A program made the translations under genes and the position numbers. Under the pieces are notes generated by a model that ran no database searches, was not told the origin of the DNA, and saw nothing but the letters and a program-made list of their open reading frames with translations. Positions 1-64,000 of a stretch of DNA of 64,000 nucleotides are shown here, in pieces. The stretch spans positions 186,001 through 250,000 of the forward strand of contig JASSKH010000006.1 of assembly GCA_031763025.1 (NCBI GenBank), given 5' to 3'. Origin of the DNA: Macrocystis pyrifera. Its lineage: Eukaryota; Sar; Phaeophyceae; Laminariales; Laminariaceae. Each line of letters begins with the position of its first letter. Position 1 is the stretch's first letter.

Positions 1-208
1 CCCGCCCCCAAAACATCACCAAGACCATAGCAGCACTCCGACAGTGACCAACTCGAGACAATTTGTCCAGCGAAACAAGTTCCACGCGTTAGCCTACGAT
101 CGTCCGCTTCTGTAGATGTCGAGTGTGTGGAAATCGGTCAGGTACAGCTCTCGCAATTTACCCTAGTGTAATCTAAAAGCAAAATTAATTTCCTATCCTA
201 ACGGAAAA

Positions 209-510
209 AATGCCAAAAAAAAAACGGTACACCAGCGCTTTTTTTTGCCAGTTTTCGGTACGAAAACTCAAACCAGGCCATCAGGGTACACCAAACCCAA
301 GTTAGATGGCATTTTGTGTCAAGGTATACCGTTTTTTTGGGCGAAACATCCATGTCCGTCCGTCTCACTTGCGAAAATGCCAAAAAACGGTACATCATTG
401 TATTTTTGCCAGTTTACGGTACGAAATGTAAAACGAGGTGATCAGGGCACACCAAACCCAAGTCATATGACATTTCTGTCAAGGTATATCGTTTTCTGGC
501 AAACAAACAA
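209..510. repeat. Diverged direct duplication, two units of about 135 bp
   Basis: Units at about 209-345 and 376-510 share the order GCCAAAAAA, CGGTACA, TTTTTGCCAGTTT, CGGTACGAAA, ATCAGGG-ACACCAAACCCAAGT and GTCAAGGTATA. They differ by many substitutions and short indels, so the duplication is old. Both strands have short open frames here, but none resembles a protein. Confidence 0.75.
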
Positions 511-1129
511 TGTCCCGGTACGGCTTATATTTTCGAATCAATACTGCGTGCGTCAATAGAAGCGCCTTCTCGTACTCGTATTCCTACGAACATACCAGGT
601 ACGAGTCAAGCGTTGCTTATATAATCTGAAGCCATTTTATTTCGTTTCGTGCGCGTGCGTGTAGTCAGAACACGGTACCGCGGGCGAGCCCGGCGCCGCC
701 GCGGGTGTCAGCGGGTGCTAGCAGGCAGAGGGGGTGTTGCAAGGAGCGCCTTCGCCGTTTGCATGGCTAGGCGTCGCGTGTGTCTCGAGACACGCAGGAA
801 GCACAAATGGTATCTGTCTGGCCTCCTTGTGAGGCTCCGCTTGCACCATATACGAGATAGAAGGGTCGTTTTGATATGTGAAATAGTATTCAAGCGGTAC
901 TTATTTTTGCGACCAAACTAAACGTCAAAGAGACTTCAATGCAGTTTGAGCACCAACTTTGTCGAAGTGGCGAAGCAGGGCCACGGTGAGCACCAGGCTT
1001 GACGCGAGGCGGTCGACGACGCTCGCTCACTGTGGCAGAGATGGAGGAAAACTTTATCCGGACCCAATCGGTGATGAGGTGGTCGCGAGACGGGCGGGCG
1101 GCGTACAAGGCTGAGAGGGAAGCTCTGCT
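511..1129. other. Unassigned sequence, no gene recognised
   Basis: Short open frames occur on both strands (for example 649-921 and 999-1129), but they are arginine-rich translations of GC-rich DNA and show no domain. A TACCAGGTA palindrome lies at 593-601. Joining 1129 to 4421 restores the site before the LTR element inserted. Confidence 0.5.
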
Positions 1130-1134
1130 GTTCG

Positions 1135-1400
1135 TGTTGATTGTACTCAGATACACGACATATAAGATCCATGGTAGATTGGGGAGTTCCACGCTGGAAA
1201 GGCATTCCGGCAGTAGGATATTGGGATATCGGGGTAATGTGTGCCCACCAATGCCACTCGTCAGGTGCAACCCTACACTGCATGTAAGGCGAGTCAACTC
1301 TACAGCGAGGATGTAATATAAGAGGAGTTATTTTTTATGTCTGGAGTCAGCCACGGGTTCCCGTGCCAGCTGCGCCTATACCTTTAGGGATCAATCAACA
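1135..1400 (+). repeat. 5' LTR of the 1.1-4.4 kb element
   Basis: This 266-bp LTR begins TGTTGATT and ends AATCAACA. It carries a TATA-like TATAAGATCC near the start and pairs with 4155-4420. Confidence 0.88.
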
Positions 1401-1406
1401 CACTAG

Positions 1407-1424
1407 TGGTAGTCGGGCGATCTT
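1407..1424 (+). promoter_or_regulatory. Primer-binding site of LTR element 1
   Basis: TGGTAGTCGGGCG lies six bases after the LTR. It begins TGG, the complement of a tRNA CCA 3' end. The tRNA species was not identified. Confidence 0.55.
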
Positions 1425-4146
1425 CTATTGGCAAGCGTAGCCAAGGCCAACCTAGAGAGGTGGGAACCTGCTTCCAGCATGTCTATTCTTTTTAGATGAT
1501 GTGCTTCGTGAGGGAGCCGGCGTGTGTGAGTATTGTGAAGATGAGATCGAGGTCCTGGAGGAGAGGACGTGTGTGTGAGAAGAGTCAGGAGATGCCGCAC
1601 CAGGAGAGCAGCAGCGATCCCAGCGGGGCCAAGTTTGAGCCGGACCTGGTAGAATCGCTTGGCACTGGTGGCGAAGGCGCTGGAGAGTAGTAGTTGCAGG
1701 GACAGCAGCAGCTCCAGCAGCACCGTCAGCACCGTCAGCAGTCAGAGGATTGTTGCACTTTTGTTGCGACGGTGAAGCGCATGCAGTAAGCACCGTTACC
1801 GTCGCCGTCGTCTCGACTGCCGCATAACCGTCGCTGATGCAAAACCCCGGGATAGGCAGACATCTGCCTGAATCGGTGGGTTCGCTGCGCGCTGGCGACA
1901 TAAATGTAGAACGTATATTATTATATGAAAGAGGGAGTTTGGCCGGCAGGAGCCGGGTGGGAAGGTGGAGACCGCAGGAGGGACTCTGAAAGCGTTTTGG
2001 CAGAATTTGCCTGGACTGCTGAAGCACCACGCCCGCAGGTGGTTGATGGAGGGGACGTTGCTCCCGAGGAAGGAGTCGAGGGTGAAGATGGGCGCAGGGG
2101 GAGGAGTCTGCATCATCATCTGTTCGGGATGCGGTGCCCCAAGAGAGAGGAGGAAAGAAGGGATAGAGGCGCCACCGGCAAGGATTTACGTCCGCACCAG
2201 GCACGTTTGGCTTGCTTGGTTGATTGACTGCTGTGGTGACTACCGTTTTTAGAATCATTGTGTTTAAGAACGGTTGAGAATCTGCGAACATTGGAGATTC
2301 AGATTTATTTGGGAATACGAACTGGAAATTAAATGAGATGCACAGACGTACACGTATACAGTATACGTATACGTATACGTATAGCTTCCCTCACTGAAGT
2401 TTTTCTGTAGACGCACTGCTGTAGGACTATGACGTCTGTCTGTTTTATGGTTGACTGGTCGAGGGCTCTGGTTGAGCATCGACACGAGTACAGCAGGAAG
2501 AGGTGTATGTGATGAACCCTTGTGCCCAACTACAGCAACACGTCTGTTTGCGGCATTTCACATATTTACATCTTTGTATGCGGGTATCTCGTTTTTGAGT
2601 TGTTGGGTTGGTGTGTAGCACGACCCGCGCCACTTGTTACGTGCTAAAGACAAGATATTTGCGGACGGAGTAATATACTATACGAGTACAGCAGCAGCAG
2701 AAAGTAGTATGGTACTGTGAGCTGAGACGAAAACGGTTTACTTGGCATATGTTCATCAAGTATGTACTACAGGATATAGAGTGGTCGAGGAATACATGGG
2801 TTTGATGTGGGACCAGATATTCTCGTTGACAAGTAGCTACCTATTTGCAGTAGCATTTGAAAAGTTAACTATACCAAAGAGGAGTTTGCAAGCAGTGCAT
2901 ACGCAGATCTAATCGCTCGAATGCACGCCCCATCCCTTCTGTATGCCGGGTCAATGCTGCGGAGGCGACGTTTAATTTCACCCAGGAGGAATAGCTGGAT
3001 GACCCGAGCTGCGGTGACACCATGAGACCGAACGGAGAGGCAGCCGCGGCGGGGGCAACAGCAATAGTGTTCGGGGCATCGGGGTGATTCTTACTGAATG
3101 CGGTTGCCTGTGAATCTGGATGAATATTTTCATTGCTTGTATTTTGGAATTGTTTTTTTTTCTGGACGATTTGGATTCCGCGAGAGTTTTAGGTGTTTTC
3201 GAGTAGTCCCAACGTCAAATAAAATTCAAGTGAAGGAATGTATGCTATCTCGCATTACCGTCGCGATCTGTGTATCTATGGCGGGAGTAGGGGACAAGGG
3301 GAGACTCTTGTCCGGGGGAACGGGGTTCCTTGCGATCTCTGGCATTTATTTTCTTGGCTTAATTTTTATTTTGATGAGTATGGCTACTATGATGTTTTTC
3401 CATGATTTTCATTAACTTCCTATAAATTTGAGGGAGGGGTTTTTGACGAGATTAAAGAGAGACTATGAAGCGCCTGGGGGCGTGTGCGGTCCATGTGAAA
3501 TGTTTTCTGATTTGGAAGGTTTGGGTAGTATTTCGGAAATTGAGAGTTTGATTTTTTTGGTTGTTGAAAATTTGTGCTTTTGTTCAAAGTCAGTACTGAC
3601 TAAGTGGTCTAGCAGGTAGTGCTATATAATTCCCTAGGGTGGGTCGGGAGTTGAAGTCTCGCCGAATTCGTGAGTTGATCTTTTCGAGCTTGCGCGCTGG
3701 AGACAATACGAATGATTATGATAGTGTGCCTGTAGACACCAGTAGCGTTTGGCGAGGGGAGAGCCCCGGAGATCACTGTACGAAGTTGACGAGATCCCAC
3801 TGTATATCTTTGGACCAATTCCGCGAAAAAATGCCGTTTTACCTGACCGAATCCGAGAAGAATGCCGTTTTACCTGGCGTTGGATTTTGAGAGTTTTATG
3901 TGTTTGTAACAGAGAGGCTGGGGATTTGAGCATTTGAATACTGATTTGAGGATTTGAGTGTTGATTCAAGAAATTGATTTTTGAGTTTCAGATTGGATTT
4001 TTGACTTTCAGAGTTTGATTCGAGTTGATATTTTTATTGAGATATATCAGCCCTGCGATGTCACACATTTTCATGTACAGAGCTGAGGGGAATATTGATC
4101 ATGCACAGGAGCAGGGGGGATATGAGTATGGTCGTGTATATTGAGT

Positions 4147-4154
4147 AGGGGGGA
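4147..4154 (+). promoter_or_regulatory. Polypurine tract of LTR element 1
   Basis: AGGGGGGA immediately precedes the 3' LTR. The same eight bases precede the 3' LTR of the 42.4-48.3 kb element, suggesting both were copied by related enzymes. Confidence 0.75.
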
Positions 4155-4420
4155 TGTTGATTGTACTCAGATGCACGACATATAAGATCCATGGTAGATT
4201 GGGGAGTTCCACGCTGGAAAGAGATTCCGGCAGTAGGGTATTGGGATATCGGGGTAATGTGTGTCCACCAATGCCACTCGTCAGGTGCAACCCTACACTG
4301 CATGTGAGGCGAGTCAACTCTACAGCGAGGATGTAATATAAGAGGAGTTATGTTTCATGTCTGGAGTTAGCCACGCGTTCCCATGCCAGCTGCGCCTATA
4401 CCTTTAGGGATCAATAAACA
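4155..4420 (+). repeat. 3' LTR of the 1.1-4.4 kb element
   Basis: This LTR is 266 bp and about 95% identical to 1135-1400. It ends AATAAACA, which may also serve as a poly(A) signal, and is followed by the GTTCG duplication. Confidence 0.88.
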
Positions 4421-4425
4421 GTTCG

Positions 4426-5039
4426 TTTGTTTTCTTTTTGACCGGTGGAGCGGGCAAGCGGTAAACGCAACTCGTGAGTCACGTTTAAAAAATCAACTAA
4501 GGGGACGATAAGTAACTATCCCCTTGTACCCGCGTCGTCCAACCCCATACAAACATCCAAACCGTTGGATACTCCGGTCAGCGAGTCAGGGGATCTTACG
4601 TACCGAACACATGCCAAGGCTGAGCCTGACACGGCCACGAACCGCGGCTAAGCAAGATACGAAAGCAAAATCGCTCGCAGTAGCCTTTGTCCTTTTGTGG
4701 TCAGTCTAAAGCTCTAGATTCGAGCGGCTACCTCGGCACGAGCAGCGAGAAGCCTAACAATAACAACACAGCAGTCCAGGTTGAAGCATGCCTTCAAAAA
4801 AGAGGTGGGTGCAGATGTGCAGATGGTGTAGACTGCTGTAGACCGACCTACTGTTGTATCTATTGCTGTCGCTCGTGACTCTTGACCAGAGGGTTTGGCT
4901 GTTGATTCACAGCAGTTTTTTTCCTTGTGTCGAATGTGTCCCAGTTTTTTTCCTTGTGTCGAATGTGTCCCTGTTTGGTTGGTCGGATCTGCACGTCAGC
5001 TGTGAGTTCAACCGATCGGTCGATACTCAACTTTCTGCA
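4426..5039. other. Unassigned sequence with a small tandem duplication
   Basis: No gene is recognised. A 30-bp unit (core TTTTTTTCCTTGTGTCGAAT) is tandemly doubled at about 4912-4972. At 4999-5036 there is a partial copy of the CAGCTGTGAGT / GGTCGATACT family that recurs at 7.9-9.6 kb. Confidence 0.55.
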
Positions 5040-5310
5040 CACCCCGGACAGCTCATGAGCTAGCTCATCTATTGTGCATAGCTCACGCTTCGAAAACATG
5101 TGCAGATGAGCTACCGCCTATAGCTCAAGCCGGGGGAAACATATGTAGCTCATGTAGCTCCTATAGCTCATCTCGGGCGCAGATGAGCTACTGTAACTCA
5201 TGTAGCTCCTATAGCTCAGCCTGGGAAAATGTGTGTAGATGAGCTATCTTCTGTAGCTCAAGCCTTCAAAACATGTGCAGATGAACTACCACCTATAGCT
5301 CAAGCCTTCC
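5040..5310. repeat. TAGCTCA minisatellite
   Basis: Four or five degenerate units of roughly 60 bp share ACATGTGCAGATGAGCTAC, CCTATAGCTCA and ATGTAGCTCC. The array stops exactly where the helicase reading frame begins, so it replaces or interrupts the helicase N-terminal part. Confidence 0.8.
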
Positions 5311-5314
5311 AAAC

Positions 5315-5866
5315 ATCGACGCCGCCGACAGAGCTGGGCTAAAGCTGGACGGGCTCCCTCGAGGTGTCATCGGCTGCTGTCCGGTTTACAGGAAGTTCTC
5401 CATCGTTGGTAAAGGCAAGCGGAAATTCACCATCAACAGAATGCAGGTGCCTCTGTCTCTTGGTATTATTTCCTCAGTCTATCGAGCACAAGGCGAAACC
5501 ATCCCTAAACTTGTGCTCGACATTCGTAAGCCAGTAGACGGCTATATGGACAGCGCGGCTGTCTACGTCGCTCCGTCCCGAGCGACCGATGCCAGCAATC
5601 TCTTCTTGCTGTCGCTGGTTACTCTCGACGATCTGACCCATCCACAGGACGATGTAGCGGCTATGATCGACTACCTCGAACGCCTCGACAAGGCTACAAT
5701 AGCCTTGTTCTTGGATGATCCCTCTACATTCCGACCGGCCACGACAAGTCCTCCGGCTAGTTATACATCCCACACCAACGACGGACAAACAGACACTGGC
5801 TCCATCCGCCCTTCACCTTTTCTGCCGCCCAATGAAACAACAATTGCTTCTTCAACGCCGCCATAG
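5315..5866 (+). pseudogene. PIF1/Helitron-type helicase, C-terminal fragment
   Basis: The frame is open from 5315 through the methionine at 5441 to a stop at 5866. It shows the end of a superfamily 1B helicase: RMQVPLSLGIISSVYRAQGE matches the PLTLAYAITIHKSQG region (motif V), and AAVYVAPSRATDASNLFLL matches the YVALSR region (motif VI). The Walker A and B part is absent, since a minisatellite lies upstream. After the helicase comes a Pro/Thr/Ser-rich linker. About ten codons before the stop, a different frame opens onto the peptidase cysteine box at 5845. A Helitron fragment is most likely because such helicases are spread by Helitrons, but no Rep domain or Helitron ends were found. A cellular PIF1 relic is the alternative. 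Confidence 0.7.
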
Positions 5867-6979
5867 CCTCCGCCATAGCTGCTTGGGAAGGACACCCTCT
5901 CCCCAACCCAACCATGGCAACACCAGCTGGAGCCATCTTCGTCTTCTCCACTCTTGCGGCTGTGCGTGCCTGCATGTTCGACGGCAAGCCTCTCCAACGC
6001 ACCCTCTTGGTAAATTCTTGCTTGTTCTGTTATCCACATCTCGTCGTAATAATACCCCCCAATACTTACCGGCGCCCGCAAGTACCCATATATATATATA
6101 AATACTACGTTGTGCTTTCATGTGTCTTCCAAACGTATTGTATCATTTCGTTCGGTATGCGGCGCATTCTTTGGCGGAATGCAGGATTCGTTGTCTCAAG
6201 CACGTGACAAGATCCTTGGTAGTAGCGGCCTACCGGGCGCAGGATCCGTAATGGGAACGCCAGGCTCCATATACGAAGCGATCACCCTTCGACCTGATGA
6301 TCAACTCCACCCCAACAGCGGGTGGCCAGGTGACGTCGTGGAACGACATGCTCGTATCATGTACACTCGGACGGCTCTCGGATTCAACTCGCACTACACT
6401 ACCGATTGCCTTATCGAAGACCATGGCCATATCGAGATAACCGCATCCCAATGTGCACGATGGCGAGATCCCGCACCAGTCTGGATTCCGCACGGACCGG
6501 CCCAGTCACTCCAGGATGCAGTCAATGCCTTGTTCCTAACCGGAGCCGCCTCCGACTTCTCATTTCCTGGACCTGCTCCGTGCCCCCCCTGCGACGAGAG
6601 CTGCGCCCGGCACATCAGCACATCCACATGGTCGATTCTTCCTTGGAGTGCGGACAACGCCCCAGATCGCGTTTTCTTCGCGTCTGCACGTGTAGACATC
6701 TACGAGGACGCCGGAGAGCCGCCAGCACCGTCACCCATTTTCATGATAAGCGTTGAGTACTGCCTCGTAGCTGTCATCTACTCCCTTCCGAACCATTTCG
6801 TGACCCAGTTGCGTTCGAGAGGGCGGTGGTTGAAGTACGATTGCATACTCGGGGGGAGTACCACGTCTTGCGACGATTTCGACTATGACTGGTATCATGG
6901 TTTCCAGCATATGTATGTCTACCTTCGAAAGTCTATGACCTTGCCTGTTCCCCGGACACAAACGACACACATACCGTAG
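5836..6979 (+). CDS. C19 (ubiquitin-specific protease)-like cysteine peptidase domain, two exons
   Basis: Exon 5836-6009 encodes NNNCFFNAAIASAIAAW, which fits the USP cysteine box (consensus NxGNTCYxNAxLQ), with the Cys codon at 5845-5847. An intron at 6010-6184 begins GTAAAT and ends TGCAG; its phase is 0 on both sides and it joins two different frames cleanly. Exon 6185-6979 carries CPPCDESC and ends in a histidine box, YCLVAVIYSLPNHFVTQLR followed by GRWLKYD. That matches the USP pattern YxLxAVxxHxxxHFxxxxR...WxxYD. The joined exons give about 322 residues. A stop at 5833-5835 and a one-base frame offset separate this domain from the helicase, so the two may be one polyprotein with a lesion or frameshift. 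USPs cleave ubiquitin-like modifiers; the role of such a domain in an element is unknown. Confidence 0.55.
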
Positions 6980-7960
6980 TGCTAGCTACCATGAGCGCGC
7001 AAGCCAAGAACGCACGAAGATAATCGAGGCGACTAGACAAGGACCCATCATGCCTCCGCCTTACCGACGTCCTGGCCACTACGACGTGGGGAGCGCAGCT
7101 GTGCCTTGCCGACTCGAATCCGACGTACCGCTGCCTTGAGCGTCCCACGTGTTCTTCATATGTGTGTTGAAATGTTTTGATTTTTGATGCGATATTGCTT
7201 CTCGATTAGGACTGCCTGCCTTCTTGTTTCTCTCTTTTTGCTAGAACGCATTTTGCAGAAATGTTGCACGGCGCGTCCAGCCTTTCGAGTTCTGCGCTGC
7301 TACATTTATATTAACTGTTCGGTCGACAGAATGTTGTTTACGGGGTGCATGTACGTGACGATCATCGGCGAAAAGTCTACTTGTATGCCTTTTGTCATCT
7401 TGGACTTCACGGCAGCGTTTTATTTGGTGTGGGTGTGTTCGCGACACGTCGAGGTCATCCCAATCTGCGCGATGCGACTGTGGCGTTTAGTTTATGTTTT
7501 TTGCTTCGAAATAGCGGCAACAGCAGCATCTGCAAACAAGTAAATGTTCTACGTGGCAAATATCGACGTCGCGAGAGAATTGTCATACCGCCAGCCAACC
7601 TTTTGTTATATGGTAAAACCCTAGGGAACAGCGGGGCAACCCTTGCCCTGCCCTACAATCAGTATTACAAAACACAACTTTTTTAGTTACAGACAGACGA
7701 AGCCTTTACCCATCGCTGTACGAAAAAAAAATCCTATCGGCGAAAACTCGCTCCCTCGTTTTTGGCGCTTGGCGCCAATTTAATTTAATTGCCGGCTCCA
7801 GGTAATACCGTGGGCGTGCGGCCGTTTTTTTTTTTTCGTTGTTCGTGCTAGCGCGAGATGAGCTTCACCTCACGCGACAAAAGTGCCGCATCGTGATCCC
7901 CGACCCCGACTGTGTCGGGGCGGCCTCGGGCGTGCTTGCACCGTGCTCTGGCTGCCGGCT
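6980..7960. other. Unassigned sequence, no gene recognised
   Basis: Only short open frames without recognisable domains occur. A hairpin GGGCAACCCTTGCCC lies near 7634-7649, and a TTGGCGCCAA palindrome near 7770. Confidence 0.5.
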
Positions 7961-7978
7961 GGCCGGGTGTGAGTACGC

Positions 7979-9570
7979 CAGCTGTGAGTGGGACCAGTTG
8001 AGTGGTCGATACTTGATTTATAACAGTCTCGCGGCCAAAGAATTTGGTTGACTGCTTACCTGTCGCCGTCAGGCTTACTTTTGTCCCGACAAACACTCTT
8101 CTCAAGTAAACACGTTTTTACCGTTGGGATGTGCTTGACAGCTGTGACCGGACGTCGTGCTCGTTTCATGCAAAAACTTTTTGTGAAAACGTCAGCTGTG
8201 AGTAGGACCAGTAGAGTGGTCGATACTTGATTTATCAGTCTCGTGGCCAAATATTTTGGTTGATGACCTTCCTTTGCCCCGTCAGGCCTACCTTGGGCCC
8301 GTCAAGCCTTCTTCTGAATGTAATAATTTTGAGCATCGGGATATCGCTGACGGCTGTCCGTCAAGGGCCAAATGCGCTGTCAGTCGACATCTATGCTCGC
8401 TCGTGACGGTAAAAACATCATGTTTTCGAGGACCTCTTCTCCTTTGGCCGAAACGGGAGAGGCCGCACCCTCCGCGGCTTTCAGCAGCTCATAGCGACAA
8501 GAGTGTGGGGAATATGGGCTGGAGTGGCCGGTGTCATGCTCCGCCGTTGCTTGTGTGTGGAGGGTTGTGCGTTCGAAGACACGAGTGTCGAAATTCCGAT
8601 TCGGGCTATTTTACGTACGAACGCACGAGGTTTGCGATCGCGAAGCGAACGTCACGATCCTCTTAGGCTGCTGTGCACACCGGGCGACCAGACGCCGTAG
8701 TAAGGAAAAGAAGACGGATTCTTTGGTGTCGACCGAATTGGACAAGGCTACCGACGCGGGAGGAGCGGTACGGCGGTGGAGGTACAAACGGTGTCTACAA
8801 AAACATTTGTTTTTACACAGCATTGGCAGACAGTGAGTCACGTGCATCGTGGAGTTTTGGCTGTGTTGTGAAGACATTTTTTTGTACCATTATCTAGCTG
8901 CCAAGGAAAATGGAAGAAGTTCTGAACAAGTACCTGTATGCCTGGATGTGCGCGTTACGTCCACCATGCAACATATTTCGTTGCTGACCCTCGAGGGCAT
9001 GATTATGTAATTCCTCGTCGTTCCTACTGCCGTAGAGACGGCCTCTGCCACGCTCGCGCAGTGCCCAGACGGGGCGCGAGAAACATATCAAATACCTCAG
9101 CTGTGAGTTGTACCAAATGAGTGGTCGATACAGACTTTCGTGGACCAGTCCAGTGGTCGATACTGAGTTCGACCAGTAGTAGAGTGAACGATACCCAATT
9201 TTGAAAGCTACCGGTACGTGATTTATCACAGATTTAACGGCCTACGTTCGCCCCGTCAGGACTGCCTTTCGCTCGTCAAACCGTCATTTTAAATCCTGTG
9301 GTTCACGGCATTGGCATCTCCAATTTTTGCAAGCTACAAAGACGTGATTTATCAGTCTCTGTGAGTTGTACCAGATACGTGGTCGATGCTGAGTTTCGTG
9401 GACCAGTCGAGTGGTCGATACTGAGTTCGACGAGTTGAGTGGTCGATACCCAATTTTGCAAGTTACCAGTACGTGATTTATCAGTCTCGTGGCCATAGAT
9501 TTTTGTTGACGGCCTACCCTTGCCTCGTCAGGCCTACCTTTGACCCGTCAAACCGTCTTTGCAAAAACAA
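7979..9570. repeat. Dispersed repeat family CAGCTGTGAGT...GTGGTCGATACT, four copies
   Basis: Copies lie at about 7979-8100, 8191-8315, 9099-9290 and 9355-9570. Each starts near (C)AGCTGTGAGT, runs through ACCAGT-GAGTGGTCGATACT, TGATTTATCAGTCTCG and GGCC-A, and ends with GTCAGGCCTACCTT and CCCGTCAA. The two right copies carry internal tandem reiterations of the GTGGTCGATACTGAGTTCGA part. No coding capacity is seen. The terminal structure is undefined, so this could be an old transposon family or a dispersed satellite. Confidence 0.75.
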
Positions 9571-9579
9571 TATGTTAAT

Positions 9580-10780
9580 AGCATGGGGATGTCCATTTAT
9601 CCTTCGGGTTGATGCCTGATGGTTCCAGTCAGTTTCGGCCAGGCGAGATAAGATTTTGTCCTCCCCAAGAATATATATATATATATATTCTTGATTTCGA
9701 TCTTCTTCACACAAGAGGTCATAATTATTAATTATTATTTGTGGCGGGTTAAGAAACCCCGAATGATACACAAAATAACTATCCACGACTTTCCGGAACG
9801 ACCAACACCCGTATCATCAAACTGTTATCCACGACTCTCTGGAACGACCAACGCACTTGCCCACAAATTCAAATTACTATCCACGACTTTCCGGAACGAC
9901 CAACACACCTCATCGTTGATTGATTTCGATATCTTCCCCAACGAGGTGATAGTTATCATTTGCAGCGGGTTAGGAATCTCTGAAGGATACATCAAACAAC
10001 TATCATCCATGATTTTTCGGTAGGACCAACGCACTTCATCGTATATTTCAGAGATTCTTAAACCTCCGCAAACGATAATTATAACCTCATTTGGGGAGGA
10101 GATCGAAATACACATTACAATATACCCACATAATTTTTTTTTGGGGGGGGAGGAGAAATTGTGCTCTCCCGCAAGCTCGGTCGGGCTGATGCCTGATGTT
10201 TCCAGTTAGTTCGGACACGCGGATAAAAAATAACCACTCTACCGCAAGCTGCAAACAACAAAAATGGCATGAACGAGAACGTATGCGGCTTGCGCAGTGC
10301 CCAGACGATGCGCGCTGCTCCGCCGTGCTCGTCATATTTTTGGCGGTTTCTCTCGTGGTTTCTGTTTCTACAGCAGCACGATCCTGTGTGCGGTGTGATA
10401 AACAATTATATGACGACTGTCTTCTGAACAAACGACCTGATCTTGCTCCCATCTTTTTTTTTTATTTTGCATGCGGTGTAATAAACAATTATCCTTCCAA
10501 GTACGATGACGGTCTCGTGAAATCAATTTTATTTATTTCGAACTTCTTGTTTTATTTTAAGATTTCCTGGGTTTATCGGAGTGGATTTCTCGGCCAGCGT
10601 GCTGCAGTGTTTTCCTTCGATCAGAGCTCATGCCAAATGTTTCCAGTTAACTTCGGGCATGCGGAATAATTTCCTCGCTCTCTCGCAACATCGGTCGTGC
10701 TGATGCCTATTGTTTCCAGTTAGTTTGGACATACGGAAATGAGTTCGCTTCTCCCCCACAAACTGCGTGCGTACGAGGAT
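9580..10780. repeat. Dispersed repeat CTGATGCCTGATGTTTCCAG, at least four copies
   Basis: Copies at about 9608, 10190, 10628 and 10699 share TGATGCCTGATGTTTCCAGT, TAGTTCGGACA and CGCGGATAA, usually with CTCTCGCAA or CTCCCGCAA nearby. Copies are short (40-90 bp) and diverged. No protein is encoded. Confidence 0.6.
9690..10112. repeat. Fold-back structure with an internal 50-bp tandem array
   Basis: A 70-bp unit containing ATTTCGAT, GAGGT-ATAATTAT, GCGGGTTA and AATCTCTGAA occurs directly at about 9692-9770 and 9917-9990, and inverted at 10041-10110. Between the first two copies, ACTATCCACGACTTTCCGGA followed by ACGACCAAC recurs three times (9776, 9827, 9876), with a diverged fourth copy near 10000. 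The inverted arms would fold around about 10015. This resembles a MITE or Foldback-type element. No target duplication was identified. Confidence 0.65.
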
Positions 10781-12396
10781 AATTTCCCCTCTCACTCGAA
10801 AGCTCGACAGTCGGGTTAATCCTCCGTGTTTATCCCGCTACGTCAGCTTGCATGCACAAAGCGCGACGGCCCCTCCTCACTCTCACCCCTTCACACAACA
10901 TCGCTCCACACACTACCCAACAACCCACCCGTCATCTCGTCAGCCACGCGTCCATATTTTGACTTGGCAAGAATGGTGGTGCTTATGTTTCGAGTGGACC
11001 AATGAGGAAGCGGTAGTGGTGCCGTCATATTGGATTAATCTGTGTATGCGTTCTGAGCGTTCCCCTGCAGTATAGATAGATCGGTCGTACAAGTACTTGC
11101 AGCAGGTCCAACCTTACCTGCATCTCACGTTCCGGTCAAACAGATACTTTCATTTAGATTCGGTATGGTGTACGCGTTCAGGGTATTTTATGGCAGCACG
11201 GTGGTGTTTCTTTTCGTGGGCGGACGTCGCAAGCATAACACAAAAACAAATCATAAGGAGAACGTCAACAATAACGTCGACGAAGCTGGCGGTCACGGCG
11301 AGCGTCATAAAAAATAAAATAACAATGCTACTCCATTAAGTTTTGATAATTTCCGTCATAAACCCCTTGGCAGTACAACCGGTTTTACGCTTCAATTCAC
11401 CTACATTACGGGCATGCTCGAAGCCGCAGGCGGGCGTCAGCGCGGCGGAGCCCCCCCCTGTATCATGTACTATATCGGATGCAGCAGAGATACATTCCAC
11501 GATATACGCGAAAATCTTGCAAACTATTCATATCCCACATATATATCCAAATCCCATCATGTGGTCGGGATATAGGGAGAAACCAATAGGACTCTTATAT
11601 CTAGAATTAGGAAAAAAGCAGGATATAAATACAGATATGTCATATATATATATATCCGTATGTATTGCGCAGATATGTCCTCGCCCAGGATAATGATACC
11701 CAGCCCTAGTGTACTTGCATGCAAGCATCCATCAACCTGGGTCAACACCGTGTTCAACGTTCAACTTCCGCCTTCGCTTGGTCGGAGATATCTGTCACAG
11801 TCTCGTCGCGTGCATGTATCAGTTCTGGGGGAGCATTCACAACTCCTGCATGCAAAGCACTCATGATAGGAGCTGCTCGGTGTCATTTCGTCACCATATA
11901 ACAAGCGCCTGTTTCCACCCCATGGTTTATGTTGTCTCCAAGAGTTCTAGCCCGCTAGGTGCTGGGCGTACATGCCACGCTCCCACTCTGCCCAAGTTCA
12001 TGCGCAGACTGATCATTGTACCACGCAGCCTCGGTCCTTGTTGGTTCGTAACCGTCAGCTCTGTCCTGACCGGTGCTCCTTGGGATTGGTATAGCGCCGA
12101 GGGTAACAGGCAAGGCTACGTAGGGAGCTACGAGAGGTTGTGGGCTATATTGGCCGCACATCCGTTCGTACGGGCAGGCGTTCATCTCCGGTATAGGTCA
12201 CAATCCCTCCCTTTCCATTACTACGCCCATCCACCTCTCTGGAAATCCTCGGCTCCCTTGGAAAAACCGCTATGACATATCCGCCCGCTCCCACTTCTGT
12301 CAATTGAAACGAACTCGTGTCATGCTGTACCATAGCGCTACACTGCTGCGCCGTTCATGGCTGCCCCGCCATTTGAAAAAAGCGACGACGTTATTC
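10781..12396. other. Unassigned sequence, no gene recognised
   Basis: An (AT)n run sits near 11642-11656. The longest frame (11709-12275, plus) is basic and low in recognisable motifs, so it was not called a gene. Confidence 0.5.
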
Positions 12397-14586
12397 CTAC
12401 CTCATACCCGAACAGAGTTGCGATTCAAACGCGTCAAACTTACGCTGAAAACGGGATGCAACTACATCAGCACCCTCGTACAGTAGCGACTTAGTTGACT
12501 TTGGGTGCGGCTGTGCAAGTGCAACAAACGAGTTATGGAGAGCTTTAGCCACAACTTCATTCGGTGCCAGAAAGTCCGCCACCGATTCGGACTGGTTTAT
12601 ATCGCCTACACGGTTATAGTCAAAACACACCACGAATCCAGGATCCAGCTCTCCGAGGAAGGAGTGCACCACGGCGATATCCGTAAGCAAGACCTGCATG
12701 TACTGCATATACTTCTCCTGTGGCGTTGGTGTTCCCCCATTTTTCAGCCCGCTGTGACAACGTCCAACCGTAGCCCGTTGTAGAGTGTGCGGACGGACAA
12801 GCACAAGCGCATGCACAAGCGCACGACGGATGTCAATGCACAGCTCTATCGACACTACGGCTGATGTTAGATACCAGGAGGGTAACGTCGAGTCATCGCG
12901 AACGTATCTCGAACATGAGTGGTTCAGGCATAACACCGTAGACAGACAAGGACACTAGATAACGACCTCGAGAACAGCCTACGGACTCGACTAAACCGAC
13001 TAGCGACCTCCGGGTTTCGAGCTTCCGTGCATCATGTTTACCGTGCTGTAGATGCATCAACTGGGGAATTAGAATGCACCACTCGGCGGAGACCCGCCGA
13101 AATAGAGCGGAACCATGCACCGAGAAAGTAGATGTTCGACGTAAACAACGCTTACTGATAAGTGATAGGCCATCGCTCTGACCCACAAAATCTTTGACGC
13201 GTTGAGGGAAATCAAGTGATTACCGGGTGGTGTCGATACCGACAGGTACAAGGATCCAATACAGTTCAGATGGTTTGTTGGTGTGTTTTTCTCTCGTGTT
13301 CGCCCTACGCCGGCATGCTTTTGTAACCAACCACATACATTCTTTCATGTACATATGGCCCATTTAGATGCGAAAAAACGATTTCACTTGCGGACTACAG
13401 TACCAAACTTGGTTGTCCAGGGTGACGGTTTGACCAAGCTTACAGTATGGCATGTCGACCACATCGCCATTGCCAGCGGAGAAAATATAAACTGTGAAGC
13501 TTTTGGATCGTATTCCGGGAGCCACTAGCTACATTGCGATCGACCGCATATTTATCATACATTTTCAGCAGGTATTGGCATAAGCGTGAAATCCGGTAAG
13601 CTCATACACTTCTCATCAATAGAACGCCGTGTAACAAAGAATCTACCGTAGATCATTTACATATACAATCAACCCGTTTCCAGAGCTTGGAAAGGTCTGA
13701 CACAACACTCTTACGCTGTTACGCTGGAGACAGTATACCATATACAGTAGATGCCTGGTACTCGTGTGTACACTACGTGCTCGTCCAGGTCAGAACGTTC
13801 GACATCCAACGAAGCTACACAATCAGTACCATCCATGACACAACCTGGCCGTTTGTGCAAAAAACGAGATGGGTAAGAGAAGAGTGCAAACTAAGGGCCA
13901 TCAAGTGTTATCAGTGCTGTTGGTCAGACTCACGTTTGGAATTTCCGATGAACGGTTGTAGAGATTAGCATATCCATAGCAGACCGCTGTAGATACATTA
14001 TCCGGAAGTCCACACCCTCAGCTTCCGCCACCTCTGCCAGGATGCGCAGGTCAACGTAGCTGAGTCCTTTGTTCGGGCCAAAACCATGGGGATATGATAA
14101 TCTGCCGGACATCAGCATCATCGTTCCTGGATGTTCCATCTCCGCCCCGCGCTCAGCTAGCTTACGCATATCGTCTCTTGCACGGTCACGCGCTTTGCTA
14201 TAGAGGGGCACATCCTGCCCCATTGCGTATTCAAGTAGGTAGAATTCATAGTTGATTTCTCCAGCGGGGACTTTAACCAAGTGTTTGTTAGTGCGGAACA
14301 TGCGAGCATAGACCTCGTCAACGTAGTGATGTCCTGTGCCCTCTATTCCAACCGCGAAAACCAAACGAAGTTTTGAACTGAAAACTGTCTTGGCGAGGGT
14401 GGGTGTATAGTTTGCCTCAGACGCGACTTCGAGGGAGACCGGGTTGCTGCCACGAACGTAGCCATCACTGCCCAAGCGATAATTGTGTTCACAAGCCTCA
14501 TGACCACTGCCCCTCTTCTCGAAGAATCTCCCAACACGCGTTATATGTTTGCGTACAGGTGCTCGCGCCTCGACCTTCACCTGCAT
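12397..14586 (-). CDS. Sulfotransferase-like protein, two exons
   Basis: Exon 1 is 14586-13934 and exon 2 is 12751-12397. The donor is GTGAGT directly after 13934 and the acceptor TTGTCACAG precedes 12751. The phase agrees across the 1,182-bp intron, giving about 335 residues. FAVGIEGTGHHYV (residues about 76-89) has the form of a 5'-PAPS-binding P-loop. LQRSAMDMLISTTVH (about 199-213) matches the 3'-phosphate loop of sulfotransferases (R-D-x-S pattern, with S-A-M-D here). LDPGFVVCFDYNR and ADFLAPNEVV follow in exon 2. Such enzymes move sulfate from PAPS to sugars, lipids or proteins, usually in the Golgi. No membrane anchor is visible, and the frame stays open upstream of ATG 14586 to about 14690 without an ATG, so a 5' exon may be missing. 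Family assignment is by motif only. Confidence 0.6.
12752..13933 (-). other. Intron of the sulfotransferase-like gene
   Basis: The donor AAC|GTGAGT is close to consensus. The acceptor CACAG lies just before a frame that continues the family sequence. Further small exons inside cannot be excluded. Confidence 0.6.
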
Positions 14587-14949
14587 ATCGTTCACCAAGG
14601 CGGGTTTGAGATTGCAGTAAATTAGCGACTCACAACATGTTAAATTGTTTTTACAGGAGTGAGAACAAGAAAATCTTGACTAGCAGCACCGGAACTTTAC
14701 TTCTGACCAAAGCGCGTAAACAGAGATCCCGAGGCACAGCCACATGTTTTGCATTAGGTAAAAGTGGTGCTCCAGATGTATGTTAAGGTATTGACCCCTA
14801 TGCTCAAAACAGTTCATATTTCTCAGATATTCCTGGATAAGGAGGAAACGCGTGCTGAATACGTGCAAACAACGTGTTGTATGCTCATGCCATGTACACG
14901 CGCTAAAGCGTTCTACTATTTCTATTGGAGCGGTCCAGACATATTGGTG

Positions 14950-15650
14950 CGGCAATGTTTGGGCAAGCCACGGCAGTACCCATGGCAAGCCACAGCAGTG
15001 CCATGTCATGCCGTGGCAGCCCGTGTCATTTGCCAAGCAAACCCAAAGCACGACGGCTATGGCAAGCCGTACGGCAAGCGCCACGGAACGAAGCACGGCC
15101 GTCAATATACCGTCCAAGTAAACGGCGGGTCGCATTTCGTCCAAAATAACCACCCCTGATCCCGCCTTCACTTGACCGCTCAAGAAATGGTTATCGCTTT
15201 TCGCACGGTGCCTCCGGCGGCTCCAGCTAAGGGCCAATTTTGTATTTGCAACGTGTGAGTCGGACTAGGTCCGGATGGCACCAGGGGGCATTGTAATGCA
15301 CAAACGCGACAGGTCATGCGCCCAAGAGATCAAATGACGGGTCATGCTTCGCACTCGGTGCCACCGGTGGCTGCCTCCGAGGGCAAAATGATATGTTTGC
15401 ACCTTGTGGATGGAATCAGGTCCGGGTGGGGCTGTTTTCATGGCACCATGTGGGGTTACCATGGCGCTGCCGTAGGGTGCCATGGTAAGTGCTGCGGCAC
15501 GTTCCGTAGCAGCGTCATGATCGATGGTAGTCCGTGTGGCTTGCCGTGGCCATCTATGGGTCACGATCGCAACCTCACGACTTGCCACCATGCATGGTAA
15601 ACCACGGGCTGCCACGGTCATGGTCACTACCATGGTATTCCATGAAAAAA
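14950..15650. repeat. Cluster of short CCATGG / GCCACGG palindromic motifs
   Basis: ACCCATGGCAAGCC, GCCATGTCATGCCGTGGC, TTGCCGTGGCC, ACCATGCATGGT and similar motifs recur in both orientations. The same GGCATGCCGTGG core forms the arms of the fold-back element at 54.7-55.0 kb. No coding function is seen. Confidence 0.6.
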
Positions 15651-18600
15651 TCAAATAGTGTGCATCCGTGATCGGCCAGTGAGAGCGTTGTAAAGTGTCG
15701 GCATGCTCCCAACCGGGGGAGAACGACCCCTTCGGGTGCCTCTCGATAGTAGAGGCACAGGCTCTAGACAAAGGCGGGTTTGGTAACAGTCCCGCACACG
15801 CTCTGTGAAACAAAAATACAACACCCTTCTAGACATGGGCAGCATTTACGCTCTTTGCGAAGCAGCAGGATCCCTCATTGATCCCAAACTTTATACGAAT
15901 TAAGCTACGACCCAATGTTACAACAGTAATATCGTTTTTAACGAATTTCAGTTCGTTTAGATGCTGTCTGGGACAGAAACAAATGTTTCAGGTCGTATTT
16001 AGTTTTGCCCGAATACCCCTGGTTTCGTTACTACAGAGGAGTAGCTGCTCTATCATGCTTGCTTATTGGTGCTTGGCCATAGTTTTTATTCCGCTGTTTC
16101 TATGTTATTTTCTTCGTTTCTGCCCACGTCTATTATCATGATGTCTCTCTTGAGTGTTTCGTCGGCTCTTGAAACCCAACGTTAGCAGCAGTAGTAGCTT
16201 TCGTCATTCTAGTATGTCTCATTTGAGCGGTTTTTCCTTATATTTACTACCGCATTACCGTAGTGTGCAACTAGGTTTACGCAGTGAATACTATGATAAT
16301 CTTGTATTGCTCGTCCTGGATATGCTCGCCCGTATCCTGTACGTTGATACAGGGCTTGTTGTCCTTGATTTTGTGTGCCAAACCCTGGGACCACAACGTG
16401 TCTGTCTCTCGTTCAGAATTAGACGGCACACCACTAGATGGCACAACCCTAACCCCAACCCTAAAGCAAAATAAATCAGTACCGGGGTTGGGTCTATCGC
16501 TGACAATGAGTGGAAATATCAAAATAATGCTTTGACCCTCTCGGAACTTCGAGAAGAGAAGCGTGACCATCATTTGTATCTGACACCTCACATTAGACAC
16601 GGACAGTTCCAGCATCGATCACGCCAAACGGCCCTGGCTGTTACAATACTGAATTTAGGGTAGGAGCATGGGCCAGAAGTGCAACGTAGGTAAACGTATA
16701 ACACGCAGTAGAATGGTGAACGTAAATATATTCAGATGTATCTTGCCATTGCGCAAGTGTTGGGATGGAGTCTCCAGCCGTTGCTGGGGACTCTCATCCC
16801 AGATGACACCCTTCTGCGAGCATCGTGCTGGATGCCCGTGAGGGGGTAACAACCCGGAAGCCAATGGCATAATACATGTCAAGGCTGGCTATGGCAATCA
16901 TTTGCAGGGTAGTACGTGTAAGCCGGGACGATGGGATGATCCATCCCCTTTCCACCTCGTAGTAGATTTTCCGAGGTTTTTCTCCAAGCAGATTGGGCAG
17001 TAAGGGGAGGAGGCCTTCTACATCTACTCTGTTGTTCCAGTATTTTGACCTCGATCGCAAGCCATGTTTGGTTCCATACATCGGACACCTAGAATGCTGA
17101 TGTATCGTGCTATTATGCAAGTGTTGAGTCGGAATGAGGCCTTCGACCGTTGCTGGCGACACCACTCATACTTGCTGTCTGTTCGTTTGGCTTTATTCTC
17201 ATTGCTCGCACCACCTAGCCCGTCTGGTGCCTGATGTAGGTCGTGGTCCCGGTTTCCTCTCTGACCTTTACATCCATAATTCCTTCTCTGGACTTATATA
17301 CCCATATTTACTTACCATAGGGGTTCTCTTTGTGGGAAAGCTGCATATTTTTTTGCGAAAAAATAGGTTGTGGACCACTTATTCGCGTCCGTGTACCCAT
17401 GTTAGTGACCTTTCCCGCATGATTCCCTCGGCGTAGTGGTACGGAATATTGCCGATATTCCTCTGAACTAACCCTGCGCATTTCCTACTCACCCGCGAGG
17501 CTGTAGAGGGTCCGGGTGGATTACTTAAACCTACGGACTTCAGACCAAGCGAGCAACTCATTGGCAGGACCACTGTGTCTGTAGTGGACAGCGCTTGCCT
17601 GTAGCCGCCTTGAGCGGGCATTAATTACTAGTGTGCTTGAGCTTAGACGGCTCGACTGACGAAGCGTGTAAGGTCGAGGGCGCTAGGGGGCCTGGAGTGA
17701 TTTCACTTCTGCCTACCGGACGAGGAATCACCTCGTTATGAGGCTATTTAACCCCCGTGTTTACGAACGCCTTATACGCCGTCTGAGGAACCCTGTTCGT
17801 GGAAACTACTCTCCGAAGAAATCGTCGACGTTTTACGGACGCCTTCAGCACGATCCTCGAAAGTCGCCTGTGAAGGGTTCGAACACCGGCAGTCCGTCTC
17901 TAGTGTAATATAGGAGTGTCTCACTTAGCGGGTGAGATTATACTATATCGTCAGCCCGACCTGCCGGTGATAGTGAACGAAGCCCTGCGCAGGGTCGCGA
18001 CCATTGACCCCGCTATCCTACACTAAGTGTCTCCCAAACGGAAACGTGTGGCGAAGACCGTTTCGCAACGTTTGAGGGTCAGAGTTGCTATACCTAGACC
18101 ATCACGCGTTGATCTACGCTCGGGACCTCTCGTATGTCCAAAGACACATTCCGTACACTACCGTGGCACCGATTGATTCCATCCCATCTGCTAGCTGTGT
18201 ACACCTACGTTGGGACGATGCAACCACATACGTGATCTGTGACATCAACCCTCACCACTGAAAAACAATTAGCATACATGTACGAAACAACGTTCAAACT
18301 ATGCAACTCATTTCTAGCGAACCGTCGAGAAAACATGGTGGACGAACGGATACCCAACGTAACTCCGGGCTTGTACCTACAGTATTAATGACTACCTGAC
18401 CACGTCACGTATATCTGCTATCCTGAAAATAGCCCTTCTAACAGTATCAAAACTCGTGCATGAGTGTGGTGCGGCGAGATACGTTTTGCACATAATCTGC
18501 CAAGGGAACAATACGGCGCGCATTCCACGTGTTATACGACCCCAAATCGAAAGCCAGCTGTGTTTTCGTCGCTGTATGATGCTAGTGTAGTTCCAATTGT

Positions 18601-18660
18601 GTACCTGTGATTGTGAGCGGAGGACCTTTGATGGATTGTCTGCCCTGCGAAGAAGGTGTG
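15651..18660. other. Gene-poor unassigned DNA
   Basis: No recognisable gene. A minus-strand frame at 16794-17165 (123 codons) looks protein-like but matches nothing I know. Its ends share a diverged repeat (GCAAGTGTTG...CCGTTGCTGG at about 16755 and 17120). From 17622 to 18390 no frame of 60 codons exists on either strand. A telomere-like CCCTAACCCCAACCCTAA occurs near 16446. Confidence 0.5.
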
Positions 18661-18663
18661 GTG

Positions 18664-18802
18664 GGACGCGTTGTATCTTTCTGTGTGCATCATATGTGGG
18701 CACAACAAAATATATTCCATCATACTCATGTTGGACGCGTTGTATCTTTCTGTGTGCATCATATGTGGGCACAATAAAATATATTCCGTCATACTCATGT
18801 TG
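18664..18802. repeat. Tandem dimer of a 65-bp unit
   Basis: GGACGCGTTGTATCTTTCTG followed by TGTGCATCATATGTGGGCAC and ATATTCC-TCATACTCATG occurs twice in a row with almost no differences. This is a recent tandem duplication. Confidence 0.9.
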
Positions 18803-18859
18803 TATCCCAAGGGCACATTCATCCGGCCCGGTGGTGGAACTCCCGGTATGTGTGGGGCA

Positions 18860-19312
18860 AACGCTAAGGATTGGGGTCAAATGACGATGCCTGGACGATT
18901 CTATTCAATAGACTTTGGGTGAAATCGATTGTGTAGACAATTCCATTTAATAGACTTTGCCCCAGAGCAATTGTATATAATTTCCAATTTATTAACCTTG
19001 CCCGAACGAAATTGCCTAGGCATTTCCTATTAATTGGCATTGCCCCGAAGCAATTGCCCGGGCAATTCCACCTGATCGACTTCGCCTCAAAGCAATTGCC
19101 CAGGTAATCTCAAATAATTGACCCACAGTAATTGCCGGGGTGATTTCAATTCATCGACTTCGCCCCAAAGCAATTGCCCCGGCAATTCCAATCGATCGAC
19201 TTAGCCCCAAAGCAACTGCCCGGGCAATTCCAACTATTAACTGGAATTGCCCCAAAGCAATTGCCCAGGCAATTCCAATTAGTTGACATTGCCCCAAAGC
19301 AATTGCAGAACC
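18860..19312. repeat. Palindromic minisatellite AATTGCCCGGGCAATT
   Basis: About eight units of 55-62 bp share CCCCAAAGCAATTGCC, GGGCAATTCCAAT and ATCGACTT. The core CAATTGCCCGGGCAATT is a perfect or near-perfect palindrome in most units. On the minus strand part of the array reads as a repeated NWNCxGNCFGAK peptide inside a longer frame (19146-19538), but only because the repeat is in phase there. Confidence 0.88.
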
Positions 19313-20399
19313 AATAGTCAATGTAATGTTTTATGCACAATACATAGATGTTATTTTGCATGTTAATTGTCGCCCCATGTATTTCCCCGCAGTTTTCGAT
19401 GGAGACTACTCGCAACGGACAGAAACAGGCCCGAAACCAAGCAACACAGTGAACTCGCACACCCGCCAACAGCGAACAGCACACGGGTACCCAGCGGCTT
19501 CGAGCGTGAACGCAACCAGGTAGTTTCCTCGGCAACAATATCTAGCCAAAATGATATGGATACGACATCTGCTTGAAGTGCGCTGAAAGCAATCAGTGCC
19601 TCATTGTGGACCTGGTACACAACCCACTCCCATCATCACGCAACTACGGACTCCCATGCTTTTCTTTCGGTTTGATTCGGCACGCTGCAAATCTTGGTAT
19701 GCCTATGTATAACATAAATATTGGATTTTGCATGTTATTCGTTGCCCAGTGTGTTTTCCCGCCATTTCGATGGAGACTACTTTCAACTTCTAGATGTTCC
19801 GGCCTTGGGCTGTTCGCGCTACTCTATAGGGTGATGTGTACAATCGTTCATATCTGTTCCTGAGGCTGTGATACGTGGTCTCGCGGCGTGGTGACTCGGT
19901 CAAAGGAGGGGAAGATGATGGTCACGCGAAGGTACTACATATTTTTTGTAGAGTTGCGGAGGTATACCCCCGCAACATTTGGTCAAAAAGGGGGAATTGT
20001 TTGGGCCCCTCCTGCGCGGCGGTGCCGTTAGCCCCAGCAACGTTCCAGAAACAGAAAAAGTGAAGGCGGGCGTGCTGGGCATGAGCTGCGGGTGACTTGC
20101 CAGCGCGTCAGCATCGATCTCGGAGTGGATTGGGACACGTGGAAACACCTCCCGCGTGCGTGTTTTGCCAATACCCCCATATGGCTAAAAGCCCCGGGGG
20201 GTATCCCCTTCGTTGATCATTTCCCAGAAATAAAACAACAAGGAATGTATACAAATGCTAACACTGGCCTACGCGCCAGACTGAATGCGTGCAATACAAG
20301 ACATGTCAAACAAGCAAACGAACAAACGAGCGACTACTGTAAGTAAAACACACATTATTCTGATTATATATATTGTGAATGAATAATACGAAAATAACG
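19313..20399. other. Unassigned sequence with a diverged direct repeat
   Basis: ATTTTGCATGTTA, CCC-GTGT-TTTCCC and TTTCGATGGAGACTACT occur at about 19352-19410 and 19726-19785. No gene is recognised. Confidence 0.55.
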
Positions 20400-22520
20400 A
20401 GCGACAGCTGCGTACGGTAAGCTGCAGGTGGCATGGCCACACCCGGCTGAGTGCGTACGATTTCGAATCTGTGCGGTCCTCGCGCCGCGTATGGTAAGCG
20501 GCAGGCCTGGTTATGCCCGGCTGGGTGCGCACAATAGAATGATCCAAAGCCCGCGACAGGTGCGTACGGTCCTTTACGGTAAGTGGCGCATGATGTGAAT
20601 CACGTCCGGCTGAGTGCGTACGACTGTGAATCTGAACATCCCTATGTCTGCGTGCGGTAAACGGCAGGTGCTGTTTCTAGACCCGGCTGAGTTGCATACG
20701 GCGTAGTTACGTGAACAGCAAGCGACAAGTGCGCACGGTAAGCGGCAGGTGATTCTGGTCGAGCCTTGCTGAGTGCGTGCGGTTCATACGTACGGCAAGC
20801 GGAAAATGACTCTGATGCATGGATGTAAGGGTGCGCTCGTCGTTCCGCAAGATTCAAGACACCTGGTCGAAGCTGGCCGTCATCTGATCGTTCGATGCCA
20901 ACCCCAAGTAAACAAACGAAATAACGACACACGCAAAGCAACGCATGTAACACCGCGAACATAAATGAGTGAACGTCACTGTACGGTATGCGCCGGATCT
21001 GAACTAGGTCCGGAGGGGTGCGTTGTGAACCTGAGCGTCTCTTATGTCTGCGTACGGTAATCGGTAGGTGGTGTTTCAAGACCGGGCTGTGTGTGCACGG
21101 AGTAATTGCGCAAGTAGGACGCGATAAGTGCACACGGTAAGCGGCAGGTGATTCTGGTCGAGTCCGGTTGAGTGCGTGCAGTTGCCAACTTACACGGCCC
21201 TAGCTTCGCGTACGGTAAGCGGCGGGCGGTACTATCCATGCCCGACGGAGTCCGTACAATATATATATATAGACGAAGGCGGTTGTGAACCTGGACGTCT
21301 CTATCTTTGCGTGCGGTAAGTGAAGGTTATGTTTCTACTGTGGACCCGGATGAGTGAGAAAGACGTAATTGCGTTGTAACACGCGATAGGTGCGCACGGT
21401 ATGCGTTTAGTGGTTATGGGTCGAGCCTGGCTGAGTGCGTGCGGCTTGCTAGTCTGCGCGGTCCTAATTTCGCGTACGGTAAGTGACGGGTGGTATCAAC
21501 CAAGTTCGGCTGAGTCCGTTCAATAGCTATAGGTGAAGACGATCGACCGATGCGTGCCGTGAGTAGCAGGTCACGTATATCAAGCCCGGCTGATTTCGTA
21601 CGATTGCGAACCTGGACGTTAATATTTCCACGCACGGAGAGCGGCGGGTGATATTTTTAGAGTTCAGCAGAGTGTGTACGATTTCAAACCTGGACGTTCC
21701 TATTTCCCCGCACATTGAGAGGCGGGTGATGTCTACAGAGCCCAGCTCAGTGCGTACGGCATTCGCACGTAGAATGGGCACCAGGTACGCATGGTGAGCA
21801 TCAGGTGATTCCGGTCGAACCTGGGTGAGTGCGTACGGCTTCGAGCCTGCCCGGTCTCATCTTCCCGTACGAGTAGCGGCGAGCGATATTGATCCCGCCC
21901 GGCTGAGTACGTACAGCATGCGGAAGTGGGCAACGGTTACGAACAGTAAGATGGGGGTGATGATAACCCCTCGGCCGAATGCGTACAGTTACAAACATAG
22001 TTTTGCAAAAAAAACGCTCTATGCGATTCCATTAGCAGTTCTGCGACCTTTTCCATCTCGACGTCAGCGATATATACTGGTGTATGATCGATGCCATGCC
22101 TCCATGTAACTGAGTGAAAGCGAGCAACAAGTGCGTACGGTGAGCGAGAACGGTTTTAGCTTCGTCACCGTAAGCGGCAGGCGATACCGATCCAGCCCGG
22201 CTGAGTGCGTGCTGCATGTATCATGCAAGACAAGCGGCAGGTGCGTACGGTAAGCGGCAGGCGATATGGCCCCGCTGAGTGCGTACAATTTCAAACCTGG
22301 CATCATAGTGGGTGTGCTCCGCGCGGTTCGTACTTTGCGCCCTTGTATCTAACCGCGTTATCTTGTCGATAATCGCATGTGATCGACCCAACATTTTCAT
22401 GTGGATGAGCAGAAGAACTCGATTCGAACAAGCCTTGAGCCGCAGGTAGTATTGCTTACACCCGGTTGAGTGCGTATGGCTGCGGGTCCGATGGTATACT
22501 TGCGCTGCGACGCGGTAATC
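20400..22520. repeat. Degenerate minisatellite, GTACGGTAAGCGGCAGGTG units
   Basis: Over 2.1 kb, GCGTACGGTAAGCGGCAGGT alternates with CCCGGCTGAGTGCGTACG at roughly 70-130 bp spacing, about 20 times, with strong divergence between units. Unrelated stretches interrupt it near 20820-20970 and 21980-22110. Many short open frames here are only repeat read-through. Confidence 0.85.
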
Positions 22521-22809
22521 GATCTATAGGATCCTGTGTGCTGCCTTGCTCGTGGTGCGCTGGAGTGGTCACGCTGACGGGGATAGCACCCCAATATTCG
22601 TGGATTACGTCCCCCTCGGCCTTTCAGGCCTGAGATAACGATGGGGCTCCGTCGCGGAAAGCGTGGGCTCCGTAGTATGGGGAGTAGAATTGATAGGAAA
22701 TCCCACGTGAGTAAGCGACCAACAGGACAGGATGGAGGCGGATGCGGCGGGTCGGGAGTGTAGCACCCGACACATTGGAATCAAGACAAGGACCAGAGCA
22801 GCCGAGATG

Positions 22810-22990
22810 TTAGATTGTTGAAATATGCTCGAAAACAACCAAGGATGGGTCCGAAAACGCGACGAGTTGATCGAGAGACTCGAGAGGGTGAGTTGACCGT
22901 GGGCGCATTTAACGTCCGTACTCTGACCGTTAACGGCAAGAACGGTCTTAGCCCTGCCGAAGAAACAACGGAGGTCTGCAGGCAAACCCG
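22810..22990 (+). pseudogene. LINE endonuclease N-terminal fragment (diverged subfamily)
   Basis: The frame reads GELTVGAFNVRTLTVNGKNG, close to the start of the endonuclease domain of the full LINEs in this window (VATYNVRTLAVKGKNG). Homology stops soon after GLSPAEE. The several differences from the other copies suggest another subfamily or an old fragment. Confidence 0.7.
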
Positions 22991-23102
22991 GCGTACCATC
23001 ATACTATATCACATACCGTGGGTTTTTCATACCAGGTACAGCATATCAAACTATACCATCGTATCACATCATGTAAATAAGAGCATACGTTGAAGATGCA
23101 AG

Positions 23103-24748
23103 GTGATGAGTGGGGGTGGGCACCTTAAAAAAAAAACCTGGTTTGAACTGGTTTTGGGAAATCTAAAAACCTCGTTTTTGTGCCGGTTTAAACCGGTTAA
23201 CCGGATAAAACCGGAAACCATAAAAGGTAAACCGGTTTAAAAACCGGCAGTACCGGGCAAATTGTTTGTTGATTTTCGACAGAATAAAAATATTACCAGT
23301 TCACTGATAATCGACAGCACCAGTTGCAGGACTGGTATTAGCAGAGCATGTAGCATACTACGTACCTGGTACCCTGGTAAGTGTTGACATCAACCAAACC
23401 TCGGCTGACATTTTTCTTCGCGTAATGTTTATAAGATTAAGGAAACGTATGTAAAGGGTTCGTAGACTCGTAAACTAGGTGTAATATATGATGTGCATAT
23501 ATGCATATACAAGGGGGCATATATGTGTGAATATGTGTTGTGTGCTGTGTGTGAAGGTGACCTAATTGACACTTTGCTTTCTTGAGGAGACGACGTACAA
23601 CGACCCCCATATCATAAGAGTGCTCCTATGTCCTATGCTATGAATAATGGTATATACGATGCGAAGACTAGCGACGACACAGACAGATAGTCGCTGTCGT
23701 GTGAATTTCGTTCTGTGAACTGCTGTAGTAACTCTAAATTGCTGGTTAGCTGGCTATCTTGCTCCACCCCTTGGCAGTGGGTGCCAGCGAAAACGCGTGA
23801 CAAAAGCTGGTTGCCAGATTGGTTTCGGATAAAATCGTGCTCATTCATCGTGAAATCGTGACACTTCCGTTTTGTGCTTTTGCAATGTATTTGCACGCTG
23901 GCAGTAAGGCTATGCTGTTTTACCTGGATGTCAGGATAGTTATATGTAGGTGATCCTGGTTCAGGTGGCGTAGCTTCTTGGGGTGTTGGGTGTGGGCGCT
24001 GCCAGCTTGGGGGCTGCCATGGTTAACTTGCCCCCCCATTTGTTCCGGTGGCGTTTACAGGTGATATAATGTCTGGGTCGGTGCCCTGTAGTGAACACTG
24101 TAGGGGTGGGTGTTTCACTTTGTTACTAAACGCGAACAATTGACTGCTGTTCGGTGTTCAATAGCCTTCGGGGGGGGGGGGGGGGGCACCGATGCAAAGC
24201 CAAGCGAGAAATAAACGACCAATTACTCACCATCGGTTGTTTCTTTTGGTTCCACGCAGTTCATCATCGCGAGACCCCGAAAATTTCATGTTCTCTTTTT
24301 TGTCTCCTATGATACATGACCACGATCCATGTCAACTTGTTGTGTAAACCTTGCCAGTAAGGGCATCACTATCATATACCAGGAACACATTATACGTTTA
24401 TACGTATCAAGTATACAATTGAGCTCGTCGAGCCTGCTGCACGTCCTCCATGCCTCAATTTATTTTAGAGATTGCTACATTACCAGAGCAGCGTAATAGC
24501 CTTATAGTTGAAGCTCTACGCGAATACATGATATACTACCAGGCGGTAGGTGTACGGTGCTGCTCTGCCACTGTTTGTATCTCAGTACATATCTAGGCAA
24601 GGTCTTATTTTCTTTGCATGAAATCACGAAAAACCGATTAAAACCGGGTTAATAACACGGTTTTACCCGGTTTTCGTTTACAGAATAACGCCTCGTTATC
24701 CGTTTTTTTAATTCATTTTCCCCTAAGGTGCCCACCTCTAGTGATGAG
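23103..24748. mobile_element. Non-autonomous hAT-like element with 8-bp target duplication
   Basis: Element 23111-24740 is flanked by GTGATGAG at 23103-23110 and 24741-24748. Inverted ends are TGGGGGTGGGCACCTTA and TAGAGGTGGGCACCTTA. Both subterminal regions are packed with AACCGG/CCGGTT motifs, the style of transposase-binding repeats in hAT elements. The 1.6-kb interior has no transposase frame. A G17 run sits at about 24170-24186. The 8-bp duplication and terminal GTGGGCA both fit the hAT superfamily. Confidence 0.88.
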
Positions 24749-25334
24749 GTGAAGTGAGGCGAAGGTGCAACGTGGTGAGGTGATATATGAGGAAGTGAAG
24801 GTGCTCAGGTGCTCAGGGAGACCGATGGAGGAGCGCTTGCGACCATCGCCCCGAAGAACAACCGCACAGCCAGTAAGGTGAGGCTACTGACATGCAGCCA
24901 ACTTTGCGTTCGGCAGTCCACTGCATGAAATAACCAGCATCTTTAATCTGCAATGATGCATCTCAAAAAGCTTTCAGCCTTTACCGATGCCAGTGGAAAC
25001 CCGCGAGGGGATGCGGTGGTAGCGGACAGCTGCAATGCGGCTCAACAGCAGCACAGGAGCTGGGGGTACACTCGACCTTATAGACTGCGCCTCTGCTTGA
25101 ACTATCGTGTACCGTGTACCGTCATGGCGGTGTGTGCGTGGAGCAGCGTCTCTTCTTGCAGTAACGCAGAGCTTAACGTGACCAAGCTGGAATATTGACT
25201 ACTGTACGACTATGTCCGTGAAAGTATGGACCACTGTGTAATTCATACTAAATAATTGACGTTCCTTAAATGCCTGGTTATTTACTACTGTACGACTGTG
25301 TCCGTCAAAGTAAGGACCGCTGTGTACCCCATAG
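24749..25334. other. Unassigned flank with an 85-bp tandem duplication
   Basis: TACTGTACGACT-TGTCCGT with AAAGTA-GGACC-CTGTGTA appears at about 25199 and 25283. No gene is seen. Confidence 0.55.
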
Positions 25335-28300
25335 CTTCGGCCTGCTTCGTCCTTAGGGTGGGCCGAGGACGTCCGCCATGACCTGCAACGGTCTAGCGAC
25401 AGTCACACGAGCATCGAGCCTCGGGCTGGACGGAGGGTAAGCCTCGCACGGTCCGGCTGGTGGCCTGTTCACTCTAAGGACCGCGTGGGTTCTCAACTCC
25501 GACGCCAAGGAGTTCATCCCTTAGGCGGGACGGGTACATCACCACAGCAGAGAGCGTTACGTGGGCAGCTGAGGAAGTGGAGAGGCTGGCCACAGCGTGG
25601 GTATGCATGCACGATAGGAAGGATGGGAGTGTTGGCATTGGCTGGGACGGCTGCACCCAGACAATAGAAACCAAGGCACGTACCGGTCTACGAAACGGAG
25701 AACCATATTCGTCACAGAGAAGAAAAACAAGCAAAATAAGCAAAAAAGCAGGCGTGGACGAGCTTCACGTCGGCCGGCAAAGGAAACAGCACGTGAGGCT
25801 CGTAAGAGACAGAATGAGGCACTTGTGGCGGTAGCGACCTACAACGTGCGTTTCCTGGCTGTAAAGGGGAATAACGGGTACGGACTTGACGAGCGTGTAT
25901 TGGCAAAGGGACGGCAACTCGGTTGTGACTTCGTTGGCCTGTAGGGAGCTCGGAGATCCGGCAGCACGACGCTCCGTGCGGCAGGGTATCGCGTTTTCTG
26001 CTCAGGTCAAGAAAAAACAGATGCCAGGCAAGGGTTGTACGGAGTAAGTCTAACTGTCAAGGAGTCGTTGTGCAGTAAGTCTGTGTACACTCACCAGTTC
26101 ATTGACGAACGGCTTACATCTATGCGCTTCGAGCTGGCTAGCAAATGCGCGGCAGTTAACTTCTAAGTTGCGTATGCTCCAACCGGTAGTACCAAGGACG
26201 CCGAACTGAAATGTATTTTCTGGTAGAAGCTGAAGTGCTCGGTGGAAACGATCCCGACGAAAGAGTGCCTGTTTGTACTGATGGATGCCATTGCACGACC
26301 TGGACAGAGGATGAAAGGATGCGGTGATGATGGAAGTAGATTGCTTGGAACATATGGACGTGATGTTCGTAACGATAGAGGTAAATGACCCATTTCGTTC
26401 GCCACCAATTGCAAGTTTGCTCTCACCAACACGTTGTTCAGCACGCGCAAGGGTGGGATATCGCATACGCACAACGGGACCAGTCCGAATGACTGTAAGC
26501 GCATCGATGACAGCCTAACCAGTCAAGCCCATCGACCTGAAGTACAAGATGTTCAAGTCGTCCCACACCCTTCTGCCCAGCTAAGGCTGACTCAGACCAG
26601 AACATCTTGCATATCAAAGGCCGACTTAGTGGTCACTATACGCCCAACAGACAAACACGGAAACCCCGAAAACACCGAGAATTCCACAGGCAACCTAATG
26701 GCCGATAAATAGTGTCGTGAACGAGAGGCAGCGAGGGTCGTTTCCACTCTCAACCAGCTTATCCAGCCCCGTAATACGTCTGGCATGCTTGAGTATTTTA
26801 CTGCGGCTATTATTGATGCTGTAGAAAAAGAGGTGGCACCCGTCCACGTCGCCACCGCAGACATAAATGGCGTGAGTCTGCCGACACCTTGGCCGCATTC
26901 ATGCTGACACGGACAGCGAGGGAAGATGCGCGACAATTCTTGCGTGCCCACCCCCGGGATAGAACCGCGTGGAAGATTTTGAGATCTACGTGTCGAACCT
27001 GCAGAAGGTGATTGCCGAAGGACTGAATGCGTACTTGGAAGAGTACCTCGCCGAAACCGAACGGCTGCTAGCGGATAACGACCAGAGGGGATTCTACAAG
27101 CACCTTAAGAGTACGGTGGGATCGGATGGGACTAAAGCGAGGATCGAGCAGTTCCTCAGGGACGAGGATGGCATGCTGTTGCAGGATAAGGTTTGACTTC
27201 GTCAATGATGGTCGGGGCTTTACCACAAACTCTTGAACCCGAAATCGCTGAAACTCGATCTCACAATCATCGACCTTTTGCCAGTGTGATCGCTTAAGCT
27301 ATCGCTCGGAGATGAATCATCCATGGACGATACGACGGGAGTACTTGAGGGGAAATCAACTTGGAAAGGTGTTAGGCAAGATGGTCTCCCGGCCGAACTC
27401 CTAAACCTCGATCACCCCGCATTCGCCCATTGCTTTCACAACAGCTTTGTCAAAATATGGGTAACACGAGAAGTCCCCCAGCAATGGAAAGATGCGATCA
27501 TCAAAGTCCTTACAAAAAGAAGGACCACACTGATTGCAAAAACTACAGAAATATTTCGTTTGTTGCCCACGCAGGCAAAGGTTTGTTAAAAATCGTCGCG
27601 TCCCGCCTCAGCAACTACTGCAAGATCGCGGGATTACTCCCGGAAGAACAGTGCGGCTTGGCTTCCGCCCCGCACGATCAACGATTGATATGTTGTTCGT
27701 CTTGCGGCGGGTGCAAGAGCTCGGACGGCAGAGGAAAATCCTTCTGTACGTGTGCTTTATAGATCTGCAGGAAGCTTACGACGCAGTCGACTGTGAGCTG
27801 CTATGGGAGGTACTCACACGCTTTGGAGTACTGATCAAGATACTGACAATTATCCGCAATTTCCACGAACCCATGTGGACTCGCGTGCGTACGGATGACG
27901 GCGATCACTCGGAATGGTTTTTGATGTCAGGCAGGGGCTGCGTCAAGGCTGCGAGCTATCACCGTTACTATTCAACGTGTTCTTCTGCTGCGCTACATGT
28001 CGTACTAGTAAGAGTACGCTTCAGCCAAGACAAAGCCATCGTAAGGGATTTGGTTCAACTCGGTGATGCTGGAGTAGTCAGAACTCAGGAGCAGGAGCCG
28101 TTGGTGTGCGTGCGAAGGGCTGTGTAGGGCATGTTGTACGCCGATGACGCAGGAATTGTCTCGACGTCGGCTGAGGGGCTCGCGAAAAAGATGACAGCCT
28201 TCGAACCAGCAGGCCTCACGGTATCGGAAAAGAAGACAGAGACAATGCTTCTACGAACACCAGACCAGGCATCCCTCGCACCACCGCTCGTCATCGAAGC

Positions 28301-30010
28301 AGCAGGCCAGAGATATAAGCAGGTGGCCCAGTTCTTATATCTGGGCGTTGTGTTTCACGAAATTGCTGATCTCTCGCTCGAAATCGGCGGACGGATCCGT
28401 CTCATGCGGGCATGCCTCAAACGGTTCGGCCCGAAGTTGTACGATAGGATGACCGCCCCATTTATCCTGAAAGTCCCATTGCTGAAGGCCGAGGTGATTG
28501 AGACCCTGCTGTACGGGTGTGACGTGGACCCTCAGAACGGAACACTTTGCCAAGCTTCGGATGGCTCACCAACCAGTATTTTGGCCAGTCATTCCAGCGC
28601 CGACTTCGTACTGACCACGCCAGCCTGTCGTACACGAGGGCCTTCAACATGACACGTTGCGGGAGCATCGAAACGACCATCCGCAAACAGCGGCTCTTCT
28701 TTGCGGGGGCCGTAAGCAAGGAGCGATTACCCAGTCGGGTAACGTTGGGAAACAATGGCTGGTGGGGAGAACCCGAGACCTGGCGGACAGTTTAAGACTT
28801 GGCATAGATGCACAGTCGAAGACCTTAGGGAGTTCCGAGCCACCGAAGGGTCAGCGGAATAGGCCCCCTTAGTGTTTGGAGCTGAGACCGCACTGTGGTC
28901 CACTGCCCCAAAAACGGATGGGAAGTGGTATCGGGGGATCCTCGAAGGCGCCGAACGGTTCATGGCGAGGTAGAACGAGCATGAAGCACAGCTGAGTAGG
29001 CAGCGCCGCGCATCCGCCGTGGGTGGTGTCCAAGGAAATGGGGGGAGGAGGGGCAACAAGAGGACTAGCAGAAAACCCGACCAGGGAATGCGAAGAGGGG
29101 GGGCAACAGGAGTAGAAGGGAAACTGCATTGGACGAAAGTAGGAAGGAGATGGCAGATAAGTAGAACATGCCTACACTGCTCGTACCATCAACTGGTGCA
29201 GCTGGTTCGAACGTGGTCTTCCTTTGTCTTCCTGTTGGTTTTGTTTCTCTGTTTCTTTTTTTTTTCTTCTTTTGCGCTGACCCTATGTGATTTTTTATTT
29301 TATTTTCCTTCTCTTCCTTTCTCCGATTGATAAGCCTTATTGAAGGAGTCGTGTGGCGTGGGTGGATGACGAGCTAGCTTTGCTTGTTTCGTATTGTCTG
29401 ACGCCGAGGGGCCGGGCATAGTTGACTAACGCTGGACGATGGTGGCAGACAGGATAGCAAGGTACCAGGTGGGCCAGCAGGGAGACCCTGGCTGTTCTAC
29501 TCGTACCATAAACTGCTGCCGCTACCTGGAGGATGCTTTGTGCTTTGTTTGGTTTGCCTGTTATTTTCCCTTGTTTCTTAGTCTTACTCTGTTGACGACT
29601 AGTGGTGTTTTCTTCTTTTTCCTTTTTTTTTCTCCAGCTCGTTCTTTCCAAGTGTCTGCCAGATCCCCTGCGGGGGGGCACGATGGTTTGTTGTTATATA
29701 TATACCAGGTATATATTTGTTTCTTTTCTCTTGTTTCTTTTTCTCTTTCGAATTGTCTTCGTTTTTGTTTTTGTATTTTCTCTTTGTTTCGTTTCGTTTC
29801 TCTAGGTTATGGAATGTGTATGTCGTATACCTGTTGTACGCAGTATGATGGCATGGCATTGCATTGCACACGTGTCAACGTAGTGTATCTCTGTGGCGTA
29901 GCTTTGTGACCACAGAATTTGTATCTCTCTAGGATCGGAACGGACACAGGTTGTGCTTGATGTCGACGTGTAGAAAGAACGGTTTAATGTGAAAAAAACA
30001 ACCAACAACA
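25335..30010 (+). mobile_element. RTE-like LINE, full-length but decayed copy (copy A)
   Basis: The 5' end starts CTTCGGCCTG like the copy at 55408. The endonuclease region (about 25560-26600) and reverse transcriptase region (about 26960-28800) are recognisable only in pieces: [13 protein letters not shown] near 27755 and [15 protein letters not shown] near 28134 hold motifs A and C. In-frame stops and several frameshifts break both domains, and motif B (QGLRQGC in other copies) is garbled. The 3' UTR is complete and ends GTTTAATGTGAAAAAAACAA with a short AAC tail. A further 3'-end scrap lies at 30019-30105. This is the oldest of the long copies here. Confidence 0.85.
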
Positions 30011-30112
30011 GTAGTCTCTTAAGATTGAAGATTCCGCACAGACACTGGTTGTGCTGGATGTCGAGGTGTACAAAGTTCCAGAAGAACACACGCACCAGAA
30101 TACCAGGTATCA

Positions 30113-31960
30113 AATATTACCAAGGTTTATCACGGTGATTTCGGCGGGACGGTAACGGCGGGACGGGACGGGACGGAACGGTAAAACCGCCGTCAAAATG
30201 GTCCCGCCGTCCCGTCCCGCCAACAAAATCCCTGACCGTCGTCACTTACCGTCCCGTCCCGCCTATAAAACCTCTCCCGTTACAAATTACCGACCCGTCC
30301 CGCCGTGACACCGACATATTACCGTCCCGTCCCGCCGTGACACCGAAAAATTACCGTCCCGTCCCGCCGATAAAATCTCTCCCGTAGGAAATTATCGTTC
30401 CGTCCCGTCTTGGCACCGCTTCCGGCATCTCGTCCCCTACAAGAAACATTCGTGGTCGTCTGTTCCCATCCTTTTCCACCACGAATTACGAAATTAATCA
30501 AGAAATTTCGAGTTGTAACAAGCTTCAATAGTAATTCCTATATAAATACAATTGTTATCATAAATTCTGCCCAACTCCCATCTATAAATGAAATACGTAT
30601 AGAATAGTAGTAGGCGTATTACCCAGCTTGCAAAATTGGGTATCAACTATTCAATTATTAATCAGTCGAACTCACAGATGACGTATTTTCATCATCTTGC
30701 TTATCTAATACCTGGTCAGAAGTGGTATGAAATTGCTGGGCGCCACATTTACTTCTGCTAGAAAAAGCTGTGCTGATAGTGTTGATCAGCAACTGGTTGA
30801 TGATTTGTTTTTATTTAATTTCAAATGAAGGTAAAGTACAAAATGGACCACCTACGAAAAAGAATGAAAATTACTATTAATACCTGGTACCAAGTAGTAA
30901 GTGTATACCTACCTGGTGTTTTTTCTTTTCACTTTTTTAAAGATTCTTCATACTTGATATTTCCGCTCGCAACTCAAAGAAGAGTATCATAACACAACAC
31001 CTGCCACAGGCTCGCCACCACACACAAACAGCAGACCACTCAATTCACGATCACACCAGTACGGGTGTGGCCCAAAAAGATTTCAGGAGACATGCCATCA
31101 AGCGGGACGCAAAACATGCGCTGTCAAGGATGTAGGGCCGAGTGTTACCCATTGAAACCTAGTAGTTTGGTGGTAGTCAAAGTATGTCAACGTCAATGCA
31201 AAGTTGCCGTCTGTCAAGGGGTGAAAATGCTGTCTCCTAACATTTTTGGTGTGACCGGCACAGACGCCATGGATGCCTATCTCACCGGCGGGGTAGATCG
31301 ACCAGCAGCGGCACTAGAATCACCACCGCCGCCACCACCACCTCCACCTCCACAACCACCACAGTAACACAGCGCTAGCACAACCATATGTCAGAACAGC
31401 CACCATGAGCTGGAAACGCAACAACAGTGCTTGGGGCAGTGGTGGAAGAAATCAGAAGACGTCGTCCGTGTGGTGGCAGCACTTCGCGGGGCTTGGGCTG
31501 CGCGGGTCGAGAAGAAACGTCTGCGTCGGGACGGCTCCCTTCGCGGAACCAGCAATGTGGGGGAAATTTTTCACGTATAACCGCGCCGACCGTGCGGCGG
31601 GAAAGAAAAAATATATATTTACCGTCCCGCCCCGCCGAAGAAAAAGAATATTACCGTCCCGTCCTGCCGTGGGAAAACAATATTTACCGTCCCGTCCCGC
31701 CGAGGAAAACAATATTTACCGTCCCGTCCCGCCGAGGAAAAAAATATTGACCGTCCAGTCCCGCCGAGGGGAAAAATATTTACCGTCCCGTCGCGTCGAG
31801 AAATTTGGCACCCGCTGTCCCGTCCCGCCAACTTTTTATGGCCTCAATTTACCGTCCCGTCCCGTCCCGTTTTCATTCTTTTTTCCCGTCAAACGAGTCA
31901 AATCTGTCGCGTCCCGTCCCGTCACGATTCTCAGTCACTGTGATAAGCCTTGAATATTAC
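30113..31960. mobile_element. Non-autonomous hAT-like element with 8-bp target duplication
   Basis: Element 30121-31952 is flanked by AATATTAC at 30113-30120 and 31953-31960. Ends are CAAGGTTTATCACGGTGA and, inverted, CAAGGCTTATCACAGTGA. Subterminal blocks (30140-30420, 31610-31930) are dense arrays of ACCGTCCCGTCCCGCC and its complement. The middle is AT-rich and holds one short conserved frame. There is no transposase catalytic domain. Confidence 0.88.
31065..31367 (+). CDS. Short cysteine-rich ORF inside the hAT-like element
   Basis: About 100 codons: Cys-rich start (NMRCQGCRAECY, then CQRQCKVAVCQG), a middle GVTGTDAMDAYLTGGVDRPA, and a proline run at the end. A second copy at 50225-50585 keeps the same frame and most residues, so the frame may have been maintained in a parental element. 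The leading VWPKK and CxxC could be the remains of a BED-type zinc finger at a transposase N-terminus, but the usual His-x-H partner is not visible. Function unknown. Confidence 0.4.
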   Translation: MWPKKISGDMPSSGTQNMRCQGCRAECYPLKPSSLVVVKVCQRQCKVAVCQGVKMLSPNIFGVTGTDAMDAYLTGGVDRPAAALESPPPPPPPPPPQPPQ

Positions 31961-32820
31961 ATATCAGGTACCAGGTATGTTTTTCAGAATAGGCAACAGT
32001 GCGTCGAGCTTCTTTTGATAGTATTAAGAAGTAGGCTGTAAAAGTGTCTCGTGCATCTTATTAATATTAAAAATACCTACAACACGAAGCACATATTTTC
32101 TAACATGTCGAATATCCTTCACGAACCACGACGAATTACTATGCTTCCCCCAGTGCGACCACGAGTAGCACCGATAGCCAGCACGCAGACCCACCCAGTA
32201 TGAGCCGAACCCCGCCTGCCTAAGGGCCGTTTGTGCCGGTCCCGGTTGGTCTCTCTCGTCACACTCACCAACTCCAACTGCGACTTTACGAGAAAAGGCA
32301 GCCAAAATGAGAACAGCGCTCGAACGCATTTCGTCACAATTTTCAGTATACATGCCGAGCGGTATCACATATCCTCAGTTTGGTCTGCCATATGCTTCTG
32401 TACATTACGCTGCCGAGGTAAGCAATGAGATAGTTGCTGCTGTGCATGAGCTACAATACTCCTCTATTCTCAGTTCTCAGTCTATGGCCGAAGATTCGAT
32501 CAACCTTCAAGCTTCCTAATCAATCTCCTGTAGAGGACTACATGGAATATCGTCAAAAACAGACACAAATATTCGATTGCTATTCGGGCTCTTGTTCACC
32601 AATGTATTTCTTGCTGCTCGTCGTTCGTGCCGATGTAGTCGCGGAAACGTCACCGGAAGGAAGTCGCCGAAGAGAGGTCGCAGAGAAATCACTGTGGTGA
32701 AGTCGCAAGGCGAGGGTCCCCTGAAGCCGTCGTTGCGTGGGCCGAGCAGAATTCGTTCGTTGATATTTGGCAACGAGATGCTACTGCCGCATACCTAGTG
32801 TGACCAGGTGGGGAGGACAT
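31961..32820. other. Unassigned sequence, no gene recognised
   Basis: Short frames only. TACCAGGTA occurs at 31969-31977, just outside the hAT duplication. Confidence 0.5.
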
Positions 32821-33270
32821 GTTGTTGTTGTTGTTTTCTTCACATTAAACCGTTCTTTCTACGCGTCGACATCCAGCACAACCAGTGTCCGTGCCGATTC
32901 TTCAAACCTAGAGAGATACAAGTTCTGTGGTCACAAAGCTACGCCATAGAGATACTACGTTGCCACGTATGTAATGCAATGCCATGTCATCATACTGCGT
33001 ACGACAGGCACGACATACACATTCCATGACCTAGAGAAACAAAAACGAAACAAAGAGAAAAAACAAAAACAGAGCAATTCGAAAGAGAAAAGAAACAAAA
33101 AAAGAAACTAGATATACCTGGTATATGTATATACTTCAGTATAGCAGCAAACCATCGTACCCCCACGTAGGGGACGTGGCAGACACTTGAAAAGAACGAG
33201 CTGGAAAAAAAAAGAAAAAGAAGAAAACACCACTAGTCGTCAACAGAGTAAGACTAAGAACCAAGGGAAC
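32821..33270 (-). mobile_element. LINE 3' end fragment
   Basis: In minus reading this starts inside the 3' UTR at GTTCCCTTGGTTCTTAGTC and ends in the (AAC)n tail, seen as GTTGTTGTTG at 32821. It is 5'-truncated and non-coding. Confidence 0.88.
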
Positions 33271-33275
33271 ATGTG

Positions 33276-33316
<41 letters not shown>

Positions 33317-33500
33317 TCTTCACATAACCCTAAACCGTGTTTTCTTCACATTAAACCGTGTTTTCTACATGAAACCGTGTTTTCTTCACATTAAACCGTT
33401 CTTTCTACCCACATCCAGCACAACCAGTGTCCGTGCCGATTCTTCAATCCTAGAGAGATACAAGTTATGTGGTCACATAGCTACGCTGCAGAGATACTAC
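33271..33500 (-). mobile_element. LINE 3' end fragment with expanded (GTT)n and duplicated end
   Basis: It begins with (GTT)n at 33274-33313, then three short repeats of the TTCACATTAAACCGT end segment, and breaks off at GAGATACTAC. In uninterrupted copies that position continues GTTGCCACG; here it meets the GTTGTTG tail of the next unit. Confidence 0.85.
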
Positions 33501-33633
33501 GTTGTTGTTGTTGTTTTCTTCACATTAACCCGTTCTTTCTACCCGTCGACATCCAGCACAACCAGTGTCCGTGCCGAATCTTCAACCCTAGGGAGATACA
33601 AGTTCTGTGGTCACAAAGCTACGCAACAGAGAT
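33501..33633 (-). mobile_element. LINE 3' end fragment, about 130 bp
   Basis: (GTT)n tail at 33501, the same 3'-end sequence, and a break at CAGAGAT next to the tail of the following copy. It is the third unit of a head-to-tail stack. Confidence 0.85.
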
Positions 33634-34631
33634 GTTGTTGTTGTTGTTGTTGTTTTCTTCACATTAAACGTTCTTTCTACGCGTCGACATCCAGCACAAC
33701 CAGTGTCCGTGCCGATTCTTCAAACCTAGAGAGATACAAGTTCTGTGGTCACAAAGCTACGCCACAGAGATACTACGTTGCCACGTATGTAATGCAATGC
33801 CATGTCATCATACTGCGTACGACAGGCACGACATACACATTCCATGACTTAGAAAAACAAAAACGAAACAAAGAGAAAAAACAAAAACAAAAACAAAGAC
33901 AATTCGAAAGAGAAAAGAAGCAAAAAAAAAAAAAAAAAAAAAAAAAAAGAAACTAAAATATACCTGGTATATGTATATACTTCAGTATAGCAACAAACCA
34001 TCGTACTCCCACGTAGGGGACGTGGCAGACACTTGAAAAGAACGAGCTGGAAAAAGAAAAAGAAAAAGAAGAAAACACCACTAGTCGTCAACAGAGTAAG
34101 ACTAAGAACCAAGGTAAAATAACAGTCAAACCAAACAAAGCACAAGGCATGCTCCAGGTAGCGGCAGCAGTTTATGGTACGAGTAGCACAGCCAGGGTAT
34201 CCCTGCTGGCCCGCCTGGTACCTTGCTACCCTGTCTGCCACCATCGTCCAGCGTTCGTCAACTATGCCCGGCCCCTCGGCGTCAGACAGTACGAAACAAG
34301 CAGAGCAGGCTCGTCATCCACCCACGCCACACGACTCCTTCAATAAGGCTTATCAATCGGAGAAAGGAAGAAATGAAAATCACATAGGGTCACCGCAAAG
34401 AAGACAATAAAATGAAATAAAAATAAACAAAAACAACAGGAAGACAAAGGAAGACCACGTTCGAACCAGCTGCACCAGTTGGTGGTACGAGTAGTATAGG
34501 CATATTCTACTTCTTAGTCTGCCCGGTACCTGGCTACCCTATCTGCCATCTCCTTCCTACTTTCGTCCACTGCAGTTTCCCTGCTACTCCTCTTCCTCCC
34601 CCTCTCCGCATTCCCTTGGTCGGGTTTTCTG

Positions 34632-37318
34632 TTACTCCTCTTGTTGCCCCTCCTCCCCCCATTCCCTTGGACACCACCCACGGGATGCGGATGCGCGGCG
34701 CTGCCTGCTCAGCTCAGCCTCAGCCTCGTGCCACCTCACCATGAACCGTTCGGCTGCTTCCAGGATCCCCCGGTACCACTTCCCCGCCTTTTTTGCAGCA
34801 GTGGGCCACAGTGCGGTCTCAACTCCAAACACCAAGGGAGCAAGTTCCGTTGACCCTTCGGTGGCGCGGAACTCCCTAAGGTCTTCGACTACGCATCTAT
34901 GCCAAGTCTTAACCTGTCCGCCAGGTCTCGGGTTCTCCCCACCAGCAATCGTCCCGAACATCACCCGGCTAGGTAATCGATCCTTGCTTTGCCGTGCCAC
35001 CCCCCCCGCGAAGAAGAGACGCCGTTTGCGGATGGTCGTTTCGATGCTCTCGCAACGTGTCATCTTGAGGGCCTTCGCGTACGAGAGGGTGGCATGGTCA
35101 GTACGAAGTCGGCGTTGGAAGCCAATGACTCGCAACAGAACTTGGTGGTGAGCCGTTCGAAGCTTGGCAAAGTGTTCCGCTCTGAGGGTCCACGTCACAC
35201 ACCCGTAGAGCAGGGTCTCAATCACCTCGGCCTTCAGCATTCGGACTTTCAGGCTAAGGGGGGCGGTCGTCCTATCATACAGCTCCGGGCCGAACCGTTT
35301 GAGGCATGCTCGCATGAGACGGATCCGTCGGTCGATTTCGAGCGAGAGGTCAGCATTTTCGTGGATAACGCCGCCTAGGTACAAGAACTGGGCCGTCTGC
35401 TTATACCTCTGGCCTGCTGCTTCGATAACGAGCGGTGGTGCGAGGGTTTTCTGGTCTGGCGTTTGTAGAAGCATAGTCTCTGTCTTCTTTTCCGACACCG
35501 TAAGGCCTGCTGCTTCGAAGACAGTCACGATGACTGTCATCATTTTCGCGAGCCCTTCAGCCGACTTCGAGACAATCCCTGCGTCATCGGCGTACAACAT
35601 GCCCCATACAGCCCTTCGCACGTACGTCAACGGCTCCTGCTCCTCCGTCCCGGCTACTCCAGCATCACTAAGTTGGACCAAATCCCTTACGATTGCTTCG
35701 TCATGGCTAAAGCGTACTAGTACGACGTGCAACGCAGCAGCGAAAAATACGTTGAACAGTAACGGTGACAGCACACAGCCTTGCCGCAGCCCCTGCGTGA
35801 CATCAAACCATTCCGAGTGCTCGCCGTCATCCGTACGCACGCGAGCCCGCATGCCATCGTGGAAATTACGGATAATTCTCAGCATCTTGGTTGGTACGCC
35901 AAAACGTGTGAGTACTTCCCATAACAGCTCTCGGTCGACAGAGTCGTACGCTTTCTGCAGATCGATGAAGCACAAGTACAGGGGGATTTTCCTCTGTCTT
36001 CCAAGCTCTTGCAACCGGCGCACGACGAACAACATATCAATCGTTGATCGTGCGGGGCGGAAGCCGCACTGTTCCTCCGGGAGTAATTCCTCGGTCTCGC
36101 AGTAGTTGCTGAGGCGCGACGCGACGATTTTCAACAAGACTTTGCCTGCGTGGGCAACCAGCGAAATCCCTCTGTAGTTGTTGCAATCAGTTCGGTCCTT
36201 CTTTTTGTGAAGGACCTTGATGATCGCGTCTTTCCATTGCTGGGGGACTTCTCCTGTTACCCAAACATTGACAAGGATGTTGTGAAAGCACTGGGCGAAT
36301 GCGGGGTGGTCGATTTTCAGGAGTTCGGCCGGGAGACCATCTGGCCCGACAGCTTTCCAGTTTGACATCCCCTTAAGTGCTTCCGTCATCTCGTCCATGG
36401 ATGGTTCATCTCCGAGCGACAGTTTAAGCGGTCGTGGTGGCAAGAGGTCGATGATCGTGGGATCGAGTTTAAGCGATTTCGTGTTCAAAAGTTTGTGGTA
36501 AAACCTCCCCCACCGTTCACGAATTCGCACCTTATCCCGCAACAGCGTGCCATCCTCGTCCCTAATGAACTGTTCGCTTCTCGCTTTAGTCCCTTCCAAT
36601 CCTACCGTACTTTTAAGGTGCTTGTAAAAGCCTCTCTGGTCGTTGTTCGCTAGTAGTCGTTCGGTTTCAGCGAGGTACGCTTCGAAGTACGCATGCAGTC
36701 CTGCGGCAATCACCTTCTGCAGGTTCGCACACGCAGATCTCAGTGTCTTCCACGCGGTTCTATCCTGGGGGTGGGCAAGCAAGAATTGCCGTGCATCCTC
36801 CCTCGCTGTCCATGCTAACATGAATGCGGTCACGGTTTCGGCAGACTCACACCATCCATGTCTGCGGTGGCGACGTGGAGGGGGTGGTACCTCTTTTTCG
36901 ACCGCATCAATAATAGCCGCAGTGAAAAACTCAACCATGCCAGACGTATTACGGGGATGGTTAGGCTGGTTGAGAGTGGAGACGACCCTCGCGACTACTC
37001 GTTCACGACACTTTCCATCGGACATAAAAAGCTGCCTGTCGAACTCTCGGCGTTTTGTCGGTCTACGTATTTGTCTGTTGGACGCAAAGTGACCACTGAG
37101 TCGGACTTTGACATACAAGATGTTGTGGTCTGAGTCAGCCTTAGCTGGGGCAGGAGGCTGTGGGACGACTTTAACATCTTGTACTCTAGGTCGATGGGCT
37201 TGACGGGTTAGGATGTAGTCGATCCGCTTACGGTCACTCGGGCTGGTGCCGTTGTGTGTATGCGAAATCCCACCCTTGCGCGTGCTGAAAAACGTGTTGG
37301 TGAGAGCTAACTTGCAAT
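34632..37318 (-). CDS. LINE reverse transcriptase region (copy B)
   Basis: This part of the LINE protein copies element RNA into DNA at the nicked target (target-primed reverse transcription). The frame is open from 37318 to the stop at 34632. It begins with the end of the endonuclease, including SDHNIL with the catalytic Asp-His. Counting from Leu 37118: NYRGISL at about 314, motif [13 protein letters not shown] at about 384, motif [16 protein letters not shown] at about 442, motif C YADD at about 509. About 40 residues separate motifs B and C, more than is usual. The C-terminal part has no clear zinc knuckle. Motif order and the short-repeat tail fit the RTE group. No proper start exists here because the nested insertion cuts it from its N-terminus. 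Confidence 0.88.
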
Positions 37319-37589
37319 TGTTGTTTTCTTCACATTAAACGTTCTTTCTACGCGTCGACATCCAGCACAACCTGTGTCCGTGCCGATTCTTCAAACCTAG
37401 AGAGATACAAGTTCTGTGGTCACAAAGCTACGCCACAGAGATACTACGTTGCCACGTATGTAATGCAATGCCATGTCATCATACTGCGTACGACAGGCAC
37501 GACATACACATTCCATGACTTAGAAAAACAAAAACGAAACAAAGAGAAAAAACAAAAACAAAAACAAAGACAATTCGAAAGAGAAAAGA

Positions 37590-37637
<48 letters not shown>

Positions 37638-38160
37638 AAAATATACCTGGTATATGTATATACTTCAGTATAGCAACAAACCATCGTACCCCCACTAGGG
37701 GACGTGGCAGACACTTGAAAAGAACGAGCTGGAAAAAGAAAAAGAAAAAGAAGAAAACACCACTAGTCGTCAACAGAGTAAGACTAAGAACCAAGGTAAA
37801 ATAACAGTCAAACCAAACAAAGCACAAGGCATGCTCCAGGTAGCGGCAGCAGTTTATGGTACGAGTAGCACAGCCAGGGTATCCCTGCTGGCCCGCCTGG
37901 TACCTTGCTACCCTGTCTGCCACCATCGTCCAGCGTTCGTCAACTATGCCCGGCCCCTCGGCGTCAGACAGTACGAAACAAGCAGAGCAGGCTCGTCATC
38001 CACCCACGCCACACGACTCCTTCAATAAGGCTTATCAATCGGAGAAAGGAAGAAATGAAAATCACATAGGGTCACCGCAAAGAAGACAATAAAATGAAAT
38101 AAAAATAAACAAAAACAACAGGAAGACAAAGGAAGACCACGTTCGAACCAGCTGCACCAG
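37319..38160 (-). mobile_element. Nested LINE 3' end inserted in the endonuclease of copy B
   Basis: It starts (minus) at CTGGTGCAGCTGGTTCGAAC and ends at GTGAAGAAAACAA. It is nearly identical to copy B's own 3' UTR, including the long A-rich run. The 5' junction falls at CCACCAA, present in both the target endonuclease and the 3' UTR, so microhomology probably guided it. It is 5'-truncated and non-coding. Confidence 0.85.
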
Positions 38161-39101
38161 TTGGTGGTGGCGAACGACAGGAGTCGTCTGCCATTATCAT
38201 TACGAGCATCACGCCCATATGCTCCAAGCACTCTATTTTCATCATCACCACACCCTTCCATCCTCTGTCCAGTTCGCGCGTTGGCATCCATCAGTACAAA
38301 CAGACACTCTTTCGTCGGGATCTTTTCCACCAAGTCCTCCAGCTTCTGCCAGAAGCTACGTTTCAGTCCAACGTCTTTGGTACAATCAGTTGGAGCATAC
38401 GCGACGACGAAATTAACTGCCTCGTATTTGCTAGCCAGCTCAAAGCGCATAGACATAAGCCGCTCGTCAATGAACTGATGAGTGTACACAGCCTTACTGC
38501 ACAACGATTCCTCTACAGCTAGACCTACTCCGTACAGCCCTTGCCTAGCAGCTGTTGTTTCCTGACCTGAACAGAAAACGCGATACCCTGCCGCACGAAA
38601 CGTCGTGCTACCGGTCCTCCGGGTTTCCTGCAGGCCAATGAAGTCACAGCCGAGTTGCCGTCCCTTCGCCAGTACACTCTCGTCATGTCCGTACCCGTTC
38701 TTCCCCTTTACAGCCAGGGTGCGCACATTGTAGGTCGCTACCGCGACCAGTGCCTCCTTCTGTCTCTTACGAACCTCGCGTGCTGCTTTCTTTGCCAGCC
38801 GACGTGAGGCTCGTCCCCGCCTCCTTTTTTTCTTCTTTTGTTTTTTTTTCTTCTCTATGGCGAAAGTGGCTCTCCGTTTCGTAGCCCGGTACGCGCCTTG
38901 GTTTCCGTTGGCTGGGTGCAGCCGTCCCAGCCAACGCCGACATTCCCATCCTTCCTGTCGTGCATGCATACCCACGCTGTGGCCAGCCTCTCCACTCCCC
39001 CGACTGCCCGTGTAGCGCTCTCTGCTGTGGTGATGTACCCGTCCCGCCAGAGGGATGAACTCCTTGGCGTCGGGGTTAAGAAGAAAAAACATCACCACCA
39101 C
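38161..39101 (-). CDS. LINE endonuclease region (copy B), cut by the nested insertion
   Basis: This is the apurinic-type (EEP fold) endonuclease that nicks target DNA for LINE integration. A basic, lysine-rich N-terminus precedes the domain start VATYNVRTLAVKGKNG. IGLQETRR supplies the catalytic Glu, VAYAPTD and LMDANARTG the Asp-x-Asn site. The frame runs into the nested 3' end after RRLLSFATTN, so the SDH motif is now separated, at 37130. The sequence is closely matched by 55690-56433. Confidence 0.88.
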
Positions 39102-39160
39102 CCCACGCGGTCCTTAAAGCGACCAGGCCACCAGCCGGACCGCGCAAGGTACCCTCTCTA

Positions 39161-40494
39161 CTACGTTGCCACGTATGCAATTCAATGCCATGTCATCATA
39201 CTGCGTACGACAGGCACGACATACACATTCCATAACCTAGAGAAACGAAACGAAACGAACGAAACAAAGAGAAAAAAAAACAAAAACGAAGACACTTCGA
39301 AAGAGAAAAAGAAACAAGAAACAATAAACAGATATATACCTGGTATACGTACATATAGCAACAAACCATCGTACCCCCCCCGCAGGGGATCTAGCAGACA
39401 CTTGAAAAGGGCTAGAAAAAAAAAGGAAAAAGAGGAAACACCATTATTTTTGTTTTCTTTTTTTTTTTTTTTCATCATCACTTTTACTTTCCAGCCCACT
39501 CGTAGGAGGTTTTACCCTCGACGATCTTCTGGACAAACCGTGGTCACAGGTGTCGTCCCTTCTCCCCCTCGGTACGTGCCTTTAGTTTTTATCGCGCATA
39601 GGGTTCAGCATTCCCACTGCCCGTCGATTTTCATCGAATGTACAGCTAACTCACGCTCTCGCGCTTTCCGCTAATCAATTTTATGCAAGAAAAAGTCCCT
39701 ACGAGCATGCACTCGGTGAGACTCGAACTCACGAAATTGATCTTGACAGGTTCGCGGACCACCTACCAAGCCACCGGGGACGCCGGCTTTAATAGTCGTC
39801 AACAGAGTAAGACTAAGAACCAAAGGAAAATAACAGGCGAACCAAACAAAGCACAAAGCATCCTCCAGGTAGCGGCAACAGTTTATGGTACGAGTAGCAC
39901 AGCCAGGGTGTCCCTGCTGGCTCTCCTGGTACCTTGCTACCCTGTCTGCCACCATCGTTCAGCGTTCGTCAACTATGCCCGGCCCCTCGGCGTCAGACAA
40001 TACGAAACAAGCAAAGCAGGCTCGTCATCCACCCATGCCACACGACTCCTTCAATAAGGCTCACCAATCGGAGAAAGGAAGAGAAAGAAATATGATGAAA
40101 ATCACATAGGGTCAGCGCAAAAGAAGAAAATAAAAAGAAACAAAAAAAAAAAAAACCAACAGGAAGACAAAGGAAGATCACGTTCGAACCAGCTGCACCA
40201 GTTGGTGGTACGAGTAGTATAGGCATGTTCTACTTCTTAGTCTGCCCGGTACCTGGCTGCCCTACCTGCTATCTCCTTCCTACTTTCGTCCTGCAGTTTC
40301 CCTTCTACTCCTGTTCCCCCCCCTCTCCGCATTCCCTTGGTCGGGTTTTCCGCTAGTCCTCTGGTTGCCCCTCTTCCCACCATTCCCATGGGCACCACCC
40401 ACGGCGGATGCACGGCGCTGCCTACTCAGCTCAGCCTCAGCCTCGTGCCACCTCACGATGAACCGTTCGGCTGCTTCGAGGATCCCCCGGTACG
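39161..40494 (-). mobile_element. RTE-like LINE, 5'-truncated copy (copy D) holding a SINE
   Basis: Minus reading: the last part of the reverse transcriptase (from 40494, [20 protein letters not shown]), then the 3' UTR, interrupted by a SINE at 39444-39793. It stops at GGCAACGTAG next to the 5' end of copy B, without its own (AAC)n tail. Confidence 0.85.
39444..39793 (-). mobile_element. tRNA-derived SINE, copy 1
   Basis: Minus reading: a tRNA-like head with A box TGGCTTGGTAGG (39773-39762) and B box GAGTTCGAGTCTC (39730-39718, flanked by a GTGAG/CTCAC stem), an unrelated body, then GTGATGATGA and an A-rich tail. A second copy lies at 49421-49748. It is transcribed by RNA polymerase III if active, non-coding, and dependent on LINE enzymes. 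The parent tRNA was not identified. Confidence 0.82.
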
Positions 40495-42430
40495 GTTGTT
40501 TGCGATCGTGTTTACGTCCATACGAGCAGACGGAAAGCATCGAAAAGCCGACTGGGTGTGACCTTGGAATCGTTTCCCTAGTGCTGATAGGCACGTACAG
40601 TAGATAAAATAATTGCTGACGTGATACTTGCTGTCGGTCTCGAGCATACAGAAGGGGGAGGTAGGCTGACACACACCAACGCCAAAAACTATGCATGGAA
40701 TCTGAGTTGTGATGTATTGGGTCTGCTTCAGTTAGCTCGAGTACTACCTGCGGTGGGCTGCATAGGTACGTTTGTCCTGTCAACAGTAGGGCGGTGCCAC
40801 CAAACTCATGTGAAGTCCTGGCAAGGCAAGCAAAAAGTGTCTGCGCTAGCTCCCTGCATTGTCAGGAGCATTCAACTGGTACTGGTCACAGTAGTATCCA
40901 AGGCATCGAGCAGTGCCACAAACACTCGTATCTCCAGGCACTGCTGCACTTATATTAGTAGTTATAGTATCAACACTAATAAGGAGTAGGAGGTTCATGT
41001 CTGATGATGGAAAAAATCGCAAACTGGCGACCTGCAGTGATATGATCACCTGCGAAAAATGAGTCGTCGTTCTTTTTTTTTTTCATATGAACGAAAAGGT
41101 GTGGAAGATCCCGTGAGTAATAACCATTGTAAATGTCCATGATTGTAACAATATTCTAAAAGAAAAAGTGTGTTTTCATCGGGGTGAATACCTACCAGGT
41201 ACTGGTATGATTTTACCATTTGGACATTTTGATAATAATATGATCGTACTGTCGGGGTAAGTATGTGTGTGAGCCTTGGCTTCCCGTTTTTATTTATTTA
41301 TTTGGGATTCTTCTCATTTTCTTTTTCTTGTTCGGTTTGGTTTCTTTGTTGCTTCTCTTTCTTTATGGTGTATTTTGGTTGCTGGCGTATGTATGTATGT
41401 TGTGTCGGCCGCACCTAGTGCGAAGGCATGGTATTGCGTAGGCTATTATGCATTACGGTGTGTTATCTCTGTGTCGTAGTCCGTGACCACGGAACTCGTA
41501 TCTTTCTAGGGTGAAGAATCAGCACGGACACTGGGCTTGCTGGATGTCGACGAGTAGAAGAACGGTTTAATGTGAAGAACACACACACACTGTTTGGTAG
41601 TATTACACCCTCGGGCATATCTCACCAGGTTTCCTCGTACAGCACGTACATACGGCAATGTAATACCGCTGTGCCACCGAGATAGGACTATTATTAGGGA
41701 CATGAAGTAAGCGAGATACAAAGTGTGGTAAGAGCATAGCCCATGCTGGGATGACAAATAATCAGGGCGTGTTTTCAATGTCTATGCTGAACAATCTTGA
41801 AAGGTCAAAGAGTGAGTGAAAACCGCAAGTCTGGCGACCTCAAAAATATATAATGTTAATAGTACACGTCCACGGGCAGCATATGGACGGCGGGCCAGTT
41901 TTGTTTGTTTTGCGCCGCCTAGCCCATATCAGTTCCGGGGGGGGGAGCACGGTTGAAGAAAACAGGGAAGAGACGGCAGACAAGATAGCTACTGCTGTTG
42001 GTATCAGATCGATTAATAGTATATAAAACCTGTCGATGCAACTCGTACCACAAACTGCTGCGGCTGTTGTTCTTCGGTTTGCCTACTATTTCCTTGGTCT
42101 TACTCTGGATGTCGACGAGTAGAAGAACGGTTTAATGTGAAGAACACACACACTCACTCTGTTTGGTATAGCGCGTGTTGTGATACTGCTGTCTATTTTC
42201 CTGGTTCTTGTGTCATCTGCCACATCTCCTCGGGGGGCACGACACGTGGTTTATGTTATACCAGATATGTGTTTCCAAACGCGTACGAAATAGAGTCGTT
42301 TCATTACGTTGACATGTTCGGCCTTGACAACCATACTTCACTTCTATTCGGATCGCATAACCTTGAATCAACCACACATCTTTGCCGATGGGATAATGGG
42401 GCCTGCATAATGTCAACTCCCTAGCTATAC
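40495..42430. other. Mostly unassigned sequence with LINE 3'-end scraps
   Basis: A diverged LINE 3' end (plus) lies at about 41400-41580 (GGATGTCGACGAGTAGAAGA and GGTTTAATGTGAAGAACAC), with a second scrap at about 42108-42150. A hairpin GCAGTGCC / GGCACTGC lies near 40911-40947. No host gene is recognised. Confidence 0.6.
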
Positions 42431-42882
42431 TGTTATGGTTTTAGACCGTTTCAGGAGTTACGACGACTTGCGTTTTTGTATCAGCAGGGGCCGCGTCATT
42501 TACGGCCCCTCCCCCATTTGTGGATTGCCTCTTTCTCTCTCCTCTTCGGCGGTCCTACGTGTTGCCTCGGTCATCGCTCTCGACCGGAGGCTCAAAGCAA
42601 TCAGTTTACCATCTACATACCTGGGAGACCTTCTCCCTAGCGTCAGAAGCACGCTATACCCCTCTGGGACACGTGCGAGCCCACGTCTCGACTCGGTTGG
42701 ATCGTGGCCAGACTTGAGGTTGGTCTTATTATTTGTATATTGTAGGCATGTGTTGTAATCCTGCTCTATCCGATATCTGAAGCGGACTGTCAACGGCTGA
42801 TCCTTCGAATAGGCTCATGCCCGTACTGCTTGCCTCATCCTGACACAAGACCTCATGACCTATACGCTCCCGATCCATATCA
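42431..42882 (+). repeat. 5' LTR of the 42-48 kb element
   Basis: This LTR is 452 bp, starts TGTTATGG and ends CCATATCA. An open frame across it (42435-42758) recurs in the 3' LTR only because the LTRs are copies. Confidence 0.9.
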
Positions 42883-42900
42883 TGGTGTCCAATCCGAGAC
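42883..42900 (+). promoter_or_regulatory. Primer-binding site of LTR element 2
   Basis: TGGTGTCCAATCCGAGAC follows the LTR with no gap and is the complement of a tRNA 3' end finishing in CCA. Confidence 0.8.
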
Positions 42901-44327
42901 ACGCGCTTGCACGCACTGGGGATCGTTCTACGCATCCCACTCTGTTTTGTTTTTTTTATTTGTGCGGGACCCTGAGATCTCTGTGGGTTTTATGCACACG
43001 AGGATACGTACAGCAGCAATACGTATAGCATGCGATACTTGCTGCTGTGCTGCTGTACTACAGCAGTATTAAAATAGCAGTCCTGCTGTTTTGTTTTTTA
43101 TTTTTTCGTTTTGCCTCGAATGTTTTCGCTTTGTTTTTCGGGGGAGGCAACGGACACACTCAGGAACATATAATGCCCTGGCGTGTGTCTTATCTCTTGG
43201 TTCTAACGGCTACCCTATCCAGTTCTGTTTGCCCCTTTGCACTTTGAGGCTTTGTTGGGATGGCACAGGTGGGAGTCCAAAGCTTGCAGCACACTCGTTA
43301 GGCCCCCACCCTTTTCTTTCCACCGGCAGCGATAAAAATGAATGAAAAGCAAAAGCCCGAACGTGATGTGACCTGTGGTTTGTGCAGGCCCGAGTGTGCT
43401 CGCTTTAGTGACTCCCGGGCCGGGTATCCACTTGCCATCTGTCTGTCTGCGCGTCCGCTGCTGTCGCCGTACGCCACTCGTCGCTATCGCGACGCGTGGC
43501 TCTGCATTGCTGCGAACGCGGCACTTGCTCCACTTTCTCTGCTGTGGGCACTACCCACAAGTGCCTGCAGCAGGATTCACGGGGAGATACCTCTTGGTCT
43601 AAATGTACGATTATTTTTACAGAGTAATTACTCTGTACCAGGTATGCATATATTTATGTTGTGCGAGCTACTATTAATACTGTACTAGTGCTGTAGATCG
43701 AGGTCAGGTCTCGAAATGTTGGTTGGTTGCGTTCGACGTGAACATATTATCAAAGATCCAGCTCGTACGACGTACCTTTTGGGTCGAGTTGTGACGTATC
43801 AATACGACAGAAAAATGACTACGATATCAAGATCCTACAGATATCTTGCTTTCCAGTGGTAAAAGTGACAAGTAGGAGCGACCTACTTCGTCAAAGTTGT
43901 TGTCGTTGTTCTCACATTTAATTCATCGCCATAATAAAAAACAATGCAGTTCGTGGTCGCAGGACATGAGAATACCTGGTACCTCGGTAAGGCACTTGTT
44001 AATTATTACTCAAGTATACAGCAGTATAGACCCACCAATAAGAACCTGATGGAAACAAGAAGCTCACTGTTTCAAGGACGCCAAGAAATTGCATCGAGAT
44101 GATGCGCTCCGCGGAAGTTACGTCTTCTTCAATAAATAGTATTATACCCGGTACCTGGTACCTGGTACGTGTTGTTTGTCGCTGTTGGTCCTGTTTGTTT
44201 TCTTATGTATTTCCTCTTGTTTTCGCGCTATACCTTTATGCCCTCATCTGCCATGGTGTCAGTCAGAAAGGAGAGATAGGCCAGTGCCTCGTGGAAAGCG
44301 AATGGTTTCGTCAACTAAGCTTACACG

Positions 44328-44780
44328 GGGTCTGCGCCTATCCTACCTATCTGGCATGCGTTTTGTGTTTATTGGAGATGGGTCTGTGCCTTGTGGGGAC
44401 ATAATTTTGGTCTTGAACCGAGCCTCCACAAGGTCTGTGCCTGTCCGCCTTGCACCTGTTGTTGAGATGGGTCTGTGCCTTGTGGGGACATGGTTATGGT
44501 CTTGAACCGAGCCTCCACAGGGTCTGTGCCTGTCGTACCTGTACCTTTATAATATTTTACGTCTGCGCCTATCCTACCTATCTGGCATGCGTTTTGTTTT
44601 TATTGGAGATGGGTCTGTGCCTTGTGGGGACATAGTTATGGTCTTGAACCGAGCCTCCACAAGGTCTGTGCCTGTCCTCCTTGCACCTGTTGTTGAGATG
44701 GGTCTGTGCCTTGTGGGGACATGGCTATGGTCTTGAACCGAGCCTCCACAGGGTCTGTGCCTGTCCTACCTATGTTAGTA
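44328..44780 (+). repeat. Nested tandem duplication inside LTR element 2
   Basis: A 230-bp block starting GTCTGCGCCTATCCTACC occurs twice (from about 44328 and 44563). Each block contains two 97-bp units with GGGTCTGTGCCTTGTGGGGA and TCTTGAACCGAGCCTCCAC. Confidence 0.88.
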
Positions 44781-45667
44781 TGCTCTCTACAATTGTACTT
44801 CTTTTATTCAGGACAAAAATATTTTCCCTTTTTATTTGTAATTTTTAGGTGCACCTATCCATTTCGTATGCCCGAAGACGGAGAATAAATAATTCTCTCT
44901 ATTTCCAGTACGAAATAATTAAATTGAAATTGGGGTCAATTTAGTTTTATGCATTTCCCACCTGGATCTGGATTGTAATTACTTGTCGATTCGTTTATAC
45001 ATTGTTGGTGTGTTATGCTGCTCTGCTGCTGGTTGCACTGATTTCCGCGTGTATCGGTGCTGATATTCGCGCTTATCTCGTTATGCGGCTCTGCTGCTGG
45101 TTGCACTATTTTTCCCGCTTTCATCGGTACTGACATTTTCATCGTTTTTATGTTCCGTCATCGCAACATGTTTCTGCATTGACGGGCGAGCGGGAGTGGC
45201 GGCCGCATGCATTAATAATTTTCCTAATTCATCTTGTGGGTGCACGCATATTGTATGGGTTTGTCTCAGCTTGGGAGGACCGTTGTTGCTGTCTCCATTA
45301 GGCAGAGAGATAGCAACAAGGTCTCTGGAATACTGAAACGTTCGGCTAATATACCCCCCGCCGCTTCCAGCATGCTGTGCGGGCAGCTAAAGATGAGCAC
45401 TCTCGTATTACCGCGTATATTAAGGTGCTTACCAGCTGTTAATTTGCCGACGTTCCCGTGTTCCACTGTTCGCGTTCTTTGTCTTATCTTGACATTCGCT
45501 TGCCATGCCTGTCTTCATTTCCGCTGCTGTCGCCGTACGCCACTCGTCGATGGCGCGACGCGTGACTCTGCGTCGCTGCGAACGCGGCATCTCTTGTTTT
45601 ATGCTCTGTGTTTGTTTTTTTTCGTTTGTGTGTCTGTTTGACTATTGTTCCATTCCTCGGATAGAGA

Positions 45668-46020
45668 GTGGATGTCCAGAGTGGTTGGGGTCTGCGCCTA
45701 TTGGGACCGTTGTTGCTGCCTCCCATGCTGAAGGGAGACGGCAACCAGCCCCCTCTAGGTCTGTGCCTTAGCCACGGGGCTTTTACCTGTTTGTCGTTTA
45801 GTTTTGTGTCGTTCGTCCGTTTGTTTCTTTGGATGTCCAGAGTGGTTGGGGTCTGCGCCTATTGGGACCGTTGTTGCTGCCTCCCATGCTGAAGGGAGAC
45901 GGCAACCAGGCCCCTCTAGGTCTGTGCCTTAGCCACGGGGCTTTTACCTGTTGTTCGTTTAGTTTTGTGTCGTTCGTCCGTTTGTTTCTTTGGATGTCCA
46001 GAGTGGTTGGGGTCCGCGCC
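45668..46020 (+). repeat. 163-bp tandem duplication inside LTR element 2
   Basis: TGGATGTCCAGAGTGGTTGG followed by GGACCGTTGTTGCTGCC and GGTCTGTGCCTTAGCC is present twice in full, with the start of a third unit at 45993. Differences are few. Confidence 0.9.
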
Positions 46021-47866
46021 TATTGTGACACCCGCACTCCGTCGCATGTGTCCCGCAGTTTGATGCCGTCCCGTGTGCGCTGTGCGTGCGTGTCCATCGT
46101 GGTTATTTTAGTTCCTTATCACTACGTTCTTTTCTGTTCATTTTTTGGCGGGTGAAGGACGCATCAAGGAAACTATTGCCCTGACATGTGTGTTATAGCC
46201 TGGACCTGACTGTTAGGCTCGCCAGTTGCCTGGACCTGACTCTCAGGTTCTCCAGTTCTCTTTGTTTCTCCCGTTCGCGTCTTTTTTTCGTTTCCACTCT
46301 CGTTGACGGGGGGAGGGCGACGCGTTCGTCGGAAGCCTGCAACGGCATGAAGTCACCGAGATCAACCAAGTGGCTCAAATATCACCAACCCGGTATCCTT
46401 CACGCGAAGGCACCGGAACGATACCCATCTGGGTCAGCCTTGCCCCCGTTTCCGTTAGGCAGTAGGTGTCGCTCTATGAAAATACTTTAATGGCGATCTC
46501 AGACGGCAGAATCAGGTGTACGATTGCAGAAACCGCTACTGGCGAATACGCTACAGCAACCAGAACTGGGAGGAGCTGACCCGCCGCGTGATGGAGCAGT
46601 TGAAGAGCGGAAGCGATTATCGAGCATCAAGCGCAGTGGACCGCTTCCTCGCTTCCCATGCGCCGTTTCCTTTCTGTCTCGCTTGCCGGTACACCGTTCC
46701 CTCGCTTTTCCGCGCGCTGTTCCCTCTATACTCGGCGTACGCTATTGCCTCGCTTTCCCGTGTACCGCTCCCTTGCACCGATGTCTTGTCCGTGCGCCAC
46801 TCCCTCGCTTCGACGCCGTGCGTTGTCTCGCCCCGGTGTCTTGCCCGTCCGCCGCTCGCTGCGCCGCTCCCTCGCTCAGGCACCGTGCGTTCCCTCGCTC
46901 CGGTATCTCGTCCGTCCATCGCTCGCTTGCGCCCGTGCGCTGCTTTCTTGCCCCGATGCCTTGATCGTACGAGGTACTGCCCAACGACCAGAATTGGAAG
47001 GAGCTGACCAGCCGCTACACGGAGCAGTCGAAGACCTAAAGCGATACTGTGCGTTCGCCGAGGAGGCGAAGATCTTCGACTTCTGCCCTTCGTTGTTTTG
47101 TGTTTTTGTATGAAACGGTGGGGGTCCTGCCCGCAACAGCTGGTCGTTTTGGCGTGAAACTGTTAGGTATAGACTTGTGGGGTGTTGGATGTACGTTGTG
47201 ACTTCGTGAATGTTTGTGTGTTTTGGGTTGGGAAGAGGCGTACTCTTCCGTGAATGGTGGGGTTACAATTTCGTAGTTAAGTGATATGAGGAGCAGTTCC
47301 AGATCGGCAGCGATAATGAGCGTTCGCCGAGGACGCAACAATCTCTGGTTCTGTTGTTCGAGGCTACGTGTTTTTGTGAGAGATTGAGAGGTACCTGCTT
47401 GTTACAGCCAGTCGGTCTGGCGTGGATTAGTTGGGTATTTTTTTTGTATGGGGGTTTGCTCTTCCGTGCCTGGTAGTGGGCTAACTTGTTTTGACGATTC
47501 GGCTTCCTCGTATGTTTTCATCCGATTTGGGGGACTCAAATCCCATGGGTATTGACTTTTGACCCGTTCAGAGAACGCAGAGATGGCGGTTTAAGCTTAG
47601 GCGTTAGTGTACTGCGCTTATTCACTGTTGAAGAAGTGTGGTAGGATGACTATAAACCATTGATTATTGGTCAGGCAGTCAAACTCGCAGTGCAAAGGCG
47701 GGGGTGAGGGTTTTTATCGGGGATTTCCCTCTGATGGCCCCTGCGTTTTCTGTTTGTTTTCGCCTATCCCCGAGATCATTATTTTTGTATAGAGCCTTGC
47801 GGTTCCTTACCCTTGGTTATAGTCAAAGATTGCTATACCATATTGCTCAGTTATTCGCATTATGCT

Positions 47867-47874
47867 AGGGGGGA
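47867..47874 (+). promoter_or_regulatory. Polypurine tract of LTR element 2
   Basis: AGGGGGGA lies directly before the 3' LTR. Confidence 0.8.
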
Positions 47875-48326
47875 TGTTATGGTTTTAGACCGTTTCAGGA
47901 GTTACGACGACTTGCGTTTTTGTATCAGCAGGGGCCGCGTCAATTACGGCCCCTCCCCCATTTGTGGATTGCCTCTTTCTCTCTCCTCTTCGGCGGTCCT
48001 ACGTGTTGCCTCGGTCATCGCTCTCGACCGGAGGCTCAAAGCAATCAGTTTACCATCTACATACCTGGGAGACCTTCTCCCTAGCGTCAGAAGCACGCTA
48101 TACCCCTCTGGGACAAGTGCGAGCCCACGTCTCGACTCGGTTGGATCGTGGCCAGACTTGAGGTTGGTCTTATTATTTGTATATTGTAGGCATGTGTTGT
48201 AATCCTGCTCTATCCGGTATCTGAAGCGGACTGTCAACGGCTGATCCTTCGAATAGGCTCATGCCCGTACTGCTTGCCTCATCCTGACACAAGACCTCAT
48301 GACCTATACGCTCCCGATCCATATCA
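47875..48326 (+). repeat. 3' LTR of the 42-48 kb element
   Basis: 452 bp, almost identical to 42431-42882, and followed by ATAC. Confidence 0.9.
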
Positions 48327-48596
48327 ATACTACTATATAGTCATCAAACTTGCACCTTAGGACTGCTGTAGCAGCATGAACTACAGCAGCTTATGCCTAC
48401 GATTATTAATAAATAGGGGCATATAGTTATCAAATATCGGTATGTATGCAGTACAGCAGTATTCACCTACGAATAAGAAAACATGCTTCGAGCGCCACGC
48501 CAAAACCTACAGTAAACACCTAAACGAGTACCAGCTATGAGCGGACATGTTGCCCTGCTGGACGGACCGTACAAAGATATCATGATTAATTACATA

Positions 48597-49300
48597 CTGA
48601 TAAGCCTTATTGAAGGAGTCGTGGCGTGGGTGGATGACGAGCCTGCTCTGCTTGTTTCGTACTGTCTGACGCCGAGGGGCCGGGCATAGTTGACGAACGC
48701 TGGACGATGGTGGCAGACAGGGTAGCAAGGTACCAGGCGGGCCAGCAGGGATACCCTGGCTGTGCTACTCGTACCATAAACTGCTGCCGCTACCTGGAGC
48801 ATGCCTTGTGCTTTGTTTGGTTTGACTGTTATTTTTACCTTGGTTCTTAGTCTTACTCTGTTGACGACTAGTGGTGTTTTCTTCTTTTTCTTTTTCTTTT
48901 TCCAGCTCATTCTTTTCAAGTGTCTGCCACGTCCCCTACGTGGGGGTACGATGGTTTGTTGCTACACTGAAGTATATACCTATACCAGGTATATTTTAGT
49001 TTCTTTTTTTTGTTTCTTTTCTCTTTCGAATTGTCTTTGTTTTTGTTTTTTCTCTTTGTTTCGTTTTTGTTTCTCTAAGTCATGGAATGTGTATGTCGTG
49101 CCTGTCGTACGCAGTATGATGACATGGCATTGCATTACATACGTGGCAACGTAGTATCTCTGTGGCGTAGCTTTGTGACCACAGAACGTGTATCTCTCTA
49201 GGTTTGAAGAATCGGCACGGACACTGGTTGTGCTGGATGTCGACGCGTAGAAAGAACGGTTTAATGTGAAGAAAACAACAACAACAACAACAACAACAAC
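48597..49300 (+). mobile_element. LINE 3' end fragment (copy E)
   Basis: It starts in the 3' UTR at GATAAGCCTTATTGAAGGAG and ends in (AAC)n at 49300. It is 5'-truncated, non-coding and close in sequence to the ends of copies B and C. Confidence 0.88.
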
Positions 49301-49420
49301 TACGACCTGGGCCAGCCTTCCAACGCGCACCTGTTTTTGTCAATGCGGTGTCAGAAGCACACAAAACAAGGGGGGGGGAGGTTGATAGATTGCTTTGGTT
49401 GGGTGAATATGAGGTATACA

Positions 49421-49748
49421 GGTGGCTTGGTAGGTGGTCCGCGAGCCTATCAAGATCAATTTCGTGAGTTCGAGTCTCACCGAGTGCATACTCATAGGGA
49501 CTTTTTCTTGCATAAAATTGATTTTAGCGGAAAGCGCGAGAGCGTGAGTTAGCTGTACATTCGATGAAAATCGACGAGCAGTGGAAATGCTGAACCCTCT
49601 GCGCGATAAAAACTGAAGGCACGTACCGGGGGGGAGAAGGGACGACACCTGTGACCACGGCTTGTCCAGAAGATCGTCGAGGGTAAAACCTCCTACGAGT
49701 GGGCTGGAAAGTAAAAGTGATGATGAAAAATAAAAAAATAAAAAAATA
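49421..49748 (+). mobile_element. tRNA-derived SINE, copy 2
   Basis: A box TGGCTTGGTAGG at 49423-49434 and B box GAGTTCGAGTCTC at 49466-49478. The body (GGACTTTTTCTTGCATAAAA, ACCTCCTACGAGTGGGCTGG) matches copy 1, and the tail is GTGATGATGAAAAATAAAA. Homology to copy 1 begins at GGTGGCTTGG, so the first tRNA bases are lost or changed. Confidence 0.82.
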
Positions 49749-49830
49749 CATTATCGCATACGTGGGGGTAAATGTTCAATGCTGCAAGGGTAGCGATAAC
49801 GATGGACCTGGCACAAAATTGAGTACGAGT

Positions 49831-49990
49831 AGGGTCAGCGCAAAAGAAGAAAATAAAATGAAACAAAAATAAACAAAAACAACAGGAAGACAAAGGAAGA
49901 CCACGTTCGAACCAGCTGCACCAGTTGGTTGTACGAGTAGTATAGGCATGTTCTACTTCTTAGTCTGCCAGGTAACTGGCTACCCTATAC
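49831..49990 (-). mobile_element. LINE 3' UTR scrap
   Basis: Minus-strand match to the UTR just after the reverse transcriptase stop, with TGGTGCAGCTGGTTCGAACG. It ends where the hAT-family copy begins. Confidence 0.8.
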
Positions 49991-51167
49991 TTTCAAATGA
50001 AGGTAAGTACAAATATTACCATCCATCTACGAAAAACGATCAAAATTATACTGCAGTACCAAGTAGTGGAAGTGTGTATACCTGGTGGTGTTGTTTTTTT
50101 TTTTGCTGTTTCATTTTTTTCAAATGAATCTTCATACTTCATCGCAACTGAAGGCAGTGTATCATAACACAACACCTGCCACAGGCTCGCCCCCACACAC
50201 AAACAGCACAGAGATTACTCAACTCACAGTCACACCAGTACTGGTGTGGCCCAAAAAAATGTCAGGAGACAAGTCATCAAGCGGGACGCAAAACGTGCGC
50301 TGCCATGGATGTAGGGCCGAGTGTTACACATTAAAACCTAGTAGTTTGGTGTCAGTCAAAGCATGTCAATGCAAAGTTGCTGTCTGTCAAGGGGTGAAAG
50401 TGCTGTCTCCTGACATCTTTGGTGTGACCGGCACGGACGCCATGAATGCCTATCTTATGGGCGGGGTCGATCGACCAGCAGCGGCACTAGAATCACCATT
50501 GCCGCCGCCACCTCCTCCAGCTCCACAACCACCAGTAGCACAGCGCAAGCACACCCATCAGAACAACCACCCCATGAGCTGGTAACGCAACAACAGTGCT
50601 TGAGGGCAGGAGTGGAAGAAATCAGAAGACGTCGCCCGCGTAATGGCAGCACTTCTCGGGGCTTGGGCTGCGCGGATCGAGAAAAAAACTTCGGTTTCGG
50701 GACGGCTCCCTCAGCGGAACCAACAGTGTGAGGGAAAGTTTTCACGTACAACCGCGACCTTGCGGCGGGAAAGAAGATAAATATATTTACCGTCCCGCCC
50801 CGCCGAAGGAAAAAAAAATTACCCTCCCGTCCCGCCGTGGAAAAAAATATTTACCGTCCCGTCCCGCCGAGGAAAAAAAAATTACCGTCCCGTCCCGCCG
50901 AGGAAAAAAATATTTACCGTCCCGTCCCGTCGAGGGGAAAAAAAATTACCGTCCTGTCCCGTCGTGAAAATCAGCCCCGTTGACTTTTACCGTGCCGTCC
51001 CGTCGAGAAATTTATCACCCGCTGTCCCGTCCCGCCAACGTTTTACGTCCTCATTTTACCGTCTCGTCCCGTCCCGTCCCGTTTTCCTTTCTTTTTTCCC
51101 GCCAAACGAGTCAAATCTGTCCCGTCCCGTCATGATTCTCAGTCACTACAGTCTGACATAAGCCTTG
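49991..51167. mobile_element. Second copy of the 30-kb hAT family, left end missing
   Basis: It matches 30824-31952: AT-rich start, the cysteine-rich frame (50225-50585), the ACCGTCCCGTCCCGCC array, and the right end TCAGTCACT...ATAAGCCTTG. The left 700 bp is absent, with a LINE scrap in its place. Confidence 0.85.
50225..50585 (+). CDS. Cysteine-rich ORF, homologue of 31065-31367
   Basis: This frame keeps SSGTQNVRCHGCRAECY, CKVAVCQGVK and GVTGTDAMNAYLMGGVDRPA, followed by a proline run. Compared with the first copy it has scattered substitutions and one fewer residue in the Cys-rich part, but no break. The frame is open further upstream (from 50085), though that part is AT-rich and not conserved. 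No known domain can be assigned with confidence. Confidence 0.4.
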
Positions 51168-51319
51168 CGAATTTCTATTTCCATTTTTCCAACGAACAGG
51201 AGATGTAATCTCCAAAGAAAAGCTTGGCAAGTTTTTTTTCTATTTTGGCAAGTGAATATTTCCTCCTATTATGGAAATTTAGCAAGTTTGTTGCTGAATA
51301 TGCGTCATTAAAAACGGCC

Positions 51320-51670
51320 CGTATTTACGGTCATTCAGGCTGGTGCCTTTGTGTCTATGCGATAACCCACCCCTGCGAATTCTGAAAAACGTGTTGATGA
51401 GAGCTCACTTATTACAATTATTGGTGGCGAACGACAGGAGGAGTCGTTTGCCATTGTCGTTACGAACACCACGTCCGTATGCTCCAAACACTCGATTTTC
51501 ATCATCACCGCACCTCTCCATCCTCTGCCCAGTTCGCGCGTTGGCATCCATCGTCGGTAGTACAAACATACACTCTTTCGTCGGGATATTTTCCACAAAG
51601 TCCTCCAGCTTCTGTCAGAAAATCTATTTCAGTTCGGCGTCCTCGGTACTATCAGTTGAAGCAACTCAAC
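51320..51670 (-). pseudogene. LINE endonuclease fragment
   Basis: The minus frame reads MDANARTGQRMERCGDDENR, the Asp-x-Asn part of the endonuclease, with small insertions and frameshifts on either side. It is an isolated, decayed piece. Confidence 0.75.
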
Positions 51671-51734
51671 GACGAAGTTAACATTTCAGTTGTGTGTTCG
51701 TTGAATCATACTCAACGACGAAGTTAACCTATGT

Positions 51735-51907
51735 GTTGTGTGTCTTCACATTCAAACGTTCTTTCTACATGTCCGCATCCCGCACAACCAGTGTCCGTGC
51801 CGATTGTTCAATGCTGGAGAGATACAAGTTATCTGGTCACAAAACTACGCCTCAGAGATACTACATTGTTGCGTATGAAGCACAGCCAGTTGTAGGCAAT
51901 GCATTGC
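51735..51907 (-). mobile_element. LINE 3' end scrap
   Basis: Minus-strand, diverged copy of the last 170 bp of the 3' UTR (TCTTCACATTCAAACGTTCT). It sits head-to-head with the plus-strand fragment that follows. Confidence 0.75.
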
Positions 51908-51912
51908 CATGT

Positions 51913-53200
51913 CACCAAGCAAGGGGCGATTTCCCAGTCGGATAATGTTCGAGACGATGGCTGGTGGGGAGAACCCAAGACCTGGCGGACAGTTTAAGAC
52001 TTGGCATAGTTGCATAGTCGAAGACCCTAGGAAGTTCCGAGCTACCGAAGTGTCAACAGAACTTACCCCCTTGGTGAATGGAGTTGAAACCGCGCTGTGG
52101 GCCACTGCTGCAAGAACGGCGGGAAAGTGGTACCGGGAGATCCTTGAAGCAGCCGAACGGTTCATGGTGAGGTGGTTTGAGGCTGAGGCTGAGCTGAGTA
52201 GGCAGCGCCGCGCATCCGCCGAGGGTGGTGTCCAAGGGAATGGGGGGAGGGGGGGCAACAGGAGGAGTGGCAGATGACCCGACCAAGGGAATGCGGAGAA
52301 GGGGGAACGGGAGGGGTAGCAAGGAAACTGCAGAATGTAGAAAGGAGATGGCAAACAGGGTAGCGAGGCATCGGGCAGACTATGAAGTAGGACATGCCTA
52401 TACTACTCGTGCCACCAACTGGTGCAGCTGGTTGAACGTGGCCTTCCTTTTGTTTTGTTTAATTTCTTGCGCTGATCCTCGGTGATTTTCATTTTCTTTC
52501 TTTCTCTTCCTTTTTTCGATTGATAGGCCTTACTACAGGAGTCGTGTGGCGTGGGTGGATGACGAGCCTGCTTTGCTTGTTTTGTATTGTCTGACGCCGA
52601 GGGGCCGGGCATAGTTGACGAAGTCAGGATGGAGGCGGCAGACTGGGTGGAAAAGTACCAGGCGGACTAGCAGGGAGAACCTTGCTATACTACTCGTACC
52701 ATAAACTGCTGCCGCTAACAGAAGGATGCTTTGTGCTTTGGTTTGCCTGTTGTTTTCACTTGTTTCTTGGTCTTACTCTGTTTACGACAAGTAGTTAGTA
52801 GTGGTGTTTTTCTTTTTTTTTTCCTTTTTGTCCAGTTCGTTCTTTTCTAGTGCCTGCCAGATCCCCTTCGGGGGGGGCACGACTGCTTGTTTCTTACAGG
52901 TTTTCTTCTTTCTTTTTCTCTTTCGGTTTGTCCTCTTTGTTTTTGTTTTTTTCTCTGTTTCGTTTTGTTTCTCTATTCATGGAATGTGTATGTCGTGCCT
53001 GTCGTATCCAGTATCATGACATGGCACTGTATTTCCCACTGCTGCTGTGCTTACTGCATACGTGGCAACGTAGTATCTCTTCTGTGGCGTAGCTTTGTGA
53101 TCGCAGAACTTGTATCTCGTCTAGGATTGAAGAATTGGCACGGACACCGATTGTGCTGGTTGTCGATGGGTAGAAAGAACGGTTTAATGTGAAGAACACA
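51913..53200 (+). mobile_element. RTE-like LINE, 5'-truncated copy
   Basis: The last 120 codons of the reverse transcriptase ORF ([35 protein letters not shown]) are followed by a full but diverged 3' UTR ending GGTTTAATGTGAAGAACAC. The AAC tail has become CA-rich. Confidence 0.85.
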
Positions 53201-53430
53201 CACGGGATATGATTGGCACGATATACGTACGTACGTATTCTATAAAAGAGAGAAAACGAAGGGAAAAAAAAAAAAACAAAAACAAAAACAAAAAAGGAAA
53301 CGAATCGAAAGAGAGAAAGGAAAGAAGGAAGAAAAGTGTCGTGCCTCTCCGCAGGGGATGTTACGGGGAAAACACGTGCGCCGGGTGTTGCGCCGCTCGA
53401 CTTCGCAATGAGGGGCGGGAGCAAAAGAAG

Positions 53431-53445
53431 AGATGGTGTTGTTAG

Positions 53446-53488
<43 letters not shown>

Positions 53489-53515
53489 GCTGCCGCTGTT
53501 GTTGTTGTTATTAGT
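53431..53515. repeat. (GTT)n microsatellite
   Basis: About 20 GTT units with a few GCT/GCC interruptions. It may be the tail of a lost minus-strand LINE copy. Long Asn, Thr or Val runs in overlapping frames are artefacts of it. Confidence 0.85.
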
Positions 53516-54740
53516 CGTCGATGAGTTGTGGTTGAGTTGTAGTAGTTGAGTTGTGAGGTCGATGGGGCTCTCATCCCTCTTCCACGTGACCCTAAAATAC
53601 CATCCAAGCACATTTTTGTGCAACCCATTCGGGAAAGCACAAAACCCACCGCATATGCCCCTGGGACAATTTGCAGCTACATAAATCACCAATCAGCCAA
53701 TCAGAATACATCAGACATTTGCGCGACTGTGAACAACTGCTATGTTCTTACAGCCTCCCCATTCGCGGCACACTGTCATGATGGTAGTGCCAATGCCGTA
53801 CTACTGTAGGTCTACAATCATCCAACACATAGGTGCTGTCGTCGTGGCACTACAAGAAGATAGTATAGTGCCACCAATTCAAACTCAGAAATCCCCAAAT
53901 CCATAAAACAGTAGCCTCCGTGCTAAGCAATTGCCGAACTCACCCGGAATCCAAAAACTCAAATTCCATGCAAATTTCCAAACCATACTGCTTACGCGAA
54001 AGCACCAACAATATATCAAACACTGAACTGCTGTAACTAAGGACCTCTGTCCGCAATATTCAAACGGTTATTTGTTCAAAAGCTACTACACACGCGCAAG
54101 CAAACACTCAACTGCCGTAGCTAGGGACGTTTGTCCGCGATATTCAAACGATCATGAGTTGAAAACCTACTACACATGCACAACCGCCTCCCGGCTATGT
54201 ACACATCGCCCTTCGATTTCCAAAAACTCACGAAAATCCAAAATATCCTACTCCTCGGGGTCAGTATATATCCAATTAAAAAAAAAATCTTACTCCTCGA
54301 AGTCAGTATAATACCACCCGAATCTCTCGACAGTCCAAAGCTATGTCTTCCTTACGAACCAATCACTAAAAATACTCACTGCATAATACTGAAAAATTAT
54401 AACTGTAATAAACAATGCATAGGTACGCGCACGGGCGTAGTATATAGTGGTACCATACTAATAGCTCCTCCGTACGTACGTGACCGTACTTTATGCAGAG
54501 ACATCAATAGCAGTATTAACCAGACACCGCATAACCGGGGGGGGGGGGGGGCTTACAAAACAATCGAGTTGCTTCCAACTAGATCGGCCAATTTTAAATC
54601 ACCCAGCTTCAAACGTCAAAATTTGATACCCAGTGAACAAAACAAATTCATGGGTCTCGACCCCAAGTATGTCCGTACATACACACGTGCATCATTTCCC
54701 CACCCTTGCTACTATTAATAATCTGAAAAGGATGCAGGGG
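53516..54740. other. Unassigned sequence with small duplications
   Basis: A 95-bp unit (CACT-AACTGC-GTA, TTTGTCCGCGATATTCAAAC) is doubled at about 54010-54172, and TACTCCTCG-GGTCAGTATA at about 54249 and 54292. A G-run of about 15 lies near 54537-54551. No gene is recognised. Confidence 0.5.
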
Positions 54741-54744
54741 TGTA

Positions 54745-54968
54745 CATTATTGTCTTTTTTTCGCGCGGCATGCCGTGGCACGACCTGCGGCAAAACCTTC
54801 CACGGCATTAGGGTTGGGGTTAGGGTTAGGGTTAGGGTCCCATGGTATGCCGTGGGGGTCCGTGGAAGATTCCGTGGTATGCCCGAAGATTCCGTGGTAT
54901 GCCGTGGAAGTTTTGCCGCAGGTCGTGCCACGGCATGCCACGGCATGTCGCGAAAAATGACAATAATG
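54745..54968. mobile_element. Fold-back/MITE element containing TTAGGG repeats
   Basis: Terminal inverted arms begin CATTATTGTC and end GACAATAATG, with TA on each side (perhaps a Tc1/mariner-type TA duplication). Arms of about 65-75 bp share TTTTTCGCG, GGCATGCCGTGGCACGACC and TGCGGCAAAAC; the right arm has about 12 extra bases. The centre holds four TTAGGG-like units (54809-54838) and three GATTCCGTGGTATGCC-type repeats. It is non-coding. Confidence 0.8.
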
Positions 54969-55287
54969 TACGACCTTCGTTCTCCAATCTGATCCCCGGT
55001 CGCGACTCAGGCCATCTTGTCCGCCTGGGTAATAGCGCTGTCGCTCGCGAAGGATTGAACTCAACGAAAGCATGGGGCAGATACCGTAGGGATACGTGAG
55101 AGCACCGTACCCTCGTTTTTGTTGATCCAGTAATAACAGCAGCATATCGGGTGATTTTCGAGTATCTCATGCTACAACAACTGTTCAGTAGTATGTAAAA
55201 TAATACCATCCTTTACGTATAATAGTATATATACTGCTGCTGTCCTTCCTCCCTACTCGAAATGTAAGCTCTAGCTTACAGTTTGTA
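54969..55287. other. Spacer with a perfect hairpin next to the telomeric tract
   Basis: TGTAAGCT and AGCTTACA (55263-55280) form a hairpin with a 2-base loop, eight bases before the telomeric array. No gene is recognised. Confidence 0.6.
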
Positions 55288-55343
55288 CCTAACCCTAACC
55301 CTAACCCTAACCCTAACCCTAACCCTAACCCTAACCCTAACCC
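55288..55343. repeat. Interstitial telomeric tract (CCCTAA)n
   Basis: About nine perfect CCCTAA units on the plus strand, flanked by ordinary sequence on both sides. A chromosome end of TTAGGG type is implied for this organism. Confidence 0.95.
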
Positions 55344-55689
55344 TTACGGGGGTCCACAGTTAATAGGATCTATGGTCTCTTAGTCTCACGAATTCGAGAG
55401 GCCTTGTCTTCGGCCTGCCCCGTCCTTGGGGTGGGCCGAGGAAGTCCGCAAGGATCTGCAACGGTCTAGCGACAGTCACACGAACATCGAGCTTCTGGCT
55501 GAGTAGAGAGGGTACCTTGCGCGGTCCGGCTGGTGGCCTGGTCGCTTTAAGGACCGCGTGGGGTGGTGGTGATGTTTTTTTCTTCTTAACCCCGACGCCA
55601 AGGAGTTCATCCCTCTGGCGGGACGGGTACATCACCACAGCAGAGAGCGCTACACGGGCAGTCGGGGGAGTGGAGAGGCTGGCCACAGC

Positions 55690-56433
55690 GTGGGTATGCA
55701 TGCACGACAGGAAGGATGGGAATGTCGGCGTTGGCTGGGACGGCTGCACCCAGCCAACGGAAACCAAGGCGCGTACCGGGCTACGAAACGGAGAGCCACT
55801 TTCGCCATAGAGAAGAAAAAGAAACAAAAGAAGAAAAAAAGGAGGCGGGGACGAGCCTCACGTCGGCTGGCAAAGAAATCAGCACGCGAGGTTCGTAAGA
55901 GACAGAAGGAGGCACTGGTCGCGGTAGCGACCTACAATGTGCGCACCCTGGCTGTAAAGGGGAAGAACGGGTACGGACATGACGAGAGCGTACTGGCGAA
56001 GGGACGGCAACTCGGCTGTGACTTCATTGGCCTGCAGGAAACCCGGAGGACCGGTAGCACGACGTTTCGTGCGGCAGGGTATCGCGTTTTCTGTTCAGGT
56101 CAGGAAACAACAGCTGCTAGGCAAGGGCTGTACGGAGTAGGTCTAGCTGTAAAGGAATCGTTGTGCAGTAAGGCTGTGTACACTCATTTGTTTATTGACG
56201 AGCGGCTTATGTCTATGCGCTTTGAGCTGGCTAGCAAGTACGAGGCAGTTAATTTCGTCGTCGCGTATGCTCCAACTGATTGTACCAAAGACGTTGGACT
56301 GAAACGTAGCTTCTGGCAGAAGCTGGAGGATTTGGTGGAAAAGATCCCGACGAAAGAGTGTCTGTTTGTACTGATGGATGCCAACGCGCGAACTGGACAG
56401 AGGATGGAAGGGTGTGGTGATGATGAAAAATAG
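55690..56433 (+). CDS. LINE endonuclease region (copy C)
   Basis: This is the N-terminal part of the LINE protein: a Lys/Arg-rich leader, then an EEP-type endonuclease with YNVRTLAVKGKNG, IGLQETRR (catalytic Glu), VAYAPTDCTKD and LMDANARTGQ (Asp-x-Asn). The frame stops at GDDEK because of one extra A in an A-run (copy B reads GDDENRVLGAYG). The rest of the domain continues in the next frame to SDHNILYVK near 56690. Start 55690 is the first reasonable methionine in the frame, but translation could begin further upstream. Confidence 0.85.
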   Translation: MGMHARQEGWECRRWLGRLHPANGNQGAYRATKRRATFAIEKKKKQKKKKRRRGRASRRLAKKSAREVRKRQKEALVAVATYNVRTLAVKGKNGYGHDESVLAKGRQLGCDFIGLQETRRTGSTTFRAAGYRVFCSGQETTAARQGLYGVGLAVKESLCSKAVYTHLFIDERLMSMRFELASKYEAVNFVVAYAPTDCTKDVGLKRSFWQKLEDLVEKIPTKECLFVLMDANARTGQRMEGCGDDEK

Positions 56434-56888
56434 AGTGCTTGGAGCATATGGGCGTGATGTTCGTAATGATAATGGCAGACGACTCCTGTCGTTCGCCACC
56501 AATTGCAAGTTAGCTCTCACCAACATGTTTTTCAGCACGCGCAAGGGTGGGATTTCGCATACACACAACGGCACCAGCCCGAGTGACCGTAAGCGGATCG
56601 ACTACATCCTAACCCGTCAAGCCCATCGACCTAGAGTACAAGATGTTAAAGTCGTCCCACAGCCTCCTGCCCCAGCTAAGGCTGACTCAGACCACAACAT
56701 CTTGTATGTCAAAGTCCGACTCAGTGGTCACTTTGCGTCCAACAGACAAATACGTAGACCGACAAAAAAACGCCGAGAGTTCGACAGGCAGCTTTTTATG
56801 TCCGATGGAAAGTATCGTGAACGAGTAGTCGCGAGGGTCATCTCCACTCTCAACCAGCCTAACCAGCCCCGTAATACGTCTGGCATGG

Positions 56889-58913
56889 TTGAGTTTTTTC
56901 ACTGCGGCTATTATTGATGCGGTCGAAAAAGAGGTACCACCCCCTCCACGTCGCCACCGCAGACATGGATGGTGTGAGTCTGCCGAAACCGTGACCGCAT
57001 TCATATTAGCATGGACAGCGAGGGAGGATGCACGGCAATTCTTGCGTGCCCACCCCCAGAATAGAACCGCGTGGAAGACACTGAGATCTGCGTGTGCGAA
57101 CTTGCAGAAGGTGATTGCCGCAGGACTGCATGCGTACTTCGAAGCGTACCTCGCTGAAACCGAACGACTACTAGCGAACAACGACCAGAGAGGCTTTTAC
57201 AAGCACCTTAAGAGTACGGTAGGATTGGAAGGGACTAAAGCGAGAAGCGAACAGTTCATTAGGGACGAGGATGGCACGCTGTTGCGGGATAAGGTGCGAA
57301 TTCGTGAACGGTGGGGGAGGTTTTACCACAAACTTTTGAACACGAAATCGCTTAAACTCGATTCCACGATCATCGACCTCTTGCCACCACGACCGCTTAA
57401 ACTGTCGCTCGGAGATGAACCATCCATGGACGAGATGACGGAAGCACTTAAGGGGATGTCAAACTGGAAAGCTGTCGGGCCAGATGGTCTCCCGGCCGAA
57501 CTCCTGAAAATCGACCACCCCGCATTCGCCCAGTGCTTTCACAACATCCTTGTCAATGTTTGGGTAGCAGGAGAAGTCCCCCAGCAATGGAAAGACGCGA
57601 TCATCAAGGTCCTTCACAAAAAGAAGGACCGAACTGATTGCAACAACTACAGAGGGATTTCGCTGGTTGCCCACGCAGGCAAAGTCTTGTTGAAAATCGT
57701 CGCGTCGCGCCTCAGCAACTACTGCGAGACCGAGGAATTACTCCCGGAGGAACAGTGCGGCTTCCGCCCCGCACGATCAACGATTGATATGTTGTTCGTC
57801 GTGCGCCGGTTGCAAGAGCTTGGAAGACAGAGGAAAATCCCCCTGTACTTGTGCTTCATCGATCTGCAGAAAGCGTACGACTCTGTCGACCGAGAGCTGT
57901 TATGGGAAGTACTCACACGTTTTGGCGTACCAACCAAGATGCTGAGAATTATCCGTAATTTCCACGATGGCATGCGGGCTCGCGTGCGTACGGATGACGG
58001 CGAGCACTCGGAATGGTTTGATGTCACGCAGGGGCTGCGGCAAGGCTGTGTGCTGTCACCGTTACTGTTCAACGTATTTTTCCCTGCTGCGTTGCACGTC
58101 GTACTAGTACGCTTTAGCCATGACGAAGCAATCGTAAGGGATTTGGTCCAACTTAGTGATGCTGGAGTAGTCGGGACGAAGGAGCAGGAGCCGTTGGCGT
58201 ACGTGCGAAGGGCTGTATGGGGCATGTTGTACGCCGATGACGCAGGGATTGTCTCGAAGTCGGCTGAAGGGCTCTCGAAAATGATGACAGTCATCGTGAC
58301 TGTCTTCGAAGCAGCAGGCCTTACGGTGTCGGAAAAGAAGACAGAGACTATGCTTCTACAAACGCCAGACCAGAAAACCCTCGCACCACCGCTCGTTATC
58401 GAAGCAGCAGGCCAGAGGTATAAGCAGACGGCCCAGTTCTTGTACCTAGGCGGCGTTATCCACGAAAATGCTGACCTCTCGCTCGAAATCGACCGACGGA
58501 TCCGTCTCATGCGAGCATGCCTCAAACGGTTCGGCCCGGAGCTGTATGATAGGACGACCGCCCCCCTTAGCCTGAAAGTCCGAATGCTGAAGGCCGAGGT
58601 AATTGAGACCCTGCTCTACGGGTGTGTGACGTGGACCCTCAGAGCGGAACACTTTGCCAAGCTTCGAACGGCTCACCACCAAGTCCTGTTGCGAGCCATT
58701 GGCTTCCAACGCCGACTTCGTACTGACCATGCCACCCTCTCGTACGCGAAGGCCCTCAAGATGACACGTTGCGAGAGCATCGAAACGACCATCCGCAAAC
58801 GGCGTCTCTTCTTCGCGGGGGGGGGCACGGCAAAGCAAGGATCGATTACCCAGCCGGGTGATGTTCGGGACGATTGCTGGTGGGGAGAACCCGAGACCTG
58901 GCGGACAGGTTAA
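56889..58913 (+). CDS. LINE reverse transcriptase region (copy C)
   Basis: 674 open codons. In order: a linker ([20 protein letters not shown]), the finger/palm region with [12 protein letters not shown] and [13 protein letters not shown], motif [13 protein letters not shown], motif [16 protein letters not shown], motif [13 protein letters not shown], and the C-terminal [21 protein letters not shown] change in the G-run near 58820 moves the last 150 codons to another frame (to 59304). Identity with copy B is very high by eye. The enzyme primes on the nicked target and copies element RNA. Confidence 0.88.
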
Positions 58914-60163
58914 GACTTGGCATAGATGCGTAGTCGAAGACCTTAGGGAGTTCCGCGCCACCGAAAGGTCAACGGAACTTGCTCCCTTGGTGTTTGGAGT
59001 TGAGACCGCACTGTGGCCCACTGCTGCAAAAAAGGCGGGGAAGTGGTACCGGGGGATCCTGGAAGCAGCCGAACGGTTCATGGTGAGGTGGCACGAGGCT
59101 GAGGCTGAGCTGAGCAGGCAGCGCCGCGCATCCGCCGTGGGTGGTGTCCAAGGGAATGGGGGGAGGAGGGGCAACAAGAGGAGTAGCAGAAAACCCGACC
59201 AAGGGAATGCGGAGAGGGGGGGGAAGAGGAGTAGCAGGGAAACTGCAGTGGACGAAAGTAGGAAGGAGATGGCAGATAGGGTAGCCAGGTACCGGGCAGA
59301 CTAAGAAGTAGAAGATGCCTATACTACTCCTACCACCAACTGGTGCAGCTGGTTCGAACGTGGTGTTCCTTTGTCTTCCTGTTGTTTTTGTTTATTTTTA
59401 TTTCATTTTATTGTCTTCTTTGCGGTGACCCTATGAGATTTTCATTTCTCTTCCTTTCTCCGATTGATAAGCCTTATTGAAGGAGTCGTGTGGCTTGGGT
59501 GGATGACGAGCCTGCTCTGCTTGTTTCGTACTGTCTGACGCCTAGGGGCCGGGCATAGTTGACGAACGCTGGACGATGGTGGCAGACAGGGTAACAAGGT
59601 ACCATGCGGGCCAGCAGGGAGACCCTGGCTGTGCTACTCGTACCATAAACTGCTGCCGCTACCTGGAGCATGCCTTGTGCTTTGTTTGGTTTGCCTGTTA
59701 TTTTTCCCTTGGTTCTTAGTCTTACTCTGTTGACGACTAGTGGTGTGTTTTCTTCTTTTTCTTTTTTTTTTTCAGCTCGTTCTTTTCAAGTGTCTGCCAC
59801 GTCCCCTACGTGGGGGTACGATGGTTTGATGCTATACTGAAGTATATACATATACCAGGTATATCTAGTTTCTTTTTTTGTTTCTTTTCTCTTTCGAATT
59901 GTCTTTGTTTTTGTTTTTGTTTTTTCTCTTTGTTTCGTTTTTGTTTCTCTAGGTCATGGAATGTGTATGTCGTGCCTGTCGTACGCAGTATGATGACATG
60001 GCATTGCATTACATACGTGGCAACGTAGTATCTCTGTGGCGTAGCTTTGTGACCACAGAACTTGTAGCTCTCTAGGTTTGAAGAATCGGCACGGACACTG
60101 GTTGTGCTGGATGTCGACGCGTAGAAAGAACGGTTTAATGTGAAGAAAACAACAACAACAACA

Positions 60164-60659
60164 ACTCCCTCCAAAACCAGTATTATTTATTTTTTTAATA
60201 TACCAGGTACGCTGTACGGAATCTCCACTGGAAAAATCTACGCTCAATCCATCCAGAGATAGTGCGTACATATAAGATATCAGGTTCATCCATTGGTAGA
60301 TTGAGCACCAAAACATTTAACCAAAACGATGAAATATGTGATGTTTACGCAAACAAGGAAGCTAATTCACAATCATCCATTTGCCAATTACAACATTAAT
60401 TCCAGGAAAAACCAAAAACAACTCAAACAATCGAGGTTGACAACCTGGCAGCATACCAGCCTAGTGATGACAGCCTAGTGATAACCAGTACGCCAACTGT
60501 GATGCTGACGGTGAATAGTGAGTTCTTCGTCAGTTTGCCAATAACCAACACCAATTTCAGCTTCCAGTCTATCGGACAGAACAACGGCTTGTTGTATTTG
60601 GTACAACCAATGCAGTAGTCTATCAGGGCAGGGTATTCGTGAAACTACTGTAAAAATGA
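60164..60659. other. Unassigned sequence, no gene recognised
   Basis: This is the flank between the LINE and the hAT element. TACCAGGTA is present at 60201-60209. Confidence 0.5.
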
Positions 60660-61576
60660 TTGGAGTTTAGGCCCTGGCCTTCACGCAAGTCAAAAAGGCA
60701 TTCAGGCAAGTGGAGATAGGTAACGCCGCAGACGAACTGTTTTCGAGATGGCAATATATGAGGCAAATGCCTGAAAGCCCTGAACGTGCCTGAAACGTGT
60801 CTACATATTTCAGGCAAATGCCTGATAAAATGCCTCAGACGTGCCTGAAATCTGATGAGCCCGCGAGGGCACACCCCACACTAGTTTCAAGTAGTTAATG
60901 ATTTCAGGCAAAAATCTCTATCTCGCCCAGCACATGCCTGTAACGTGTTTAGAACTGCACTTACTTTGTTGGAGACGACCCACTTGACGACCTACTTGGA
61001 ATTAGTGTGCTTTTCCCCTTTGGAACGGCACGCCTTCGTTTTTGGGGACACACTACGCACTACGCATATACTTGATTTTAGTTTGGTAGTATTTAAATGA
61101 AATTATGGACATACAACAACTGTTACAGCAGATGGAGGATTGAGGTATGATATGCGAATCATCTACTGTACATGTGTAGCAATATTGACCACAATAACGT
61201 TTTGTGTTATTCGCGTATACCGTATACATGGAACAGCACACGCTCTCTGAAAACATACACCTGGTTTAATTCGCACTGTTCATGGAAACAAACCAACAAC
61301 TTGAATCCAACTTGTGCATGAGTGGGCGAGCAAATTGTCAAGCCCCAGCGTTGGGTTCTGCCCCATCACCTGCAACGATATCATCGGTCGAATCATCGGA
61401 CACGAAAAAACACAAGCAAGCACCACCCACAGCCTTGAAAGCCCGTTGCCTAGTTTTCATCGTGACGACAATATGGTGTCGGATGTTTGCCGGAGAGGCG
61501 CAGAGTCTGTGTATCAGAAAACGCCAAGCAAGAGTGATGTCCTACCCCAACCAATGATCAATCACTTCACGGCATA

Positions 61577-62120
61577 CTACGATTGGTGGCGACCGTTGAC
61601 CCCGCTACCGCAACCTACGGAGCATTTGTATCCGTCGTCGGTTCCGCTTTCATCGCCGTCGGAGTTGCTGTCCTCGATGCAGCTACTTCCCGACCTGTTG
61701 TCAATCTCCAAAGCCGAGCTAGCACTAGCACTTCCCCCCGCATCACTACCACCCGAAGCACCCCCGTCCTCAGCGTCCTTCCTTCCTGGCGCCGCGGAGA
61801 ATTCCACGGTTGTGGCGCAACATTCCGGAAAGCTCGAACAGATCGTTCAGTACCGTCGTCTGCTGCGCGCCGAAGATGTTGTTCACTACCGAGAACGCGC
61901 GCTCCATCATTGCCGTTGACGGCTGGATACGCCATAGCCTACGGACCAGACCGAACCACTTGGGGAGCTGCTGCTTGTGGGCGAGCCAGAAATCCCTGGT
62001 AGAGATGCTGAGGTCGGAAAGATTCTTCACGAGAGGGAAGTAGACGAAAATTTCTGCCTTAAGCTCGAGCAGAAGCTCGGGGGTCACGAATTTGAAGCCA
62101 AGCAACCCCTTCAACTCCAC
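61577..62120 (-). pseudogene. hAT transposase, C-terminal dimerisation domain (hATC)
   Basis: The minus frame from 62120 reads FWLAHKQQLPKWFGLVRRLW, then QPSTAMMERAFSVVNNIFGA and LFELSGMLRHN. This is the hATC pattern (W..+...P.L..L....L.I..ST...ER.FS....I). An acidic Ser/Gly-rich tail lies at 61577-61807 in another frame. Before the domain, DLKTEEVRALVLTPMGDF and YTYERFGEDDKAKFRKLLL (about 62290-62176) lie in a different frame with a stop. The domain mediates transposase dimerisation and completes the RNase-H-like fold. Gene broken. Confidence 0.8.
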
Positions 62121-62479
62121 TGCGTGCGCATCGGCGTAAAGCGAGATGGTGCGATATTACATGCGCAGCCTTTTACATCAGAAGTAGCTTCCTGAACTTG
62201 GCCTTATCGTCCTCACCGAAGCGCTCGTACGTGTACTCGCGGAAGTCACCCATGGGCGTCAAGACCAGGGCTCGCACCTCCTCCGTCTTGAGATCATACG
62301 CGACGCCCGTTAGGCCTTTTTGCCGCGTCTCGGATGGCGGCGTGCGTGTTGCAGCAATGGGTTGGTGTTCTGGTCACCGACGTTCTCTGTAACTGAGTGC
62401 CCTTTGACGTGGACCTCTCGTGCTTATCCTTCCCCCAGACCTCTTCGCGAATCAGCCGTCTGGGAGTCTCGCCATTCTT

Positions 62480-62800
62480 CTTGCTTCAGGCGGCGAGGTT
62501 GATCTCATGGTGGTTCGTCGTTCCGGGTTTACGACTCTTGGCCATCCCACAGTGCGAGATCACACGCCCTCCTTGTCCGTGCTGATCTTCTTCGCGCATG
62601 GCTGACAGTACAGTTTCCCGAACGACACGGAAAAAAACCCTGGCCCGGAAACTGAAGTACACGAGTCTTCGCCGAGATGCGCTTCGCCTTGTTGTTGCCA
62701 TGGTTTCTGGTAGCTCGCAGTTTGTGTTTGTGTCCAGCAAAAGCTGCAGAGCCGGCATCGACGACCGTTCGCACTTTGCGCATCCTGTCCTGACCACTGG
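62480..62800 (-). pseudogene. Probable N-terminal remnant of the hAT transposase (BED-finger-like)
   Basis: The minus frame contains VYFSFRARVFF and later GMAKSRKPGTTNHHEINLAA, similar in layout to the end of a BED zinc finger (TTNLxxHLxxxH). The expected CxxC pair is not clear in any single frame, and there are frame changes. Position upstream of the hATC part supports the call. Confidence 0.45.
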
Positions 62801-63399
62801 GTTTGGGGCTGTTCATCTCAACAAGCGCGTTTAGGGCGTACTCCCTTTTGCCACCGTCCAGCCTGTGAGGGTGCTCTGTCCAGGTGAAATGTCAGGGGTT
62901 TTGCTCGGCGGAGTCTCCTGCCCAGGTGCTGCGTCTCCTGCCCACGTGCTGGAGGTGCTGCAGGTCCTACAGGTACCCCTGTTGCGGAATAACCGCTGCC
63001 ACCGGGTGTATCTTGCGTCGAAATGCAGGTTGCTGGTGTGTGCGTACTTCCTCCGCTGCCGGGCATGGTGCCAGCTATCGTGGTATCTCCTACGGCAACC
63101 TGATCTGGCTGCTAGCCGAGCTGTGGCGTTGCGGGGTGCGTTGGCTGTGGGCTGTGCGATGTGGATCAGTTCTGTGTTGTCGTCTGGGGACTGGGGCCTG
63201 TAAAAATAACCCCCGTTCCCCCAATTTTGGGAGTTCCCACCTATCGGGGTTATTTTTGAGTGCCTTTTCCGTAGTTTTGACATTCCTCGCTTTGCCTCGC
63301 AGAAGATAGGCACGAAAAGGGTGTTCAGGCACGCTGTTTCAGAAAAGGTCATCAGGCATTATTTCAGGCATGCCTCAAAGGCCAGGGCCTACTGGAGTT

Positions 63400-64000
63400 G
63401 CTCGTATACCGTTCAATCCGATACAGAAATACGCCAGCTGCTAAAACAATCCTCTGCTGCTGGTTCCTGCCTGTACTTACTACTTCTCTTCCTCGTTCAC
63501 CATCCGCTCCACTGTTTCCTATCGTAGCCTTACTCGTCACTTTACTTTAGCTGGCTGCTGTCAAATGACAAAACCGCGGATTTTTCGCTCGACAGAATCG
63601 CAATCAAGAATGTTGCGCTTGATGGTGAGGCGTTGCTCTCCTGGGCTGATGCTCCTCTCCCATCTGCTCCAACTTATACTTGTTGTGCGTAACTAACGTC
63701 GGCCGTGTCTCGCTGGATAACATGTTGCTGCTGCTGCTGGTGATAAAATCCTAATGTAAGTAACACACTGATGTTGCTGGTGGTATTGTTGGTGTAGATC
63801 CGGGTGTACTTGATGCTGTTGTTGTCCTTGGGAATTACAAAAGTGCTGCTGCTGCCGCTGCTGCTGCTGGCGATGCAGGTGGTAACGTTGCCCCTGCTTG
63901 CTGGTACTGCTGCTGCTGTTGCTGTTGCTGCTGGTTGTCGTGTTCCGTTATAGCCTTGGGATTCTGCCATCATTCTTCGGCAGTCCAAACCCTAATCCGA
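63400..64000. other. Right flank, CAG/CTG-rich, no gene recognised
   Basis: CTGCTGCTG runs occur at about 63726-63742, 63844-63870 and 63908-63935. A minus-strand frame (63674-63988) is Gln/Ser/Ala/Thr-rich because of them and may run off the window, so a low-complexity exon cannot be excluded. Confidence 0.45.

Follow-up and report, generated by a model that had tools for sequence, protein, structure and literature searches.

Among rolling-circle transposons, Helentrons have been described as carrying OTU domains (PMC4067079, available sections) and VTD deubiquitinases, the latter marked by an Asp-x-His pair (Erven et al., 2022, PMC9741609, available sections). According to the same parts of the latter report, VTD domains borne by Helitrons cleave ubiquitin, and its authors argued that herpesviruses and Helitrons gain from deubiquitination, whichever class of deubiquitinase they acquired (PMC9741609). 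Helitron2 elements are marked by asymmetric terminal inverted repeats and terminal hairpins in the accessible description (PMC5148889). The available text of a study on Pleurotus Helitrons refers once to a cysteine protease from the Helitrons of cnidarians, fish and frogs, and the words 'peptidase', 'ubiquitin' and 'OTU' do not occur in it (PMC4289320); that of a paper on Ectocarpus transposons uses 'helitron' six times and 'protease' once, and does not use 'peptidase' (PMC12477816). Among the titles and opening lines of abstracts listed from the open literature, none reported a Helitron with a USP-type domain.

The window analysed here is a stretch of 64,000 nucleotides from Macrocystis pyrifera (C220:186001-250000), and the genome searched was an assembly of 537,376,219 bases in 223 contigs. 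The reading favoured for the repeat described below, to which we assign a probability of about 0.7, is a dead Helitron2-like copy of a family whose fuller form would encode Rep, a PIF1 helicase and an intron-split, USP-like deubiquitinase protecting RepHel, as OTU and VTD domains are thought to do elsewhere. Ten copies of the family were retrieved at 14 kb apiece, and later copies included L029, L030, L052 and L054. Based on blastn boundaries, the whole repeat unit, a Helitron2-like, non-autonomous derivative, extends from 157 to 7659 on the forward strand, with approximate ends. The part common to the ten copies was about 4.2 kb, to which the window version adds a 3.3-kb LTR insertion. The 5' boundary fell at window positions 157-168 in seven of the ten copies (L021 is inverted there, L017 is without that part and L009 is a wider duplicate), and the 3' boundary at 7657-7678 in nine, the exception being L009, which duplicates the window region over 12 kb at 97.9% identity.

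The 5' end at 157-180 (forward strand), recognized from aligned 5' ends, is the remnant of a TTCCCTAGGGTTTACCCTAGGGTA hairpin followed by ATCTAAAAGC; in intact copies this end reads TTCCCTAGGGTTTACCCTAGGGTA(A)TCTAGAAGC and forms a hairpin (-7.9 kcal/mol, z -2.8). The 3' end at 7612-7658 (forward strand), defined from the 3' ends of 11 copies, comprises the subterminal inverted repeat GGTAAAACCCTAGGGAA and a GGGGCAA-CCC-TTGCCC hairpin, and terminates in CTACAA before a T. The repeat GGTAAAACCCTAGGGAA, the inverted counterpart of the 5' end, is found some 30 nt in from the 3' terminus, and behind it come the second hairpin (fold z -1.6) and CTACA(A); a T stood directly behind the terminus in 10 of 11 copies, the window included. 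Copies joined head to tail were found at two junctions, in L019 near 3646 and in L011 near 9582, and L023 had a partial second copy just upstream of 5521, as expected of rolling-circle transposition. The family is therefore like Helitron2 in its asymmetric terminal inverted repeats, its hairpins at both termini, the T of its 3' flank (10/11) and the head-to-tail arrangement of L011 and L019, and differs from it in two features, the CTACAA termini before T and a peptidase domain, that are not in the accessible Helitron2 description (PMC5148889); the stretches of the divergent relative described below showed no such termini.

The insertion at 1135-4420 is an LTR retroelement inside the Helitron (strand unassigned), with two LTRs of 266 nt (1135-1400 and 4155-4420) that are 95% identical, and a target duplication, GTTCG, at 1130-1134 and 4421-4425. 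Among the ten copies it was found only in L009, which shares it because L009 is a duplicate of the window region; L017 does not hold that part of the unit. The same LTR also seems to be present inside the Helitron on contig C141 (L056, about 994-1263; by eye, from translations).

A fuller relative was located on contig C141, with Rep (PF14214, 1.8e-16) at 503263-504399, an LTR-like sequence recognized by eye, a PIF1 core (4.5e-12) at 508627-509838, and a helicase C-terminus and peptidase domain at 510.3-512.3 kb, in that order. The last part was 54% identical to the window family, and its peptidase domain (L052) showed 61% identity. This relative contains the LTR-like sequence and one frame break, and is the sole copy in which Rep was sought and found; no unbroken element of the window family was seen among the copies examined. 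Because Rep, the PIF1 core, the helicase C-terminus and the peptidase domain follow one another on C141, the window family is a Helitron, with both Rep and PIF1 present in this relative. At a tblastn threshold of 1e-3, the first 15 kb of the window and the ten copies fetched first showed neither Rep nor a helicase core, so these are non-autonomous derivatives, and the window copy is both dead and non-autonomous. The compact copies would have been moved in trans, if at all. An AP endonuclease, which marks Helentrons, was absent from Pfam scans of the window-family and L052 ORFs, a set with no intact autonomous copy.

In the window, the C-terminal part of a PIF1/Helitron helicase with motifs V and VI occupies 5315-5722 (forward strand) and is encoded in frame 2 within the ORF at 5285-5866. 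It matched PIF1 in the PDB (E 2.3e-4) and had no Pfam match over the cut-off. Upstream, an AGCTC-rich tandem repeat at 5041-5310 (forward strand) occupies the position at which L025 and L030 continue with helicase sequence; downstream lies a Pro/Thr/Ser-rich linker at 5723-5833 (forward strand), read from the translation and from other copies. The succession proposed in the original prediction, from helicase motifs V and VI through this linker to a Cys box, an intron and a His box, is present in the window. The prediction had also pointed to a one-base frame offset between the two domains. The offset exists, between 5835 and 5836 on the forward strand, as a gap against 10 other aligned copies, and is not general, as each of the 13 further fetched copies with both parts has the helicase and the Cys codon in one frame (L009, L011, L013, L015, L019, L021, L023, L025, L027, L029, L030, L052 and L054). 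It is therefore damage to the window copy and not a feature of the gene. L017 is outside this count for want of the helicase part, as are L053 and L055, in each of which only one part was found; within it, L015 carries an in-frame stop upstream and L027 a frame shift just behind the Cys codon. The common frame supports the suspicion of a single protein, with helicase and cysteine-peptidase-like domain in one spliced ORF, and the family would accordingly encode a fusion of the two.

The pairing also recurs across the genome. The helicase part had 150 places among the matches listed, and at least 89 of these were followed on the same strand, after 0.3-2.0 kb, by a listed peptidase place, so that the two domains do lie side by side at other loci, the point for which a tblastn check had been suggested; none of the 150 had a listed peptidase place upstream or on the opposite strand. 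For the 61 without a peptidase place among those listed, the lack reflects in part the limited length of the lists and in part real losses. The peptidase places counted were the 129 listed plus 38 of another 151, picked by eye as non-overlapping.

Three further observations concern the helicase. A truncated copy with the same TAA and a near-equal score was present on C4, C5, C14, C22, C32, C38, C98, C150 and other small contigs, which suggests an amplified or unplaced repeat. At C191:4426, C220:67836 and C220:137879 the helicase protein was 100% identical to that of the window, with no peptidase place nearby among those listed; they may have arisen by recent duplication, and two lie on the same contig as the window. 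A Walker A motif read just 3' of the LTR element (about 4430-4475) was dropped, because the L052 helicase core and Rep gave no tblastn match there at 1e-3; over the whole window these queries produced just one match, of 23 residues (E 0.86), elsewhere.

The peptidase-like domain is predicted to be split between two exons. Exon 1, at 5836-6009 (forward strand), contains the Cys box NNNCFFNAAI (5836-5865, frame 1; Cys at 5845-5847) and is conserved in L052. A phase-0 intron of 175 bp follows at 6010-6184 (forward strand), and exon 2, supported by its translation and dN/dS, spans 6185-6946 (forward strand) with CPPCDESC, YCLVAVIYSLPNHF (His at 6794-6796), WLKYD (Asp at 6839-6841) and HMYVYLRKS, the His box lying inside the frame-2 ORF at 6053-6979. 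Compared with ten other copies, the stretch at 6947-6979 (forward strand) is a copy-specific frame change with an early stop; past YRSASYHERASQER nine of the ten read on, and L021 stops inside YRSASYHERASQER. The ORF at 6053-6976 had 129 genome matches listed, itself included, with the others 77-96% identical, and an exon-2 query from a relative had at least 151. Such repeated matches across the genome indicate that the ORF is not due to chance.

Comparison among copies supports the phase-correct intron that had been proposed. The donor is GTAAGT in all ten other copies and GTAAAT in the window, and the acceptor is GCAG in nine of the ten; L025 reads GGAC before exon 2 and has therefore lost it. 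In eight of the ten other aligned copies the intervening stretch was 173 nt, which is not a multiple of three, so that splicing is needed to keep the frame; indels in L009, L023 and L025 permit reading through. L052 has an intron of 177 nt at the same codon boundary, ending in TTTTCCTACAG, and L054 one of 174 nt at the same site (GTGAGT...GCAG). Between L013 and L052 the exons were 71.3 and 69.5% identical, compared with 54.3% for the introns, for which 50 shuffles averaged 58.3%. The same site is thus occupied by an unrelated intron sequence in a relative with 61% identity. Across that distance the Cys box, CPxCDxxC, PNHFV and WxKY are kept, and L052 has a Tyr at the position of Asp 6839.

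The nearest counterpart within the genome is a Helitron ORF of 1646 aa (L051, C209:1842663) with PIF1 (1e-57), Pif1 2B (1.3e-13) and OTU (8e-9) domains in one frame; it is the single OTU copy read, with 650 aa from the PIF1 domain onward. One genome would therefore hold one Helitron family with an OTU domain and another with a different-looking cysteine peptidase, both behind the helicase. The likeness to OTU Helitrons and Helentrons lies in a cysteine-peptidase domain linked to the Rep-helicase, a domain that in L051 follows the helicase in the same frame; the differences are that the window-family domain has no OTU match, has an intron, and spans 257 residues from Cys to His, about twice as long, as the whole OTU match of L051 covers 127 residues. 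With the VTD elements the family shares a deubiquitinase-type domain within the ORF of a rolling-circle transposon (PMC9741609, available sections); it differs in having a Pro where the VTD domains described there have the Asp of Asp-x-His, and the scanned ORFs gave no AP endonuclease. The Asp-x-His pair is missing, the residue two before His being Pro in every readable copy, which disfavours a VTD identity. The original prediction had envisaged a different peptidase fold recruited to the position of OTU: the position corresponds to that in the L051 family, and the part that did not find confirmation is the USP fold.

No Pfam match to the peptidase was obtained at E up to 10 with the window pieces, with exon-joined L013/L011 or with L052, although few matches above about 0.1 pass the HMMER filters; the profile search against UCH/C19 and OTU called for earlier was thus negative for these queries. 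NCBIfam had no match to the window peptidase pieces, nor had PDB sequences, whether searched by single sequence or by profile. This applies to a domain with about 150 encoding places among the matches listed. The UCH profile PF00443 found 74 genome places, none of which was a listed match of the ORF at 6053-6976. Profiles of the Cys and His boxes of host USPs did not rank the domain above decoys, and with a USP profile, made from 14 host USP exons at PF00443 places plus USP7 and USP2, two exon-joined domains came 124th and 297th among 1,515 sequences; the decoys of these tests included 12 window-family sequences, which were removed for the reverse test. In hhalign, the Cys box alone aligned with USP (E 0.019, probability 2.5%), and column shuffling of the USP profile gave equally high scores in 14 of 100 trials; since this null has odd extremes (maximum 138), the outcome was used only as no support for USP. 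Two AlphaFold runs gave a pLDDT of 27 and no usable model. The C19/USP label thus had neither a Pfam match nor a rank above decoys with host-USP profiles, and motif order and spacing alone favour it.

These motifs make a USP identity plausible. The order is N-x4-C-F-x-N-A, then YxLxAV..NHF..WxxYD, with 257 residues from Cys to His (C13 to H270); the corresponding spacing in USP7 is 241 residues, and the Asn five residues before Cys is presumably equivalent to the oxyanion-hole Asn of USP7. Taking USP7 as the reference for C19, the likeness extends over the N-x4-C-[FY]-x-N-[AS] box, the 257-residue spacing, the YxLxAV...[N]HF...WxxYD order, a CPxC pair between the boxes and a YxYLR end. The differences are the lack of the USP signature pattern HxG...GHY and of a profile match, and the missing Asp of L052. 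A pattern of Cys, His and Asp/Asn boxes at USP spacing, written after the sequence had been seen, occurred in L013 and L023; it was absent from L052 and from all of 200,000 shuffles.

A rival of lower, although still considerable, probability is that the domain is a non-USP cysteine peptidase (a novel papain-like family, or an OTU, Josephin or UCH that has diverged far) serving the same role. The profiles used gave no C19 signal, another Helitron in the genome, L051, carries OTU, and the Cys box NNNCFFNA fits OTU, whose Cys motif is N-C-L-F-x-A, nearly as well as USP. Against this, PF02338 had no match at E up to 10 in the window pieces, exon-joined L013/L011 or L052, while the positive control L051 scored 8e-9, which disfavours OTU. 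The 257-residue spacing and the YxLxAV...NHF...WxxYD order are USP-like, and in the reverse profile test 16 USP sequences stood as a group above the decoys (p 2e-4; best single E 3), the 14 host exons among them being paralogues and so not independent; the best match kept to the register expected, YxLxAV..H[FY]..Wxx[YF][DN]. No relatives outside this genome were found in viral and genome contigs by pattern and tblastn, or in phages by tblastn, a search whose pattern method detects close relatives only. We give even odds to the view that a C19 or a wholly new papain-like deubiquitinase was recruited into RepHel at the place of OTU, as a third non-homologous deubiquitinase after OTU and VTD.

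Under the favoured reading, a USP-like deubiquitinase protecting the transposase, the fuller form of the family would encode Rep, the PIF1 helicase, a flexible linker and a C-terminal, papain-fold-like cysteine peptidase with one phase-0 intron, with Cys 5845, His 6794 and Asp 6839 as putative catalytic residues. Its proposed targets are the transposase and the proteins present where transposition takes place; by stripping ubiquitin or a ubiquitin-like protein from these, the domain may let RepHel escape proteasomal removal. By analogy, removal of ubiquitin or a ubiquitin-like protein, to the benefit of transposition, is most likely what the domain does, and this predicted job is the one thought to be done by OTU and VTD domains in other Helitrons and Helentrons. 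An OTU family and an unrelated-looking peptidase family in the same place and the same genome would amount to a natural replacement experiment; if both domains are deubiquitinases, function and not fold would be under selection. A cis-acting processing protease that cuts the Rep-helicase polyprotein is improbable by comparison: the domain does stand behind a Pro/Thr/Ser-rich linker, and such cutting has been raised for OTU in Helentrons (PMC4067079, available sections), but the VTD domains borne by Helitrons cleave ubiquitin (PMC9741609, available sections).

Comparison of L013 with L052 yielded dN/dS of 0.24/1.33, 0.25/1.16 and 0.28/2.86, or 0.18, 0.22 and 0.10, for three segments of the domain, the dS of 2.86 in the third being near saturation. 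These values argue that the domain has been maintained as a protein, by purifying selection, between the two subfamilies. Within 11 copies, pN/pS of exon 2 was 0.48, compared with values of 0.97 and 1.18 for the two wrong frames. For the exon-1 segment the value was 0.97, with no sign of constraint, in an alignment that includes L025 and L027, frame-shifted there. Values were 0.77 upstream, 0.82 in the intron and 0.88 in the helicase segment, which includes L017 and L019, in part not homologous there. That the domain is a functionless fragment of a captured host gene is least probable of all and largely refuted, since, although Helitrons capture gene pieces (PMC4289320; PMC5148889, for gene capture in general, available sections) and many copies are decayed, it is under purifying selection between relatives with 61% identity, shows an unchanged order and intron site in L052 and L054, and is fused in frame behind the helicase like the OTU of the L051 family. 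It is a real, selected and, as it seems, undescribed cysteine-peptidase-like domain borne by a Helitron.

Elsewhere in the window, two very similar sets of LINE-type ORFs, endonuclease-like and reverse-transcriptase-like by eye, lie at 34632-39113 on the reverse strand and 55573-58913 on the forward strand, and an ORF of 249 aa at 13930-14679 on the reverse strand has the appearance of host coding sequence.
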